This document shows, piece by piece, positions 1 to 64,000 of a stretch of DNA of 64,000 nucleotides (the first letter of the stretch is position 1; each line of letters starts with the position of its first letter). Made by a program: the position numbers and the translations under genes. The notes under the pieces are model-generated. The model ran no database searches and had not been told where the DNA came from. It was given only the letters and a program-made list of their open reading frames with translations. The DNA comes from Thioalkalivibrio sp. XN279 (lineage in GTDB: Bacteria; Pseudomonadota; Gammaproteobacteria; Steroidobacterales; XN24): NCBI RefSeq assembly GCF_011089885.1, contig NZ_JAANBD010000028.1:62001-126000 (forward strand), read 5' to 3'.

Positions 1-1024
1 GCGCGGACATGCGCCAGGTCTCACCCATCGCCTTGCCGACCGCAGCCACCGGACCGTAGCGCTGCTCGGTGCGTACCGGGTCCCAAAGCTCAGGCGTCAC
101 TTGCGGACCCGCGCCGATGCGGCCGACCTGCTGCCCTTCCTCGTCCGCGGCGCCGATGAACAGCTCGACCCGCTGCGGCTGCCCGTCGCGCTCGATGAGC
201 AGGGCCACGGTTTCGCCGGGGCGCTCGCGCACGAAGGTCACCCAGCCGGCCCAGTCCTCGATCGGCTCGCCGGCGGCACTGACCACCCGGTCGCCGCCCT
301 GCAGGCCCGAAGCGGCCGCGGTCCCTTCCGGCAAGAGCTCACCGATCACGGCAGGAATGCGCGGGCGCCACGGCGCCAGTCCGAGCTCCGGGAACATGGC
401 CCCGGGCTCGGTCAAGGCTTGCGTGTCGCCCGCGTAGACCAGGCGCGCCTCGCGCTGCAGCCCGCTCTCGTCCTCGACCAGCAGGGTCGCACGTCCGCCC
501 GGCACCATCGCCCCGAGCAGCTCCAACTGCGCGTCCATGAGCGTTGCCGTCACCACGTCGTCCACGGCCACGATGCGGTCGCCCTGCTCCAGCCCGGCCT
601 CGGCTGCCGGCGAGCCCGGCGTGATCTCGCCGACCACCGGCTGCACCGCGGGCACGCCGGCGACGAACATAGCCCAGTAGGCCACGATGGCGAAAAGAAA
701 ATTGAAGGCCGGCCCGGCGAACAGCACGGCGATGCGCCGCTGCGGCGACTGGCGGTTGAAACAGCGCGGCAGGTCCTCGGGCGCCACCCCACCCTCGCGC
801 TCGTCGAGCATCTTCACGTAGCCGCCCAGCGGGATGGCGGAGATCCAGTACTCCGTGCCGTCGCGCCCGGTGCGTTGCCACAGCGCATTGCCGAAACCGA
901 TGGAAAAGCGCAATACCTTGATGCCGAGCCGGCGCGCCACCCAGAAATGGCCGAACTCGTGCACCGCAACCAGCACGCTGATCGCGACCACGAAGGCCAG
1001 CACTGATGTGAGTATTTCGCTCAA
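1..1024 (-). CDS. rseP: RIP-type site-2 zinc metalloprotease RseP (3' part beyond window)
   Basis: Inner-membrane protease that in the sigma-E stress pathway cuts the anti-sigma factor RseA inside the membrane. The reading frame gives HEFGH at residues 22-26 (zinc ligands and catalytic Glu) in the first hydrophobic segment. It continues with IPLGGYVKMLDEREGG, FAGPAFNFLFA and two PDZ-like regions (for example GLQGGDRVVSAAGEPIEDW), matching the family along its length. The C-terminal LDG-containing membrane segment lies beyond base 1. The start is inferred: a TTG at 1024 aligns with the E. coli N-terminus, and no ATG or GTG lies in this frame just upstream. It follows dxr by about 53 bases on the same strand, the usual gammaproteobacterial order. 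Family assignment is firm; the start is moderate. Confidence 0.9.
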   Translation of the reverse strand, partial: MSEILTSVLAFVVAISVLVAVHEFGHFWVARRLGIKVLRFSIGFGNALWQRTGRDGTEYWISAIPLGGYVKMLDEREGGVAPEDLPRCFNRQSPQRRIAVLFAGPAFNFLFAIVAYWAMFVAGVPAVQPVVGEITPGSPAAEAGLEQGDRIVAVDDVVTATLMDAQLELLGAMVPGGRATLLVEDESGLQREARLVYAGDTQALTEPGAMFPELGLAPWRPRIPAVIGELLPEGTAAASGLQGGDRVVSAAGEPIEDWAGWVTFVRERPGETVALLIERDGQPQRVELFIGAADEEGQQVGRIGAGPQVTPELWDPVRTEQRYGPVAAVGKAMGETWRMSA

Positions 1025-1077
1025 CTTGTCGTCCGGTTCACCAAGAGGATCCCGCCGCGTCGCTGCCGCGGGAAGGT

Positions 1078-2259
1078 TTAGAGTGCCAAAGTCCTGATTT
1101 TCTCCGCGGCCGCATCCCGGCTGTGCACATCCAGCGCGAGGATGGAATCGAGGTCGCGCGGCTCAGGCCCGGCATATTGTGCCAGAACCGACTCGATCAC
1201 CGCGGCAATGTCGGTAAAGCCGATGCGCCCCTCAAGGAATGCGGCCACCGCGACCTCGTTGGCCGCGTTCAGCGCCACCGGTGCGCCGGCGTCGCCCGCG
1301 GCGGCCTGCATGGCCAGCGCGAGACACGGGAAACGTACCGGATCCGCCGGGCGGAAACTGAGCTGGCCGCGCGCCGCCAGGTCCAGTGGCGCGACGCCGG
1401 AGTGGATGCGCTCCGGCCAGGCCAGGGCGTGGGCGATGGGCGTGCGCATGTCGGGATTGCCCAGCTGGGCGAGGACCGAGCCGTCGCGGTACTCGACCAG
1501 CGAGTGGATGATGCTCTCCGGGTGCACCACCACCTCGACACGCTCCACGCCGACGCCGAACAGGCGGCAGGCCTCGATGATCTCCAGCCCCTTGTTCATC
1601 ATCGTGGCCGAGTCCACCGAGATCTTGCGGCCCATCTCCCAGTTGGGATGGGCGCAGGCCTGCTCGGGCGTAACGGCGGCGAGCGCCTCCAGCGGGGTGT
1701 CGAGGAATGGCCCGCCCGAGGCGGTCAGCAGCAGCCGCGTGACGCCGGCCGCGTCGGGGTCCGCGTCGCCACTCGGCGGCAGGCACTGGAACAGCGCGTT
1801 GTGCTCGCTGTCGATGGGCACCAGCTCGCCCCCGGACTCGGCCAGCGCCGCCCGCAGCAGCCCGCCCGCCATCACCACCGCCTCCTTGTTCGCCAGCAGC
1901 ACGCGCTTGCCGGCACGGGCCGCGGCCAGCGTCGGCAGCAAGCCCGCGGCGCCGACGATGGCGGCCATGACAAACTCCACGTCGGGCCGGGACGCGGCCT
2001 CGGCCAGCGCCTCGGCGCCGGCGTGGACCTCGACCGACAACCCCTCCGCCGCGACGGCGGCCCGGAGTTGTCGCGCGGCCTCCGGGTCCGCCAGCACGGC
2101 CACGTCCGGCTGGAAGCGCCGGCATTGCTCGAGCAGCAGCGTCCAGTTACGGCACCCGGTGAGTGCGCGCACCGCGAAACGCCCGGGATTGCGTGCCACC
2201 ACGTCCAGGGTGCTGACGCCGATGCTGCCGGTCGCGCCGAGGATCGCCAGTCCCTTCAC
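1078..2259 (-). CDS. dxr: 1-deoxy-D-xylulose 5-phosphate reductoisomerase
   Basis: Converts DXP to MEP with NADPH, the first committed step of the non-mevalonate isoprenoid pathway; cytosolic. The N-terminal NADPH motif is GATGSIG, the metal and substrate site contains SEHNALFQ, and the substrate-binding segment reads [15 protein letters not shown] chose the GTG at 2259 because it gives [14 protein letters not shown], which aligns with E. coli MKQLTILGSTGSIG, and because GAGGG lies just upstream. An ATG at 2295 would add 12 residues and overlap cdsA. At about 393 residues it is normal for the family. It lies 10 bases behind cdsA, so it is probably co-transcribed with uppS and cdsA; uppS uses the isoprenoids made by this pathway. 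Confidence 0.96.
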
Positions 2260-2269
2260 GCGCCCGCCC

Positions 2270-3070
2270 TCACGCCGGCACCAGCCAGCGCACACCGAGC
2301 ACGAATACCGGGATGGCCGCCAGCAGGCTGTCGATGCGATCGAGCACCCCGCCGTGACCGGGGAAGACCTGGCCCGTATCCTTCAGGCCGGCCGTGCGCT
2401 TGAGCATGCTGATGCCGAGGTCGCCGACCACCGAGACGCCGGCCGCCGCGAGCGAGAGGGCCACCAGGGCCAGCGGCGGCACCTGGAACCACCAGGCCGC
2501 GCCGGTCGCCACCAGCGCCACCAGGCAGAGTCCGCCGACCAGGCCCTCCCAGGTCTTTTTCGGGCTGATCTGCGGCGCCAGCTTGACCCGGCCGAGGAAA
2601 CGGCCGGCGAAATAGGCGCCGACGTCCGCCGCCGCCACCACGACGAACATGTACAGCACCCATTGCGGGCCTAAGCCGCGGGTCTTCAACAGCCAGGCGA
2701 AAGCGAGCCAGGCGAGGGGCAACAGCACCAGGCCGCCGGCCAGCACCACCGGCCGCGGCAGGCGCAGCGGGAAGCGGGTGAGCAGCAAGGCCACCACGCC
2801 CCACAGCGCCAGGTGCACCCAGAGCAGCCCCTGCGGCATGTGGCCCGTGGGCATCCACCACGCCAGCCAGCCGATGACCAGCGCCATGGCGAAGGTATAG
2901 GCCGCACGCGGCACCCCGCCGCTCACCTCGGCCAGCCCCGACCATTCCCAGGCCGCCACCAGCAGCAGGATGCCGAACAGCACCACGCCGACGTCCTTGG
3001 AGGCGAAGAACAGCACGGTGAGCAGTGCCGCGACCAGCAGCAAGGCGGTGATGATGCGTTCCTTCAGCAT
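2270..3070 (-). CDS. cdsA: phosphatidate cytidylyltransferase (CDP-diglyceride synthase)
   Basis: Makes CDP-diacylglycerol from phosphatidate and CTP in the inner membrane, the precursor of all bacterial phospholipids. The 266 residues are mostly hydrophobic helices. Family landmarks are [12 protein letters not shown] and, near the C-terminus, the signature S-x-L-K-R-x4-K-D-x-G-x2-F-P-G-H-G-G-x-L-D-R-x-D, seen as [20 protein letters not shown] followed by GVLDRID. Its first bases overlap the end of uppS by 7, so the two are probably translationally coupled. Confidence 0.96.
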
Positions 3071-3810
3071 GCGTCCTCGCCCTCTTCCGCCACCAGTTGC
3101 TCCGAGGTCAGGCCGAAGCGCCGCTCCACGGCGGCGAACCGCGCCAGGGCCGCGTCCAGCTCCGCCTCGCCGAAGTCAGGCCACAGGCAGTCCGTGAACC
3201 AGCATTCCGAGTACGCCAGGTTCCACAAAAGGAAATTGCTGATGCGATGCTCGCCGCCGGTGCGGATCAGGAGGTCGGGATCCGGCATGCCGGCCAGCGC
3301 CAGCCGCTGCGCGAGGTGCGCCTCGTCCACCTGGTCCGGGGCCAGCTCGCCCGCCGCCACGTCGTCGGCCAGCGCGCGCGCCGCCTGGGCGATGTCCCAG
3401 CGCCCGCCGTACGCGAGGGCCACGACCAGCACCAGGCGCGCATTGTCGCGCGTGCGTTCCTCGGCCGCCGCCATGCGCGCCTGCAATTCCGCAGACAGGC
3501 TGGAGCGGTCGCCGATGAAACGCAGGCGCACGCCGTTGCCGTGCAGCTCGTCGACCTCGCGTTCCAGCGCCTCGAGGAACAGCCGCATCAGGGCCCCGAC
3601 CTCGCGCTGGGGACGACGCCAGTTCTCGCTGGAGAAAGCGAACAGGCTCAGGTGCGAAATGCCGCGCCGGGCGCAGGCCTCGACCACGGCGCGCGCAGCG
3701 CGTACGCCGGCGCGATGGCCGGCCTGGCGCGGCATCATGCGCTGTCGCGCCCAGCGGCCGTTGCCATCCATGATGATGGCGACGTGGACGGGCGTGGCGG
3801 TAGGGTTCAC
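3064..3810 (-). CDS. uppS: undecaprenyl diphosphate synthase (cis-prenyltransferase)
   Basis: Adds eight isopentenyl units to farnesyl diphosphate to make undecaprenyl diphosphate, the lipid carrier for peptidoglycan and O-antigen; cytosolic, membrane-associated. [10 protein letters not shown] carries the catalytic Asp15, [11 protein letters not shown] is the substrate-binding block, and [20 protein letters not shown] is the C-terminal signature. The 248-residue length is typical. Order on the minus strand is frr, then uppS, then cdsA; the start of uppS lies 28 bases beyond the frr stop. Confidence 0.97.
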
Positions 3811-3837
3811 TTGTGGAGACGCGGGGCCGCCCGGGCC

Positions 3838-4401
3838 TCAGACCTCGAGCAACTCCTGCTCCTTCTCGGCCACCACCTTGTCGACGAGCTCGATATGCTT
3901 GTCGGTGAGCGCCTGCACCTCGTCGTGGGCGCGGCGGTCGTCGTCCTCGGTGATTTCCTTCTCCTTCAGCAACTCCTTGACGTGATGCAGGGCATCGCGG
4001 CGGATGTTGCGGATGGCCACCTTGGCGTTCTCGCCCTCGTGGCGCACGACCTTGGTCATGTCCCGGCGCCGCTCCTCGGTGAGCGGCGGCAGCGGCACCC
4101 GGATGACTGTGCCCGCCGTGTTCGGATTGAGGCCGAGGTCGGAGGTCATGATGGCCTTCTCGACCACCGCCACCATCTGGCGCTCCCAGGGGGTGATGGT
4201 CAGGGTGCGGGAATCCTCGACGCCGACGTTGGCCACCTGGCTCAGCGGCACGTCGCTGCCGTAGTACTCCACGGTGATGTGGTCGAGCAGGCTGGTGTGA
4301 GCGCGTCCCGTGCGCAGCTTCTTCAGCTCGCCGCGCAGCGATTCCACGCTCTTGTCCATGCGCTCGTTGGCGTCTTTCATGATCTCCTGCAGCATGCTCA
4401 T
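3838..4401 (-). CDS. frr: ribosome recycling factor
   Basis: Splits post-termination ribosomes together with EF-G. The 187 residues match the family throughout: [23 protein letters not shown] near the N-terminus (quoted in part), then [26 protein letters not shown] and the helical C-terminal part [20 protein letters not shown]. It lies 13 bases behind pyrH and 27 ahead of uppS. This pyrH-frr-uppS-cdsA order is conserved in gammaproteobacteria. Confidence 0.98.
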
Positions 4402-4414
4402 GCTCTGGGTCCTC

Positions 4415-5155
4415 TCAGGCTTCGGCGCCGGGATCGGTCACCCGCGTCACCAGGGTGCCGACATCCTCGCCATTGACGATTCGCAGCAAGTCGCCCTTGT
4501 TGTGGACGTTGAACACGCGCAAGGGCAGGTCGTTGTCGCGGCACATCACCACCGCGGTGGCGTCCATCACGCCGAGACGCTTGTCCAGCACCTGGTCGTA
4601 GGTGAGCGTGGGATAGTGCTCTGCGTCCGGCACTTTCTTCGGGTCGGCGGAGAAGACGCCGTTCACCTTGGTCGCCTTCAGCAGCAGGTCGGCGTTGATC
4701 TCGATCGCGCGCAGGCTGGCCGCGGTGTCGGTGGTGAAGAAGGGGTTGCCGGTGCCGGCGGCGAGGATCACCACGCGGCTCTTCTCGAGATGGCGGATGG
4801 CGCGACGGCGGATGTAGTCCTCGCACACGTCGTTGATGCGGATCGCGGACATGACGCGCGCGTGCACGCCGAGCTTTTCCAGGGCGTCCTGCAGCGCCAG
4901 CGAGTTGATCACCGTGGCGAGCATGCCCATGTTGTCGCCGGTGACGCGATCCATGCCGGCCTGCGCCAGCCCCGCGCCGCGGAAGATGTTGCCGCCGCCG
5001 ATGACCACCGCGACCTGCACGCCGAGCTCGCGTACGTCGCGCAGCTCGCCCGCGATGCGGTTGATGACTTCCGGGTCGATGCCGTAATCGACGCCGCCGA
5101 GAAGCGCCTCGCCGCTGAGCTTGAGGAGTATTCTTTTCGGAACTTTCCGGCTCAT
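4415..5155 (-). CDS. pyrH: uridylate kinase (UMP kinase)
   Basis: Phosphorylates UMP to UDP; a hexameric amino-acid-kinase-family enzyme regulated by GTP and UTP. It begins [11 protein letters not shown] and contains the glycine-rich [11 protein letters not shown], the UMP site around [15 protein letters not shown], and [18 protein letters not shown] chose the ATG at 5155 ([18 protein letters not shown]), which has a purine-rich GGGGGC ahead of it; an ATG at 5173 would add six residues. A terminator separates it from tsf, so it probably starts a new unit pyrH-frr-uppS-cdsA-dxr-rseP. Confidence 0.97.
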
Positions 5156-5190
5156 TTCGCCCCCTGCGATCAAAACCCCGGCACTGCCGC

Positions 5191-5220
5191 CGTAAATAAA
5201 GAACCCCGCTGTGCGCGGGG
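5191..5220 (-). terminator. rho-independent terminator after tsf
   Basis: On the minus strand CCCCGC (5215-5220), loop GCACA and GCGGGG (5204-5209) form a 6-bp GC stem followed by TTCTTTATTT. It lies 73 bases after the tsf stop and before pyrH, so it closes the rpsB-tsf unit. Confidence 0.8.
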
Positions 5221-5292
5221 TCCTCGAGTTTACCTCATCTCGGGACCGCGCGGCGGTTGTCCGCCTGGCCCCATGCTGCGTTGCGCCGGGCC

Positions 5293-6168
<876 letters not shown>

Positions 6169-6171
6169 GCC

Positions 6172-7059
6172 TTATTCCTCCTTGGCTGCAGGCGCCTCGG
6201 GTTCGGCCGCCGCGGGCTGCGCTTCAGCCGCGGGGGCCGTGGGGACCGCGGGGGCCTCTGGCTGGGCTGCGGCAGCAGGCTTGGCGGCCTTCGGGGCCGG
6301 CTTGCGGGCCGGTTTCCGGGCCGGCGCGCCCTCGTCGACCTCGACGAAGTCGTCCTCGCCCGCCGGCACTTCCGGCACCTGCGCCCTGCCCTCCAGCACG
6401 GCGTCGGCGATCCCGGCGCTGTAGAGCTGGATGGCGCGCATGGCGTCGTCGTTGCCGGGGATGACGTAATCGATACCCTCGGGCGAGCAGTTGGTGTCGA
6501 CCACCGCCACGATGGGGATGCCGAGCTTGTTGGCCTCGGCCACGGCGATGCGCTCGTGCTCGATGTCGATGATGAACAGGGCGTCCGGCAGGGAGCCCAT
6601 GTTCTTGATGCCGCCCAGGCTGCGCTCGAGCTTCTCCATCTCGCGCTTCAGGCCCAGCACTTCCTTCTTCGACAGGCTCTCGAAGGTGCCGTCCTCGGCC
6701 ATCGCTTCGAGGTCGAACAGGCGCTTGATGGACTGCTTGACGGTCTTGTAGTTGGTCAACATGCCGCCCAGCCAGCGGTAGCTGACGAAGGGCATGCCGC
6801 AACGCTCGGCCTCGCGCTGCAGCGACTCGCGCGCAGAACGCTTGGTGCCGACGAACAGCACGCTGCCGCCGTCGGTGGCGAGCTTGCGGATGAAGTCCTG
6901 CGCCTTGATGTACAGCGGCAGGGTCTTCTCGAGATTGATGATGTGGATCTTGTTACGTTCGCCAAAGATGTAGGGTGACATCTTCGGGTTCCAGAAGCGG
7001 GTCTGGTGGCCGAAATGAACGCCGGCCTCCAGCATCTGGCGCATGGAGATAGAAGCCAT
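6172..7059 (-). CDS. rpsB: 30S ribosomal protein S2 with long Ala/Pro/Lys-rich C-terminal tail
   Basis: Small-subunit ribosomal protein needed for S1 binding. The body is clear: [50 protein letters not shown] and [19 protein letters not shown]. Its 295 residues exceed the usual 240-260: after about residue 240 it carries a low-complexity tail with repeats such as [20 protein letters not shown] and an acidic [12 protein letters not shown] end. Such tails occur in some GC-rich lineages; a function here is unknown. A strong promoter lies upstream (7184-7212). Confidence 0.97.
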
Positions 7060-7183
7060 GTTGTACTCCTTCGGGTTAGGCCTCCACGCATCCCACCCGG
7101 CAACCCCTGTCCACTCGGGAAAGAAGGCACCCAGCCGGGCGTGACGATGCGTGTGTGGGATTAATTGCGATTAAGGCGCGCGC

Positions 7184-7212
7184 TTTATACCATAGGCGCC
7201 GCCTGCGGACAA
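7184..7212 (-). promoter_or_regulatory. sigma-70 promoter of rpsB-tsf
   Basis: Reading the minus strand, TTGTCC (7207-7212) is followed by a 17-base spacer and TATAAA (7184-7189), with a TG one base ahead of the -10 (extended -10). It lies 125 bases upstream of the rpsB start, leaving room for a leader of the kind used in ribosomal autoregulation. The same AT-rich segment may also serve map on the other strand (TTGCGA at 7165), but that is weaker. Confidence 0.7.
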
Positions 7213-7313
7213 TCACTGGAAAACCCTGGCGACAGGGGCTAAGTGATTGAACCGCTATGAAGTTCTCCCCCTTTACCGTTCCTGAACACGCGGCTCGGGA
7301 GGCCGCCAACGCC

Positions 7314-8084
7314 ATGGCCGTGACCATCAAGACGACCGAGGCCGAGCGCGAGGGCATGCGCCGCGCCGGCCGCCTGGCCGCCGAGGTGCTCGACATGATC
7401 GGCGCGCACGTCCAGCCGGGCGTGTCCACCGAGGCGCTGGACGCCATCTGCCACGAGTACATCACCGGCAAGCAGGACGCCGTGCCGGCGCCGCTCAATT
7501 ACCGCGGTTTCCCCAAGTCCATCTGCACCTCGGTGAATCACGTGGTGTGCCACGGCATCCCCGGGGAACGGGTGCTGAAGAAGGGCGACATCGTCAACAT
7601 CGACATCACGGTGATCAAGGACGGCTGGCACGGCGACACCAGCCGCATGTTCTTCGTCGGCGAGCCCACGGTCAGCGGGCGGCGCGTGAGCGAGGTGTCG
7701 CACGAGGCGATGCGCCTCGGCATCGAGATGGTGCGCCCGGGCGTGCGCCTCGGCGACATCGGCTATGCCATCCAGCAGTACGTCGAGGCACAGCATTGCT
7801 CCGTAGTGCGCGAATACTGCGGCCACGGCATCGGGCGCGAGTTCCACGAGGACCCGCAGGTGCTGCATTACGGCAAGCCGGGCACCGGCATGGCGCTGCT
7901 GCCGGGCATGACCTTCACCATCGAGCCCATGGTCAACGCCGGCAAGCGCCACGTGCGCCTGCTGCCCGACGGCTGGACCGTGGTCACCAAGGACCACTCT
8001 CTCTCGGCACAATGGGAGCACACCATCCTGGTCACCGAGGATGGTCACGAGGTGCTCACGCTGGGCGCCTCGGGCCAGGTCTGA
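7314..8084 (+). CDS. map: type I methionine aminopeptidase
   Basis: Removes the initiator methionine from nascent proteins with two metal ions. All five metal ligands are visible: GDIVNIDITV, WHGDTSRMFF, GHGIGREFHE, FTIEPMV and QWEHTILVT; the catalytic His lies in NHVVCHGIPG. I chose the ATG at 7314 (MAVTIKTTEAEREGMRRAGR), preceded by GGGAGG; an upstream in-frame ATG at 7257 would add 19 unconserved residues. It diverges from rpsB, a conserved gammaproteobacterial arrangement, and is followed by glnD after 5 bases. Confidence 0.97.
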   Translation: MAVTIKTTEAEREGMRRAGRLAAEVLDMIGAHVQPGVSTEALDAICHEYITGKQDAVPAPLNYRGFPKSICTSVNHVVCHGIPGERVLKKGDIVNIDITVIKDGWHGDTSRMFFVGEPTVSGRRVSEVSHEAMRLGIEMVRPGVRLGDIGYAIQQYVEAQHCSVVREYCGHGIGREFHEDPQVLHYGKPGTGMALLPGMTFTIEPMVNAGKRHVRLLPDGWTVVTKDHSLSAQWEHTILVTEDGHEVLTLGASGQV

Positions 8085-8089
8085 GCCCC

Positions 8090-10759
8090 ATGGAAACCGC
8101 CGCCCGGCCCGCCGCCACCGACGAACCGCAGCTGCCGGAGATCGGCGCGCCGCCCGGCCCCGACGCCATCCGGCGCTTTCGCCAGGTGCTGGAGCACGGC
8201 GACCAGGCGCTGCGGGCACGCTTCAGCACCGACGAACCGGTCGAGGTGCTGGTGCGCGAGCGGGCGCGGCTGATCGACCTGGCCCTGGTGCGCGCCTGGC
8301 GCATGCACCTCGGCGACGCTCACGATGAGCTCGCGCTGGTGGCCGTCGGCGGCTACGGCCGCGGCGAGCTGCATCCTTGCTCCGACATCGACGTCATGGT
8401 GCTCATGCCCGCGGGCGACGACGGCCCGTGGCGCGAGCGGGTGTCGGCCTTCCTCACCTTCCTGTGGGACATCGGCATGGAGGTCGGGCACAGCGTGCGC
8501 TCGGTGGCCGACTGCGAGCGCGAGGCCGAGGCCGACGTCACCGTGGTCACCACGCTGATGGAGTCACGCCTGCTGGATGGCGCCCAGCCGCTGTTCGAGG
8601 CCATGCAGGCCGCCACCGCGCCCGACCGGGTGTGGCCGCCGGCAGAGTTCTTCACCGCCAAGCGCGACGAGCAGACCGCCCGGCACCATCGCTACCACGA
8701 CACCGCCCACAACCTCGAGCCCAACATCAAGGGCAGTCCCGGCGGGCTCAGGGACATCCAGGTGGTGTGCTGGATGGCGAAACGCCATCTCGGCATCGGC
8801 AGTCTGCACCAGCTGGCGCAGCAGAGTTTCCTTACCGACTACGAGTACCGCCGCCTGCTGGCCGGGCAGAACTTCCTGTGGAAGATCCGCTGGGCGCTCC
8901 ACACCGTCACCGGGCGGCGCGAGGACCGCCTGCTGTTCGACCACCAGGTGAAGCTGGCCAAGCTGTTCGGCTACGAGGACGCGAGCTACACGCTGGCCGT
9001 CGAGCAGTTCATGCAGAAGTACTACCGCACGGTGCAGGAGCTGGCGCGCCTCAACGAGATGCTGCTGCAGCTGTTCGAGGAGGCCATCCTGCTCGATCCC
9101 GCGGCGCCGCCGCGGACGCTGAACGCGCGCTTCCAGGTGCGTAACGAGTTCCTCGAAGTGACCGACGAGGAGGTGTTCGAGCGCACGCCCTCGGCGCTGC
9201 TGGAGATCTTCCTGCTGCTGCAGCAACAGCCCGGCCTGAAAGGCGTCAGCGCGCGCACCATCCGCCTGGTGCGCCGCGCCCTGCCGCTGATCGACGAGGA
9301 GTTCCGCCAGAACCCGCGCCACCATCGCCTGTTCATGGACATCATCAAGGCGCCCGAGGGCGTCACCCACGAGCTCAGGCGCATGAACCGCTACGGCGTG
9401 CTGGGCCGCTACATCCCGGCCTTCGGCCGCGTCACCGGGCGCATGCAGTTCGACCTGTTCCACGCCTACACCGTGGACGCGCACACGCTGTTCGTGGTCT
9501 CCAACCTGCGCCGCTTCGCCCTGGCGCGCTTCGACCACGAGATGCCCATGTGCAGCCGCATCATGCAGGCACTGCCGAAGCCGGAGCTGGCCTACCTCGC
9601 CGGCTTGTTTCACGACATCGCCAAGGGCCGCGGCGGCGACCACTCCGAGCTGGGCGCGGTGGACGCCGAGGCCTTCTGCCTCGAGCACGGCCTGTCGCCC
9701 TACGATGCCCGCCTGGTCGCATGGCTGGTGCGCCACCACCTCACCTTCTCCATCACGGCGCAGAAAAAAGACATCCACGACCCGGCCGTGGTGGCGGAGT
9801 TCGCGCGCACCGTGGGCGACGAGAACCGGCTCGACTACCTCTACGTGCTCACCGTGGCCGACGTGCGCGGCACCAGCCCGAAGCTGTGGAACGCCTGGAA
9901 GGCCTCGCTGTTCGAAGAGTTCTACGACAGCGTGAAGCGCGCCCTGCGCGCCGGCTTGGAGTCGCCCATCGACTCCGAGCAGCTGGTCGCCGAGACGCAG
10001 GAAGGCGCGCTGGCGCTGCTCGCCGCGCGCGGCATCAAGGCCGACCGCGCGCGCGAGGTCTGGAGCGGTTTCGCGCCGGAATACTTCCTGCGCCACACGC
10101 CCGAGGAGATCGCCTGGCACATCCGTGTCCTGGCCGGGCTCGAGGACCGCGGCGAGCAGTCCGCGGTGTCGGTGGAGCAGCAGACCGGGCGCGGCGGCAC
10201 GGCGATCATGGTGTGCACCCTCAGCGGCCAGCACAGTTTCGCGCGCGCCACCGGCGCGCTGGACGAGCTGGGGCTGAACATCCTCGACGCGCGCGTGGTG
10301 CCGGTGGGCGACGGCCGCAACGTGCACACCTACGTGGTGCTGGAGAGCGACGGCTCGCCCATCGACGACCACGAGCGCCTGGTGCAGATCGAGAACGCCG
10401 TGCGCAAGGCGACGCTGGAGCACGGCGGCCGCATGCCGACGGTGATGCGCCAGCCTCCGCGCCAGGTGCGGATGTTCGCCACGCCGACGCGCCTCGCCTT
10501 TTCGCGCGACGCGGCCAACGGCCGCACCGTCATGGAACTGGTGGCCGCCGACCGTCCGGGGCTGCTGTGCGAAGTCGGCAAGGCCTTCGTGGAGTGCGGA
10601 GTCTCGCTGCGCGCCGCGAAGATCATGACCGTCGGCGAGCGCGCCGAAGACGTGTTCTACATCACCGAGATCGAGGGCGACATGCTCGACGAGGCCGGCT
10701 GCGCAGCGCTCGAGCGGCAACTCAAGGAGCGGCTCGACCAGCCGGCAAGCACGCCATGA
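8090..10759 (+). CDS. glnD: bifunctional uridylyltransferase/uridylyl-removing enzyme GlnD
   Basis: Senses glutamine and modifies or demodifies PII proteins with UMP, controlling nitrogen metabolism. The 889 residues show the nucleotidyltransferase motif GGYGRGELHPCSDIDVMVL near residue 87, a GlnE-like helical region, an HD domain near residue 508 (LFHDIAKGRGGDHSE) for UMP removal, and two C-terminal ACT domains (about 700-790 and 810-889) for glutamine binding. The ATG at 8090 follows map by 5 bases. The frame is open further upstream, but that part is antisense-like and unconserved. Its stop overlaps the dapC start by 4 bases (ATGA). Confidence 0.97.
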   Translation: METAARPAATDEPQLPEIGAPPGPDAIRRFRQVLEHGDQALRARFSTDEPVEVLVRERARLIDLALVRAWRMHLGDAHDELALVAVGGYGRGELHPCSDIDVMVLMPAGDDGPWRERVSAFLTFLWDIGMEVGHSVRSVADCEREAEADVTVVTTLMESRLLDGAQPLFEAMQAATAPDRVWPPAEFFTAKRDEQTARHHRYHDTAHNLEPNIKGSPGGLRDIQVVCWMAKRHLGIGSLHQLAQQSFLTDYEYRRLLAGQNFLWKIRWALHTVTGRREDRLLFDHQVKLAKLFGYEDASYTLAVEQFMQKYYRTVQELARLNEMLLQLFEEAILLDPAAPPRTLNARFQVRNEFLEVTDEEVFERTPSALLEIFLLLQQQPGLKGVSARTIRLVRRALPLIDEEFRQNPRHHRLFMDIIKAPEGVTHELRRMNRYGVLGRYIPAFGRVTGRMQFDLFHAYTVDAHTLFVVSNLRRFALARFDHEMPMCSRIMQALPKPELAYLAGLFHDIAKGRGGDHSELGAVDAEAFCLEHGLSPYDARLVAWLVRHHLTFSITAQKKDIHDPAVVAEFARTVGDENRLDYLYVLTVADVRGTSPKLWNAWKASLFEEFYDSVKRALRAGLESPIDSEQLVAETQEGALALLAARGIKADRAREVWSGFAPEYFLRHTPEEIAWHIRVLAGLEDRGEQSAVSVEQQTGRGGTAIMVCTLSGQHSFARATGALDELGLNILDARVVPVGDGRNVHTYVVLESDGSPIDDHERLVQIENAVRKATLEHGGRMPTVMRQPPRQVRMFATPTRLAFSRDAANGRTVMELVAADRPGLLCEVGKAFVECGVSLRAAKIMTVGERAEDVFYITEIEGDMLDEAGCAALERQLKERLDQPASTP

Positions 10760-11955
10760 ACCCCCTGCTGCAGCGCCTCCATCCCTATCCTTTCGAGCGC
10801 CTCGCCAGCCTGCTGGCGGATGCAGCGCCGCCGGCCGACCGGCCGCACATCGGGCTGTCCATCGGCGAGCCGCGGCACGCGCCCCCGGCCTTCGTCGGCG
10901 CCGCCCTGTGCGCGCACCTGGAACGGCTCGGCACCTACCCGACGGCGGCGGGGCTGCCTTCGCTGCGCGCGGCCTGTGCGCGCTGGCTGGAGCGACGGTT
11001 CGATCTCGGCGTCCACGCAGTGGACCCGGAGACGATGGTGCTGCCGGTCAACGGTACGCGCGAGGGCCTGTTCTCCTTCGTGCAGGCCGCGCTGGATGCC
11101 GCGGCCGGCGGGCTGGTGATGATGCCGAACCCCTTCTACCAGATCTACGAGGGGGCGGCGCTGCTGGCCGGCGCCGAGCCGTACTACCTCGACACCACCG
11201 CGGCGACGGGTTTCCTGCCGGACCTGGACGCCGTGCCGGCGGAAGACTGGGCGCGCTGCCGCGTGCTGTTCATCTGCAGCCCCGGCAACCCCACCGGGGC
11301 GGTGATGGACGAGGGCTATCTCGCACGTGTCCTGGCGCTGGCCGAGCAATACGATTTCCTCGTCGCCTCCGACGAGTGCTATGCCGACATTTACCTGGAC
11401 GAGGACCGCCCTCCGCCGGGACTGCTGGGCGCCGCGCTGCGTGCCGGCGACACCGGCTTCCGGCGCTGCGTGGTGTTCCACAGCCTGTCCAAGCGCTCCA
11501 GCGTGCCCGGGCTGCGCTCCGGCTTCGTCGCCGGCGACCCAGAGGTCATGGCGGCCTTCCGCCTCTACCGCACCTACCACGGCTGCGCGGTGCCGGAGAT
11601 GGTGCAGCTGGCGAGCATCCCCGCCTGGGACGACGACGCGCACGCCGCCGCCAATCGGCGCCTGTACCAGGAGAAGTTCGATGCCGTGGTGCCGATCCTG
11701 TCCGAGGTGATGTCGGTCGAGCGCCCCGAGGCGGCCTTTTACCTGTGGCTGGCGGTGCCCGGCGACGACGTCTCGTTCACCCGCGGACTGTACGGCGCCG
11801 AGAACGTCACCGTTCTGCCGGGCCGCTACCTGTCGCGCGACCACGTGGGGGGCAACCCCGGCGCCGGCCGCATCCGCGTCTCGCTGGTGGCGGAACCCGC
11901 CGAGTGCATCGAGGCCGCGCGCCGCATCGCGCGCTTCGTGGCCGCGAAACGCTAG
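10756..11955 (+). CDS. dapC: succinyldiaminopimelate transaminase
   Basis: PLP-dependent class I/II aminotransferase, 399 residues, making N-succinyl-LL-diaminopimelate from the keto acid in lysine and peptidoglycan precursor synthesis. It shows IGEPRHAPP near the N-terminus, PNPFYQIYEGAAL, FICSPGNPTGAVMDE, DECYADIY and the PLP-lysine block FHSLSKRSSVPGLRSGF. The start ATG at 10756 overlaps the glnD stop. The glnD-dapC-dapD order supports the DapC assignment over a generic aminotransferase. Confidence 0.93.
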   Translation: MNPLLQRLHPYPFERLASLLADAAPPADRPHIGLSIGEPRHAPPAFVGAALCAHLERLGTYPTAAGLPSLRAACARWLERRFDLGVHAVDPETMVLPVNGTREGLFSFVQAALDAAAGGLVMMPNPFYQIYEGAALLAGAEPYYLDTTAATGFLPDLDAVPAEDWARCRVLFICSPGNPTGAVMDEGYLARVLALAEQYDFLVASDECYADIYLDEDRPPPGLLGAALRAGDTGFRRCVVFHSLSKRSSVPGLRSGFVAGDPEVMAAFRLYRTYHGCAVPEMVQLASIPAWDDDAHAAANRRLYQEKFDAVVPILSEVMSVERPEAAFYLWLAVPGDDVSFTRGLYGAENVTVLPGRYLSRDHVGGNPGAGRIRVSLVAEPAECIEAARRIARFVAAKR

Positions 11956-12000
11956 ACTGCATATCGTACCGACCAACCGGCACCCGCCCTGGACACGCCC

Positions 12001-12825
12001 ATGAGCACGCTGCAGGAAACCATCGAGTCGGCCTTCGAGGCACGCGCCAGCTTCTCCCCGGACAACACGCCCGACGACATCCGCCAGGCCGTGGCCGAGG
12101 CCATCGACGCCCTCGACGACGGCCGCGAGCGCGTCGCCGAGAAGGTCGACGGCGCGTGGCGCGTCAACGAGTGGCTGAAGAAGGCCGTGCTGCTGTCCTT
12201 CCGCATCGAGCGCAATCGCCTGGTCGAAATGGGCGCGCTGCGCGGCTGGGACAAGGTGCAGCTCAAGTACTCGGGCTACGACGAGACCGCCTTCACCCAC
12301 GCCGGCGCGCGCATCGTCCCGCCCGCCACCGTGCGGCGCGGCGCCTTCGTCTCCGCCGACGCCGTGCTCATGCCCAGCTACGTCAACATCGGCGCCTGGA
12401 TCGGCCCCGGCACCATGGTCGACACCTGGGCCACGGTGGGGTCCTGCGCCCAGATCGGCGCCAACGTGCACCTCTCCGGCGGCGCCGGCATCGGCGGCGT
12501 GCTCGAGCCGCTGCAGGCCAGCCCCACCATCATCGAGGACAACTGCTTCATCGGCGCCCGCTCCGAGGTCGTCGAGGGCGTGATCGTCGAGGAAGGCGCG
12601 GTGGTCTCCATGGGCGTGTTCATCGGCCAGAGCACCCGCATCTACGACCGCGAGCGCGACGAGGTCACCTACGGCCGCGTGCCGGCCGGCGCCGTGGTCG
12701 TGCCGGGCTCCCTGCCCTCCAGCGAGGGCAAGTGCAACCTGGCCTGCGCGGTGATCGTGAAGCGCGTGGACGCGGCGACGCGGGCCAAGGTCGGCATCAA
12801 CGAGCTGCTGCGCGCGGCACGCTGA
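12001..12825 (+). CDS. dapD: tetrahydrodipicolinate N-succinyltransferase
   Basis: Transfers succinyl from succinyl-CoA to tetrahydrodipicolinate, committing the pathway to the succinylase branch. At 274 residues it is the classic size. The N-terminal helical part is followed by a left-handed beta-helix with hexapeptide repeats ([20 protein letters not shown] and [20 protein letters not shown]). It lies 45 bases after dapC; with dapC here and dapE at 19 kb, three enzymes of the branch are in the window. Confidence 0.97.
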
Positions 12826-12884
12826 CACCAGTCCAAGCCTTCCCCCCAGCCTCTATTCGTGCCGCGCTGGTCGCAGCGCGCTGC

Positions 12885-12976
12885 GGTGCAGGCCGATGCG
12901 GGGACGCCGTGAATACGTCCCTGTAGGCTCGCTCGCGCACGTCCCTGTGCGCGAGCGCCCCGCATCGGCCTGCACC
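12885..12976 (+). repeat. structured repeat family 1, copy A
   Basis: A 92-base element in the 507-base gap between dapD and phoU. The outer arms are a perfect 19-base inverted repeat (12885-12903 with 12958-12976). Inside lies a shared core beginning GAATACGTCCCTGTAGGCT and a second perfect 11-bp hairpin CGCTCGCGCAC/GTGCGCGAGCG (12930-12940 with 12947-12957) with loop GTCCCT. Copy B, in inverse orientation, lies 205 bases further on. The rest of the gap (12826-12884 and 12977-13180) holds no gene I can support. Confidence 0.85.
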
Positions 12977-13180
12977 ACATCACGCAGCTGGTCGCGTGCC
13001 GGAAGAGCTGCTGCCCTGATGCAGCGCACCGACCGCCACCGCGCATGGCGCAACGCGGCGGCGACGCGGCTACGGCCGGACTGGGGACGGGTCGCGGCGA
13101 AGCGATCACGGACGGAGCGGCGACAAGGGCTCGGCGCGAGGCGCTTCGCCGGCACTCAGGGGCTGCGCCGCGGGCGGTGT

Positions 13181-13272
13181 GGCATGGGTGTATGCGGGGC
13201 GCTCGCGAACAGGGACGTTCGCGAGCGAGCCTACAGGGACGTATTCACAGCGTCGCCGCAAACACCCATGCC
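13181..13272 (-). repeat. structured repeat family 1, copy B (inverse)
   Basis: Same architecture as copy A, read on the minus strand: core GAATACGTCCCTGTAGGCT, then the 11-bp hairpin CGCTCGCGAAC/GTTCGCGAGCG with loop GTCCCT (13200-13227). Its outer arms (13181-13191 with 13262-13272, GGCATGGGTGT/ACACCCATGCC) differ from those of copy A but are again self-complementary. The inner stem differs from copy A by one C-G to A-T pair, a compensatory change. Confidence 0.85.
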
Positions 13273-13332
13273 GCGGCGCCCGCGACCCGGCAGCGGCGCA
13301 GCGCCCGGCGCATACGCCCTGCCGCAGCCAGG

Positions 13333-14079
13333 TCAGGCGTCCTTGCCGGGCGGCGGCGGCACCTCGGCGCCCATCTCCTTCGCCAGCTGCTTGGTCTTGA
13401 CGTGCCGCACGTCGCGGCCCTGCACCACGTAGATGACGTACTTGGCGATGTTCTTGGCGTGATCGCCGATGCGCTCCAGGGCCTTGATGACGATGACGAT
13501 CTCGGCAGCGTGCTCGATGTGCGAAGCGTCCCGCGCCAGCGACTCGTGCACCAGGCGCAGGCACTGCTTGTATTCCCAGTTGAGGTGCCGGTCCTCGGCC
13601 GCGACGCGAATGGCCTTGTCAGCGTCGAACCCGTCCAGTGCTTCGAGCACTTCACGCAGCAGCTTGCCGGCCAGTTCCGCCATGCGGTCGATGGCGCGGC
13701 TGAACTCGGGCACCGGCTCGACCTCGTCCACCGTCAGGCGTCGTGCCGTCTTGGCGATTTTCTTGGCCTCGTCGCCGGCGCGCTCCAGGTCGGTGATGGT
13801 GCGGATCATGGCGAGCACGATGCGCAGGTCCGTGGCGATGGGCTGCCGCCGCGCGATGAGACGGAAGGCCAGCTCTTCACCCGCGGTGTCGAGCTGGTTC
13901 ACCTCGGTCTCGCGCGCAACCACCTTGCGCGCCATCTCGTCGTCGCGCTCCCTGAGCGCCCGGCGTGCCAGTGCGATCTGGTCGACCACCAGGCCGCCGA
14001 GCTTCAGCACCAGCAACCGCAGCTGGTCCATCTCGTTGTCGTAGGCCTTGACTGTATGAGTCTCGGAGAGCTCTGTCAT
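13333..14079 (-). CDS. phoU: phosphate signalling regulator PhoU
   Basis: Two repeated three-helix domains; it links the Pst transporter to PhoR and keeps the Pho regulon off when phosphate is sufficient. The 248 residues contain the paired family motifs around DLRIVLAMIRTITDLERAGD and ALERIGDHAKNIAKYVIY (metal-binding E/D-rich helices). Last gene of pstSCAB-phoU, 19 bases after pstB. A second, diverged copy lies at 21084-21806. Confidence 0.96.
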   Translation of the reverse strand: MTELSETHTVKAYDNEMDQLRLLVLKLGGLVVDQIALARRALRERDDEMARKVVARETEVNQLDTAGEELAFRLIARRQPIATDLRIVLAMIRTITDLERAGDEAKKIAKTARRLTVDEVEPVPEFSRAIDRMAELAGKLLREVLEALDGFDADKAIRVAAEDRHLNWEYKQCLRLVHESLARDASHIEHAAEIVIVIKALERIGDHAKNIAKYVIYVVQGRDVRHVKTKQLAKEMGAEVPPPPGKDA

Positions 14080-14098
14080 AGGAGTTTCCTTTGGCCTC

Positions 14099-14998
14099 TC
14101 AGCCGAAGCGGCCCGTGATGTAGTCCTCGGTCAGCTTGTGCGAGGGCGTGGTGAAAATGTGGTCGGTCGGCCCCACTTCCACCAGGATGCCGAGGTGGAA
14201 GTAGGCAGTGCGCTGCGAGACGCGCGCGGCCTGCTGCATGGAGTGTGTGACGATGGCGATGGTGTAGTTCTGCTTGAGTTCGTCGATTAGGTCCTCGATG
14301 CGCGCCGTGGCGATGGGGTCGAGCGCCGAACACGGCTCGTCCATCAGCACCACCTCCGGGTTCACCGCGATGGCGCGCGCGATGCACAGGCGCTGCTGCT
14401 GCCCGCCGGAAAGGCCGGTGCCCGGCTGATCAAGGCGATCCTTCACCTCTTTCCACAGGCCGGCCCGCTCCAGCGAGTTGTGCACGATTTCCTCGAGGTC
14501 CGTCTTGTCGCGCGCCATGCCGTGAATGCGCGGGCCGTAGGCGACGTTCTCGAAGATCGATTTCGGGAACGGGTTGGGCTTCTGGAACACCATCCCGACG
14601 CGGGCGCGGAGCTGCACCACGTCCAGCTTCTTGTCGTAGATGCTCTCGCCATCGAGGAGGATCTCCCCGGTCACGCGCGCGATATCGATGGTGTCGTTCA
14701 TGCGATTGAGGCAGCGCAGGAAAGTCGACTTGCCGCAGCCCGAGGGGCCGATCATGGCGATGACCTCGTTGCGTCCCACGTCGAGCGAAACGTCCATCAC
14801 GGCCTGCTTGTCGGCGTAATAGACGTCGACGTTGCGGCAGGTCATCACCGGGTCGGGATGCGTGTAGTCGCCGATGGTCTTGCCCGGGACGGCCTCGGTA
14901 GTGCCCTCCATGCGCGGCTTCTCGGAGATCGCTCGGTTCACTTCAGCTGGCATTACAACCCCTTTCTCTGGCGGAGTTTTCCTCAGTACTTCGTTCAT
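14099..14998 (-). CDS. pstB: phosphate ABC transporter ATP-binding protein PstB
   Basis: ATPase subunit of the high-affinity phosphate importer. Walker A is GPSGCGKST, the ABC signature is [17 protein letters not shown], and Walker B is [13 protein letters not shown] followed by the switch His in IVTHSM. PstB hallmark: [20 protein letters not shown]. At 299 residues it has about 50 unconserved N-terminal residues; an in-frame ATG at 14953 is an alternative start. It is followed by phoU. Confidence 0.97.
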
Positions 14999-15017
14999 GT
15001 CTGTATATCCCGCTCCG

Positions 15018-16328
15018 CTACCAGCGGCGCTCGAACTTGCGCCGCAGGAACACCGCGAGCAGGTTCATCACGAGCAGGAACCCCAGCAGCACGATGATCG
15101 CGGCGGAGGTGCGCTCGACAAAGGCCCGCTCGGGGCTGTCCGCCCAGAGGAAAATCTGCACCGGGAGCGCCGTGGAGGGGTCAGTGAATCCCTGCGGCAC
15201 GTCGACGATGAAAGCGACCATGCCGATCATCAGCAGCGGTGCGGTCTCGCCCAGCGCCTGCGCCATGCCGATGATGGTGCCGGTGAGCATGCCGGGCATG
15301 GCCAGCGGCACCACGTGATGAAAGGTGGTCTGCATCTTCGATGCGCCCATCCCGAGCGCCGCCTCGCGGATCGAGGGCGGGACGGCCTTCAGCGCGGCGC
15401 GGCTGGCGATGATGATGGTCGGCAGCGTCATCAGCGACAGCACCAGCCCGCCGACCAGTGGTGCTGAGCGCGGCATGCCGAAGTAGTTCAGGAACACGGC
15501 CAGGCCGAGCAGGCCGAAAACGATCGACGGCACCGCGGCGAGGTTGTTGATGTTCACCTCGATGAGGTCGGTCCAGCGATTCTTGGGCGCGAACTCCTCG
15601 AGATAAACAGCCGCGGCGATGCCGATGGGGAAACTCAAGATAAGCGTCACCAGCAACATGTAGAAGGAGCCCTTCAAGGCCCCGAGGATGCCGGCCAGCT
15701 CGGGATCGCGCGAATCGCCGTTGGTGAACAGCGCAGTATTGAACTTCAGCTCGAGGCGATCCCTGGCCGCCATGGCGTCGATCCAGCCGAGCTGCTTGTC
15801 GCTCAGCCGCCGCTCGCCCTCGGGAACGTCTGCGGAAATCCTGCCCTTGCGGTACATGTCGACGTCGTCGTCCGCGGGGACCCACATCTGGATGGTCTGC
15901 CCCACCAGGGAGGGGTCCGCCAACACCATGTTCTGCAACTGGTACATCGCACCGGTGCTCACCAGGCTGCTAAGCGCACGCCGCTCGCTGCGACTGGTCA
16001 CCTCGGGAAAGAGGTCGTAGAGACTGTTGCGCACCACCGCAAGGTAATTGCCGGCGCGCAACGAGGCTTCCGAGCCGTCGCCGTCCGGATCCACCACCTC
16101 GGCGTCGAGGTTGAACTCGAGCTGCATGTAGGTCTGCTGGAAGGCGGTGTACCCGTTGCTGATGATGCTGGTCAGAAGCAGGCCGAGAAAGCTGAGGGCC
16201 AGCACCAGGGCGATGATGCCGTAGGCCTTGAAGCGCGCCTCGGCACGATAGCGGCGCGGCAGGCTGGCGCGCACCACTTCCAGGACCGGGGAGCGCCCCT
16301 CCCCGCCTGCGTTATTCGTACTGTTCAC
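15018..16328 (-). CDS. pstA: phosphate ABC transporter permease PstA (long form)
   Basis: Inner-membrane channel subunit of the phosphate importer. The C-terminal half has the permease block [20 protein letters not shown] and [17 protein letters not shown]. At 436 residues it is about 140 longer than E. coli PstA: between the first transmembrane segment ([16 protein letters not shown]) and the next lies a hydrophilic region of about 150 residues, probably periplasmic. Long PstA forms with such inserts are known in other proteobacteria. It overlaps pstC by 17 bases. Confidence 0.93.
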
Positions 16329-17700
16329 GATACTTCCTCACCACGTGCAGGGCGATGACGTTGAGAATCAGGGTGACCACGAACAGCACCAGGCCCAGCG
16401 CGAAGGCCGCCAGGGTCTTGGCGCTGTCGAACTCCTGGTCGCCGACCAGCAGCGTCACGATCTGCACCGTCACCGTGGTCACCGCCTCGAGCGGGTTGGC
16501 GGTCAGGTTGGCCGCCAGGCCGGCTGCCATCACCACGATCATGGTCTCGCCGATGGCGCGCGAAACCGCCAGCAGGAAGCCGCCGACAATGCCCGGCAGC
16601 GCCGCCGGGATGATCACCTGCTTGATGGTCTCGGCCTTGGTGGCGCCGAGCGCATAGGCGCCGTCGCGCATGGCCTGCGGCACGGCGTTGATGACGTCGT
16701 CCGAGAGCGACGAGACGAAGGGAATGATCATGATGCCCATCACCAGGCCCGCGGCGAGGGCGCTCTCGGAGGCCACGTCGAGGCCGAGGGTCACGCCCAT
16801 GGCCCTCACCTGCGGCGCCACCACCAGCGCGGCGAAGAAGCCGTACACCACGGTGGGCACGCCGGCGAGGATCTCCAGCAGCGGCTTGGCGACTGTGCGC
16901 ATCTGCCGCGGCGCGTACTCGGCCAGGTAGATGGCCACCATCAACCCGATCGGGCCGGCCACCAGCATGGCGATGAAAGAGATGAGCAGCGTGCCGGCGA
17001 ACAGCGGCACGGCGCCGAAAGCGCCGGAAGCGCCGACCTGGTCGGCGCGTAGCGCCGTCTGCGGGCTCCAGTTGAGGCCGAACAGGAACTCGGTGATCGG
17101 CACGCGCTGGAAGAAACGGATGGACTCGAACAGCACCGAAAGCACGATGCCGAGCGTGGTGAAAATGGCCAGTGTCGAGGAGGCGATCAGGAAGACGAGC
17201 GCAAGATTCTCGACCCGGTTGCGGGCGCGCAGCGTCATGGAGATGCTGCGGTAGCCGAAGGCCAGCCCGCCGATGGCGAGGGCGAACACCAGCACGGTGC
17301 GCAGCGTGGCGCTGGCGCCTTGCAACTCGACATACCGCGCCGCGGCCGCCTGGACGGCCTCCGACTGCTGCCCGGTGACGATATTGCCGACGACCGCGTT
17401 GCGCACGTCGTTCATGAACAGCCCGAGACGAGCGGCCTCGAGCGCCTGGATTTCCGCCGGCAGGTCGGCGATGACCAGCCGCTCGAAGACCACGGGCTCC
17501 GCGACACGCCAGGCGAACAGGAACAGGATGGCCGGCACGCCGACCAGCACGGCGGCCCAGGTGCCGTAATGCGACGGCAGGGAGTGCAGCCCCCGGATAC
17601 CACCGGCGGCGTCCGCGAGCGCAAGGGAGCGTCGCTTCCCCAGCACGAAGGCGGCTGCGCTCATGACGAGCAATACGAGGACGACCGTGGAAAGTGGCAT
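16312..17700 (-). CDS. pstC: phosphate ABC transporter permease PstC (long form)
   Basis: Second channel subunit of the phosphate importer. It has several transmembrane segments, a long periplasmic loop after the second segment (about residues 65-125) and the permease coupling block QAMRDGAYALGATKAETIKQ, followed by GGFLLAVSRAIGETMIVVMA. The 462 residues exceed the roughly 320 of E. coli PstC. It lies 118 bases after pstS, a gap that holds a strong stem-loop, and overlaps pstA. Confidence 0.94.
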   Translation of the reverse strand: MPLSTVVLVLLVMSAAAFVLGKRRSLALADAAGGIRGLHSLPSHYGTWAAVLVGVPAILFLFAWRVAEPVVFERLVIADLPAEIQALEAARLGLFMNDVRNAVVGNIVTGQQSEAVQAAAARYVELQGASATLRTVLVFALAIGGLAFGYRSISMTLRARNRVENLALVFLIASSTLAIFTTLGIVLSVLFESIRFFQRVPITEFLFGLNWSPQTALRADQVGASGAFGAVPLFAGTLLISFIAMLVAGPIGLMVAIYLAEYAPRQMRTVAKPLLEILAGVPTVVYGFFAALVVAPQVRAMGVTLGLDVASESALAAGLVMGIMIIPFVSSLSDDVINAVPQAMRDGAYALGATKAETIKQVIIPAALPGIVGGFLLAVSRAIGETMIVVMAAGLAANLTANPLEAVTTVTVQIVTLLVGDQEFDSAKTLAAFALGLVLFVVTLILNVIALHVVRKYREQYE

Positions 17701-17747
17701 GCGGGACTCGTATCCGGCTCAGGCCGGCTCACAGTCTAGTGAGTTGC

Positions 17748-17778
17748 GGGGGCGACGGCCAGCCCGGCCGCCGCCCCC
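17748..17778 (-). other. intercistronic stem-loop between pstS and pstC
   Basis: GGGGGCG (17748-17754) pairs with CGCCCCC (17772-17778), with an inner GGCC/GGCC stem and loop AGCCC. No T-run follows on the minus strand, so it does not look like a full terminator. It may protect the pstS message or attenuate read-through into pstC, giving more binding protein than permease. The function is inferred. Confidence 0.6.
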
Positions 17779-17818
17779 GACGATACCTCCGATGAGAGGC
17801 CCGGGCTTGCGCCGGCGA

Positions 17819-18868
17819 TTACATGGCCTCGAGGTTCTTCACCCGGTTGGCCACCGCCTTGCGATCGGCCTCCGGCAGGGGAATCAGGCCACGGTCGACG
17901 AGGTAGCCCTCGGGACCCACGGCCTTGTCACTGGTGAACTCGGCCAGGAATTCGCGCATGCCCGGGATCACGCCCACGTGCGCCTTCTTGGCATAGAAGA
18001 ACAGCGAACGAGAGATCGGGTAGCTGCCGTCGGCGATGGCCTCGAAGGTCGGGGACACGCCATTGATGGCCTTGCCCTTCAGTACGTCGCTGTTCTGGTC
18101 GAGGAAGCTGAAACCGAAGATGCCCAGTGCCTGGGGGTTCGCCTGCAGCTTCTGCACGATCAGGTTGTCGTTCTCGCCGGCCTCGACGTAACCGCCGTCC
18201 TCACGGACGGTGTGGCACACGGCCTTGTACGCGTTCTTGTCGGCCGACTTCATCGCGGCGATCCACGGGTAGGTCTTGCAACCGCCCTCCATGGCCAGCT
18301 CGACGAAAGCGTCGCGCGTGCCGGAGGTCGGGGGCGGGCCGAGCACCTCGATCTTGATATCGGGCAGCGCGGCATTGACCTGCTTCCAGGTCATGTAGGG
18401 GTTCTTCACCAGCTTGCCGCTGTCGGGGTTGGCCGGGTCCGGCACCTCGGCAGCCAGCGCCAGCCAGACGTCCCTCAGCGACAGGTCGTAGCTGGGACCC
18501 GCCTTGGAGTTGGACATGACGATGCCGTCGAAGCCGACCTTGACCTCGATGATCTCGGCGACGCCGTTCGACTTGCACAGCTCGACCTCGCTGCTCTTGA
18601 TGGCGCGCGAGGCATTCGTGATGTCCGGATGCTCGACGCCGACGCCGGCGCAGAACAGCTTCAGGCCGCCGCCCGAGCCGGTCGACTCGACCTTCGGGGT
18701 CTTGAAGGCGGTCGAGCGACCGAAGTTTTCGGCCACCACGGTGGTGAACGGGTAGACGGTCGACGAACCGACAATGAAGATAGAATCACGGGCAGACTGG
18801 GCGTGGGCGGAGCCGGCCATGAGCAGCACAGCAGCGACCGAGGCCGTCGTCAGGGTCTTCTTGATCAC
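17819..18868 (-). CDS. pstS: periplasmic phosphate-binding protein PstS
   Basis: Solute-binding protein that delivers phosphate to PstCAB. It begins with a Sec signal peptide (KKTLTTASVAAVLLMAGSAH, cleavage near AHA-Q) and has the phosphate-binding segments GSSTVYPFTTVVAENFGR, STGSGGGLKLFC and GPPPTSGTRDAFVELAM. At 349 residues it is normal. First gene of the pst operon, directly behind a Pho box and -10 element at 18907-18940. Confidence 0.96.
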   Translation of the reverse strand: MIKKTLTTASVAAVLLMAGSAHAQSARDSIFIVGSSTVYPFTTVVAENFGRSTAFKTPKVESTGSGGGLKLFCAGVGVEHPDITNASRAIKSSEVELCKSNGVAEIIEVKVGFDGIVMSNSKAGPSYDLSLRDVWLALAAEVPDPANPDSGKLVKNPYMTWKQVNAALPDIKIEVLGPPPTSGTRDAFVELAMEGGCKTYPWIAAMKSADKNAYKAVCHTVREDGGYVEAGENDNLIVQKLQANPQALGIFGFSFLDQNSDVLKGKAINGVSPTFEAIADGSYPISRSLFFYAKKAHVGVIPGMREFLAEFTSDKAVGPEGYLVDRGLIPLPEADRKAVANRVKNLEAM

Positions 18869-18906
18869 AGGTATCCCCTCGGGTTGGGTTGGTTTGACTG
18901 GCGCAA

Positions 18907-18940
18907 GTTATACCGGCGACGTGTTACAGCTTTGTTGCAG
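18907..18940 (-). promoter_or_regulatory. PhoB-dependent promoter of pstS (Pho box plus -10)
   Basis: On the minus strand 18922-18940 reads CTGCAACAAAGCTGTAACA, two CTG-type half-sites 11 bases apart as in the enterobacterial consensus CTGTCATAAANCTGTCAYA. TATAAC follows at 18907-18912, 9 bases downstream, where PhoB-activated promoters keep their -10 and lack a -35. It lies 38 bases upstream of pstS. PhoB and PhoR are encoded at 22-24 kb. Confidence 0.75.
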
Positions 18941-19066
18941 CGAGTCCCGTGCCGAGGCCTCGAGCTGCAAGCCAATTCTCCGCCACAAATGCTTTTTTTA
19001 CGTAGAGTTACAAAGGCTATTTCGCGCAATGTGTAATATTTCTGACAGCCCCGCGGTCGTGGCGGT

Positions 19067-20200
19067 ATGAGTATAGGACAGGTCCTCGAGCTGGCCCGCG
19101 AGCTGGTACGCCGTCCGTCGGTGACGCCCGAGGATGCGGGCTGCCAGGCCCTCATGGCGGAGCGCCTCGAGCGCCTCGGCTTTCACCTCGAGCACCTGCG
19201 CTTTGGCGAGGTGGACAACTTCTGGGCGCGCCGCGGGAGCACCGGCCCGGTGCTGTGCTTTGCCGGTCATACCGACGTGGTGCCGACCGGGCCGCTCGAG
19301 TCCTGGACGCACGAACCCTTCGCTGCCGAGGTCCGGGACGGCCTGCTGTGGGGCCGCGGCGCGGCGGACATGAAGGCCAGCCTGGCCGCCATGGTCGTCG
19401 CCTGCGAAGAATTCGTCGCCGCCCACCCTGACCACAAAGGCTCGATCGCCTTCCTCATCACCAGCGACGAAGAGGGCCCGGCCCAGGACGGCACCAAGGC
19501 CGTGATGGAGACCCTGGAAGCCCGCGGCGAAAAGATCGACTGGTGCCTGGTCGGAGAGCCGTCCAGCAAGGCCCGCCTGGGCGACATGCTGCGCATCGGC
19601 CGGCGCGGCTCGCTGTCGTGCGACCTCGTTGTCCACGGCGTACAGGGACACGTGGCTTACCCGGAAAAGGCGCTCAACCCGTTGCACCAGCTGGCGCCCC
19701 TCATGGCCGCGCTGGTAGGGCTGGAGTGGGACGCGGGCAACGAGGCCTTCCCGCCAACCACGCTGCAGCTCACCAACCTGCACTCGGGCACCGGTTTTCG
19801 TAACGTCATCCCGGGCTCGGCCGAACTGAAGTTCAACATCCGCTACTCGACCGAGCAGACCATGGAAGGCCTGCAGGCGCGCATCACCGCGCTGCTGGAG
19901 CAGCACGGGCTCGACTACGAGGTGAGCTGGCGCGATGCCGGCCGTCCCTTCCTCACCCCGCCCGGGACTTTCCTCGAGGCCGTGCGAGAGACGGTACGCA
20001 ACATCGCCGGCGTGGACCCGGAACTCTCCACCGGCGGCGGCACCTCCGACGGCCGCTTCATCGCCCCCACCGGCGCGGCCGTGGTCGAACTCGGGCCGAT
20101 CAACGCCAGCATCCACAAGATCGACGAGCACGTGCGGGTGGACGACCTGGAGCCGCTGAAGGACCTTTACCTCGGGATCATGCGGCGGCTGCTCGGCTGA
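19067..20200 (+). CDS. dapE: succinyl-diaminopimelate desuccinylase
   Basis: Two-zinc M20 hydrolase releasing succinate and LL-diaminopimelate. Ligand motifs: [43 protein letters not shown] and, near the C-terminus, [25 protein letters not shown] is the DapE-type segment. At 377 residues it is normal. It stands alone, divergent from pstS, and completes the dapC/dapD branch. Confidence 0.95.
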
Positions 20201-20250
20201 CCCGGCCCGGCCGTGCCTGCAGCCCCGGGCCGGCTCCTTTTCGCCTGTCC

Positions 20251-20329
20251 GCGGGGCCGCGCCGTGCAACGCTCCCTTCGTTCGGAAATCTTTATCTCAC
20301 TCAGTGAGCGTTGCACGTCCCGGCCCCGC
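20251..20329 (+). repeat. structured repeat family 2, copy A
   Basis: A 79-base palindrome in the 384-base gap between dapE and dsbB. The arms GCGGGGCCG/CGGCCCCGC and CGTGCAACGCTC/GAGCGTTGCACG are separated by a 3-base mismatch. The loop contains GGAAATCTTTATCTCACTC. A second palindrome with the same loop core in reverse lies at 20480-20551. No gene is visible in the rest of the gap. Confidence 0.75.
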
Positions 20330-20479
20330 TGCCTTGCCGCAGGTCCGACCGAGCGGGTGCAGGAACGGCGGGACGGGCCACCGGGCCTGCCGCCCGGGAC
20401 CGGGTTGGCGCTGGTAGTGCCGGCCTGACCTCCGCGGCCGCGGCTCACCCGGGCCGCCACCGCGCCACAAAGGCAGCGT

Positions 20480-20551
20480 GCCCGGACCGCACGATGCCCA
20501 TCGAGCGATATAAAGATTTCTTGAGCGAGAGGGGCATCGCGCGGTCCGGGC
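20480..20551 (-). repeat. structured repeat family 2, copy B (inverse)
   Basis: Arms GCCCGGACCGC and CGATGCCC (20480-20499) pair with GGGCATCG and GCGGTCCGGGC (20532-20551) around a single mismatch. On the minus strand the loop reads AGAAATCTTTATATCGCTC, close to the loop of copy A (shared GAAATCTTTAT), although the arms are unrelated in sequence. Confidence 0.75.
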
Positions 20552-20584
20552 GCGCGGTCAATTCCGTGGCCGCGGTCGGGGCAG

Positions 20585-21091
20585 TCAGCGCCGGAAGTTG
20601 TTCCAGGCCGCGACCAGCGCGAATGCCGCCATCCAGACCAGCACCCACCCCGCCATGCTCAGCCCGAGGAAGGTCCAGCCCATCTCGGCGCAGTCGCCGG
20701 AACCCTCGAAGATCATGGACAGCGCCTCGTGCAGCGGGAAGACGTCCATGATGTAGTCGTAGCCGGGCCCGCAGGCGGGCACCTGGTCGGCGGGCAGGCC
20801 CTGCAACCAGACCTGGCGCCAGGCCAGCGCGAGGCCGGCGCCGGCGGCGATGATGGCGAGGACGCCGTACACGGCGGCGCCGGTGCGGCCCGGGTTGTGC
20901 GCGTAGGCGGCCAGGAACACGAAGCCCAGCGCCAGCACGGCGATGCGCTGCAGGACGCAAAGGGGGCACGGCTCGTAGCCCATGGCGTGCTCGGCAAACA
21001 GGGCGAAACCCAGCAGCCCACCGCACAGCAGTGCGCAATAGCCGTTGATCATGCGGCGGCTGAGCCAGCCGCGGGACGCGCTTTCAACCAT
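20585..21091 (-). CDS. dsbB: disulfide bond formation protein DsbB
   Basis: Inner-membrane protein that reoxidises periplasmic DsbA and passes electrons to quinones. It has four hydrophobic segments, the first periplasmic Cys pair as CPLC, and the second pair as Cys in VPACGPGYDYI and in EGSGDCAEMGWTFLGLSM, a strong DsbB match. I chose the ATG at 21091 (MVESASRGWLSRRMINGYC), giving 168 residues; the frame is open further upstream only as antisense of the preceding phoU. It overlaps that phoU by 8 bases, so it is probably co-expressed with it. Confidence 0.92.
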   Translation of the reverse strand: MVESASRGWLSRRMINGYCALLCGGLLGFALFAEHAMGYEPCPLCVLQRIAVLALGFVFLAAYAHNPGRTGAAVYGVLAIIAAGAGLALAWRQVWLQGLPADQVPACGPGYDYIMDVFPLHEALSMIFEGSGDCAEMGWTFLGLSMAGWVLVWMAAFALVAAWNNFRR

Positions 21092-21806
21092 TCTCGTTCC
21101 TGACCTGTCTCTCGGCATCGTCGAGGTCCACGTGGCGGATGTCCTTGCCGTGCACCATGTAGACGACGTATTCGCAAATGTTCTTGGCATGGTCGCCGAT
21201 GCGCTCCAGCGCACGCGCCACCCAGAGCATGTCCAGCACGCGGCGGATGCTGCGCGGGTCTTCCATCATCATCGTGATGGCCTGGCGCGACAGTGCCTCG
21301 TATTCCTGGTCGACGGCCTTGTCGTCGCGCACCACCTGCATCGCCAGCCCGGGGTCGAGTCGAGCGAAGGCGTCGAGGGACTGGTGCAGCATGCTGCCGA
21401 CGAGGTCGCCGATGTGGCGCAGCGCGCGGTAGCGGTCGACGGGGCGCTCTTCCAGGGCAAGTCGCGATGCCAGGTAGCCGATCTTCTCGGCCTCGTCGCC
21501 GATGCGCTCGAGGTCGGTGATGGTCTTGATGATGGCCATGATGAGCCGCAGGTCGCTCGCGGTAGGCTGGCGCCGCGCGATGATGCGGCTGCACTCCTCG
21601 TCGATGGCCACTTCCAGGCGGTTGACCTTGTGGTCGTCGCGCACCACCTCCTCGCCCAGCTCGCTGTCGCCTTTTTCCAGCGCCTGCACGGCGCGGCGCA
21701 ACTGCTCTTCGACCATGCCGCCCATGGTCATGACGTTGTTGCGCACGGCCTCGAGTTCCGCGTTGAAGCGGCGCGACCAGTGGTGGCTGATGTCCTGGTG
21801 TTCCAT
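21084..21806 (-). CDS. second PhoU-family protein
   Basis: A full-length 240-residue PhoU homologue with both helical repeats: RLIMAIIKTITDLERIGDEA and VARALERIGDHAKNICEYVV, the metal-binding acidic motifs. It is a paralogue of the phoU in the pst operon, clearly diverged, and is not linked to a transporter. It is coupled to dsbB and lies about 1.9 kb from phoB-phoR. Duplicate PhoU proteins occur in other bacteria and can act in persistence or in a second phosphate system; the role here is open. Confidence 0.9.
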   Translation of the reverse strand: MEHQDISHHWSRRFNAELEAVRNNVMTMGGMVEEQLRRAVQALEKGDSELGEEVVRDDHKVNRLEVAIDEECSRIIARRQPTASDLRLIMAIIKTITDLERIGDEAEKIGYLASRLALEERPVDRYRALRHIGDLVGSMLHQSLDAFARLDPGLAMQVVRDDKAVDQEYEALSRQAITMMMEDPRSIRRVLDMLWVARALERIGDHAKNICEYVVYMVHGKDIRHVDLDDAERQVRNENG

Positions 21807-21898
21807 CGAGTGGCTCGGACCTGCGGCGGGGATGAAGGTTCAATGTTCGCACCCCGAATCGATTTTGAACAGCAACGCGCGCTGCGGACGGCGCTAGA

Positions 21899-22378
21899 AT
21901 GCTCGTCATGCCACATGAGATCGAGCGCAAGTTCCTGGTGCGGGACGACAGCTGGCGTGACGGGGCCGAAGGCAGGCGCATGCGCCAGGGTTACCTCTCG
22001 CTGGATCCCGAGCGCACCGTACGCGTGCGCATCAGCGGTGACCGGGCCTGGCTGAACGTGAAGGGACGCACGGACGGTGTGCGGCGGCTCGAGTTCGAAT
22101 ATCCCATCCCCGTCGACGATGCGACGGCGCTGTTGGCGCTGTGCGGCGGCGCCGTGGTCGACAAGACCCGCTACCTGGTGCGCCACGGCGCCCACACCTG
22201 GGAAGTCGACGAGTTCCACGGCGACAACGAGGGCTTGCTGGTGGCGGAAATCGAGCTGGCGCACGAGGACGAGCCGTTCGTCCGCCCGCCGTGGACCGGG
22301 TCCGAAGTCTCGGGTGAGCCGCGCTACTACAACGCCAGCCTGGCGCAGCACCCGTTCAAGGCCTGGCCCGGCGCCTGA
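21899..22378 (+). CDS. CYTH-domain protein (short inorganic triphosphatase-like)
   Basis: CYTH proteins form a beta-tunnel that binds triphosphates; bacterial members include tripolyphosphatases and class IV adenylate cyclases. The signature HEIERKFLV (E-x-E-x-K) is at the N-terminus, with RVRISGDRAWLNVKG and VAEIELAHEDEPF supplying further charged tunnel residues. At 159 residues it belongs to the short single-domain group. A second ATG at 21908 fits equally well as the start. It lies between genes of the phosphate response, but no operon link is visible. Confidence 0.85.
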   Translation: MLVMPHEIERKFLVRDDSWRDGAEGRRMRQGYLSLDPERTVRVRISGDRAWLNVKGRTDGVRRLEFEYPIPVDDATALLALCGGAVVDKTRYLVRHGAHTWEVDEFHGDNEGLLVAEIELAHEDEPFVRPPWTGSEVSGEPRYYNASLAQHPFKAWPGA

Positions 22379-22387
22379 GCCCGGCCG

Positions 22388-23680
22388 TCAGCTCTTGCGC
22401 CAGACGCGCTCCGCCGGGAAGCGGCAGCGGAAGGTGCTGCCCTCGCCCAGGACGCTCTCGACTTCCAGGCGGGCGCCGTGCCGCTGCAGCACGTGCTTGA
22501 CGATGGCCAGTCCCAGACCGGTGCCGCCCGAGGCGCGGTCGCGGCCCTTGTCGACGCGATAGAAGCGCTCCGTCAGGCGCGGGATGGCTTCGTCCGGAAT
22601 GCCGACGCCCGTGTCGCTGACCGACAGGCAGGCCGTGTCGCCTTCCGGGTACCAGCGGATGTGGACGCTGCCGTCGCTGGGCGTGTACTTGAGCGCGTTG
22701 CCGATGATGTTGGCGAACGCGGAATAAATCTCGGACTCTGCGCCCCACAGGCCGAGGCCGGACTCCACGTGCAGCTCGATCACCGCGGGACGCTGCGGGC
22801 GCGCCAGCGCCTCCTTCTTCAGCGACGCCAGCATGCCCTGTACGTCGACCCGCTCGCGCTCTGCCTCCGCACCCGAAGCTTCGAGCCTGGACAGCGTCAG
22901 CAGGTCCTCGATGATGCGGCGCATGCGCTCGGACTGGCGCGCCATCTCCTGCACCGGTTCGCGCCAGTGTTCCACCAGCTCGGGTTCTTCGACGAGCGCA
23001 TCGAGATAGCCGCCGATGACGGTGAGCGGCGAGCGCAGCTCATGTGACGCGTTGGCGACGAAGGTGCGCCGCACCGTCTCGAGGCGGGTCGCATGGGTGA
23101 TGTCGCGCGCAAGCAGCAGCCGCTGGTTGTCGCCATAGGGCACCACCTGCAGCGCGAGGCGCATGTCGTCGTCGAGCGGCGAGGAGAGCCGCATGATGCG
23201 TTCGGCATCGTCTGCACGCAGGAACGCCGCGAACTCGGGTGCACGCAAAAGGTTCTCGATGCGCTGGCCGCGGTCTTCACGCCGCAAGCCGAGCAGTCGC
23301 CCGGCCGCCTTGTTCAGCCAGACGATCTCGTGGTCCGCGTCCAGCACCACGCCCGCGTCGGGCAGGGCCTGGGTGGACTTGCGAAACTCCTTCAGCACGC
23401 GCGCCAGTCGTTTCTTGCGTGCCCGGCTTTGCAGCCGCACGCGATGCAGGTGCGCGTAGACGTCGCCCCACAGTCCCGGCGCATCACGCGGCGGCTCGCC
23501 GAGCTTCTTGCGCAGCCAGGACTCGAGCTGCCACAGGTGCCAGAGGTGCCAGCCGAGGTAGGCCAGCAGGAACGCCGAGAGCCAGGCGAACGGGCGACCG
23601 AACAACAGGCCGAACAGGACCGCGGCGGCGACGAGCGCCAGGAAGCGCAACAGTACGTAGCCCCACGGCCCTGGACTCAC
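22388..23680 (-). CDS. phoR: phosphate regulon sensor histidine kinase PhoR
   Basis: Membrane-bound kinase that phosphorylates PhoB when phosphate is scarce. It has an N-terminal pair of hydrophobic segments (about residues 8-45), a PAS domain around residues 95-200, the H-box [19 protein letters not shown], the N-box [15 protein letters not shown], and the G-boxes [14 protein letters not shown] and [15 protein letters not shown]. At 430 residues it is the usual PhoR size. It overlaps phoB by 4 bases. Confidence 0.95.
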
Positions 23681-24375
23681 CCGGCGACCTGCTCGGAGAA
23701 ACGGTAGCCCGCGCCGCGCACGGTCTGCACCAGGCAGTCGCAGCCGGAGGGCTCGAGCGCCTTGCGCAGGCGGCGGATGTGCACGTCGACGGTACGTTCC
23801 TCGACGTAGACATTGCCGCCCCAGACGCGGTCCAGCAGCTGGGCGCGGCTGTAGACGCGCTCGGGATGGGTGATGAAGAACTTCAGCAGGCGGAACTCGG
23901 TGGGACCGAGCGACACCACCTCCTCGCCGGCCGTGACGCGGTGGCTGGCGGCATTCAGAGTCAGGCCGCCCAGCGTGTACACCTCGTCCTCGTCGTCGGC
24001 GCCGTGGCGGCGCATCACGGCCTTGATGCGCGCCAGCAGTTCGCGCGGCGAGAACGGCTTGGTGATGTAGTCGTCGGCGCCGCCCTCGAGCCCGCGGATC
24101 TTGTCCTCTTCCTCGGCGCGCGCCGTGAGCATGATGACCGGCACGTCCTTGGTCGCGGGGTCTTTCTTCAGCAGGCGGGTCAGCTCCAGCCCGCTCATGT
24201 CAGGCAGCATCCAGTCCGCCAGCACCAGGTCCGGCGCCTGGTCGGCCACCTGGATCCGGGCCGTCTTGCAGTCCTCGGCCTCGCGCACCTCGTAGCCGGC
24301 GCGCTTGAGCCCGAAGGCGATCATGTCCCGGATCGGCTTCTCGTCCTCGACGATCAAAATCTGCTTGGCAGTCAT
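23677..24375 (-). CDS. phoB: phosphate regulon response regulator PhoB
   Basis: Receiver plus winged-helix DNA-binding protein that activates the Pho regulon from Pho boxes. The receiver has the acidic pair (IVEDEKPI), phospho-acceptor Asp in [11 protein letters not shown] and conserved Lys in [15 protein letters not shown]. The C-terminal OmpR-type domain ends [15 protein letters not shown] and [12 protein letters not shown]. 232 residues. Candidate target in this window: the pstS Pho box. Confidence 0.96.
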
Positions 24376-24391
24376 GGCTCAGCCCAGTTAT

Positions 24392-24409
24392 ATGACCGCA
24401 ACATTACAG
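24392..24409 (-). promoter_or_regulatory. possible Pho box upstream of phoB
   Basis: On the minus strand it reads CTGTAATGTTGCGGTCAT, two CTGT-like half-sites 11 bases apart. Autoregulation of phoBR is usual, but the site lies only 16 bases ahead of the start codon and no -10 follows at the expected distance. It is weaker than the pstS box. Confidence 0.35.
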
Positions 24410-24454
24410 CAATGCCATGTGACAGATTCGTTAAAACCTCGCGGCAACGGGGTT

Positions 24455-25125
24455 TCAGCGCCCCTGCCACGCCACCTGTTCGCGCAGGTAAACCGGCAGC
24501 GCCTGGTCCGCGCTCACCGTGCGTCCGGCGGCCACCATGGCCGCAGCCGGGCCCAGCAGGTCCCGCGCGACGGGTTCGACCAGCGGGTCGCAGCCGGCCA
24601 GGCCCAGCCGACCGGCCAGCTCATCCCAGGCCGCGAAGCCGGAGCCGGCGCCGAACCAGGCGCCGACGCCCGCCGGGGGCGCCAGCGCGGCCGGCACGAC
24701 CAGCTGCTCCGCGCCGCTCAGCGCGGGCAGGCCGGCGTCGTCGATGCGGTAAGCGGCCGCGTACAGCTCGTCCATGCGTGCGTCGAAAGCCGCCAGCACC
24801 TGGCGCCAGCCGTGCTTGCGCCACGCCGCCACGGCCGCCGCCGCGAGGTTGGACACCGGCGCCACCGGCAACCCGGCGCCGAAGGCGATGCCCTGCGCCA
24901 CGCTGGCGGCGATGCGCAGCCCCGTGAAGCTGCCGGGCCCGCGCCCGAAGGCGACCGCATCGAGGTCCTTGAGGGTGAGCCCGGCATCGGCAAGGCAGGC
25001 TTCTGCCATCGGCAGCAGTGCAGCGGCATGCCGCCGCGGCTGGGTCTCGATGCGCTCGATGACATCCTCGCCCGCCTGCAGCGCCACCGAGCAGGCGTTC
25101 GCCGCCGTGTCCAGCGCCAGGATCT

Positions 25126-25129
<4 letters not shown>
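24455..25129 (-). CDS. tsaB: tRNA t6A threonylcarbamoyl-transfer complex protein TsaB
   Basis: ASKHA-fold partner of TsaD in making t6A37 in ANN-decoding tRNAs. It starts MKILALDTAANACSVAL and has LDAVAFGRGPGSFTGLRIA, the TsaB hallmark. I chose the ATG at 25129, giving 224 residues; the frame is open upstream only inside the helicase gene. It overlaps the helicase stop by 4 bases, the same pairing (yoaA-tsaB) as in E. coli. Confidence 0.94.
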
Positions 25130-27068
<1,939 letters not shown>

Positions 27069-27072
<4 letters not shown>

Positions 27073-27629
27073 CGCCCGGCACCGGACTGCTGCAGCAACC
27101 GGGTCGCCGCCTCGCGCGCTTTACGATCGACGCTCGCCAGGCTGAGTGCCTTGCGCGCCATGCTCTCCGCCGCGGTGTCCTGGCCAGCCTCCAGGCGCAG
27201 GTAACCGAGTTCTATCCAGATCCAGGGATTGGCGCTGTCGATGCGCAGCGCCCGCTCCAGCGTCGAGCCCGCCGCGGCGGCGTTGCCGAGCATCGCCTCG
27301 CGGCGCGCCTGCTCCACCAGCGCCTCGCCCGCGGGGTGATAGCTGGGGGCGATCTCCGGCTCCGGCTCGGGCAAGGGCTGCGGCGCTGCACGCGGCTCCG
27401 GCACCGCCTCGGGCGGCGGCATCAGCTCGGGCTGGCGCAAGGCCGGTTCTGCCTCGGGCGCGGGCTCGCGCACGTCCGGCGGCGGCAGCTCCTGCACCGG
27501 GAACGGGGCGCAGCCGGCCACGAACAGGGGCAGCCATGCCAGCGCCAGCACGCGGCGGCACGCATGAACCCTGCCTGCCCCGCATGACTGCGGGACTACC
27601 GTTCGCCCTGGAACAACCTTCGCAACCAT
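27069..27629 (-). CDS. tetratricopeptide-like lipoprotein
   Basis: Hydrophobic stretch LALAWLPLFVAGC gives a lipobox with lipidated Cys, so it is a probable envelope lipoprotein. A Pro/Glu-rich linker of about 60 residues (repeats of PEPRAAPQPLPEPEPEI type) is followed by two TPR-like helical pairs (HPAGEALVEQARREAMLGNA and NPWIWIELGYLRLEAGQ). The start is uncertain: the ATG at 27629 gives a long basic n-region and overlaps mrcB by 34 bases; a GTG at 27551 would give a very short one. Placed directly after mrcB, it could act with PBP1B, but that is inference from position. Confidence 0.7.
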
Positions 27630-29983
27630 TCCATTCCCTTCTCGCCCAGGGTCCCGGCGTCAGGCTCGCAACCCCGCATGGCGTACAACGTCGCATCTTC
27701 CGGCACCGGCACGAACACGGTGTCGGCGCAGCTGCCGCGAGCCAGCAGGCCCGAGGCGTAGTCCATCTCGACCTCCACCAGGCCCTCCGCCGCGCCCGGC
27801 ACGAACCCGGCCGCGCCCAGCCCAGCCATGATATCCGCCCAGATGGGCAAGGCCCCAGTGGCGCCGGTGAGGCCGGTGGGCGCGTTGTCGTCGCGCCCCA
27901 CCCAGGCCACGGCCAGAGTATCGCTCCCGAAGCCCGCGAACCAACTGTCGCGAAAGTCGCCGGAAGTACCGGTTTTGCCCCCATAGTCGCGCCCGCCGAG
28001 GCGGCGCAGCGCGCCGCGTGCGGTGCCGCGCTCGAACACATGGCGCATGGCGTGCTGCAGCTGCACCACCGCTGCGGGGTCGGCCACCGCCTCGATGTCC
28101 AGCGGGTAGCGCGACAAGGGCTGGCCGTCCGGGCCGAGCACTGCGCGCACCGAGCGCAGCGGGGCACGGAAGCCGCCCGCGGCGATCGCACCGTAAATCT
28201 CCGCCACGGTGAGCGGCGGGTACTCTACCGAGCCGAGCAGCAGCGAGGGATAGGCCGGCGGGGCCGCTTCCCCGGAGAGCCGGGCAAGTCGTGCCGCGAC
28301 CTTGTCCACGCCCAGTTCGAGGCCCAGGTTGACGGTGGCGAGGTTGAGCGACTCGGCCAGCGCGCGCAGCAGCGACACCGGCCCGCGCGCCTGGTGGTCG
28401 AAGTTGTCGGGCCGCCAGGTGTCGCCGTTCTCCAGCGTGACCTCCACTGGCCAGTCCTCCAGTGTCGAGGCCAGGGAGTACTCGCCCGACTCCAGGGCCG
28501 CGAGGTATACCGCCGGCTTGACCAGCGAGCCGATCGGACGACGCGCATCCAGCGCGCGGTTGAAGCCGTCGAAATTGCCGTCGGCGCCGCCGACCAGGGC
28601 CAGCACCTCGCCGGTGGCCGGGCGCGTCACCACCGCCGCACCCTGCACTGAAGCGGTCGCCTCGCCGCGCCGCCGCAGCTCGGCCACGCCCTCGCTGACC
28701 GCAGCCTGGGCGACGCGCTGCGTCAGCGGATCGAGCGTGGTCAGCACCACCAGCCCGGCCGAGTCGAGGTCGGCGTCGCGGTAATCGCGCCTGAGCTGGC
28801 GCCGCACCAGGCCGAGGAACGCGGGCTGGTAACCGGGGCCGGCGGTGCTGCTGGAACGCAGGCCGAGCCCCCGTCGCGCGGCCGCCTCGGCCTGCGCCGC
28901 GTGGATCACCCCCTGCTCGGCGAGCAATTCGAGTACCAGGTCGCGCCGCTCCCGCACCCGCTCCGGATGCCGCCAGGGATTGTAGTAAGAGGGCCCGCGC
29001 ACGATGGCCACCAGGGTGGCGACCTCCGCGGTGTCCAGCTCGGCCAGCGGCTTGCCGAAATAAAAGGCCGCGGCGAGCCCGAAACCGTGGATGGCGCGGG
29101 TGCCGTCCTGGCCCATGAACACCTCGTTCACGTAGGCGGTGAGGATGTCCTCCTTGTCGTAATGGCGCTCCAGCAGGATGGCCATGAAGGCCTCGGTGAT
29201 CTTGCGCCCGAGCGTGCGCCGGCTGTCGAGGAAATAGCTTTTCACCAGCTGCTGGGTGAGGGTGCTGCCGCCCTGGCGCACGGCGCCGGCACGCAGGTTC
29301 ACCATCAGTGCGCGCCCGATGCCCTCCGGGTCGACCCCCAGGTGGCTGCGGAAGCGGCGGTCCTCCACGGCGATCAGCGCGTCTTCCAGCAGCGCCGGCA
29401 CTTCGCCCGGCGCCAGCACGATGCGGTCTTCGCCGTGCACCGGGAAGATGCTGCCGATGCGCATCGGGTCCATGCGCAGGAACGGCAGGTCGCGACCCTC
29501 CAGGTCGCGGATGCGGCCCACGCCGGCGGCCGTGAAGTCCACCTGCGCCACGATGGGCGGCTGCTCGCCGTCGGCGAAACGGAACGGCCGCGTCATCAGC
29601 CGCACGCTGGCGCCTTCGCGCCACCAGAAGCCCGCGCGCGGCGCGCTGCCGTCGGCCTCACGATACCCCTGCGCACGCAGCAGCTCGATGAAGCTGTGGA
29701 TGCCCAGCGGCAGGCCGGCATAGAGCTCCACCGGCTCGGCGAAGACCTGCGCCGGCTGGTCCCAGCGCCGGCCCTCGAACTGGGTGGTGATGCGCGCGTC
29801 CAGCCAGAACAGCCACGCGGCCAGCGCCACCACGCCCGCCAGGCCAAGCCACAGCAGGGCCCGCCCCAGCCGTCGCCACCCGCTGGGCGGCCGGCTGCGC
29901 GTCCTGCGGCGCCGCGCCGACGCCGGCTTGCGCTGCGTCTTGCCCGCGGCTCGCGTCGAACCCTTGCGGCCGGACTTGCTCAC
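27596..29983 (-). CDS. mrcB: penicillin-binding protein 1B (bifunctional peptidoglycan synthase)
   Basis: Class A PBP, 795 residues. A very basic cytoplasmic N-terminus and one membrane anchor (ALLWLGLAGVVALAAWLFWL) lead into a UB2H-like region, then the GT51 domain with catalytic Glu in AVEDRRFRSHLGVDPEGI (near residue 207) and GGSTLTQQLVKS. The transpeptidase has SxxK in RPIGSLVKPA (Ser near 482), SLN in ALAESLNLATVN and KTGT in YGGKTGTSGDF (near 669). Both active sites look intact. Confidence 0.95.
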   Translation of the reverse strand: MSKSGRKGSTRAAGKTQRKPASARRRRTRSRPPSGWRRLGRALLWLGLAGVVALAAWLFWLDARITTQFEGRRWDQPAQVFAEPVELYAGLPLGIHSFIELLRAQGYREADGSAPRAGFWWREGASVRLMTRPFRFADGEQPPIVAQVDFTAAGVGRIRDLEGRDLPFLRMDPMRIGSIFPVHGEDRIVLAPGEVPALLEDALIAVEDRRFRSHLGVDPEGIGRALMVNLRAGAVRQGGSTLTQQLVKSYFLDSRRTLGRKITEAFMAILLERHYDKEDILTAYVNEVFMGQDGTRAIHGFGLAAAFYFGKPLAELDTAEVATLVAIVRGPSYYNPWRHPERVRERRDLVLELLAEQGVIHAAQAEAAARRGLGLRSSSTAGPGYQPAFLGLVRRQLRRDYRDADLDSAGLVVLTTLDPLTQRVAQAAVSEGVAELRRRGEATASVQGAAVVTRPATGEVLALVGGADGNFDGFNRALDARRPIGSLVKPAVYLAALESGEYSLASTLEDWPVEVTLENGDTWRPDNFDHQARGPVSLLRALAESLNLATVNLGLELGVDKVAARLARLSGEAAPPAYPSLLLGSVEYPPLTVAEIYGAIAAGGFRAPLRSVRAVLGPDGQPLSRYPLDIEAVADPAAVVQLQHAMRHVFERGTARGALRRLGGRDYGGKTGTSGDFRDSWFAGFGSDTLAVAWVGRDDNAPTGLTGATGALPIWADIMAGLGAAGFVPGAAEGLVEVEMDYASGLLARGSCADTVFVPVPEDATLYAMRGCEPDAGTLGEKGMEWLRRLFQGER

Positions 29984-30555
29984 GGCGCCTCTACCGCCTC
30001 GGGGTCCGGCGCGCCCGCAGGGACGGCACGGAACGACACCAGGCCGCGCGTGCCCGGGTCGAGCGGCCCGGCGATGATCCAGCTGATCCGCCTGGCCGCG
30101 GCGTCATATTCGACCTCGGCGCCGGGACCGGTGGCGCTGCCGTCGACGTAGTCGAGATCGACGGGGACCGTGCCCACGATGCGCAAGGCCGGGGCCGGGG
30201 CGTCGCCCTCGTACTGGAAACGGATGGTGCCGAGGCGTATGGGCGTCACGCCCGGCGGCGGCTTGTCGGTGAGCAGCTCGCCCCGGGCGGTACTGTCATC
30301 GGTGCGCGCGGCGCCAGGTTCGGCGTCAGGGTCGACGTCCGCGTCCACGCCGGCCTCAGCAGCGGCGACGGCGGCCGGCACGATCCAGGTCCACTCCACC
30401 GCCGACGCCGGCGCCACCAACTCCACGGCCGGCGGCATGGCCGGAACCTCGGCCGGGACCGGCGCGGTGTCGTCGGCCAAAAGGGCCGTGACGGCCCCCT
30501 GCGCCGCCAGGCACAGCAGGAAATAAGCAGGGAATCCACGGGAAATTGATCTCAC
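29980..30555 (-). CDS. secreted protein with DUF11-like repeat domain
   Basis: 191 residues with a probable signal peptide (GFPAYFLLCLAAQGAVTALLA). It is acidic and Pro/Ala-rich in the middle. The C-terminal part (TIRFQYEGDAPAPALRIVG, VDLDYVDGSATGPGAEVEYD, ISWIIAGPLDPGTRG) resembles the DUF11 or conserved-repeat fold found in surface proteins. It overlaps mrcB by 4 bases, so it is probably co-transcribed ahead of it. Function unknown. Confidence 0.65.
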   Translation of the reverse strand: MRSISRGFPAYFLLCLAAQGAVTALLADDTAPVPAEVPAMPPAVELVAPASAVEWTWIVPAAVAAAEAGVDADVDPDAEPGAARTDDSTARGELLTDKPPPGVTPIRLGTIRFQYEGDAPAPALRIVGTVPVDLDYVDGSATGPGAEVEYDAAARRISWIIAGPLDPGTRGLVSFRAVPAGAPDPEAVEAP

Positions 30556-30559
30556 CGGG

Positions 30560-30587
30560 TTGACTCCGGGCCTACTGAGGGTATATT
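30560..30587 (+). promoter_or_regulatory. sigma-70 promoter of the phasin/histone-like gene
   Basis: TTGACT (30560-30565), 16-base spacer, TATATT (30582-30587), 49 bases upstream of the ATG at 30637. It is one of the best sigma-70 matches in the window, consistent with strong expression. Confidence 0.65.
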
Positions 30588-30636
30588 GTGCATTGCATCA
30601 ATTGTTGCACCGCACCATGGAACCGAGGTTAAAGAC

Positions 30637-31152
30637 ATGATGAACCGAATCGAACAATTTGCCGATAACCTGAAGTCGGAGTCGCGCCTGCTGGCCGACC
30701 GCGCGGTGTCCGGGCTGCGGACCGCCGGTCTCGAGACGGCCGGCTTCATCAGCCGGACCAAGGGCCCGGTCGACGCTTTCGCCGACACCGCCTTGAAGCT
30801 GAACAAGCAGTCGCACAAGAACATCGAGAAGCTGCTCAAGCAGCAGGTCAAGATGCTCGACACGCTGATCGACGAGAGCGCGAGCCGCATCGAGAAGGTC
30901 GCCAAGGCCAAGGACGTGTCCGACCTGAAGGACGTGATCGAAGTCGACTTCTCCGCCTTCGGCATCCAGAAGAAGGCCCCGGCGCGCAGGAAGGCCACCG
31001 CCAAGAAGCGCACGACCAAGAAGGCCGCCGCGAAGAAGCGGACCGCCAGCAAGGCGACGGCGAAGAAGCGCACCACGCGCAAGGCGTCGACCCGCAAGGC
31101 CAGCGCCAAGAAGGCCGCGGCCAGCAAGCCGGCGAGCGCGCAGGCGGCCTGA
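30637..31152 (+). CDS. phasin-like protein with histone H1-like Lys/Ala C-terminal tail
   Basis: 171 residues. The first 110 are amphipathic helices of the phasin kind (NRIEQFADNLKSESRLLADR, LKLNKQSHKNIEKLLKQQVK). The last 60 are Lys/Ala/Arg/Thr repeats (KKRTTKKAAAKKRTASKATA and similar), like AlgP/H1-type bacterial histone-like tails that bind nucleic acid. I chose ATG 30637 because GAGG lies just upstream; an earlier in-frame ATG at 30586 lies in the promoter. Possible roles: polyhydroxyalkanoate granule protein linking granules to DNA (as PhaM does), or a nucleoid protein. No PHA genes are in the window. Confidence 0.75.
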   Translation: MMNRIEQFADNLKSESRLLADRAVSGLRTAGLETAGFISRTKGPVDAFADTALKLNKQSHKNIEKLLKQQVKMLDTLIDESASRIEKVAKAKDVSDLKDVIEVDFSAFGIQKKAPARRKATAKKRTTKKAAAKKRTASKATAKKRTTRKASTRKASAKKAAASKPASAQAA

Positions 31153-31177
31153 GCCCGAAGCGTAAATGACGACACTG

Positions 31178-31201
31178 CGAGGCCCTCTCCGGAGGGCCTC
31201 G
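31178..31201. terminator. bidirectional stem-loop between convergent genes
   Basis: CGAGGCCCTC TCCG GAGGGCCTCG is a perfect 10-bp stem with a 4-base loop between the phasin-like gene and the convergent cyclase gene. Only short T-runs follow, so termination strength is uncertain. Confidence 0.6.
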
Positions 31202-31214
31202 TTGCATCTGGAGT

Positions 31215-32120
31215 TCAATCTTCCTGGATGAAGGTGATGGCCTGGGACGAGCCGGGCTGCACCACCCGGCCGAGGCCGATCACGCCCTCGCCGCTGATCT
31301 GCACGCTGTCGCGCCGCACGAAGAGCTCTTCGCCCTTGCGCGTGACGATGAAGGATCCGTTGGTGGACTGGTCCACCAGCAGGAAGCGGTCGCGGCTCAT
31401 CTCGATGCGGGCGTGCAGGCGCGAGATGAGGTTGCCCTTCACGACCAGGTCGTTTTCCTCGCTGCGGCCCAGCGTCGCCGTCGGTCGCGAGGGATCGACG
31501 ACCACTTCCTTGCCGAGATAGCGGATGCGCATGCGGCCGCGCGCCTTGTTCTTGTGCTCTTCGCCCCACTTGATGGTGGGCAGCATGCTGGTGATGTCCT
31601 CGGACTGCCATAGCGCCTCGTACATCGCCACTTCGCCGCTCTTGCCCTTCAGGGGCGCGAGGTCGATCTGGCGCACGGCCGAGCGCCACTCGGCGCCGAG
31701 GTTCGCCACCATGTTCTCGGTGATGAGCACCTGGGCCGCCTTGGCCTGGCTGGTGACGCGGTTGGCGGTGTTCACGGTGGAGCCGAACACGTCGCGCTCC
31801 TCGGGAATCACCGGCCCGAAGTCGCAGCCGACGCGGATAGCCAGCGGCGCGCCGCCGCCCGAGACCACCTCGCCCTTGCTGATCGCCACCTGCATGTCGC
31901 GCGCGGCATTCATGGCGCCGTCCGCGGTGGGGAACGTCGCCATGACCTCGTCGCCGATGGTCTTCACCACCCGGCCGTTGTAGGTTTCCGTCGCGCGGCG
32001 CATGACGTCGATGCAACGGCCCACCGTCTCGCGCGCCTTGAAGTCGCCGAGGACCTCGTAGAGCTCGGTGCTGCCGACTACGTCTGCAAAGAGGACGGCG
32101 ACTGAATTGTCCCTGGACAT
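31215..32120 (-). CDS. class III adenylate/guanylate cyclase with C-terminal FHA domain
   Basis: The N-terminal cyclase domain shows the metal Asp in VLFADVVGSTELYE, the second in GRVVKTIGDEVMATFPTADG with the base-selecting Lys, and the transition-state pair in NTANRVTSQAK, so it looks catalytically complete. The C-terminal FHA domain (ATLGRSEENDLVV, SRLHARIEM, DQSTNGSFI) binds phosphothreonine peptides. I chose ATG 32120 (MSRDNSVAVLFAD) because AGGG precedes it; ATG 32147 is possible. No transmembrane segment, so cytosolic. It could supply cAMP for CRP-like sites near 49.5 and 52.1 kb (inference). Confidence 0.88.
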   Translation of the reverse strand: MSRDNSVAVLFADVVGSTELYEVLGDFKARETVGRCIDVMRRATETYNGRVVKTIGDEVMATFPTADGAMNAARDMQVAISKGEVVSGGGAPLAIRVGCDFGPVIPEERDVFGSTVNTANRVTSQAKAAQVLITENMVANLGAEWRSAVRQIDLAPLKGKSGEVAMYEALWQSEDITSMLPTIKWGEEHKNKARGRMRIRYLGKEVVVDPSRPTATLGRSEENDLVVKGNLISRLHARIEMSRDRFLLVDQSTNGSFIVTRKGEELFVRRDSVQISGEGVIGLGRVVQPGSSQAITFIQED

Positions 32121-32229
32121 GTTCCCTCGTCCCGTGGTGTCCGGCATGCCCGAAGTCGGGCATATCCGCGGCGAGCATACTCGCTGCGCGGCGGCCGGTT
32201 CAACTCGTTATGTTAATTAAAGCCCGCGC

Positions 32230-33231
32230 TCACTGGCCACGCGAGGCGCCCGGCTTCAGCGCCGCCACGTAGACGATCCACGCCGGATCGTTCTCGCCCT
32301 GCTCCACCGGCGCGAAATCGCCGCTGGGTTCGCCGTCCTCGTCCTCGCCCTGCCAGTAGACCACGGTACGCGCGAAACCGGCCTCGAGCAGCAGTTCTTG
32401 CAGTTCCGGCAGCGTCCACAGGCGCCAGTCGTAGCTGAAAGCTCGGGGCATCTCGGAGCCGTCGGGGAAGCGGAAGTGGATGTAGCAGCGGTAGCGCGCG
32501 CTGACCGGGTCGAAGCTGTGCTGGTCCCAGACGTAGGTGAACAGCGAGTACTCCGTCTCCTCTTCCTGCTCGACATAGGCGTCGGCGCCGCCGTAGATGT
32601 CGAGCATGAAAACGCCGTCCTCGGCCAGCGCGGCGTATACGGCACGAAAGTAGTCCACCAGCTCGGCGCGGGTCTTGAAGGTCCACCAGCTGAAGTTGAA
32701 AGCCACGGCGATGTCGGCCGCACCGTCGGCATTGCTCGCCCCGGGGAGTCCGGCCAGGGACGCGCGGGTGTCGGCCGTGCGCACGTCGCCCTCCACCAGC
32801 GCCAGCCGGTCGCGCGCCTTGGGCTTGAGCCTGGCGGCGTGATGCGCCCGGCCCCAGCCCAGCACCTCGTGGTCGATGTCTACTGCCACCGCGCTGCGCT
32901 CGCGGCCGCGGCGCACCCAGGCGCAGGCCGCCGCCGCCGTGCCGCAGAAGTCCTCGCGCAGCGCCAGCGCCTTGCGCCCGGTGAGCGCCTTGAAGGACGA
33001 GGCGAGGAATTCGATCTCGTGCTCCACGCTTTGCACCGAGGCCTCGTAGAGCTCGTGGCGGTCGGCCAGGTCGGCCATGGTCACGCGCGGCTTTGCCGCG
33101 GCATTGTCCCTGGACTTGCCCTTCGGCTTGCCCTTCGACTTGCCCTTCGGCTGCCCCTTGGACTTGCCCTTCGGCTGCCCCTTGGACTTGCCCTGGGACT
33201 GCCCCTTTGCCTGGTGTTTTTTCTTTGCCAT
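32230..33231 (-). CDS. class I SAM-dependent methyltransferase with basic repeat N-terminus
   Basis: 333 residues. The first 45 are a Lys/Gly/Ser/Gln repeat (units such as GKSKGQPK) encoded by a tandem DNA repeat at about 33105-33215. The catalytic part has the SAM-binding block ALREDFCGTAAAACAWV, acidic VAVDIDHEV, and a post-I motif VAFNFSWWTFKTR. I chose ATG 33231; the longer open frame is unconserved. Members are annotated only as methyltransferases; the substrate is unknown. The basic tail suggests binding to nucleic acid or ribosomes (inference). Confidence 0.8.
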   Translation of the reverse strand: MAKKKHQAKGQSQGKSKGQPKGKSKGQPKGKSKGKPKGKSRDNAAAKPRVTMADLADRHELYEASVQSVEHEIEFLASSFKALTGRKALALREDFCGTAAAACAWVRRGRERSAVAVDIDHEVLGWGRAHHAARLKPKARDRLALVEGDVRTADTRASLAGLPGASNADGAADIAVAFNFSWWTFKTRAELVDYFRAVYAALAEDGVFMLDIYGGADAYVEQEEETEYSLFTYVWDQHSFDPVSARYRCYIHFRFPDGSEMPRAFSYDWRLWTLPELQELLLEAGFARTVVYWQGEDEDGEPSGDFAPVEQGENDPAWIVYVAALKPGASRGQ

Positions 33232-33347
33232 GTCCGCCGCGCCTGTCCTGAGCGAGCGCGCCATTCTACACAGGCGCAGCCTCGCTCGTGGGCCGTGGCG
33301 CGCATGGTGTACCCTTATGCGCCCCCTCACGACCCGGAGCCTTGCCG

Positions 33348-34775
33348 ATGGCCCGCTGCCTTCCTGCCGCCCCCGCCGCGTTGCTGCTGAGCTGCTTTTC
33401 TCTCCTGCTGGGCCTTGCCGCACCGGCAGGCGCCGCGGCGCCCAAGCCCGGGCTGCTTAAGGAAGCAAGCCAGCTGCGGGATCGCGCGTTGGCCGACAGC
33501 GATGCCTGGCAGCACGCCTGGTCGCTCACCACCGAAGTCGGCCCGCGACCGGCCGGGTCCGCGGGCGATCGTGCGGCCGTGACGTGGGCGCTGACCCGCC
33601 TGGCAGAGATCGGCTTCGACGAGATCCGGCCGCAGCCGGTGGAAGTCTCGGCGTGGGAACGCGGCACGGCAGAGGCGCGGATCATCCGGCCGTTCCCCCA
33701 GCCGCTGGTCGCGACCGCGCTGGGGCGCAGCGTCGGCACGCCGGAGGCCGGCATCGAGGCGCCGGTGGTGCGTTTCGAGAACCTCGCCGCGCTCGAGGCC
33801 GCCAAGCCGGAAGAAGTGCGCGGACGCATCGTGTTCATCGACGAGCGCATGGAGCGAGAGCGCGACGGCAGCGGCTACGGCCCCGCGGTGCAGAAGCGCA
33901 CCCGCGGCCCGTCGGTCGCGGCCGCGCGCGGCGCGCTGGCGCTCGTGATTCGCTCCGTCGGCACCTCCACGCACCGCTTTGCCCACACCGGCGCGACGCG
34001 CTATGAAGAGGGCGTGCGGCCGATCCCCGCCTTCGCCATCTCCAACCCGGACGCCGACCTGCTGACGGCGCAGTTCGCGGCGGGCGAGGAAGTGGAGCTG
34101 TACCTTCACTCCAGCGCACGCAACCTGTCGCCGGCCCGCTCGGCCAACGTCATCGCGGACATCCGCGGCGCCGGCAAGCCGGACGAGATCGTCATCATGG
34201 GCGCACACCTCGACTCCTGGGACCTCGGCACCGGGGCGCAGGACAACGCCACCGGCGTGGCGATTCTCATGGAGACGGCGCGCTTCATCGCCATGATGCC
34301 GCGCCGCCCGGAGCGCACCGTGCGCATCGTGCTTTATGCCAACGAGGAGCGGGGCCTGGACGGGTCGCGCAGCTACACGGCCGCCGCCCTGCAGTCTGAG
34401 CAGCGACACGTGATCGGTATCGAGGCCGACGGCGGCGCGGGACTGATCTATCGCTTCGACAGCGGCGTGGACGAGGAGGCCTTCCCGGTGATCGACGCCA
34501 TGCGCGAGATCCTGGCGCCGCTGGGCATCGAGGGCGGCGACAACAGTGCTACCGGCGGCGCGGATCTTTCCACGTTGCGCGCCGAGGGCATGCCCGTGCT
34601 GTCGCTGCGCCACGACGCGAGCGAGTACTTCGACCTGCACCACACCGCCAACGACACCCTCGACAAGGTGGATCCGGAGGCGCTCAAGCAGGCGGTGGCG
34701 GCCTATGCGTCGGTGGTGTGGATCGCCGCGAATGTCGCGGGTGATTTCGGCGCGACAGTCCCCGCCGGGGAATAA
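33348..34775 (+). CDS. M28-family zinc peptidase with PA domain
   Basis: Secreted aminopeptidase-like protein, 475 residues. It has a signal peptide (LPAAPAALLLSCFSLLLGLA, cleavage near AGA-AAP), then a PA insert around residues 110-215 (EVRGRIVFIDERM). The M28 catalytic domain has zinc ligands in IMGAHLDSWDLGTGAQDNATG (quoted in part), NEERGLDGSRSY, GIEADGGAG and YFDLHHTANDT. I chose the ATG at 33348, which begins the signal peptide. Acts in the periplasm or outside the cell on peptides. Confidence 0.88.
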   Translation: MARCLPAAPAALLLSCFSLLLGLAAPAGAAAPKPGLLKEASQLRDRALADSDAWQHAWSLTTEVGPRPAGSAGDRAAVTWALTRLAEIGFDEIRPQPVEVSAWERGTAEARIIRPFPQPLVATALGRSVGTPEAGIEAPVVRFENLAALEAAKPEEVRGRIVFIDERMERERDGSGYGPAVQKRTRGPSVAAARGALALVIRSVGTSTHRFAHTGATRYEEGVRPIPAFAISNPDADLLTAQFAAGEEVELYLHSSARNLSPARSANVIADIRGAGKPDEIVIMGAHLDSWDLGTGAQDNATGVAILMETARFIAMMPRRPERTVRIVLYANEERGLDGSRSYTAAALQSEQRHVIGIEADGGAGLIYRFDSGVDEEAFPVIDAMREILAPLGIEGGDNSATGGADLSTLRAEGMPVLSLRHDASEYFDLHHTANDTLDKVDPEALKQAVAAYASVVWIAANVAGDFGATVPAGE

Positions 34776-34837
34776 GTCACTCAAGTTGTGGCCGTCCCGG
34801 CCGATCACCCTGGCAGGCCCACTCGGGAGAAGGCGCC

Positions 34838-35296
34838 TTGCCCGTTGTCTGGCGTGAACGCATGCGCATCGGTCATGAACTGATCGACGCCGACCATCGT
34901 TACCTCCTGTCGCTGTTCAATTCCGTCGAGCTGTCTCTGCGCGTGCCGGACACGCTGCGCTACCTGCCGGTGTTCTTCGGACAGTTCCTGGACTATGCGC
35001 GCGAGCACTTCGCGCGGGAGGAACAGGTGCAGTTCAAGATGGGATTTCCCGGCTACCTCGAGCACAAGCTGGAGCACCAGCGGATCGCGGCGAAACTGGC
35101 CGAGCTGCAGGACCGCATCTCGACCGAGCTCGACGCGATGCCCGAGGACGAGGAAGCCGTCGCTGCGCTGCAGGAGCAACTGCGACCCGAGATCCTCGAA
35201 CTGGCGCGCACGTGGGTCATCGATCACATCCTGCAGACGGACGGGAAGATGCGCCCCTGGTTTACGCCAGATCCTGCTGCGATTCGGCCCGACTGA
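34838..35296 (+). CDS. bacteriohemerythrin
   Basis: Di-iron oxygen-binding four-helix bundle protein, 152 residues. Ligand motifs: IGHELIDADHRYLL, REHFAREEQVQ, LEHKLEHQRI and VIDHILQTD, with a C-terminal W as usual. The start is a TTG at 34838 preceded by GGGAGAAGG. Such proteins buffer oxygen or help microaerobic or motility responses; no chemotaxis gene is nearby. Confidence 0.88.
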   Translation: MPVVWRERMRIGHELIDADHRYLLSLFNSVELSLRVPDTLRYLPVFFGQFLDYAREHFAREEQVQFKMGFPGYLEHKLEHQRIAAKLAELQDRISTELDAMPEDEEAVAALQEQLRPEILELARTWVIDHILQTDGKMRPWFTPDPAAIRPD

Positions 35297-35306
35297 GCGC
35301 CGCTAG

Positions 35307-36289
<983 letters not shown>

Positions 36290-36293
<4 letters not shown>

Positions 36294-36856
36294 CCGCACT
36301 CCTGACCGAACCGGGAGAAAAACACCTGGACGTTGCGGTCCTGTGCAATGCCCTCCTCCAATACCCATTGCTTCAGGAAAGGCCAGTCGATCTTGTCGGC
36401 CTGAGCCTCGGCCACCATCACCGCCTGCTGCATCGACTGCGGCTCCTGCCAGACGGCCGCGGCAATCAGGCGGTCCATGACCGAGTGCGTGGGAGTGATA
36501 AGGCGCACGTTGCCGATTGGCGTCGGCATGAGAGCGCATTCTTCCGGATTAATGTACCGGCTGCCGAAGCTGATCGGCGCAGGCGGAAACTCGAGGTACC
36601 AGCGCGTAGATGGATGGGTGAACACCGACATCCGCGGGCGCCCGGAGTGGACAAAACCCAGTGGGGCGAGAGCGCCAGCAAGCTCCCGGACCAATGCACT
36701 GGTGACGAAATCCAGGTCCTCGGACATGTACCGGTTGTTGGTGTACAGAGAGACCGCCGCACCACCAGACAGCGTGGCAATGATGCCATGGCGCTCAAGC
36801 GCCTCGGACACGATCGCAGCCAGTTCCTGCAGCGAGGTCTTCGCAGTGATCTCCAT
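36290..36856 (-). CDS. AbiEii-like nucleotidyltransferase (putative toxin of a TA pair)
   Basis: 188 residues. The nucleotidyltransferase motif is ATLSGGAAVSLY followed by NNRYMSEDLDFVT (G-G ... S-x-D-x-D), as in AbiEii/AbiGii and MenT-type proteins. The C-terminal half has helices with TPTHSVMDRLIAAAVW, typical of the family. It follows a winged-helix gene by 14 bases, the layout of AbiE-like pairs in which a wHTH antitoxin represses the operon. AbiE toxins transfer nucleotides to tRNA or other targets; activity here is not shown. Confidence 0.75.
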
Positions 36857-36870
36857 GCGATTTCTCGTCG

Positions 36871-37221
36871 TCAGGGCTTGCCGAAGCGGCGGGGACGACG
36901 CCGCTCCATGAAATAGCGTTCCAGCGTTTCCGGTGGCAACCGGGCGAGCATTTCCCGAAGAAAGACGCGCAACGCATCCGTTACAGGGCTCGGGCGAAAA
37001 TAAAACACTCGAGCACCAGCCTCCCGCCGGCTCACCAGCAAACCGACATCCTCGAACTTGCGCAACTGGTTCTGCACCTGGCTCAGAGAAAAGCCGAAGG
37101 CCTTCGCCATCTTGGACGCGTAGCCCTGGCCATAATTTTCCAGGTACATCAGGACACGATAAGCCGATTCGCTACCGAACAAGCCTATGAGCGGACCCTC
37201 GGAAATTTCTGCTGGCGCCAT
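36871..37221 (-). CDS. winged-helix transcriptional regulator (putative antitoxin)
   Basis: 116 residues with an ArsR/MarR-like winged helix: LFGSESAYRVLMYLENYGQG, SKMAKAFGFSLSQVQNQLRK (recognition helix), FEDVGLLVSRREAGARVFYF (wing). The C-terminal helix ends in a very basic RRRPRRFGKP. It lies directly ahead of the nucleotidyltransferase and behind three AGGTRA repeats that could be its operator. Probable autoregulator and antitoxin by position. Confidence 0.72.
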   Translation of the reverse strand: MAPAEISEGPLIGLFGSESAYRVLMYLENYGQGYASKMAKAFGFSLSQVQNQLRKFEDVGLLVSRREAGARVFYFRPSPVTDALRVFLREMLARLPPETLERYFMERRRPRRFGKP

Positions 37222-37227
37222 GACATG

Positions 37228-37270
37228 TCACCTTGAATTTCGGTGACTTTACCTATCTTTTAGGTTACCT
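37228..37270 (-). promoter_or_regulatory. candidate autoregulatory operator of the wHTH-NTase pair
   Basis: Reading the minus strand, three direct repeats AGGTAA, AGGTAA and AGGTGA lie at 37265-37270, 37249-37254 and 37228-37233, ending 6 bases from the start codon; the first is part of the palindrome GGTAACC. Tandem short operators near the start fit a small winged-helix repressor. Inferred from pattern only. Confidence 0.45.
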
Positions 37271-37334
37271 GTCCAGCGCGCGCCGCCTGATCAGCGCCCG
37301 CAAGAGCCAGCACACCGTCTGTGGGGGTGCCTGC

Positions 37335-37350
37335 GGGGTCCGACCCCCGT
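37335..37350. repeat. REP-like palindrome at the 5' edge of a decayed gene
   Basis: GGGGTCCGACCCCC followed by GTAACTG, one base changed at the centre compared with the other copies. The remaining coding sequence of the pseudogene begins just after it, so it may mark a deletion endpoint. Between the AGGTRA operators and this copy (37271-37334) I see no gene. Confidence 0.75.
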
Positions 37351-37357
37351 AACTGCC

Positions 37358-38656
37358 TGATCTAGCGAGACCGGCACCAGCGAGTCGGGCACTCCGGTCG
37401 AGTTCACGAACCTTGCCGGCTCTTTCTCGCGGGTCCTAGACGGCAATGCGTCCGGCAACGTCACGGATGTGTTCGGGCGCCTTGTGGTCATCCCCGATAC
37501 ACCAATCCTTGAAGTCAACAACCCCGGTCTCGGTGCCACCCCTGCGACTGACGACGAAAAAGCTATTTTGGTGGCAAAAGGGGCAGACCAAATCCTGGAA
37601 CTGCGGCACATTAAGCAATACGTGTACACCAGGGTCACCGACGGCACCCTGGTCGACATCGCGCGCGTCGAGGTCACCGAGGATCGCGAATACCCGACCA
37701 TCAATTTCGAAGACGGGGGCTCCCTTGATCTCGCCACGGCGTTCGTTGCCGATGTGCGGGTCTCCAGCGACTCGACCCTTCGCTCCAGCCTGGACATCGA
37801 GCCGATCCCGTTCACGAGCAACTGTACCGGGAGCAGCCGCTCCGCTTGTGCTGCCGGCGTCTGGGGCGGCCTGTTCCGGCACCAGCAGTCTCCGGGCACG
37901 TCCGGTTTCAACGGCTACGTCTTCCCCCCTGGCTCCTATGGCGACATCCTCACGATCTCACAGGGCGGCGCCGCGGCAGGCACGCTGGGTTCGTCTGCTT
38001 CCACCTGAACCATCGGGGCTGCTGGCGAACTGGTGATCGACTACGGCGACGGCTGGACCCAGAAGATGGAATTTCTTGACGAGCTCAATGGCGAGTACGG
38101 GATTTTTTCCGAATACAACAACTCTGGCTCGGGGGATCGCTATGCGACTTACAGCGTCTACTCCCGCGCAGAGACAAGACCTGTACTGTCTGAGACCGAG
38201 GTGCAGAGCCCAGAGGGCAGTTACTTCCAGGGCGAGGTCAACAGCTGGATCCCAGGCAGCTTCCTGGAGAACGGCCTCCACGCGCCTTTCTGTCGCTTTG
38301 GTTGGATTTTCCGCGACGGCGGCAGCGGCGGCTTGTTTGAAGCCTTGGAAGGTGAAGACCTTGTGCGGAGATTCGACGGGGTTTCCGAATGCGGACTGAT
38401 CTACTACATCCTGGGATCCAACTGGCAGCTGACTTCTGGTGGCGCCATCCAGATCGATTACTCCCACTTCGGCCAAACCCGAACCCGAACCTGGTACCCG
38501 GCTGCTGAGGCCACGATCGACGGCACTCGAGTGTGGTATGTCTTGATGGTGGAGAATTTTGGCGATGCCAGCGTGCGCATCGCGCCTCGCCTGGATATTC
38601 AACGGCAAACACCGTTCCAGACCGACTACTGCGCGAGTTTTGACTTCACCCAGTAA
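37358..38656 (+). pseudogene. decayed gene for a large secreted or surface protein (C-terminal remnant)
   Basis: One reading frame runs from a stop at 37358 through SSETGTSESGTPVEFTNLAG, FGRLVVIPDTPILEVNNPGL and GTSGFNGYVFPPGSYGDILT, meets an in-frame TGA at 38006-38008, and continues in the same frame from TIGAAGELVIDYGDGW to DYCASFDFTQ. The TGA stands where a Trp (TGG) would read smoothly, so it is a likely nonsense change. There is no start codon or signal peptide at the 5' end, which abuts a REP copy. An Asp/Gly/Ser-rich composition suggests an extracellular protein; I do not recognise the family. A clean terminator follows. Confidence 0.75.
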
Positions 38657-38683
38657 GATTTCTTGCCGCTTGTTTTTTCATTT

Positions 38684-38712
38684 GACCCCGCCTCATGGCG
38701 GGGTCTTTCTTT
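38684..38712 (+). terminator. rho-independent terminator after the pseudogene
   Basis: GACCCCGCC TCAT GGCGGGGTC followed by TTTCTTT: a 9-bp GC-rich stem with tetraloop and T-run, 27 bases after the stop codon. Confidence 0.85.
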
Positions 38713-38863
38713 GCGGCTTTCTCCCATGGGAAGGCCATTTCAAAGTGATGCAAACATGGCGACCGACACGTCATGCACGCTGCCATTCGTGATCAATCCC
38801 GGGTTGCCGCTGATGGTGCCATAGTCTAGCGTTAGGGCAACAGCGGCTTACAAGGACCATGCC

Positions 38864-39442
38864 ATGAAATCTAGCAAGCTGATGCTCATTGTCCTGGCGG
38901 CATTCTTCGCGACGGCCTGCGCCGTCTCCCCCGACTATCGCGTGGATTACGACCCCTCGGCAGACTTCACGGCCTACCAGACTTTCGGCTTTTTCGACCA
39001 GCTCGGCACCGACCAGGCCGGCTACTCCTCCCTCGTCACGCAGCACTTCAAGAACGCTACCCGTCGCGAGATGGAGAAGCTCGGCTACACCTACACCGAG
39101 ACCAACCCCGACCTGCTGGTTAACTTCAATGCCAGCTCGAGCGACAAGACCGAGGTCCGCACGCGGCAGGTGCCCTCGATGGGCTACGGCATGACCGGCT
39201 ATTACGGTTACCGCGGCATGCTGTACTCACCGTTCCCGTTGTACGAGACCGAGGTCGAGACCGTGAACTACAAGGTCGGCACGGCCAACATCGACGTGGT
39301 CGATGCCGAGCGCAAGGTGCTGGTGTGGGAAGGCCTGGTTGAGGGCCGGCTGACCAAGAAGGCGATGGAGAATCCGCGCGCGGCGATCGACGCCGTGGTG
39401 ACGGAACTCTTCACGCGCTACCCGACCGCCGCGGGCCAATAA
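38864..39442 (+). CDS. DUF4136 lipoprotein
   Basis: 192 residues. Signal KLMLIVLAAFFATAC gives a lipobox with lipidated Cys19. The rest matches DUF4136: YRVDYDPSADFTAYQTFGFF near the start, MEKLGYTYTETNPDLLVNF, and VVDAERKVLVWEGLVEGRL near the end. Likely attached to an outer membrane; role unknown. A REP copy starts 2 bases after its stop and probably works as a terminator between it and the convergent gene. Confidence 0.85.
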   Translation: MKSSKLMLIVLAAFFATACAVSPDYRVDYDPSADFTAYQTFGFFDQLGTDQAGYSSLVTQHFKNATRREMEKLGYTYTETNPDLLVNFNASSSDKTEVRTRQVPSMGYGMTGYYGYRGMLYSPFPLYETEVETVNYKVGTANIDVVDAERKVLVWEGLVEGRLTKKAMENPRAAIDAVVTELFTRYPTAAGQ

Positions 39443-39468
39443 CGGGGTCTGACCCCCGAAAGTTATTG
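39437..39468. repeat. REP-like palindrome between convergent genes
   Basis: Core GGGGTCTGACCCC (39444-39456) inside longer arms CAATAAC (39437-39443) and GTTATTG (39462-39468). It lies between the DUF4136 gene and the convergent glutamate-cysteine-ligase-like gene and could act as a bidirectional terminator. Confidence 0.85.
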
Positions 39469-39474
39469 AAATTA

Positions 39475-40611
39475 TTAGACGCGGGTCTCCTCGATCAGCA
39501 TGTCGACCACGGCCATGAGCGCTTCCTTCTGCGCGGCGCCCGCCGCCAGGGCCCGCTCGTAAGTCGCCACCTGGCGGTGCGCGCTGGTGCCGCGCTCGAG
39601 AATCTTCCAGGCATGCTCCACCTCGGCGGTGCAGCCCAGCGCCTCGGCGTCCTCGCGAATCAGCTCGATCAGCTCGCCGAGGTTCTCTGCGTGCGGCACG
39701 ATCGCGCCGCGGCCCAGGTCCACCAGGCCCTCGTCGAAGCTGTAGCGCATGGCGCGCCAGCGATTCTCCATCAGCAGCATGCGCGCGTAGGTGCGCCAGC
39801 GCTGGTTGGAGCGGCGCAGCCGGAACAGCATGCGCAGCAGGCAGACGTTGATGGCGGCAATGCACACCGCGTCGTCGATGCGCGTGCACACGTCCATGAC
39901 GCGCGTCTCCAGCGTCGGGTAGCGCGCGCTCGGGCGCACGTCCCACCAGATCTTGGTGCCGTCCTCGATCAGCCCGGCCTCGACCATGACTTCGATGTGC
40001 CGCTCGTACTCGGCCCAGCTGGCGAACGTCTCCGGCATGCCGGTGCGCGGCAGGGCGTCGAACACGGTAAGGCGGAAAGACTTCAGCCCGGTGTTCTCGC
40101 CTTCCCAGAACGGCGATGAGCAGGACAGCGCCAGCAGGTGCGGCAGGAAGTACGCGAACTGGCTCATCAGGTCGATGCGCGTCTCCTCGTCCTCGATGCC
40201 GACGTGCACGTGCATGCCGCAGATGAGCAGGCGCCGCGCCGTGGCCTGCAGTTCGCGGCCGAGGCTGTCGTAGCGCTCCTTGTCGGTGTGGCGCTGGTCG
40301 AGCCAGCGCGCGAAAGGATGGGTCGAGGCGGCGATGGGCGCGCAGCCGTGGCGCTCCGCCACCTTGATGACGCAGTCGCGCATGCGCCCGAGTTCTTCGC
40401 GCACCTCGGCGATGCTGCTGCACACCTTGGTGCCGACCTCGATCTGCGCGCGCAGGAACTCGGGGCTGACCTGGCCGCGGGCCTCCATCGCATGCTCACA
40501 GTCCTCGATCATCGACTCCGGCATGTCGGTGACGAGGTCGCGCGTCTCCCGGTCGACCAGGAGGTATTCCTCCTCCACGCCGACCGTGAAGCTCGGCTCC
40601 TTGTAGGTCAT
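39475..40611 (-). CDS. carboxylate-amine ligase, GCS2/YbdK family
   Basis: 378 residues; relatives have weak glutamate-cysteine ligase activity and their true substrate is uncertain. Motifs: FTVGVEEEYLLVD at the N-terminus, CGMHVHVGIEDEETRIDLM, SFRLTVFDALPRTGMP and WWDVRPSARYPTLETRVMDV. ATG 40611 chosen; the longer frame upstream is antisense-like. It begins one base after the stop of the N-formylglutamate amidohydrolase gene, so the two form a unit acting on glutamate-like compounds. Confidence 0.88.
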   Translation of the reverse strand: MTYKEPSFTVGVEEEYLLVDRETRDLVTDMPESMIEDCEHAMEARGQVSPEFLRAQIEVGTKVCSSIAEVREELGRMRDCVIKVAERHGCAPIAASTHPFARWLDQRHTDKERYDSLGRELQATARRLLICGMHVHVGIEDEETRIDLMSQFAYFLPHLLALSCSSPFWEGENTGLKSFRLTVFDALPRTGMPETFASWAEYERHIEVMVEAGLIEDGTKIWWDVRPSARYPTLETRVMDVCTRIDDAVCIAAINVCLLRMLFRLRRSNQRWRTYARMLLMENRWRAMRYSFDEGLVDLGRGAIVPHAENLGELIELIREDAEALGCTAEVEHAWKILERGTSAHRQVATYERALAAGAAQKEALMAVVDMLIEETRV

Positions 40612-40612
40612 C

Positions 40613-41473
40613 TCACCCCTCCCCGAATCTCCGGTACAAGTGCTCGTCCGCAAGGATCTGCCCCAGCGTGTCGCCGAGGATGCGCGCCCAGCGCGCGACC
40701 CCGTCGGCATGGTCGATGAGGTCCTGGCGGATCTCGATCGACACGTGCGGCAGTCCCCCGCCCTCGGCATGGTGGTCCACGGTGTGATCCGCGGGCGCCT
40801 TGCCCGAGTACGGCTCGTTGTCGCCCACCGTGATGCCCTGCGCGCGCAGTGCCTTCATCAGCGGCACGGGAATGCGCGGATCGGTATCCCAGAGGATGCC
40901 GATCTGCCACGGGCGACGGACGTTCTTGAAGATCGGGGTGAAACTGTGGATGGCCACGAAGGCCGGCACGATGCCGCGCCGCGCGAAGCTGTCGAGGCGG
41001 CGGGCGATGGCGTCGTGGTAGGGATGGAAGAACTGGCGCGCGCGCTCGGCTTTCTGCTCGTCGTCCAGGCCCTGGTTGCCCGGGATGAACTCGCCGTCGC
41101 TGACCGCCAGGATCGAGGTCGGGTCATTGAGGCCGCGGTTGCAGTCGACCACCAGGCGCGAATAGCTCGCCAGCACCGCCGGGGCATCGAGCTGCGCGGA
41201 CAGGCGCTCCGTCACCTCGCCGGCGCCGATGTCGCTGGCAATGTGGCGCCCGAGGGCCAGTTCGTCGAGGCCGAGGTTCTCGAGCGGGGAAGGAATGCGG
41301 TTGCTGGCGTGGTCGCAAACCAGCAGCAGCCGGGCGCGCCCATGCGGGTTCATGACGCGGAACGGCCCCGGTTCTCCGGGCCCGATCAGCGGCGTGTGAT
41401 GGCCGGCCGCCGGGCCGGACTGCGTGACAGCCTGTCCCTCGGCGCCGGGCATGCTGCCCGCAATCCTGCTCAT
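40613..41473 (-). CDS. N-formylglutamate amidohydrolase family protein
   Basis: 286 residues. Family motifs: LLLVCDHASNRIP, SDIGAGEVTERL, SRLVVDCNRGLND, FVAIHSFTPIF, HTVDHHAEGGGLPHVSIEIR. The family hydrolyses N-formylglutamate (HutG) or similar amides; without a hut operon here the substrate is open. The first 40 residues are unconserved, so the start may lie further in, for example at MNPHGRARLLLV. Paired with the downstream carboxylate-amine ligase, a recurrent arrangement. Confidence 0.85.
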   Translation of the reverse strand: MSRIAGSMPGAEGQAVTQSGPAAGHHTPLIGPGEPGPFRVMNPHGRARLLLVCDHASNRIPSPLENLGLDELALGRHIASDIGAGEVTERLSAQLDAPAVLASYSRLVVDCNRGLNDPTSILAVSDGEFIPGNQGLDDEQKAERARQFFHPYHDAIARRLDSFARRGIVPAFVAIHSFTPIFKNVRRPWQIGILWDTDPRIPVPLMKALRAQGITVGDNEPYSGKAPADHTVDHHAEGGGLPHVSIEIRQDLIDHADGVARWARILGDTLGQILADEHLYRRFGEG

Positions 41474-41516
41474 GGACCGAGTTTAACCAAAAGACGGGTC
41501 GGCTGGGGACAGTCTC

Positions 41517-44500
41517 TCAGGCGAGCTTGAGCTGTGGACGGCCGCTGCGCGTAGCCAGGCGGGGGAAGCGCTCCACGGAGGCGGGGGCGGCGATGTGGTA
41601 GCCCTGCACGAACTCGACGCCGATCTTCTCCAGCACTTCGAGCGCCTGGCGCGACTCGACGTGCTCCGCGATCATGCGGATGCCCATCGCCTTCCCCACC
41701 CGGTGCATGGCGTCGACCATGCACTGGTGCACGTGGTTCGAGTTGATGTTGCGCACGAAGTTACCGTCGATCTTGATGTAATCGACCGGCAGGTTCTGCA
41801 GGTAACTGAAGGACGACAGGCCGTTGCCGAAGTCGTCCAGCGAGAATTCGCAGCCGCGCGCCTTGAGCTCGTGCATGAAGTGCGCCGCACGCTCCAGGCG
41901 CTGGATGGCGGCTGTCTCGGTGATCTCGAAGCAGATGGTGCCCGGCGCGGGCTGGTACTCGTCGATGGCCTGGATCACGAACTCGAGGAACTTGTCGTCG
42001 TTCAGCGAGGTGCCGGAGAGGTTGATGGCGAGCAGGTAGCCTTCCTGGTCGTAGCCCTGCTCCGGCCGGAACGCCAGCGTCTCCAGCGCCTGCCGCACGA
42101 CCCAGCGGTCTACCACCGGCATCATGTTGTAGCGCTCGGCGGCGGGGATGAAGGCATTCGGCGGCACCATGCGCCCGTTCTCGTCGCGCATGCGCACCAA
42201 CAGCTCGTAGTGGCCGCGGCGGTCGGGGTTGTCGCCGATCGGCACGATGGGCTGGAAGTACAGCTCGAGGCGGTCGTCGTCGATGGCCCGGGTCACGCGC
42301 GACACCCACTGCATCTCGGCATGGCGTTCCGGCGCCGCGCCCTGCTGGTAGACGTGCACGCGGTTGCGGCCCAGGTCCTTGGCGGAGTAACAGGCCACGT
42401 CGGCGGCCGAGAGCAGGCTCTCGATGTTGTCGGTGTCGGCGTCTATGGCGACCAGGCCGATGGAGGCGCCGATCTCGAAGGACGCATCCTTGGCCACGAA
42501 GCGATAACTGCGGATGGCGGCGCGCATGTCGTCGGCAATCTCGATGGCGCGATCCAGCGAGCACTGCTCCAGCAGCACGCCGAACTCGTCGCCGCCGAGG
42601 CGCGCCACGGTATCCGAATTGCGCACCAGGCCGCGAATGAGCGACGTGATCTGTTTCAACAGGTGGTCGCCCGCGGTATGGCCGCAGGTGTCGTTGACCA
42701 CCTTGAACTGGTCGAGGTCGATGTACAGCAGCACGTGCTCCGCGCCGGACTTCGCCGAGGCCAGCGCGTTCTCCAGCCGCAGCTCGAACTCGCGGCGGTT
42801 GATCAGGCCCGTGAGCGAATCGTGCGCCGCGTGGTGCGCCAGCTGGCGGCGCAGCTGCCGCTCCTTGCTGACGTCGTGCACCACCAGCACCGCGCCGGCG
42901 AGCCGGCCGCCGCTGTCGCGGATCGGCGCGGCCGAATCCTGGATCGGGATCTCGCGCCCGTCGCGAGAAATGAGCACGGAATGCTGGCCGACTTCCGTCA
43001 CCCGTCCCTCGCGCAGGGAAACCTCGGCCGGGTTTTCCAGCGAGTGGCCGTGCGTCTCGTGCCGCAGCATGATGATCTCGCGCACCGGCCGGCCGCGCGC
43101 GTCGGCCAGCTTCCAGCCGGTCAGGGTCTCGGCCACCGGGTTCAGGTAGTCGACGACGCCTTCGTTATCCGTGGTGATGACGCCGTCGGCGATGGAGTTC
43201 AGCGTGACCTGGGCGCGCTCCTTCTCGGCGCGCACCTCGAGCTCGGCGCGCTTGCGCTCGGTGATGTCGGACAGCGTGCCCTCGTGGCCGATGATCTTGC
43301 CGTGCTCGTCGTAGATGGTGCGGGCGTTCTCCAGCACCACGATCTCGCGCCCGTCCTTGCGGCGCAGGCGCAGCTCGGCGTTGCGCAGGTTGCCTTCGCG
43401 GTTGAGGGCCTCGACGAACACCGCGCGCTCCTCCGGGTCGACGTAGAGCGCGGCGGTGCTGGGCAGTCCCATCAGCTCCGCCTCGGAGTCGTAGCCGAGC
43501 ATCTGCACCAGGCTCGGGTTGCAGGCGATGAACCGCCCGTCCACCGACACCTGGTAGACGCCGTCGAGCACTTTCTCGAACAGCCCGCGGTAGCGCCGCT
43601 CGCTGGCGCGCAGCGCGCGCTCGTCGCGCTTGCGTGCGATGGCGATACCGGCCAGCTGGATGATGCGATCGAACAGGTCGAGGTGATGCATCACCGAGAT
43701 GCGGCTGTTCTCCAGGTACAGGGCGAAGGCGCCGAGCACGCGGCCGTCCGCGTCGCGGATGGGCGCCGACCAGCAGCCTTCGTAGCCGTAACGCGCAGCC
43801 ACGGCGCGATGCCCGGCCCACACCGGCGCAGTGCCGATGTCCGCCATGCAGACCGTCTCGTCCAGCGAGCGCGAGGACGTCGACTGGTGCTCCAGCTCGG
43901 CGAAGCGGATACGTCCGACGGCCTCGCTGAACCCCTCGGGCACCCCGGGGGCCGTCACCAGTTCCAGCACCTCGGCGCCGTCCTCCAGCACGTAGAAGGC
44001 CGGATGCACGCTGGGCACGATGGCCATGATGGTTTCTGCGCCGGTGGCGAGGATCTCCGCCAGCGGGGCATTCGCCGCGATGCGCTCGAGCAGGCCGCGC
44101 TCGCCGGAAGACTGCAGCTCGGCGCGCTTGCGCTCGCGGATATCAATGATGGAGCCGCGGATCATGACCTTGCCGTCGAACCGCACCGGCACCAGGCGCA
44201 CCTCGCAGGGAATGATCTCTCCCCTGGCGTCACGGTGCAGCCATTCGACACAGTCGCCACGCCCGGCCAGGGCGTCGTCGATCACGGCACGCACGGCATC
44301 CTCGGAGCGGCGGCCGTCGCCCTGCTCGGGCGGGCTGAACTGGCCCGGGCCGCGCCCGATCAGGCGCGCGCGGCTGGTCTTGAACAGCTTCAGCGCCTTG
44401 TCGTTGGCGTCGATGAACTGGCCGTTGACCGGGTCGAGCACCACGATCGCTTCCGGCGCGCTGTCCACCAGCGAGCGGTAGCGGGCCTCGCTCTCGCGCA

Positions 44501-45065
44501 GGGCGCGCTCGGCCTCGAGCCGTTCGCTGTTGTCGCGCACGGCGAGCACGTAGATCTTGCGCCCTTCGACTTCCGTGGCGCTGGCCACCACGTCGAGCGG
44601 GAACTGGCGCCCGTCGGCGCGGCGGCCCTTGCCGGCGCTGGGCGACAAATCGAGCTGGGTGTTCTCGCGCACCCGCGACAGTTCCTTGAGGTAGTCGCCC
44701 TCGCGACGCGCGCCGGGCACCTCGATGATCAGGCCGAGGCTCTGGCCGACCAGCTCGTGGGCCTGGCGGCCGAACATGCGCTCGGCGGTGACGTTCATGG
44801 AACGGATGCGGCCGAGCGCGTCGACCGAGATGATCCCGTCCTTGATGTTGTCTAGCAGGACCTGCAGGCCGCTGTCGCCTTCGACTTCCAGCCGGGCGAC
44901 GGCCTTCTTCTCGGCGGCCGCGACGCGGTCCTCGAGCGCCATCAGCTCCTTCTCGTAGCGCCGGTACTGCTGGTGCACGGACTGCACCAGGGCCTCGAGG
45001 CGCGCCTTCTCAGGCGCCCCCTGGCCGAGGGCTGCGCGCAGCTGCTGTTGCAGTATCGGATGCAT
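41517..45065 (-). CDS. multi-sensor c-di-GMP enzyme (PAS-PAS-GAF-PAS-PAS-GGDEF-EAL)
   Basis: 1,182 residues without a clear transmembrane segment. It has an N-terminal coiled coil (about 20-60), PAS (about 65-185), PAS (195-320), GAF (about 330-480), two more PAS (490-740), GGDEF (about 745-915) and EAL (925-1175). GGDEF is intact in RLGGDEFGVLL, so cyclase activity is possible. The EAL motif itself reads YELLVRM, a tolerated variant, and the other catalytic segments are present: INLSGTSLND, CFEITETAA, LDDFGNGLSS, YIKIDGNFV, IAEHVES and FVQGYHIA. It could make or break down c-di-GMP, the ligand of the riboswitches at 49.5 kb. Confidence 0.9.
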   Translation of the reverse strand: MHPILQQQLRAALGQGAPEKARLEALVQSVHQQYRRYEKELMALEDRVAAAEKKAVARLEVEGDSGLQVLLDNIKDGIISVDALGRIRSMNVTAERMFGRQAHELVGQSLGLIIEVPGARREGDYLKELSRVRENTQLDLSPSAGKGRRADGRQFPLDVVASATEVEGRKIYVLAVRDNSERLEAERALRESEARYRSLVDSAPEAIVVLDPVNGQFIDANDKALKLFKTSRARLIGRGPGQFSPPEQGDGRRSEDAVRAVIDDALAGRGDCVEWLHRDARGEIIPCEVRLVPVRFDGKVMIRGSIIDIRERKRAELQSSGERGLLERIAANAPLAEILATGAETIMAIVPSVHPAFYVLEDGAEVLELVTAPGVPEGFSEAVGRIRFAELEHQSTSSRSLDETVCMADIGTAPVWAGHRAVAARYGYEGCWSAPIRDADGRVLGAFALYLENSRISVMHHLDLFDRIIQLAGIAIARKRDERALRASERRYRGLFEKVLDGVYQVSVDGRFIACNPSLVQMLGYDSEAELMGLPSTAALYVDPEERAVFVEALNREGNLRNAELRLRRKDGREIVVLENARTIYDEHGKIIGHEGTLSDITERKRAELEVRAEKERAQVTLNSIADGVITTDNEGVVDYLNPVAETLTGWKLADARGRPVREIIMLRHETHGHSLENPAEVSLREGRVTEVGQHSVLISRDGREIPIQDSAAPIRDSGGRLAGAVLVVHDVSKERQLRRQLAHHAAHDSLTGLINRREFELRLENALASAKSGAEHVLLYIDLDQFKVVNDTCGHTAGDHLLKQITSLIRGLVRNSDTVARLGGDEFGVLLEQCSLDRAIEIADDMRAAIRSYRFVAKDASFEIGASIGLVAIDADTDNIESLLSAADVACYSAKDLGRNRVHVYQQGAAPERHAEMQWVSRVTRAIDDDRLELYFQPIVPIGDNPDRRGHYELLVRMRDENGRMVPPNAFIPAAERYNMMPVVDRWVVRQALETLAFRPEQGYDQEGYLLAINLSGTSLNDDKFLEFVIQAIDEYQPAPGTICFEITETAAIQRLERAAHFMHELKARGCEFSLDDFGNGLSSFSYLQNLPVDYIKIDGNFVRNINSNHVHQCMVDAMHRVGKAMGIRMIAEHVESRQALEVLEKIGVEFVQGYHIAAPASVERFPRLATRSGRPQLKLA

Positions 45066-45151
45066 GGAATCCCTTCGTCCGGCGGCTGGACATAATCCAG
45101 CCTGGGAGACGAACTATAGAGATTTCAGCAGCATGCAAAGCGTGATTCAGC

Positions 45152-46978
<1,827 letters not shown>

Positions 46979-46986
46979 AGTTTTTC

Positions 46987-47001
46987 GGGGGTCTGACCCC
47001 C
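46987..47001. repeat. REP-like palindrome in the typA leader
   Basis: GGGGGTCTGACCCCC flanked by TTTTTC and GTAGGTTGTTG. On the minus strand it occupies the place where a ribosome binding site for typA would be. Confidence 0.85.
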
Positions 47002-47213
47002 GTAGGTTGTTGATTGAAAAAGAGTATGGGTCAAAAAAAGCCCCTCTGCAGGGGCCTTGCGTGACAGCAAACCGGGCGTTGGCCGTAGCGTAAGCGCGGC
47101 GGCGCATTGTACTCGGAATTCGGCCCCGTGCCTTCAATGGCGGTTTTCGCGCGCCCAGGCCGCCCGAATGCCCCCATTTGCGACCTGTTTCACAAATAAA
47201 ACATATGCTTACC

Positions 47214-47226
47214 GGGGTCAGACCCC
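47214..47226. repeat. REP-like palindrome upstream of galE
   Basis: GGGGTCAGACCCC followed by GAAAGGGG, 48 bases upstream of the galE ATG and just ahead of a -10-like TATGAT (47235-47240). It may overlap the galE promoter. Otherwise the gap 47002-47274 holds only the divergent leaders of typA and galE. Confidence 0.85.
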
Positions 47227-47274
47227 GAAAGGGGTATGATCGCGGCGCTAAAACCACACGGAAGAGTCTCCCCG

Positions 47275-48261
47275 ATGGCCAACGGAATCCTCGTCACCGG
47301 CGGTGCCGGTTACATCGGCAGCCATGTCGTGCGCCAGCTCGGCGACGCCGGCGAACGCGTCGTCACCCTGGACAACCTCTCCACCGGGTTCGCCGCGGCC
47401 GTGACGCACGGCGAGCTCATCGTCGGCGACACTGGCGACCGCGAGCTGGTGCAGAAAGTCCTCGCCGAGCACGAGATCGACACCATCATGCACTTCGCGG
47501 CGCACACCATCGTGCCGGAATCCGTATCCGACCCGCTCAAGTACTACCGCAACAACACCTGCGCCACGCGCAACCTCTTGCAGTGCGCATCCGAAGCCGG
47601 CGTGAAGCACATCGTGTTCTCCTCCACCGCCGCGGTGTACGGCATGCCGCCGGGCGGGATCGCCCGCGAGGATTCCCCCAACGCGCCGATCAACCCCTAC
47701 GGCACCTCCAAGCTCATGAGCGAGTGGATGCTGCGCGACCTGGCCGCGGCGGGCGGCCCGCGCTACGTCGCCCTGCGCTATTTCAACGTTGCGGGGTCAG
47801 ACCCCGAAGGACGCATCGGCCAGTCGACGCCGCAGGCCACGCTGCTCATCAAGGTCGCCGCCGAAGTCGCCACCGGCAAGCGCGAGGCGCTCACCATCTT
47901 CGGCACCGATTACGACACGCCCGACGGCACCGGCGTGCGCGATTACATCCATGTCGAGGACCTCGCCACCGCCCATCTCGACGCCCTCGCCTGGCTGCGC
48001 GACGGCGGCGCATCGCAGGTACTCAACTGCGGCTACGGGCACGGCTACAGCGTGCGCGAGGTGGTACAGGCCTTCGAACGGATCACGGGCGAGCCACTAC
48101 AGGTGCGCGAGGCCGAGCGCCGCGCCGGCGACCCGCCGACCCTGGTCGCCGACGCCCGCCGCATCCGCGAGCTGTTCGGCTGGACGCCGCAGCACGACGA
48201 CCTGGACCGCATCGTGTCGTCGTCGCTGGCCTGGGAGCGTGCGCCGAAGTACGGGCGTTGA
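47275..48261 (+). CDS. galE: UDP-glucose 4-epimerase
   Basis: Interconverts UDP-glucose and UDP-galactose, feeding polysaccharide synthesis. The Rossmann motif is VTGGAGYIGSHVV, followed by the conserved MHFAAHTIVPES, the catalytic Tyr in NPYGTSKLMSEW, and RYFNVAGSDPEGRIGQ. 328 residues. ATG 47275 chosen because GGAAGAG precedes it; ATG 47236 adds 13 unconserved residues. Codons for GSDPE are a perfect match to the REP core (47793-47805). Confidence 0.95.
   Translation: MANGILVTGGAGYIGSHVVRQLGDAGERVVTLDNLSTGFAAAVTHGELIVGDTGDRELVQKVLAEHEIDTIMHFAAHTIVPESVSDPLKYYRNNTCATRNLLQCASEAGVKHIVFSSTAAVYGMPPGGIAREDSPNAPINPYGTSKLMSEWMLRDLAAAGGPRYVALRYFNVAGSDPEGRIGQSTPQATLLIKVAAEVATGKREALTIFGTDYDTPDGTGVRDYIHVEDLATAHLDALAWLRDGGASQVLNCGYGHGYSVREVVQAFERITGEPLQVREAERRAGDPPTLVADARRIRELFGWTPQHDDLDRIVSSSLAWERAPKYGR
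47793..47805. repeat. REP-core match inside galE coding sequence
   Basis: GGGGTCAGACCCC followed by GAA, read in frame as G-S-D-P-E at a position where homologues have GADPxGR. It may be a chance match created by a conserved peptide, or a tract converted by the REP family. Confidence 0.5.
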
Positions 48262-48332
48262 AGCCACAGCCATATACAGAATCCCGACCGTCCCGGCCAC
48301 CCTGCACGCCCTCAGCCGGGCCTTTCCGATCA

Positions 48333-48361
48333 TGTCGGTAAACTTGACATAACTTCCGGCA
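48333..48361 (+). promoter_or_regulatory. upstream dyad element of PEP-CTERM gene 1 (distal)
   Basis: TGTCGGTAAACTTGACA (TGTC-N9-GACA) followed by TTCCGGCA. The same layout occurs upstream of the two other PEP-CTERM genes. It lies 280 bases ahead of the sigma-54 promoter, a distance an enhancer-binding protein could bridge. Confidence 0.6.
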
Positions 48362-48531
48362 GCGGATGCCGCTTACCCAAGGGCATTTGCGCCAAAAAAA
48401 AATTAACAATTTTTCTAGGTATTACTCATAACCTACTTATTTAAATGTTTTTTGTTCTCTGTCATCGCGCGCCGAGACCGGGCGCATCACCCTGGCCCCA
48501 AGCCTGCGTACGGACCTCCTCGCATAACCCA

Positions 48532-48548
48532 CGTCAATAAATTTGACG
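48532..48548 (+). promoter_or_regulatory. upstream dyad element of PEP-CTERM gene 1 (proximal)
   Basis: CGTCAATAAATTTGACG, a perfect dyad with the same CGTC-N9-GACG geometry, 93 bases upstream of the sigma-54 site. The rest of 48262-48640 is an AT-richer gap without genes. Confidence 0.5.
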
Positions 48549-48640
48549 CCCTCATCCCACGCCTCGGGCCGCGCCTGAGACCCTGTGTCCAAGCAATTGT
48601 TTGAAAACCGGTTTTTTCTCCCTGGCGCGACCAGCAAAGC

Positions 48641-48656
48641 TGGCATGCGATATGCA
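48641..48656 (+). promoter_or_regulatory. sigma-54 promoter of PEP-CTERM gene 1
   Basis: TGGCATGCGATATGCA matches the RpoN -24/-12 consensus TGGCACG-N4-TTGCA with the invariant GG and GC at correct spacing. It lies 86 bases ahead of the start codon. Confidence 0.75.
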
Positions 48657-48741
48657 TCTCTCCTGGTGAGGGCTGGAGTTTCCAATCTCGAATAACAAAC
48701 GCTCCGACCCGCGGTTAAAGGACAGACCGGAGGGTCACTTC

Positions 48742-49347
48742 ATGAAAACCAGGACGATGATCTTTCAATGCATGCTCGCGGGCGTGGCGCTGCTGCTTTC
48801 CGGCCACGCGCTGGGCGCCTTGAGCCCGATCTCATGTGATGGGACGCCAGGCGCGAAGGCCAATACTGAGATGCCCGATTCATGCGCGATCGGGACGCTC
48901 AGCAACGATTCCGTCGCCTCCGAGACCAGCGCCGTCAATGGCCTCTTCCAGGGCGCGGGCGACCCGCTCCTGTTCGTCGGCAAATACGACCAGAAGACGG
49001 GGTATGACGAAGTGGTGCCGGGCTTCACGCTGAGCGCCGGCATATCTGACGACGAGGACTGGGATTATTTCTTCTCGCTGGTATCCATTTACTCCGGCAC
49101 GGTCGATTTCGCGCTCATGGTGAAGCAGCCGGACGAGAATAGCCCGCCGTTGAACGAGTATGTGGCCTACTACTGGAGCGGCCTCACCCTCGACATCGAA
49201 GGGTTCTACAACAGCTTCAAGGGCGATTACTCCCACATCTCCGCCTTCATCCGCGGCGTGGACGTGCCGGTGAGCGAGCCGGCGCCGTTGGCGCTGCTGG
49301 GATTAGGGCTGGTGGGCGTCGCGCTACTGCGTCGTCGAGCCACCTAG
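48742..49347 (+). CDS. PEP-CTERM sorting-domain protein 1
   Basis: 201 residues. Signal peptide (MIFQCMLAGVALLLSGHALG); C-terminal sorting signal SEPAPLALLGLGLVGVALLR followed by RRAT: a Pro-containing motif, one hydrophobic helix and a basic tail. Such proteins are recognised by an exosortase and displayed or released with exopolysaccharide. The body (GAGDPLLFVGKYDQKTGYDE) resembles other short Asp-rich PEP-CTERM proteins and has no known domain. A good ribosome site GGAGGG precedes ATG. Expression probably needs RpoN; a terminator follows. Confidence 0.85.
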   Translation: MKTRTMIFQCMLAGVALLLSGHALGALSPISCDGTPGAKANTEMPDSCAIGTLSNDSVASETSAVNGLFQGAGDPLLFVGKYDQKTGYDEVVPGFTLSAGISDDEDWDYFFSLVSIYSGTVDFALMVKQPDENSPPLNEYVAYYWSGLTLDIEGFYNSFKGDYSHISAFIRGVDVPVSEPAPLALLGLGLVGVALLRRRAT

Positions 49348-49370
49348 GCTCAAGATTCGAGACGAACCAC

Positions 49371-49407
49371 AAGCGCCTCCAGGAAATCCCTGGAGGCGCT
49401 TCTCTTT
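49371..49407 (+). terminator. rho-independent terminator after PEP-CTERM gene 1
   Basis: GCGCCTCCAGG (49373-49383), loop, CCTGGAGGCGC (49389-49399) followed by TTCTCTTT: an 11-bp perfect stem, 25 bases after the stop. Confidence 0.85.
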
Positions 49408-49424
49408 GCCTTTCAATAACTTTC

Positions 49425-49439
49425 GGGGGTCAGACCCCC
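49425..49439. repeat. REP-like palindrome downstream of PEP-CTERM gene 1
   Basis: GGGGGTCAGACCCCC with CAATAACTTTC on the left, the same flank as other copies, and AAACCACCCG to the right, similar to the copy at 54368. Confidence 0.85.
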
Positions 49440-49464
49440 CAAACCACCCGATAAATGCAGGAAC

Positions 49465-49478
49465 CGTGACGCGGGTCA
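49465..49478. promoter_or_regulatory. CRP/Clp-like dyad upstream of the riboswitch transcript
   Basis: GTGACGCGGGTCAC fits GTGA-N6-TCAC, the core of the CRP/Vfr/Clp family site, centred about 52 bases upstream of the inferred transcription start. A near-identical site is at 52100-52113. Confidence 0.5.
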
Positions 49479-49487
49479 CGAAAAACC

Positions 49488-49517
49488 TTTGCTTTTCGGC
49501 GCGCCGCTCTGCTACTT
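49488..49517 (+). promoter_or_regulatory. sigma-70 promoter of the riboswitch-lipoprotein unit
   Basis: TTGCTT (49488-49493), 18-base spacer, TACTTT (49512-49517). It places the transcript start a few bases ahead of the first aptamer, as expected. Confidence 0.5.
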
Positions 49518-49531
49518 TCACCCTCGCTGAC

Positions 49532-49607
49532 AAGGGCAAACCCGCCGAAAGGTGGGGACGCAAAGCCACCGGTCTAAGGGACGAAGTCCTACGACAGCGG
49601 GGTTGCC
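49532..49607 (+). ncRNA. c-di-GMP-I riboswitch (GEMM), first of a tandem pair
   Basis: GEMM landmarks in order: GGCAAACCC, the GCCGAAAGGTGG stem with GAAA tetraloop, the invariant GGACGCAAAGCCACCGG, CTAAGGGACG, then CGACAGCGGGGTTGCC closing the P1 stem with the first segment. The A and G positions that contact c-di-GMP in characterised members are present. The class senses c-di-GMP and controls genes in cis. No other gene lies between 49608 and 49772. Confidence 0.9.
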
Positions 49608-49772
49608 AAGCTGAGGTGCCGCCACACTCCCCTCCCCCCGGCGCCCTCGACTCCCCAGGCAACCCCCTGCACAGACGCCGCCCAAGGACCACGCCTCGAG
49701 GCGGTTTGCCCTGTGTCGGTAAGACCCGGCGACGGGATCTGTGAAGACAACAGAAGTAGGGGCCACTGAAAA

Positions 49773-49849
49773 AGGCAAACTCACCGAAAGGTGAGGACGC
49801 AAAGCCACCGGTCTAAGGGACTCCAAATCCTACGATAGCGGGGCTGCCA
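49773..49849 (+). ncRNA. c-di-GMP-I riboswitch (GEMM), second of a tandem pair
   Basis: Same order as the first aptamer: GGCAAACTC, CACCGAAAGGTG stem, GGACGCAAAGCCACCGG, CTAAGGGACT, then CGATAGCGGGGCTGCC. The two aptamers are about 240 bases apart and both look complete, so a two-site, more digital c-di-GMP response is possible. The lipoprotein gene begins 176 bases downstream. Confidence 0.9.
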
Positions 49850-49999
49850 GGAATCATGGAAAGAATCGGCACACAATTGAGGCTGACACACCGGCAACGG
49901 TTCAGCAGCCACTTTCCAAGCCCGGCGCGTTCTCGCCGGCGCAGCACGACGCTACGCCATACGCACTGCACTGCCTCCCGTGAGTTGAACTTTTCCGTG

Positions 50000-50030
50000 G
50001 CCATGTTGCGAAGCGAGGTTTCGCCATGGC
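50000..50030 (+). promoter_or_regulatory. translation-control hairpin covering SD and AUG
   Basis: GCCATG (50000-50005) pairs with CATGGC (50025-50030), and GCGAA (50008-50012) pairs with TTCGC (50020-50024). The Shine-Dalgarno GAGG (50015-50018) is in the loop and the AUG (50026-50028) in the outer stem. It could be the output switch of the tandem riboswitch; an alternative structure was not computed. Confidence 0.6.
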
Positions 50031-51888
50031 TATTCGGACCGAACATGTAAAATCAGCGCTCGGCGCGCTGGCCGTCTCTCTCCTGATGACCGTCGTTGGT
50101 TGCGGCGGTGAGGACGGCGGCGGGACTGGCAGCCTCATTTCCTCCGTTGCCAACCCGCCGCCGTCGGGCGTGAACCCCGACGAGATTTACGAGACCCGCG
50201 TCACCGGCAGCGTCGGCGATGGGCCGATCGTGGGCGCACGCATGCGGGCCCGCTCCAGCTCCGGGCAGTTGCTGCTGGAGACCGAAAGCAGCTCCACCGC
50301 CGATTACGACATCGTCATCAAGGCGCGCGGCAAAGACTACGCGCTGACAATAGAAGCGGACCAGGGCATCGACCTGGTGACCGGCATGGCGCCGGACTTC
50401 CGGCTCGTGACCGCGATCTCGCGCCCGAACAACCGCACCGTCAGCAACCTGAACCCCTTCACCACGCTGATCTTCGGCGCCGCCCAACGCGCCGGCGGTC
50501 TCAACGACACCAACGTAGCGACGGCCCGAGAGGCCGTGGTCAAGCGCTACGGCTTCGGCCTCGACGCTGCGATCGTCCCGGATCCCGCGGAAACCCCGAT
50601 TGACGAGAACAACGTCCACGTCATCGTCAAGACCAGCGAAACGCTTGGCGAAATGATACGCCGCACTCGCGACGCCATGGTCGTCACCGGCGCCAACATC
50701 GACGGCGACACCGTGGTGGACCGCCTCGCCGCCGACCTGGTCGACGGCTGGATCGACGGCCAGGGCGCCTCGGGCGTCGACGCCCGCACGGCCGCGGTGG
50801 CGAACGTGGCGAGCGCCGCCGTGCTGCTGCAGGCCATGACCAATCGGCTGCACGTGTACGGTTACGATGCGACGACGGCGATGGACAGTGCCATCCAGCA
50901 GGTGCGTCCCGATACCCCCGCCGCAAACAACAGCGCGAACGTTGCCATCCCCGCCTCCGCCCTCGAGCAGGCGATGCGCTCGCTGCGGGCCGCGAAGGTG
51001 CTGAGCGACGACCCGCGTATCGACGAGACCATCGTCGTGCTGCAGGCCGTGGCGCCTGGCGCGCTGCCCGCCGACCTGGCCGCCGCCCTGCCCGCCGAGA
51101 TCGACACTGTGCTGGAAGTGGCGACGCTCGACGCGGCCTATGCCGACGAGACCCAGCTGAGCGCCATCAATGCCGCCGGCCGCAGCGAAGCCCCAACGAA
51201 CAATACCGAGCCCGAGCCGGACCCGAACGAGTCCACCGATCCGACCGATCCGGGCGACCCCACGGATCCTGGCGACCCGGCCCCAGAGCCCGACCCGGAA
51301 CCGGCTCCTGAGCCTGATCCGAATCCGACGCCGGCACCGGCGAACAACCCGCCGACCATCTCCGGCACGCCGGGCACCAGCGTCGAAGTCGGCACGGCAT
51401 GGAGCTTCCAGCCCACCGCCTCCGACCCGGATGGCGACGCCCTGACTTTCTCGGTGAGCAACAAGCCGGCCTGGCTGAGCTTCGACAGCAACACCGGCCG
51501 CCTGTCCGGCACGCCGAGCTCGAGCAACGTCGGCACGCACCTGCACATCATCATCAGCGTCACCGACGGGCAGCAGAGCGTGAGCCTGCCGGCCTTCGAC
51601 CTGGTGGTGAGCGAGGCCCCGCCGCCGGCGACCGGCTTCGCCAAGCTCAGCTGGACCGCGCCGACCGAGCGCGAAGACGGCACGCCGCTCGAGGGCGTCG
51701 GCCACTTCACCATCTATTACGGCACCAGCAGCAGCAACCTCAGCCAGTCGGTGCGCGTCGACGGTTCGCTGACGAGCCACCAGATCGACGACCTGCCGGC
51801 CGGCACCTGGTACTTCGCCGTGACGGCGACCGACACCGCCGGCCTGGAAAGCGCCAAGTCGGCCGTGGCGAGCAAGACGATCGGATAA
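50026..51888 (+). CDS. c-di-GMP-riboswitch-controlled lipoprotein with Ig-like and FN3 domains
   Basis: 620 residues. Signal ALGALAVSLLMTVVGC makes a lipobox with Cys26. Residues about 55-380 are a helical and beta region (GDGPIVGARMRARSSSGQLL resembles a carboxypeptidase-regulatory-like fold at its start) of unknown role. About 385-440 is an acidic Pro/Asp/Glu linker (DPTDPGDPTDPGDPAPEPDP). Then come a He_PIG/cadherin-like domain (SDPDGDALTFSVSNKPAWLS) and a C-terminal FN3 domain (LSWTAPTEREDGTPLEGVGH). The FN3 resembles the one in the lipoprotein at 53260. ATG 50026 has GAGG at 7 bases. Likely a surface adhesin or matrix protein. Confidence 0.85.
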   Translation: MAIRTEHVKSALGALAVSLLMTVVGCGGEDGGGTGSLISSVANPPPSGVNPDEIYETRVTGSVGDGPIVGARMRARSSSGQLLLETESSSTADYDIVIKARGKDYALTIEADQGIDLVTGMAPDFRLVTAISRPNNRTVSNLNPFTTLIFGAAQRAGGLNDTNVATAREAVVKRYGFGLDAAIVPDPAETPIDENNVHVIVKTSETLGEMIRRTRDAMVVTGANIDGDTVVDRLAADLVDGWIDGQGASGVDARTAAVANVASAAVLLQAMTNRLHVYGYDATTAMDSAIQQVRPDTPAANNSANVAIPASALEQAMRSLRAAKVLSDDPRIDETIVVLQAVAPGALPADLAAALPAEIDTVLEVATLDAAYADETQLSAINAAGRSEAPTNNTEPEPDPNESTDPTDPGDPTDPGDPAPEPDPEPAPEPDPNPTPAPANNPPTISGTPGTSVEVGTAWSFQPTASDPDGDALTFSVSNKPAWLSFDSNTGRLSGTPSSSNVGTHLHIIISVTDGQQSVSLPAFDLVVSEAPPPATGFAKLSWTAPTEREDGTPLEGVGHFTIYYGTSSSNLSQSVRVDGSLTSHQIDDLPAGTWYFAVTATDTAGLESAKSAVASKTIG

Positions 51889-51945
51889 CAGGACAACTTC
51901 CCAGTTCCGGGAGCAGTGCAACCGCCGCAAGGCGGGTTCCCTTCG

Positions 51946-51973
51946 ACGGGCCGCGCAAGCGGCCCGTTTTTTA
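51946..51973 (+). terminator. rho-independent terminator after the riboswitch-controlled gene
   Basis: ACGGGCCGC GCAA GCGGCCCGT followed by TTTTT: a 9-bp stem with tetraloop and T-run, 57 bases after the stop. Confidence 0.88.
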
Positions 51974-51976
51974 ATG

Positions 51977-52005
51977 CACTTACGGGGGTCAGACCCCCGT
52001 AAGTG
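51977..52005. repeat. REP-like palindrome, longest perfect copy
   Basis: A 29-base perfect palindrome around a central A: arms CACTTACGGGGGTC and GACCCCCGTAAGTG. It lies just behind the terminator and may represent the intact form of the family. Confidence 0.9.
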
Positions 52006-52099
52006 ATTGTGACCTATGTCATGTCGAGGGGTCTTACATACGCGAAACGCCCCGCAGCGCCCTGCCGGCGTCCCGAAACGCGGAACCCGCGCAGGACAC

Positions 52100-52113
52100 G
52101 TGACGCCCGTCAC
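52100..52113. promoter_or_regulatory. CRP/Clp-like dyad upstream of PEP-CTERM gene 2
   Basis: GTGACGCCCGTCAC, GTGA-N6-TCAC, sharing 12 of 14 bases with the site ahead of the riboswitches. It lies about 130 bases ahead of the sigma-54 site. Confidence 0.45.
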
Positions 52114-52164
52114 AAGTCGCGCGCCGGTTTCGTTTCGGTAGCGCGCTCGGGGCCGAATCGGGGC

Positions 52165-52195
52165 CGTCGGGCAACCTGACAAACGCATTCCGACA
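52165..52195 (+). promoter_or_regulatory. upstream dyad element of PEP-CTERM gene 2
   Basis: CGTCGGGCAACCTGACA (CGTC-N9-GACA) followed by TTCCGACA, the same order and geometry as upstream of PEP-CTERM gene 1, 50 bases ahead of the sigma-54 promoter. Confidence 0.6.
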
Positions 52196-52244
52196 GCCGG
52201 CTCAAGACCCCGGGAATGCCTGGGTTTTGTGGCTACTCGCCGGT

Positions 52245-52260
52245 TGGCACGATCCCTGCA
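52245..52260 (+). promoter_or_regulatory. sigma-54 promoter of PEP-CTERM gene 2
   Basis: TGGCACGATCCCTGCA: the -24 TGGCACG is a perfect consensus and the -12 CTGCA differs from TTGCA at one position. It lies 67 bases ahead of the chosen start and excludes an earlier ATG at 52216, which would be upstream of the transcript. Confidence 0.8.
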
Positions 52261-52326
52261 GTTCCCTACCCAGAAACCAAATTCATCGGCACGCCCCGAG
52301 CCCGAATCAAGCTGGAGACAATGGAA

Positions 52327-52881
52327 ATGAAGAGCCTTCGCACCCTGGGAATCGCCTGCGCACTGACGTTCGCCGCATCGGCCGCACACGCCGCGGTCAT
52401 CGTGGACCTCAACTCCACCACCACCAACGGCCCGAACGACATCAACAACGGCGTGACGTTCAACACCGCGCTGACTGACATCATCGATGTCACCCAGATC
52501 GGTATCCTGGACGGCGGCGCCTACGACGCCTGGAACGCCTGGGGGCGGAACGAGAACTGCAACAACGACGGCATCTGCACCAAGGGCTGGATCAACAACT
52601 GGTCCTACTTCATCAACGGCGACACCAGCACCGCCACGCTGGTCTCGGATGGCGTGCGATACGCGACGGCGGCCGCGGCGCTGGCCAACGCGGTGCCGGT
52701 CGCACCATTCACCGGCATTTCCAGCATCACGTTCTTCATCTCGGACAGCTATTACAAAGACAACGTCGGTGGGATCTCGCTGAGCGTCGATGTCATGCCG
52801 GCCAAGGTGCCGGAGCCGGCCACCCTCGCCCTGCTCGGCGCCGGGCTGCTGGGCTTCGGGCTGCGGCGGCGGAAGAACTGA
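52327..52881 (+). CDS. PEP-CTERM sorting-domain protein 2
   Basis: 184 residues. Signal peptide KSLRTLGIACALTFAASAAH, cleavage near AHA. C-terminal VPEPATLALLGAGLLGFGLR then RRKN is a textbook PEP-CTERM signal. The body (AWNAWGRNENCNNDGICTKG, WINNWSYFINGD) has two Cys and no domain I recognise. ATG 52327 is preferred over ATG 52321 because GGAGA lies 8 bases before it but only 2 before the earlier one. Under a sigma-54 promoter; a terminator follows. Confidence 0.9.
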   Translation: MKSLRTLGIACALTFAASAAHAAVIVDLNSTTTNGPNDINNGVTFNTALTDIIDVTQIGILDGGAYDAWNAWGRNENCNNDGICTKGWINNWSYFINGDTSTATLVSDGVRYATAAAALANAVPVAPFTGISSITFFISDSYYKDNVGGISLSVDVMPAKVPEPATLALLGAGLLGFGLRRRKN

Positions 52882-52906
52882 GGTGGATTGACCCTCGCTT
52901 GGGGGA

Positions 52907-52921
52907 GGGGGCCTGACCCCC
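52907..52921. repeat. REP-like palindrome, degenerate copy
   Basis: GGGGGCCTGACCCCC, one mismatch from the family core. Its right arm is shared with the terminator stem that follows, so the REP seems to have become part of the terminator. Confidence 0.6.
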
Positions 52922-52951
52922 GTCGGCGCGAGCCGGCGGGGGTTTTTCTTT
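52917..52951 (+). terminator. rho-independent terminator after PEP-CTERM gene 2
   Basis: CCCCCGTCGGC GCGA GCCGGCGGGGG, an 11-bp stem with one T-G pair, followed by TTTTTCTTT, 36 bases after the stop. The gap from here to 53259 holds no gene I can support. Confidence 0.88.
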
Positions 52952-53259
52952 GATTTGCGCAAATCCCGCGCAACCCGCTCGATGGCCGTCGGGACGGAAC
53001 GGCGCTGCCGCCTTTCAGTTTTACATATTCTGACCAAGCTGATCCGTGCGATAGCTCACCAAGACTCTGAACCCGAGCGTCCGAATCTCGACAAATAATC
53101 AGGTTAATTCTCCAACCAGCTGTTTCCAAACGATCTACCCGAGCCTAGACAGCCAGTGATCGACGCTATGTACGCAAGAAACAGTTGTTTGACTTCTCCG
53201 GCGCTGGTCCAATCCGCGGCTTTTCCACGCCCGACAACCGCTGGAGAACCCCCGAGCCT

Positions 53260-53643
53260 ATGTACCAATCTACAGCCCGGATCTTGCTCTTCCCTGCCCT
53301 GCTGCTGGCGCTACTGTCCCTCCTCGCCTGCGACGCCGATATCCTCCCCCCTGAAACCGACCTCGCGACCCACAACCCGACCGGGACGGGCAACGCCACG
53401 CTGAGCTGGCAGCCGCCGACCGAGCGCGTGGATGGCTCGCCGCTGACGAAGCTGTCCGGCTACCGGATCCTCTACGGCCAGCAGTCGCGCCGCTACAGCT
53501 ACAGCATCGAGATCACGAACCCGGGCCTGACGCGCTACTTCATCGACGGCCTGAGTGAGGGGTGGTGGTATTTCGCCATCGTGGCGATTGACAGCCAGGG
53601 GCTGGCGAGCGCGGAGTCGGCGGAGGCGAGCACGAGGATCTGA
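53260..53643 (+). CDS. small FN3-domain lipoprotein
   Basis: 127 residues. Signal RILLFPALLLALLSLLAC has a lipobox with lipidated Cys. One fibronectin type III domain fills the rest: NATLSWQPPTERVDGSPLTK, YRILYGQQSRRYSYSIEI, GLSEGWWYFAIVAIDSQGLA. It closely resembles the C-terminal FN3 of the riboswitch-controlled protein (shared S-W-x-x-P-T-E-R-x-D-G). I chose ATG 53260 at the signal peptide; an earlier ATG at 53185 has no conserved content. Probably a surface or matrix protein of the same system. Confidence 0.78.
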   Translation: MYQSTARILLFPALLLALLSLLACDADILPPETDLATHNPTGTGNATLSWQPPTERVDGSPLTKLSGYRILYGQQSRRYSYSIEITNPGLTRYFIDGLSEGWWYFAIVAIDSQGLASAESAEASTRI

Positions 53644-53693
53644 AGCGCCACGGGCCGAGCCCCTCTCGCTCACATCGGCATCAATTCGGCTTC

Positions 53694-53729
53694 TTGACAT
53701 TTGCATGCAAAAAGACAAATTGCATGCAT
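53694..53729 (+). promoter_or_regulatory. promoter and twin operator of the fitAB-like pair
   Basis: TTGACA at 53694-53699 is followed by two identical palindromes TGCATGCA (53702-53709 and 53721-53728) 19 bases apart, lying where the spacer and -10 should be. Paired palindromes on the promoter suit repression by a dimer of ribbon-helix-helix antitoxins. Confidence 0.55.
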
Positions 53730-53757
53730 CGCTTCTGCCTGCCGCGAGGCCCCGATC

Positions 53758-54012
53758 ATGGCCATGATCACCGTCCGCAACCTGCCCGACGCCGTGCACC
53801 GCGCCCTGCGTGCACAGGCGGCACGTCATGGCCGCAGCACGGAGGCCGAAGTCCGGGCCATCCTCGAAGACGCCGTAAAGCCGGGGGTACGGGTCAAGCT
53901 GGGCGCCCTGCTCGCCGAGATCGGCCGGGAAGCGGACTTGAGCGAGCGCGAATTCGCCACGCTGGAGGAAGCCCGGGGCCGGGCGCCTGCCACGCCGCTG
54001 TCGATCAACTGA
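53758..54012 (+). CDS. FitA-like ribbon-helix-helix antitoxin
   Basis: 84 residues. The N-terminal ribbon MITVRNLPDAVHRALRAQAA and helices HGRSTEAEVRAILEDAV are the Arc/MetJ-type FitA domain. The C-terminal part (LGALLAEIGREADLSEREFA) is the toxin-binding tail. I chose ATG 53758; upstream ATG 53701 lies on the operator. It is followed after 6 bases by a PIN toxin gene that has lost its centre. Confidence 0.85.
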   Translation: MAMITVRNLPDAVHRALRAQAARHGRSTEAEVRAILEDAVKPGVRVKLGALLAEIGREADLSEREFATLEEARGRAPATPLSIN

Positions 54013-54018
54013 GCCGTA

Positions 54019-54330
54019 ATGATCCTGGTCGACACCAACGTCATCTCCGAGCCGTTGCGCAATGCGCCCGAGGCACGTGTCGTCGCGTGGATCGACGCCC
54101 AGCCGCTGGAAACACTGTTACGGTCCACGATCACCGTCGCCGAACTGCGCTTCGGCGTGGCTTCGCTGCCCGCAAGCCGACGGCGCGACACCCTGCGCGA
54201 CAACCTGGAAACTCGAGTCCTGCCGCTGATCGCGGCGACGGCCCTCGCCCATCGCATGATGGTGGCGACGCGCGACACCGCCCCGTTCGAGGCCGCTTGC
54301 GTGGCCGTGCTCAATCCCTGGATGGGCTGA
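54019..54330 (+). pseudogene. FitB/VapC-like PIN toxin with internal deletion
   Basis: 103 residues against about 138 in full-length relatives. The N-terminal half is normal: MILVDTNVISEPLR with the first catalytic Asp, and ITVAELRFGVASLPASRRRD with the Glu. The end is normal too: HRMMVATRDTAPFEAACVAV then LNPWM. The segment between LPLI and AATALAH, which should carry FDxxAAxxYA and the catalytic Asp in S-x-x-D-A, is missing about 35 residues in frame. Two active-site acids are thus gone, so ribonuclease activity is unlikely, although the fold's ends remain and it may still bind FitA. Confidence 0.75.
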
Positions 54331-54367
54331 CCCCGCGACAGAACCCCTCTGGGGATCAATGGCTTTC

Positions 54368-54382
54368 GGGGGTCAGACCCCC
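54368..54382. repeat. REP-like palindrome between fitB-like gene and purU
   Basis: GGGGGTCAGACCCCC with CTTTC on the left and GAACCACCCC on the right, between two convergent genes 65 bases apart; a possible bidirectional terminator. Confidence 0.85.
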
Positions 54383-54395
54383 GAACCACCCCGAA

Positions 54396-55262
54396 TCAGT
54401 CGAACACGACGGTCTTGTTCTGGCTCACCAGGATCCGGTCGTGAACGTGCATGCGCACGGCGCGCGCCAGCACGGTGCGCTCGAGGTCGCGGCCCATGCG
54501 CTTGAGGTCGTCCACTGAGCAGCGATGGCTCACCTGCACGACGTCCTGAGCGATGATCGGCCCGTCGTCGAGCACCTCGGTGACGTAGTGGCTGGTGGCG
54601 CCGATCAGCTTCACGCCGCGCTCGTAGGCCTGGCGGTAGGGGTCGCCGCCGGCGAATGCCGGCAGGAAGCTGTGGTGGATGTTGATGATGCGGTTCTCCC
54701 AGCCGTGCAGCATGGCCGGCGAGAGCACCTGCATGTAGCGCGCCAGCACCACCAGCTCGACCCCCTCGCGTTCCAGCAGCTCGCGGATCGCCGCCTCCTG
54801 CGCTGCCTTGTCGCGATTAACGATCGGCAGATGGTGGAACGTAATACCCGCATGCGCAGCGATCGGCCGCAGCGCGTCGTGGTTGCTGATGATGGCCGGG
54901 ATCTCGATCGGCAGCTCGCCCGCCTGATAGCGCCACAGCAGATCCTGCAGACAATGCGGCAGCGTGCCCACGAGGATGGCTACGCGCATCGGCTGGCCGT
55001 CGAAGCGGACGCGCCAGGACATACGATGCGCCGCCGCCAGCGGGGACCATGCGGCGGCGAAGTTACCCGGCCCGAGGTCGCACTCGGTGAGGTCGAACTC
55101 CACCCGCATGAAGAACTCGCCGTGCTCCCGGTCAGTGTGCTGGTCGGCGTCGAGCAGGTTGCCGCCGTGGTCGGAGATGAAGCGCGCCACCGCCGCAACG
55201 ATGCCGCGGGCGTCGGGGCAGGCGATCAAGAGGCGGGCGGTGGATGGGGCTTCAGTGGGCAT
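54396..55262 (-). CDS. purU: formyltetrahydrofolate deformylase
   Basis: Hydrolyses 10-formyl-THF to THF and formate, balancing one-carbon pools. It has an N-terminal ACT domain (RLLIACPDARGIVAAVARFI) and a catalytic formyltransferase-like domain with NHDALRPIAAHAGI, VVLARYMQVLSP, INIHHSFLPAFAGGDPYRQA and GATSHYVTEVLDDGPIIAQD. 288 residues, normal for the family. Confidence 0.96.
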   Translation of the reverse strand: MPTEAPSTARLLIACPDARGIVAAVARFISDHGGNLLDADQHTDREHGEFFMRVEFDLTECDLGPGNFAAAWSPLAAAHRMSWRVRFDGQPMRVAILVGTLPHCLQDLLWRYQAGELPIEIPAIISNHDALRPIAAHAGITFHHLPIVNRDKAAQEAAIRELLEREGVELVVLARYMQVLSPAMLHGWENRIINIHHSFLPAFAGGDPYRQAYERGVKLIGATSHYVTEVLDDGPIIAQDVVQVSHRCSVDDLKRMGRDLERTVLARAVRMHVHDRILVSQNKTVVFD

Positions 55263-55304
55263 GGCATTGAGCTTTTCAATAACTCGCTTCGCTCAGCGCA
55301 AAAG

Positions 55305-55331
55305 AAAAGCCCGGCACAGGGCCGGGCTTTT
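55305..55331 (-). terminator. rho-independent terminator of PEP-CTERM gene 3
   Basis: AAAAGCCCGGC CCTGT GCCGGGCTTTT on the minus strand, followed by CTTTT; an 11-bp stem 28 bases after the stop codon. Confidence 0.88.
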
Positions 55332-55358
55332 CAAGTCATAGCGACTCAGCTGGACTGC

Positions 55359-56066
55359 TTAGGCAACCCGGCGCCGACGCGCCATGCCAAAGCCGACCAG
55401 GCCAAGACCCAACAGGGCCAGAGTGCCCGGCTCCGGCACCACAAACGTTCCGTCGGTTATGCTCAAACGCACGACGAGATCATCGTGGTTATCGTCATTC
55501 TGGGCGCCACCGTCATCGAGGAACAGGAAAACGGAGGTTCCAGAACGGCGGGCACCATCAGTCGTATCGGTGTCTAAGACGTAATTGTCGTCAAACGTGA
55601 TAAAGAAGTTCGGATTCGCGTTCAAATCATCATTGTTCGCGCCGTTGCAGAACGAAATAGCGCCCGAATTCACGCTGAAACAGAAGTCCAAAAGCCCCGG
55701 ACCGGCCAGCGTTGTATCCGACTCAAGCGCATCGCTCGAACCAAGGATGCCATCGGCATCAGCAAATGTCGCCGTTTCACTACCCGTGTGCGTGAAGCTC
55801 ACATCATCACCGAAGGTGAAGCTGTTGGTGAACCCCGCCTCGGCACCAAAGATCTCAACCGTAATGGTTATCGGTCCGCCGCTGCTGAGGTAAAGGTTGC
55901 CGCCGTACCACCCTTGCACCTCTCCAATCCCGTACTGCTCGAGAAAATCGTTGGTTTCGCCAGGCTGGGGGATCGTCCCGGTGTAAAGGGCGGCGCTGGC
56001 GGGAGCGGCCGCAAGCGCTACCGTGGCCAGGAGACCGCTGGCGATAATTGATCTAAAAACTTTCAT
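55359..56066 (-). CDS. PEP-CTERM sorting-domain protein 3
   Basis: 235 residues. Signal peptide FRSIIASGLLATVALAAAPA with cleavage near ASA. The C-terminal VPEPGTLALLGLGLVGFGMA then RRRRVA is a canonical PEP-CTERM signal. The middle is Asp/Asn/Gly-rich (FDDNYVLDTDTTDGARRSG) and resembles the DVUA0089-type beta-sandwich seen in other PEP-CTERM proteins (low certainty). I chose ATG 56066 with AGAGGA upstream; the longer frame starts upstream of the promoter. Under sigma-54 control by sequence. Confidence 0.9.
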   Translation of the reverse strand: MKVFRSIIASGLLATVALAAAPASAALYTGTIPQPGETNDFLEQYGIGEVQGWYGGNLYLSSGGPITITVEIFGAEAGFTNSFTFGDDVSFTHTGSETATFADADGILGSSDALESDTTLAGPGLLDFCFSVNSGAISFCNGANNDDLNANPNFFITFDDNYVLDTDTTDGARRSGTSVFLFLDDGGAQNDDNHDDLVVRLSITDGTFVVPEPGTLALLGLGLVGFGMARRRRVA

Positions 56067-56123
56067 GTTGTCGTCCTCTGGATGGTTAACTTGCGACGAT
56101 TCAAAGCGCCGTGCCTGAAGTAA

Positions 56124-56139
56124 TGCAAGCCCCATGCCA
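56124..56139 (-). promoter_or_regulatory. sigma-54 promoter of PEP-CTERM gene 3
   Basis: On the minus strand TGGCATGGGGCTTGCA, matching TGGCACG-N4-TTGCA with one transition; followed by T. It lies 57 bases ahead of the start codon. Confidence 0.82.
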
Positions 56140-56202
56140 AGTCCATACAACAGCAATTCGAACAACAGGTTACCACTGCCTCGCCCCATGACGCGAAAGT
56201 CC

Positions 56203-56231
56203 TGGTGCCGGATATGTAAGAGAAACCGACA
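56203..56231 (-). promoter_or_regulatory. upstream direct repeat/dyad of PEP-CTERM gene 3 (proximal)
   Basis: On the minus strand TGTCGGTTTCTCTTACA then TATCCGGCACCA, 63 bases ahead of the sigma-54 site. It has the TGTC-N9-TACA geometry and CCGGCA end of the elements at the other PEP-CTERM genes. Confidence 0.65.
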
Positions 56232-56256
56232 GCCTTTCCCGTCCATCTTAAGTTAT

Positions 56257-56285
56257 TGGTGCCGGGTGTGTAAGGGAAGCCGACA
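56257..56285 (-). promoter_or_regulatory. upstream direct repeat/dyad of PEP-CTERM gene 3 (distal)
   Basis: On the minus strand TGTCGGCTTCCCTTACA then CACCCGGCACCA, 54 bases from the proximal copy and identical at about 24 of 29 positions. Fifty-four bases is about five helical turns, so both sites would face the same side. The rest of 56286-56378 shows no gene. Confidence 0.65.
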
Positions 56286-56378
56286 CATCTGCCTCCCTAC
56301 GCGGCTCAATAGCGAAGTGGTCCACCCAAGGTTGGCGAAGATGGCGCCGACGCCCCTCGCTCATTCGAACGAAAAAAA

Positions 56379-57263
56379 TCAACTGCGGCGACCACTTAGC
56401 CTGCGGCGAAGCACTTTTAGACCGTAAAAAAGGCGGTACTCGATCCTAGCGCGTGTCCCTAAACGTACCACCGGGGAACGCAATTCAGTGTAATGCCGGC
56501 CGGTCAGGTGTCTGCGATGTCCGGCGCCGCACTCGAAGATCGAATAGCCAATCCCGAGGTCCTGATATCTGACGAGTCGATGTGGATACTGGGCCCGTAG
56601 AGGGTGGATCGCGAGCGAGTAGGCGATGGGCACCGTGACGTTCAGTACTCCGGCCCGGCCGACGCCATGCAACGCCGGCCGATACATGTCGATGTTGCCA
56701 AGAACGTTTTCAATCACGGCCCTAAGGAAGGGATGGCCCGGCGCACATGCGATAAACCATTGAATATATTCCCCGTCGTCAACATCAGACAACGCGCTGG
56801 CCCGCCCCCAGCCTGCCCCGCTCGCCATGCCATCCCATTGCGCGATTAGGAACCTGTCGGCGGGCCCCAGAACTTCATCCAGCGACCGCTTGGTGGAGTT
56901 CTTGATGTCCAGGTAGATTCCGCCTTCGGCATACAGCAGGCAGTACCTGAAAAAATCGGCCCTCGCGGCGCCATACTCCGGGTTGATCTGCAGAAACCGC
57001 CCCAGGATATCTGGGCCAAAGTGCTTCTCAAGCAAAACGGAAATATCGGAGTCATCGTGCAGCGAATATCGCCAGCCACGGTTGCGTTCCCGGATTATTT
57101 TTACGTTCTGTTCTATCTGCGGCGACAGATCATTTTTTGACCTGACGGTCTGATGAATCAGACGAGGAATCCCCGAGCCAAACTCCTTTGGGTCAATCCG
57201 ATAACGTGTTGGAGCAACATTCAATCTCGGGAGAAACTGCTTGAGCAAGCCGATAATGTTCAT
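56379..57263 (-). CDS. glycosyltransferase, GT32/capsular-polysaccharide type (copy 1)
   Basis: 294 residues, no signal peptide. IPRLIHQTVRSKNDLSPQIE and NRGWRYSLHDDSDI are typical of the Gly_transf_sug (DXD) family. INPEYGAARADFFRYCLLYA leads to AEGGIYLDIKNSTKRSLDEV, in which the usual D-x-D reads LDIK. PGHPFLRAVIENVL and VPIAYSLAIHPL follow. A paralogue lies at 62071. Likely transfers a sugar during exopolysaccharide or capsule synthesis in the cytoplasm. Confidence 0.82.
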   Translation of the reverse strand: MNIIGLLKQFLPRLNVAPTRYRIDPKEFGSGIPRLIHQTVRSKNDLSPQIEQNVKIIRERNRGWRYSLHDDSDISVLLEKHFGPDILGRFLQINPEYGAARADFFRYCLLYAEGGIYLDIKNSTKRSLDEVLGPADRFLIAQWDGMASGAGWGRASALSDVDDGEYIQWFIACAPGHPFLRAVIENVLGNIDMYRPALHGVGRAGVLNVTVPIAYSLAIHPLRAQYPHRLVRYQDLGIGYSIFECGAGHRRHLTGRHYTELRSPVVRLGTRARIEYRLFYGLKVLRRRLSGRRS

Positions 57264-57435
57264 CGAGGCGCCAGAAGCGGTGCCGTGATTTTCTCAAGCG
57301 GCTCCGAACCGCCGGGCTGATCCCTGGAGGCCCAAAAGCTACACTGGCGCAAGATCGGAAACATGATGGAAATCTCGATGTCGAGGGCCCAGCTGGGATT
57401 ATGCTAGTGACCACTCGTAAATATCAGCAGAACGG

Positions 57436-58233
57436 ATGATCCCTGAACAACACACCCCACGGAACAGCATCGAAATCGCCGGCCTAGAAATCCAGCACCT
57501 TGGTGAAAAAGATGTTATTCAGAATATATTCGCGGCCCTTCACTCTCGTGAGGGCGGCTGGATCGTGACCGCCAACGCCGACATCGCCCGCCAATGCCAC
57601 CAGCATCCCGACCTTCAACGCATGATCGCGGATGCCGACCTCATCGTCGCAGACGGCATGCCGCTAATCTGGGCGAGCCGAATTTTGAGGCAGCCCCTGC
57701 CCGGCCGGGTCTGCGGCTCGAACCTGGTATGGAGCATTGCCGAGCGGGCGGCGCAGGAGAGGTTCTCCCTTTTTCTGCTTGGCGGCGGACAACCAGAAAC
57801 TGCCTCCAATGCGGCCAGTATCCTGCGGGAGCGATATCCCGGCCTGAACATCGTCGGCACGCACTATCCGCCGTTCGGCTTCGAGTCCAGTTCGGATGAG
57901 ATGGCGAGATTGCGGGCAGCGCTGGATGCCGCGGCACCGGACGTGGTTTACGTGGCGCTCGGATTCCCAAAGGCCGAGCGGCTGATCCACCACCTCCGTT
58001 CCGAATACCCCAAGACGTGGTGGATCGGAGTCGGGATCAGCCTGAGTTTCATAGCCGGCGAAGTCGCACGAGCTCCGGGCTGGATGCAAGGGATCGGGCT
58101 GGAATGGCTACATCGGCTGCTGCAGGAACCCGGTCGGCTGGCAAAGAGATATCTTTGGCACGACATCCCGTTCGTAGTCCGGCTGCTGGGCGGAGCCATA
58201 CGCCAACGCTTGTTGGGACCCCGAGCCGAGTAG
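57436..58233 (+). CDS. WecG/TagA/CpsF-family glycosyltransferase (GT26)
   Basis: 265 residues. Relatives transfer ManNAc or glucosyl residues to lipid-linked sugars. Motifs: GGWIVTANADIARQC with T/N substrate residues, IADADLIVADGMPLIWASRI, SLFLLGGGQPETASNAASIL, PDVVYVALGFPKAE and the C-terminal APGWMQGIGLEWLHRLLQEP. No start-site doubt: MIPEQHTPRNSIEIAG begins shortly before conserved sequence. It diverges from the first GT32 gene. Confidence 0.9.
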   Translation: MIPEQHTPRNSIEIAGLEIQHLGEKDVIQNIFAALHSREGGWIVTANADIARQCHQHPDLQRMIADADLIVADGMPLIWASRILRQPLPGRVCGSNLVWSIAERAAQERFSLFLLGGGQPETASNAASILRERYPGLNIVGTHYPPFGFESSSDEMARLRAALDAAAPDVVYVALGFPKAERLIHHLRSEYPKTWWIGVGISLSFIAGEVARAPGWMQGIGLEWLHRLLQEPGRLAKRYLWHDIPFVVRLLGGAIRQRLLGPRAE

Positions 58234-58262
58234 GCCGCGGCAATCCGCGGGCCGGTTATGGT

Positions 58263-58907
58263 TCACCATGCCACGGCCATGTCGAGCTTGATCGCATGGT
58301 CGCCGGTGACGGCGTTGCTCCGAGAACGCGCCTCGAACCATTTCCACTGCATCGACACCTGTGGGTTCACGTCCGGGACAACCGATGCAACGACTCGCGA
58401 CAGGTCGAGGCGCATGTCGAACCGATGCTTCCTCTGGCCGATCTCGGGCAAAAACCACATCGGATCGGCGCTGTGCGACCAGTTGGCGCTCAAGGATACG
58501 GCTGGCAGGTGCCGCGTCAACCCAATGTTTGCCGTCCAGTAGACGTCCTCAGCGCTGACATCGGCGCCGGGCTCGTTTAAAGACGCGGCGAGGTCCCAGG
58601 AAGGCGCATAACGCATCCCAACCAATGCTTCCGTTTTCCAGTCGCCATGCGTCCTGCGATGGCTCACACGAAATTCGTAGCTGGCATCGATTTCCTGGAG
58701 GGTCGCTGCCTCGTTGCCCGGGTCCTGGCCGACGCGCTGGCGACCGAAGTGTTTAGGCGCCGCTGTTAGCTCGGCGCACACATCGCCCAGCTCCATCAGA
58801 TAACTGGCTTCGTAGTGCAGCGGCGTGTGATCGTCCCCGATGTCGACGCGGCCAGTGAGCAGTGCATCTCTACCAGGGTCGACCAGCAGCAACCCTCCCC
58901 TCGACAC
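58263..58907 (-). pseudogene. beta-barrel-like protein, main part, lacking its own signal
   Basis: 214 codons from a GTG at 58907. Alternating aromatic/hydrophobic strands such as SYEFRVSHRRTHGDWKTEAL, LSANWSHSADPMWFLPEIGQ and HRFDMRLDLSRVVASVVPDV end in IKLDMAVAW, which looks like an outer-membrane barrel. The frame has a stop three codons upstream and no signal peptide. A lipobox-bearing frame (58870-59139) overlaps its 5' end in another phase, so the gene is probably split by a frameshift near 58890-58930. Relatives associated with PEP-CTERM/EPS loci are possible; I do not identify the family. Confidence 0.5.
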
Positions 58908-59139
58908 TGACCTCTACACCGCCCACAAGCTTGGCATTAGTGCATCTAGATGCGCCCAAGGGGTGGGTAGATGCACAGCCGGCCATTAGCGCAGCTGCCG
59001 AGAAGGCAGTTACCCGAAATCGCACTGTGAACTGAAGCACGTCCTCTCCCGTCGCGCGCCTGGTGGCTAGGTCGCGGCGGTTTATACCGCCGCGACCATT
59101 CCACCCTTTGTCGCATGTACCTGCTAGTGACTTGTTCAC
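58870..59139 (-). pseudogene. lipoprotein-signal fragment, probable 5' part of the barrel gene
   Basis: 89 codons; FRVTAFSAAALMAGCAST is a good lipobox. The frame stops at 58870 after VGGVEVSVEGRVAAGRPW, where the next frame takes over. Its first 40 residues are unconserved, so translation may start later. Alternatively this is a separate short lipoprotein. The gap 59140-59341 holds no gene. Confidence 0.4.
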
Positions 59140-59341
59140 ATTAACAATCGACGGCGACGAAGCAACAACCCTGGCTCGCGGTGCAGTCCTATAGCTTGCA
59201 GACGATCACTCTGAACGGGACATCGGGATCGTCGCGAATGAAGCCGCCGTGGGCCTTTGGGTTATGACATATTTCGTCGATGGAACCGTTCTGTGACGGA
59301 CTGCGAGATTTCTTGAGCAAGCGATTGAATATACTGAACCG

Positions 59342-60319
59342 ATGTCAATTTCACCCGGAACCCAGGCCCGGCACACGCCGTCCAGGCGCTATGTCCTGAT
59401 CTCACCCTGCCGCAACGAGGCGCAATACATGCGGCAGACCCTGGACAGCGTCATCGCGCAGTCCGCAGCGCCCACGAAGTGGGTGATTGTGGATGATGGC
59501 TCGACTGATGAAACTCCATCGATCCTGGCGGAGTACGCGGCCAAGTACCCCTGGATCCAGGTGGTGACCCGCAAGGACCGCGGACGCCGCGCGGTCGGGC
59601 CCGGAGTGATAGAGGCCTTCTACGACGGCTATGCCGCCATCACCCCTCACGACTTCGACTACGTCTGCAAGCTGGACCTCGACCTTCGCCTGCCGCCGCG
59701 ATACTTCGAGATCCTGATGGAGCGCATGGAAGCCGACGCGCGCATCGCCACCTGCAGCGGCAAGGCCTACATCGAACGCGACGGCGAGCTGCTATTCGAG
59801 CGCCACGGCGACGACACGTCTCTCGGCATGACCAAGTTCTACCGGGTAGACCGCTTCGAGGCCATCGGCGGATTCGTACGAGAGGTGATGTGGGACGGGA
59901 TCGACTGTCACATGTGCCGGATGCACGGCTGGATCGCCTGCAGCTGGGACGGGCCGGAGCTCCGGTTCGTGCACCTGCGGCCGATGGGTTCCAGCCAGCA
60001 AGGCATCTACACCGGCCGCATGCGCCATGGTTACGGTCAGTACTTCATGGGCACAGGATTCGTTTACATGCTCGCGAGCGCAGCGTCTCGGCTCAATGAG
60101 AAGCCATATGTCCTCGGGAGCTTGGCGATGATGTTGGGCTGGCTGCAAAGCGCCCTCAAGCGCGCGCCGCGTTACGAAAATCTGAAGTTCCGCAGGTTCC
60201 TGCGGCGCTATCACTGGCGGGTGTTGACGGCGGGGAAACAACGGGCCATCGAGGAACTTGCCGCCGTCACATCACCCCCTCGAAATCCCTCGCCACCTCC
60301 AGGATCGGCCGCCGATTAA
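59342..60319 (+). CDS. family 2 glycosyltransferase
   Basis: 325 residues. GT-A fold: LISPCRNEAQYMRQTLDSVI, WVIVDDGSTDETPSIL, the DXD region in YVCKLDLDLRLPPRYFEIL, and acceptor-side FEAIGGFVREVMWDGIDCHM. The C-terminus has a hydrophobic stretch (YVLGSLAMMLGWLQSAL) that may contact the membrane. Likely adds a sugar to a lipid-linked exopolysaccharide unit. Its last 53 bases overlap the convergent radical SAM gene. Confidence 0.9.
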   Translation: MSISPGTQARHTPSRRYVLISPCRNEAQYMRQTLDSVIAQSAAPTKWVIVDDGSTDETPSILAEYAAKYPWIQVVTRKDRGRRAVGPGVIEAFYDGYAAITPHDFDYVCKLDLDLRLPPRYFEILMERMEADARIATCSGKAYIERDGELLFERHGDDTSLGMTKFYRVDRFEAIGGFVREVMWDGIDCHMCRMHGWIACSWDGPELRFVHLRPMGSSQQGIYTGRMRHGYGQYFMGTGFVYMLASAASRLNEKPYVLGSLAMMLGWLQSALKRAPRYENLKFRRFLRRYHWRVLTAGKQRAIEELAAVTSPPRNPSPPPGSAAD

Positions 60320-61796
60320 TCGCGTGCACTTCGCTCAGCACGCTGTCGACGGCCCGCAGATACTTCCGGGACGCAGCCGCAAGTAGGCGATGCTCCATCT
60401 GCGCCATACGGTGATTCGGCCGGACATCTGCAACGCCGGGGAAAGCCTGCGGACGTTTCATCCACTGGCGATGAAACACCGTGCCGGTCATGATCTGAAA
60501 CCGGTTCAGGTTGATGCGGTCGATGCAGTCACGATGCACACGCAAGAAGTCTCGCGTCGTCTCGAGATCCTTAGGCGTCTCTCCCGGATACCCGATGATC
60601 ATCGTCGTCCGCACACTGATCCCGGCGTCACGCGCGTCCCGAAGACGTGCTGAGGTCACCTCCAAGTCGGTGCCTTTCTTCATCGCGTCCAGAAGACGCT
60701 GGCTGCCGCTTTCCAGCCCGGTCGTCAGGCGTACCATCCCGGCCCGCGCCGCCCGCAGCGCCTCGCCGCTAAGGCCGTTAGCGCCCTGGGCGTCGATGTG
60801 TACCGCACCGATCCAGCGCGCGCCCGGCACCACGGCCTGGAAACGCTCGATAAGTGCATGCCACAGCTCGAGGTTCGAGTTGAGCTTCAGGTCGGTGAAA
60901 GCGAACAGCTTGGTCCCGTAGCGCTCCGACTGGACGCGCAACCCCTCGAGCACGGACTCCGGCGAGCGCGAGCGGTAGGTGCGGCCGGCGGCCGTGACGA
61001 TATCCGAACAGAACGTACACACGCCCCAACCACAACCTCGCCCGGTGATCACCGGGATGATCCGATTAGGATACCGATCCCAGGGAAAATCCGAAAAATC
61101 CGGAAACGGCACCCCATCGAGGTCGCGTCGTGGCGGGGCTATGCCGTCCCTAGGCCCGCCCTCGCCGCGTAGCCACAGCCCCTGGAACTTCGCAAGATCG
61201 TCGCCGAGCAGCATTGCCTCCAGGATTGCCGGCACTTCCGTCTCGAGCTCTCCTGCAGCAAGGGCCGTCACACCATTGATCGCCAGCCACTCTAGCGCCA
61301 CGTTCGGCTGGGTGAACCCGGCGCTGCCGAGCAGCAAAGGTATGCCGCGTCCCCTACATGCGGCTGCCATCGCCTGGCACAAGGGAAGATACATCAGGTA
61401 GGTGGAGACCAAGACCGCGTCCACACGAGGTTCCTGGTCGAGCCGTTCCTCGAAAAGCCGGGCGACGCGACGCGTTGCCCGGGCCAACTGGGGAGCAAGC
61501 AAGGACGCCACTCCGGCACGGATACGCTTGGCCCAAGGACGCGGTGACACGGCGCAGCGATACCCCAGCCGCGCCGCCAATAGGCTCCATGGGCTGGCCG
61601 GCTGCTCACGCACCACCCCGGACACACCGGTCAAGAAGGGCGAGAAGACATCGACGTCCCACCCGGCGCCGCGCAGCACAGCCACAAAGTACCCAACTGA
61701 ATGGGTCGGGTAGCGGGCAGAGTTATTCAGATCGGCGACCAGCACCCGCCGGCGGCGCTTATGTCCATTCATTGTTTCGCAGGCATCCTTTCCCAC
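60267..61796 (-). CDS. B12-binding-type radical SAM protein
   Basis: 509 residues. The N-terminal Rossmann-like region (RVLVADLNNSARYPTHSVGY, then VDAVLVSTYLMYLPLCQAM) resembles a cobalamin-binding domain but lacks a clear DxHxxG, so cofactor binding is uncertain. The radical SAM cluster site is TGRGCGWGVCTFCSD, spaced CX4CX2C as in several B12-type subfamilies. SAM-binding parts include TTGLESGSQRLLDAMKKGTD and TTMIIGYPGETPKDLE. A start at ATG 61772 is equally likely. In a polysaccharide locus it may methylate or rearrange a sugar or lipid, but the substrate is unknown. Confidence 0.82.
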   Translation of the reverse strand: MGKDACETMNGHKRRRRVLVADLNNSARYPTHSVGYFVAVLRGAGWDVDVFSPFLTGVSGVVREQPASPWSLLAARLGYRCAVSPRPWAKRIRAGVASLLAPQLARATRRVARLFEERLDQEPRVDAVLVSTYLMYLPLCQAMAAACRGRGIPLLLGSAGFTQPNVALEWLAINGVTALAAGELETEVPAILEAMLLGDDLAKFQGLWLRGEGGPRDGIAPPRRDLDGVPFPDFSDFPWDRYPNRIIPVITGRGCGWGVCTFCSDIVTAAGRTYRSRSPESVLEGLRVQSERYGTKLFAFTDLKLNSNLELWHALIERFQAVVPGARWIGAVHIDAQGANGLSGEALRAARAGMVRLTTGLESGSQRLLDAMKKGTDLEVTSARLRDARDAGISVRTTMIIGYPGETPKDLETTRDFLRVHRDCIDRINLNRFQIMTGTVFHRQWMKRPQAFPGVADVRPNHRMAQMEHRLLAAASRKYLRAVDSVLSEVHAINRRPILEVARDFEGVM

Positions 61797-62070
61797 AATC
61801 GACCAACGCTCAGCTCGTCACTCGCACCGGCCGTCGCGCTCAAGGACCACCCGATGCTCCATTGAGCCTAAGTAAACCGCAACTGGACTCAGTCTGCCAA
61901 CCCCCGACAATCTGATCGGCACCGGCTTCGAGTCTCGTCCCGCTACTTCGTTTCGTGTACTGGTACAGATCGGGCAAGTGATTGCGCTTTACACTGGAAG
62001 TTGCCCGTGCCGGAGGGCTGCGACATATTGGAGAGGCTGCCAGGCGAAGAGATGCCTGTAGATTCGGGGC

Positions 62071-62976
62071 TCATCCAGCCTTTCGACGAATGCTTCGGGC
62101 GCGTAGACGTCGGCCAATGGATGCCACGAGCGGAATCTTGGTAAGTGCGGGGATGGCCCTGGCCAGCAAATCGATGCCGCGCGATGTTTCGATGATCGGA
62201 CCCCTGAGGTCGCCGTAGTGCACACCCCGCCCGAATACCTTTCGGTGATCGACGCCTTGATCGAGGCCGGAATAAACGAAGCCCCGTTCATTAGCGCTCA
62301 TTGGGCCGCTATGCGGATGACAATCACGGATGGCGTCGATTTCCAGTGAATACGCGATCGGCCCCGTCAAGCGTAACGTCCCCCCACCAGCCATACCAAG
62401 ACGGAAAGGCGAGTAGCTATCGATGTTCTGGAGCACGCGGTCGATCACTGCGCGAAGATACGGGTGTCCGGGCACTGTGACGATTACCCATTGCGCGAAT
62501 TCCCCGTTCGGCAAGTGAGCGACCTCGGGCAGAAACGATCTCAGGAAGGCGTTGGCACTAGGGGTTCTCGAACCCGCCATCATGTGTGGAAAATGTAACA
62601 ATAAAAATCTGTCTTCGGGGCGAATCGCCGAGTCGAGGGGGCGGTCGCAGGTCGACTTAATGTCGAGATAGACACCGCCCTGTGCGTAGAGGGCCAGATA
62701 GCGAAGCAGATCGGATCGTGCCGCATAATATTCCGGACGGATGCGACGATAACGCGAGAGGATCTCCGAGCCGTAGGTCTCTCCGATGAACGCTTCTGCC
62801 CGAGGCGAATCCCAGAAGCTATAGATCCAATGCGGATTGGCCGCGCGCAAAGCATCGCGCACGGCGCGTACCGGTGCAGGGATGGCTGCCTCTCCTATCA
62901 GGAAATGCTGATGCAGTATGCGCGGGATCGACCCACCCATGGGAACGTCCGGAAGACTGAAGTATTTTCTCCGCAT
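62071..62976 (-). CDS. glycosyltransferase, GT32/capsular-polysaccharide type (copy 2)
   Basis: 301 residues, paralogous to the gene at 56379: SIPRILHQHFLIGEAAIP, RPEYYAARSDLLRYLALYAQ, GGVYLDIKSTCDRPLDSAI, PGHPYLRAVIDRVLQNIDSY and GPIAYSLEIDAI all align, including the LDIK variant of the D-x-D motif. Likely acts in the same polysaccharide pathway on a different linkage. The gap before it (61797-62070) shows no gene. Confidence 0.82.
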   Translation of the reverse strand: MRRKYFSLPDVPMGGSIPRILHQHFLIGEAAIPAPVRAVRDALRAANPHWIYSFWDSPRAEAFIGETYGSEILSRYRRIRPEYYAARSDLLRYLALYAQGGVYLDIKSTCDRPLDSAIRPEDRFLLLHFPHMMAGSRTPSANAFLRSFLPEVAHLPNGEFAQWVIVTVPGHPYLRAVIDRVLQNIDSYSPFRLGMAGGGTLRLTGPIAYSLEIDAIRDCHPHSGPMSANERGFVYSGLDQGVDHRKVFGRGVHYGDLRGPIIETSRGIDLLARAIPALTKIPLVASIGRRLRARSIRRKAG

Positions 62977-63179
62977 GGTCTTGGCCTGCTACGGTGTCAC
63001 CTGAAACTAGGCCTCTAGAATTTCCTGGGGCCGTTTGCACTGACAATTTTCGAATAATGCACACTATGTCAGGTAGCCCAGCGGCGAATGTAGCGCAACT
63101 ACCAAATTTCAATTTTCCGCCTATCCCCCCGAGGCTCAGGAACTGGTTCACAATCAAGCAATCGAGCCAAGGATATACG

Positions 63180-63345
63180 TCAGACGACTCCATATGCCCT
63201 TGATCCAATGGATTCCATCGTCGCGCGAAGTCGAGTCTGATACCCTGCTCCCCGACCCATTGTTCGAAGGCTTTCCATTGTTCGAGGGCTTTCGCGAGAG
63301 GCTCGGAGCCGTGGTCCACTCTCACCGATGTCGGTTGGGGGCCGT
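63180..63345 (-). mobile_element. IS3-family transposase remnant
   Basis: On the minus strand a short frame reads VRVDHGSEPLAKALEQW, a small duplication, then EQGIRLDFARRWNPLDQG, matching the DDE region of IS3-type OrfB (typical R-V-D-N-G-P-E-F and L-D-F-S-R-P-G-K-P). Upstream coding is shifted to other frames, and homology stops after about 45 residues. No intact terminal repeats are seen. The neighbourhood 62977-63543 holds no intact gene. Confidence 0.7.
63258..63293. repeat. 18-base tandem duplication in the IS remnant
   Basis: CATTGTTCGAAGGCTTTC is followed at once by CATTGTTCGAGGGCTTTC, one base different. It adds six codons (KAFEQW type) to the transposase remnant. Confidence 0.85.
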
Positions 63346-63543
63346 GCCGAGCATCTGCGCCAAGACCGCTGGAACCTTATAGCCCGTGAGCCGGAAGCCG
63401 AATTCAATTGGCGGAATCCCGCGACTCAAGTCATATACTGCCCAGCATACGAAATGGCCCACCACCAAAGTTCGTTTGACGAGATCGGTTGACGGAAGGG
63501 TGGAGTGAAAGCCTAGACGTCTGCCAACGTTGCAAAAGTGATC

Positions 63544-64000
63544 ATGGACGCGCACAAAAATACCCCCAACCAAAAGCGAGATCAACGATTGGGCCTTCTC
63601 GGTCGAGCAGTGATCATCACGCCTGCAGGAGCCGGTGGCCTTGGGGATCAGGCCATGTTGGATGTAGCCGCTCAAGAATTGATCCAACAAGGTTATAGCG
63701 TTTCGCTACTCCCAAATCCCACCTCCATTCGCGCGTCGGTTACGCAGCTTTCGATCAAGGGCGGGATCAAAGAAAAACTAAGGATCGTAGCCACGATGCT
63801 GCGGGCCCGCCGTGTCATCGTTATCGGCGCGGATATCATCGACGGCGGATACGGCGCCACGCAGATCCTTCGAAGATTGCGATTAGCCCGTCTCGCCAGC
63901 CTGTTTGGCGGTCGTACACGCGTGATCGGCAGCAGTTTTTCGGCCAATCCCAACCCCGATGTCATCGCCTTCATCAAAGAAGCTAATTGGCTTGAGATAT
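63544..64000 (+). CDS. polysaccharide pyruvyl transferase family protein (5' part)
   Basis: 152 codons up to the window edge. AVIITPAGAGGLGDQAMLDV near residue 23, RARRVIVIGADIIDGGYGAT near residue 92 and GGRTRVIGSSFSANPNPDVI are the N-terminal landmarks of the CsaB/ExoV-like family, which adds ketal-linked pyruvate to cell-wall or exopolysaccharide sugars using PEP. ATG 63544 is used; a GTG two codons earlier is possible. The rest lies outside the window. Confidence 0.8.
   Translation, partial: MDAHKNTPNQKRDQRLGLLGRAVIITPAGAGGLGDQAMLDVAAQELIQQGYSVSLLPNPTSIRASVTQLSIKGGIKEKLRIVATMLRARRVIVIGADIIDGGYGATQILRRLRLARLASLFGGRTRVIGSSFSANPNPDVIAFIKEANWLEI

Follow-up and report, generated by a model that had tools for sequence, protein, structure and literature searches.

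Tandem c-di-GMP-I riboswitches as such are a known kind of element. One survey reports 347 doublets and 12 triplets (PMC9481103), and the response of a characterized triplet, Bc3-5 of Bacillus thuringiensis, is described as more digital (PMC4759541). As portrayed in these accounts (PMC4759541; survey PMC9481103), Bc3-5 shares with the locus studied here the presence of at least two complete serial c-di-GMP-I aptamers in one 5′ UTR before surface-protein genes. The two differ in their expression platforms, which are described as terminators in Bc3-5, whereas the linker at our locus has no intrinsic terminator on the plus strand, and a leader open reading frame (ORF) and a closed start-codon hairpin come after its last aptamer. 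Translational control by a c-di-GMP-I aptamer is described for Vc2 of Vibrio cholerae (PMC9262584). Vc2 is, however, a single aptamer and an OFF switch that depends on P1, and the sections of that report drawn on here do not mention a leader ORF; according to the same source, ON and OFF kinds of c-di-nucleotide switches are both known.

The closest precedent that we found for our locus is the B12 riboswitch of M. tuberculosis ppe2, which resembles it in being followed by an out-of-frame upstream ORF (uORF) overlapping the main start (PMC11260477). As reported there, main expression requires translation of this uORF, uPPE2, and stops shifted past the main start lowered expression. The ppe2 element differs in its ligand and aptamer, in the AUGA overlap between the two frames, and in having no Shine-Dalgarno (SD) sequence for the main gene. 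In Salmonella, mgtQ, a short ORF before mgtB, influences alternative stem-loops by which translation of the following gene is controlled, but it is described as sitting between two genes and not after a riboswitch aptamer (PMC8092293). The literature searched, mostly open-access, contained no example of a c-di-GMP riboswitch with a uORF or leader relay, which is weak evidence of novelty. Such a relay, in which the second aptamer gates a leader ORF and the ribosomes translating the leader open the start-codon hairpin, is the reading that we prefer for our locus, with a probability of roughly 0.4.

Two aptamers upstream of a lipoprotein-like gene

The window, that is, the whole 64,000-nucleotide stretch of DNA analysed, carries two c-di-GMP-I aptamers on the plus strand, upstream of and on the same strand as the lipoprotein-like gene at 50026–51888, and hence in a 5′ UTR position. 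Aptamer 1 lies at 49525–49610 (88.3 bits, E 3.9e-16) and aptamer 2 at 49764–49851 (87.8 bits, E 5e-16). Both matches span the entire Rfam c-di-GMP-I covariance model, RF01051, and are far over its gathering score of 35 bits. Two aptamers of one class thus occupy one leader, as in a tandem riboswitch. The covariance search bears out the two complete GEMM aptamers proposed in a preliminary description of this DNA, with both, rather than only one, scoring above threshold. Their positions agree as well, although the boundaries given by the model are a few bases wider on both, and GGACGCAAAGCCACCGG, put forward as the invariant sequence common to the two, is present in each.

The window's genome contains 8 RF01051 matches, and the seven genomes of its family (this genome and G001 to G006) contain 59. 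When a doublet is defined as two RF01051 matches on one strand with a gap of less than 300 nt, exactly one doublet per genome was counted by eye in all seven, and in every case it precedes a lipoprotein-like gene, in line with the arrangement first proposed for the window. Matches were found in 67 of the 97 genomes of the order; the 60 that lie outside the family hold 294 matches, among which five doublets were counted (G021, G029, G036, G052, and G064). For several relatives' aptamers the best score came from the sister family c-di-GMP-I-GGC (RF03167). Mean identity is 0.85 among first aptamers, 0.82 among second aptamers, 0.80 between first and second aptamers of different genomes, and 0.85 between the two within a genome. 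Directly 5′ of aptamer 1, a weak candidate promoter (TTGCTT, 18 nt, TACTTT; 49489–49518, plus strand) was picked out by eye from the stretches upstream of the doublets; a consensus scan returned no promoter.

Strands that may compete with the aptamers

The linker between the two aptamers contains a C-rich, G-poor tract (49622–49666, plus strand) in which the fraction of C minus that of G is 0.51 over 45 nt. Values of at least 0.31 over 45 nt occur in the linkers of all seven family doublets versus 5 of 44 single-aptamer loci (median 0.19, maximum 0.40), and the linkers of two doublets outside the family, G029 and G052, reach 0.13 and 0.29. By its composition, the tract is a possible Rho loading site. 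Its end, GGCAACCCC (49658–49666, plus strand), forms a minimum-energy helix with the aptamer-1 3′ strand 49599–49607 in the ligand-free fold. Further along, the strand 49692–49720 (plus) is antisense to the 5′ half of aptamer 1 (49526–49554), with a duplex energy z-score of −4.66 and none of 300 shuffles as low. The corresponding values in the congeners G001 and G002 are −5.82 and −4.73, again with 0 of 300 shuffles each. Over nine doublets the test falls below p 0.05 in four (the window, G001, G002, and G003), and 44 single-aptamer loci give a mean z of −0.08 with 3 of 44 below 0.05.

In a growing transcript, the native pairs of aptamer 1 have a predicted probability of 0.15–0.47 without ligand, which drops to at most 0.01 after 110 nt of linker. 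Keeping aptamer 1 folded would cost 17–25 kcal/mol (window, G001, and G002), a price that points to a decision made during transcription. The signal for a competing strand is strong after aptamer 1 and weak after aptamer 2, for which the antisense test of the 5′ half gives z −2.20, −1.77, and −1.20 (p 0.030, 0.047, and 0.107) in the window, G001, and G002, with three of nine doublets below 0.05. In the ligand-free fold, GTGAGTT (49980–49986, plus strand) makes a minimum-energy helix with the aptamer-2 strand 49778–49784. The native pairing of aptamer 2 in the window falls from 0.77 to 0.49 between 320 and 350 nt, before GUGAGUU emerges at about 370 nt; another strand must therefore be involved, and GUGAGUU is not the sole competitor. 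Since each aptamer is followed by a strand that may undo it, binding is probably decided while the transcript is being made.

The enrichment of C over G in all seven family linkers and the strong antisense strand after aptamer 1 in the three congeners also suit a purely transcriptional mode of control, in which Rho would load onto the C-rich linker in the absence of ligand on aptamer 1 (or in its presence), the hairpin only setting a low basal level of translation. An intrinsic terminator in the linker was rejected, as a scan found none on the plus strand of the leader, linker included. To the eye, moreover, the C-rich loop does not change clearly between folded states, and composition cannot prove Rho sites. 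We regard control of this kind alone as quite unlikely. In the leader relay, which we favour, aptamer 1 and the C-rich linker most likely keep a part of this role by setting the amount of transcript that continues, perhaps through Rho.

The start-codon hairpin

The lipoprotein start lies in a hairpin at 49994–50038 (plus strand) with a predicted energy of −24.1 kcal/mol; shuffled sequences average −13.0 (z −4.0), and none of 200 reached the same stability. It consists of the helices 49994–49997/50035–50038, 49998–50005/50025–50032, and 50008–50014/50018–50024 with a 2-nt bulge, is almost the same in G001 and G002, and stays closed at 50 °C in the model. Among 108 c-di-GMP-I loci, the window, G001, and G002 have the most extreme start-codon fold z-scores. 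The bulged hairpin thus folds much as the preliminary description had it, with the AUG (50026–50028) in the stem. The SD, GAGGT (50015–50019, plus strand), which had been placed in the loop, is there in part: three of its bases form the triloop and the last two are paired.

The claim that the aptamers feed this hairpin fared worse. When none, one, or both of the aptamers are constrained to the Rfam fold, the predicted probability that the AUG is unpaired is 0.00–0.24 in the window, G001, and G002, in a thermodynamic model that is free of tertiary contacts and kinetics. Every occupancy state thus leaves the AUG paired. This model lends no support to a direct switch from aptamers to hairpin, and because the hairpin is closed in all four states in the three congeners, something other than the ligand must open it. 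As kinetics and tertiary contacts lie outside the model, we nevertheless keep a direct translational switch as an alternative. Aptamer 2 would compete with the block GUGAGUU...CUUUUCC just upstream of the hairpin, and the freed strand would become a standby site from which a ribosome captures the SD in the loop, with no part for the leader ORF. In its favour, the block is kept in the three genomes, the helix 49778–49784/49980–49986 appears in the ligand-free fold, SD bases lie in the triloop, and the antisense z-scores for aptamer 2 are −2.20, −1.77, and −1.20. Set against these are the pairing of the AUG in every state and the loss of aptamer-2 pairing before GUGAGUU has been transcribed, which makes another strand responsible. 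On balance a direct switch appears unlikely, and a relay through the leader ORF is the reading pursued below.

One SD-sequestering design for the whole family was looked for and not found, as the genomes differ. At the doublet locus of G005 (L075, G005:C5), an 11-nt stretch after aptamer 2 is, by eye, a perfect complement of the sequence around the SD of the lipoprotein ortholog, and the folding model pairs this SD in all aptamer states. Judged on its complementarity, this predicted anti-SD is a different way to hide the lipoprotein start.

A leader ORF running from aptamer 2 into the lipoprotein gene

An ATG at 49856, 4 nt past the end of aptamer 2, opens a 64-codon leader ORF (49856–50050, plus strand) that is absent from the preliminary description. 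It runs in the +1 frame relative to the lipoprotein gene, crosses the hairpin out of frame with it, and ends at a TAA (50048–50050) 22 nt beyond the lipoprotein AUG. A 15-codon frame from the ATG at 50003, which was considered first, is the tail of this frame. As in ppe2, an out-of-frame uORF thus covers the main start, but in place of an AUGA overlap and a missing SD the window has an overlap of 22 nt and the SD GAGGT in the hairpin, so that it may work like ppe2 by a different design. The lowered expression of ppe2 with shifted stops counts against the 22-nt overlap, though the lipoprotein gene has its own SD. The ATGA overlap itself occurs at other c-di-GMP-I loci, for example at the G052 doublet.

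The leader is open in the three congeners with identical start offset and stop (64 codons in the window and G001, 63 in G002), and their alignment contains a single gap of exactly 3 nt. Between the window and G001, 45 of 56 peptide residues are identical, compared with 38.2 by random placement (p 0.0007), a null that takes no account of clustered changes. With local column permutation, the coding signal is z 2.8 (p 0.003) across 167 columns, and in the variable part the leader frame reaches z 3.6–3.8 versus 0.6–1.7 in the other two frames. One of 19 control frames (linker, minus strand) reaches z 3.1 and the true lipoprotein frame gives z 1.68; the coding signal is consequently suggestive and not proof. 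The peptide matches no Pfam family, and outside the genus it has no match at E ≤ 0.01 among 59 genomes. At the doublet locus, the leader is found in three of the seven family genomes, all of one genus, and the doublets of G003 to G006 have no leader at the aptamer edge. Its own SD is weak (AGGA close to the ATG), and in the folding model access to the leader start shows no consistent direction of change with aptamer state.

The leader frame could also be open by chance, and the conserved 50-nt block might then be the binding site of an RNA or protein that acts in trans to open the hairpin. Conservation of the block at base level would fit, as would the control frame at z 3.1 and the observation that frames are open in all three permuted sequences in 4.3% of trials. 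A search of the three genomes, however, found the block neither repeated nor strongly matched elsewhere and revealed no convincing antisense partner (best other match E 0.74), and this account leaves the excess of leaders at other loci unexplained. We consider it improbable.

The analysis establishes the aptamers, the antisense strand after aptamer 1, the hairpin, and the leader frame, which is conserved in the three congeners. In the relay that we propose, one transcript would carry two aptamers, each followed by a strand able to undo it, and aptamer 2 would gate translation of the 64-codon leader that starts just past its 3′ end. The lipoprotein start would stay locked in the hairpin, which the ligand does not open in the model, until ribosomes on the leader traverse it, uncovering the SD and AUG before they terminate 22 nt beyond this start codon, so that the lipoprotein would be made mainly when the leader is translated. 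Our guess is that c-di-GMP switches the lipoprotein ON, as a surface protein. If true, the relay would explain how translation can begin inside a hairpin of −24 kcal/mol.

Leader ORFs at other c-di-GMP-I loci

The two other doublets examined for leaders both contain one. In G052, of another family, it begins at the edge of the aptamer, has 64 codons, and ends in an ATGA shared with the gene start; in G029 it has 37 codons and stops 14 nt before the gene start. For a wider count, a leader had to begin between −4 and +12 nt relative to the aptamer end and, in a frame other than that of the next gene, to have its stop between −20 and +25 nt relative to that gene's start. The first set comprised 44 loci (35 single family loci and the nine doublets, with distances of 50–230 nt) after three were dropped, two for want of a usable main gene and one with an N. 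It contains 10 ATG leaders versus 2.07 expected (at most 7 in 1000 shuffles) and 13 ATG/GTG leaders versus 4.38 expected (at most 12 in shuffles), under criteria drawn up after examples had been seen by eye and with eight main starts set by hand, some where a leader had already been seen. For the second set, with criteria fixed beforehand and automatic main starts, 80 loci were chosen among the better of the 294 matches in other families, four of them in regions examined earlier, and 64 were eligible. Here, 6 ATG leaders were found versus 1.98 expected (p 0.014) and 13 ATG/GTG leaders versus 4.70 (0 of 500 shuffles). Under a stricter null, in which the start region is kept and the rest shuffled, the first set gives 10 versus 4.61 (ATG; 0 of 500) and 13 versus 6.92 (ATG/GTG; p 0.002), and the second 6 versus 3.43 (p 0.052) and 13 versus 7.78 (p 0.010). 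All of these counts include orthologous loci that are not independent.

ATGs cluster at offsets −1 to +4 from the aptamer end, with 16 in the 44 loci of the first set, where offsets 5–39 total 26, and 13 in the 80 loci of the second versus 4.15. P1 pairing itself may favour RTG at the aptamer edge. M23 peptidase-type genes are often preceded by a leader, at 5 of 7 loci in the family and at 11 of 15 other loci; Pfam confirms the type for two, and the rest were assigned by homology or N-terminal motif only. In 11 of these 16 cases, stop and gene start overlap as ATGA or GTGA. As a rule, start regions are no more stable at leader loci than elsewhere (p 0.60), though AUG pairing there is slightly higher (p 0.015).

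The relay is supported by the hairpin that stays closed in every state, by the leader shared by the three congeners with its coding signal, by the leaders of G052 and G029 and the excess at the 44 and 64 loci, and by the precedent of ppe2. The restriction of the leader at this locus to one genus, in three of seven family genomes, counts against it, as do the control frame at z 3.1, the z of 1.68 for the true lipoprotein frame, the p of 0.052 (ATG) and 0.010 (ATG/GTG) in the second set under the stricter null, the non-independence of orthologous loci, and a P1 that may favour RTG. The weak SD of the leader, the inconsistent access to its start, and the p of 0.60 for start-region stability weigh in the same direction. 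More tentatively still, we suggest that c-di-GMP-I riboswitches in this order of Gammaproteobacteria commonly act by such a relay and that the window is a sharpened lock with two serial aptamers and a ribosome-opened hairpin. The 3′ edge of the aptamer would supply the leader start codon, and the leader would span the expression platform and end at the start of the regulated gene; c-di-GMP would control translation of the leader, and the gene would follow by coupling. Were this true, part of a large riboswitch class would work via a step that we have not found described for c-di-GMP riboswitches in the literature searched, and seemingly featureless expression platforms could be re-read as leader ORFs.

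The lipoprotein-like gene and its surroundings

The gene at 50026–51888 (plus strand) encodes 620 residues with a lipobox-like N-terminus (by eye) and a He_PIG Ig domain (E 1.8e-13). Of its earlier designation as an Ig/FN3 lipoprotein, the Ig part is thereby upheld, while the FN3-like match at the C-terminus is sub-threshold. That the product is a surface matrix protein is a guess from its domains. The doublet-gene proteins of the window, G001, G002, G004, and G005 share their N-terminal part, the first residues of the G006 protein resemble those of G005, and the G003 gene encodes a different protein that has He_PIG. Of the 10 doublet proteins scanned from outside the window, G006 being excluded, 7 contain this domain (G001, G002, G003, G029, G036, G052, and G064), and it was not found in those of G004, G005 (Calx-beta), or G021. 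The window's genome encodes another He_PIG protein elsewhere, downstream of a lone c-di-GMP-I aptamer (L109, G000:C28:238208–239694).

Genes with PEP-CTERM motifs flank the lipoprotein gene at 48742–49344 (just below the Pfam cut-off), 52333–52878, and 55359–56246, and a small FN3-like lipoprotein is encoded at 53185–53640. After the upstream PEP-CTERM gene, a terminator-like hairpin with a T-rich tail (49373–49407) was seen by eye and is absent from the scan. About 4.5 kb upstream of the riboswitches, the minus strand encodes a large PAS/GAF/GGDEF/EAL protein (41517–45065), by its domains a possible local c-di-GMP enzyme. A t44 RNA (RF00127, 81 bits) is located at 7175–7075, also on the minus strand. 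The palindromic GGGTCAGACCC occurs in eight exact copies in the window (35538, 39445, 46989, 47215, 47794, 49427, 51986, and 54370) versus 0.02 expected, and the longer GGGGTCAGACCCC is matched 44 times across the genome versus 0 for a control; the two represent a repeat element found near gene ends.
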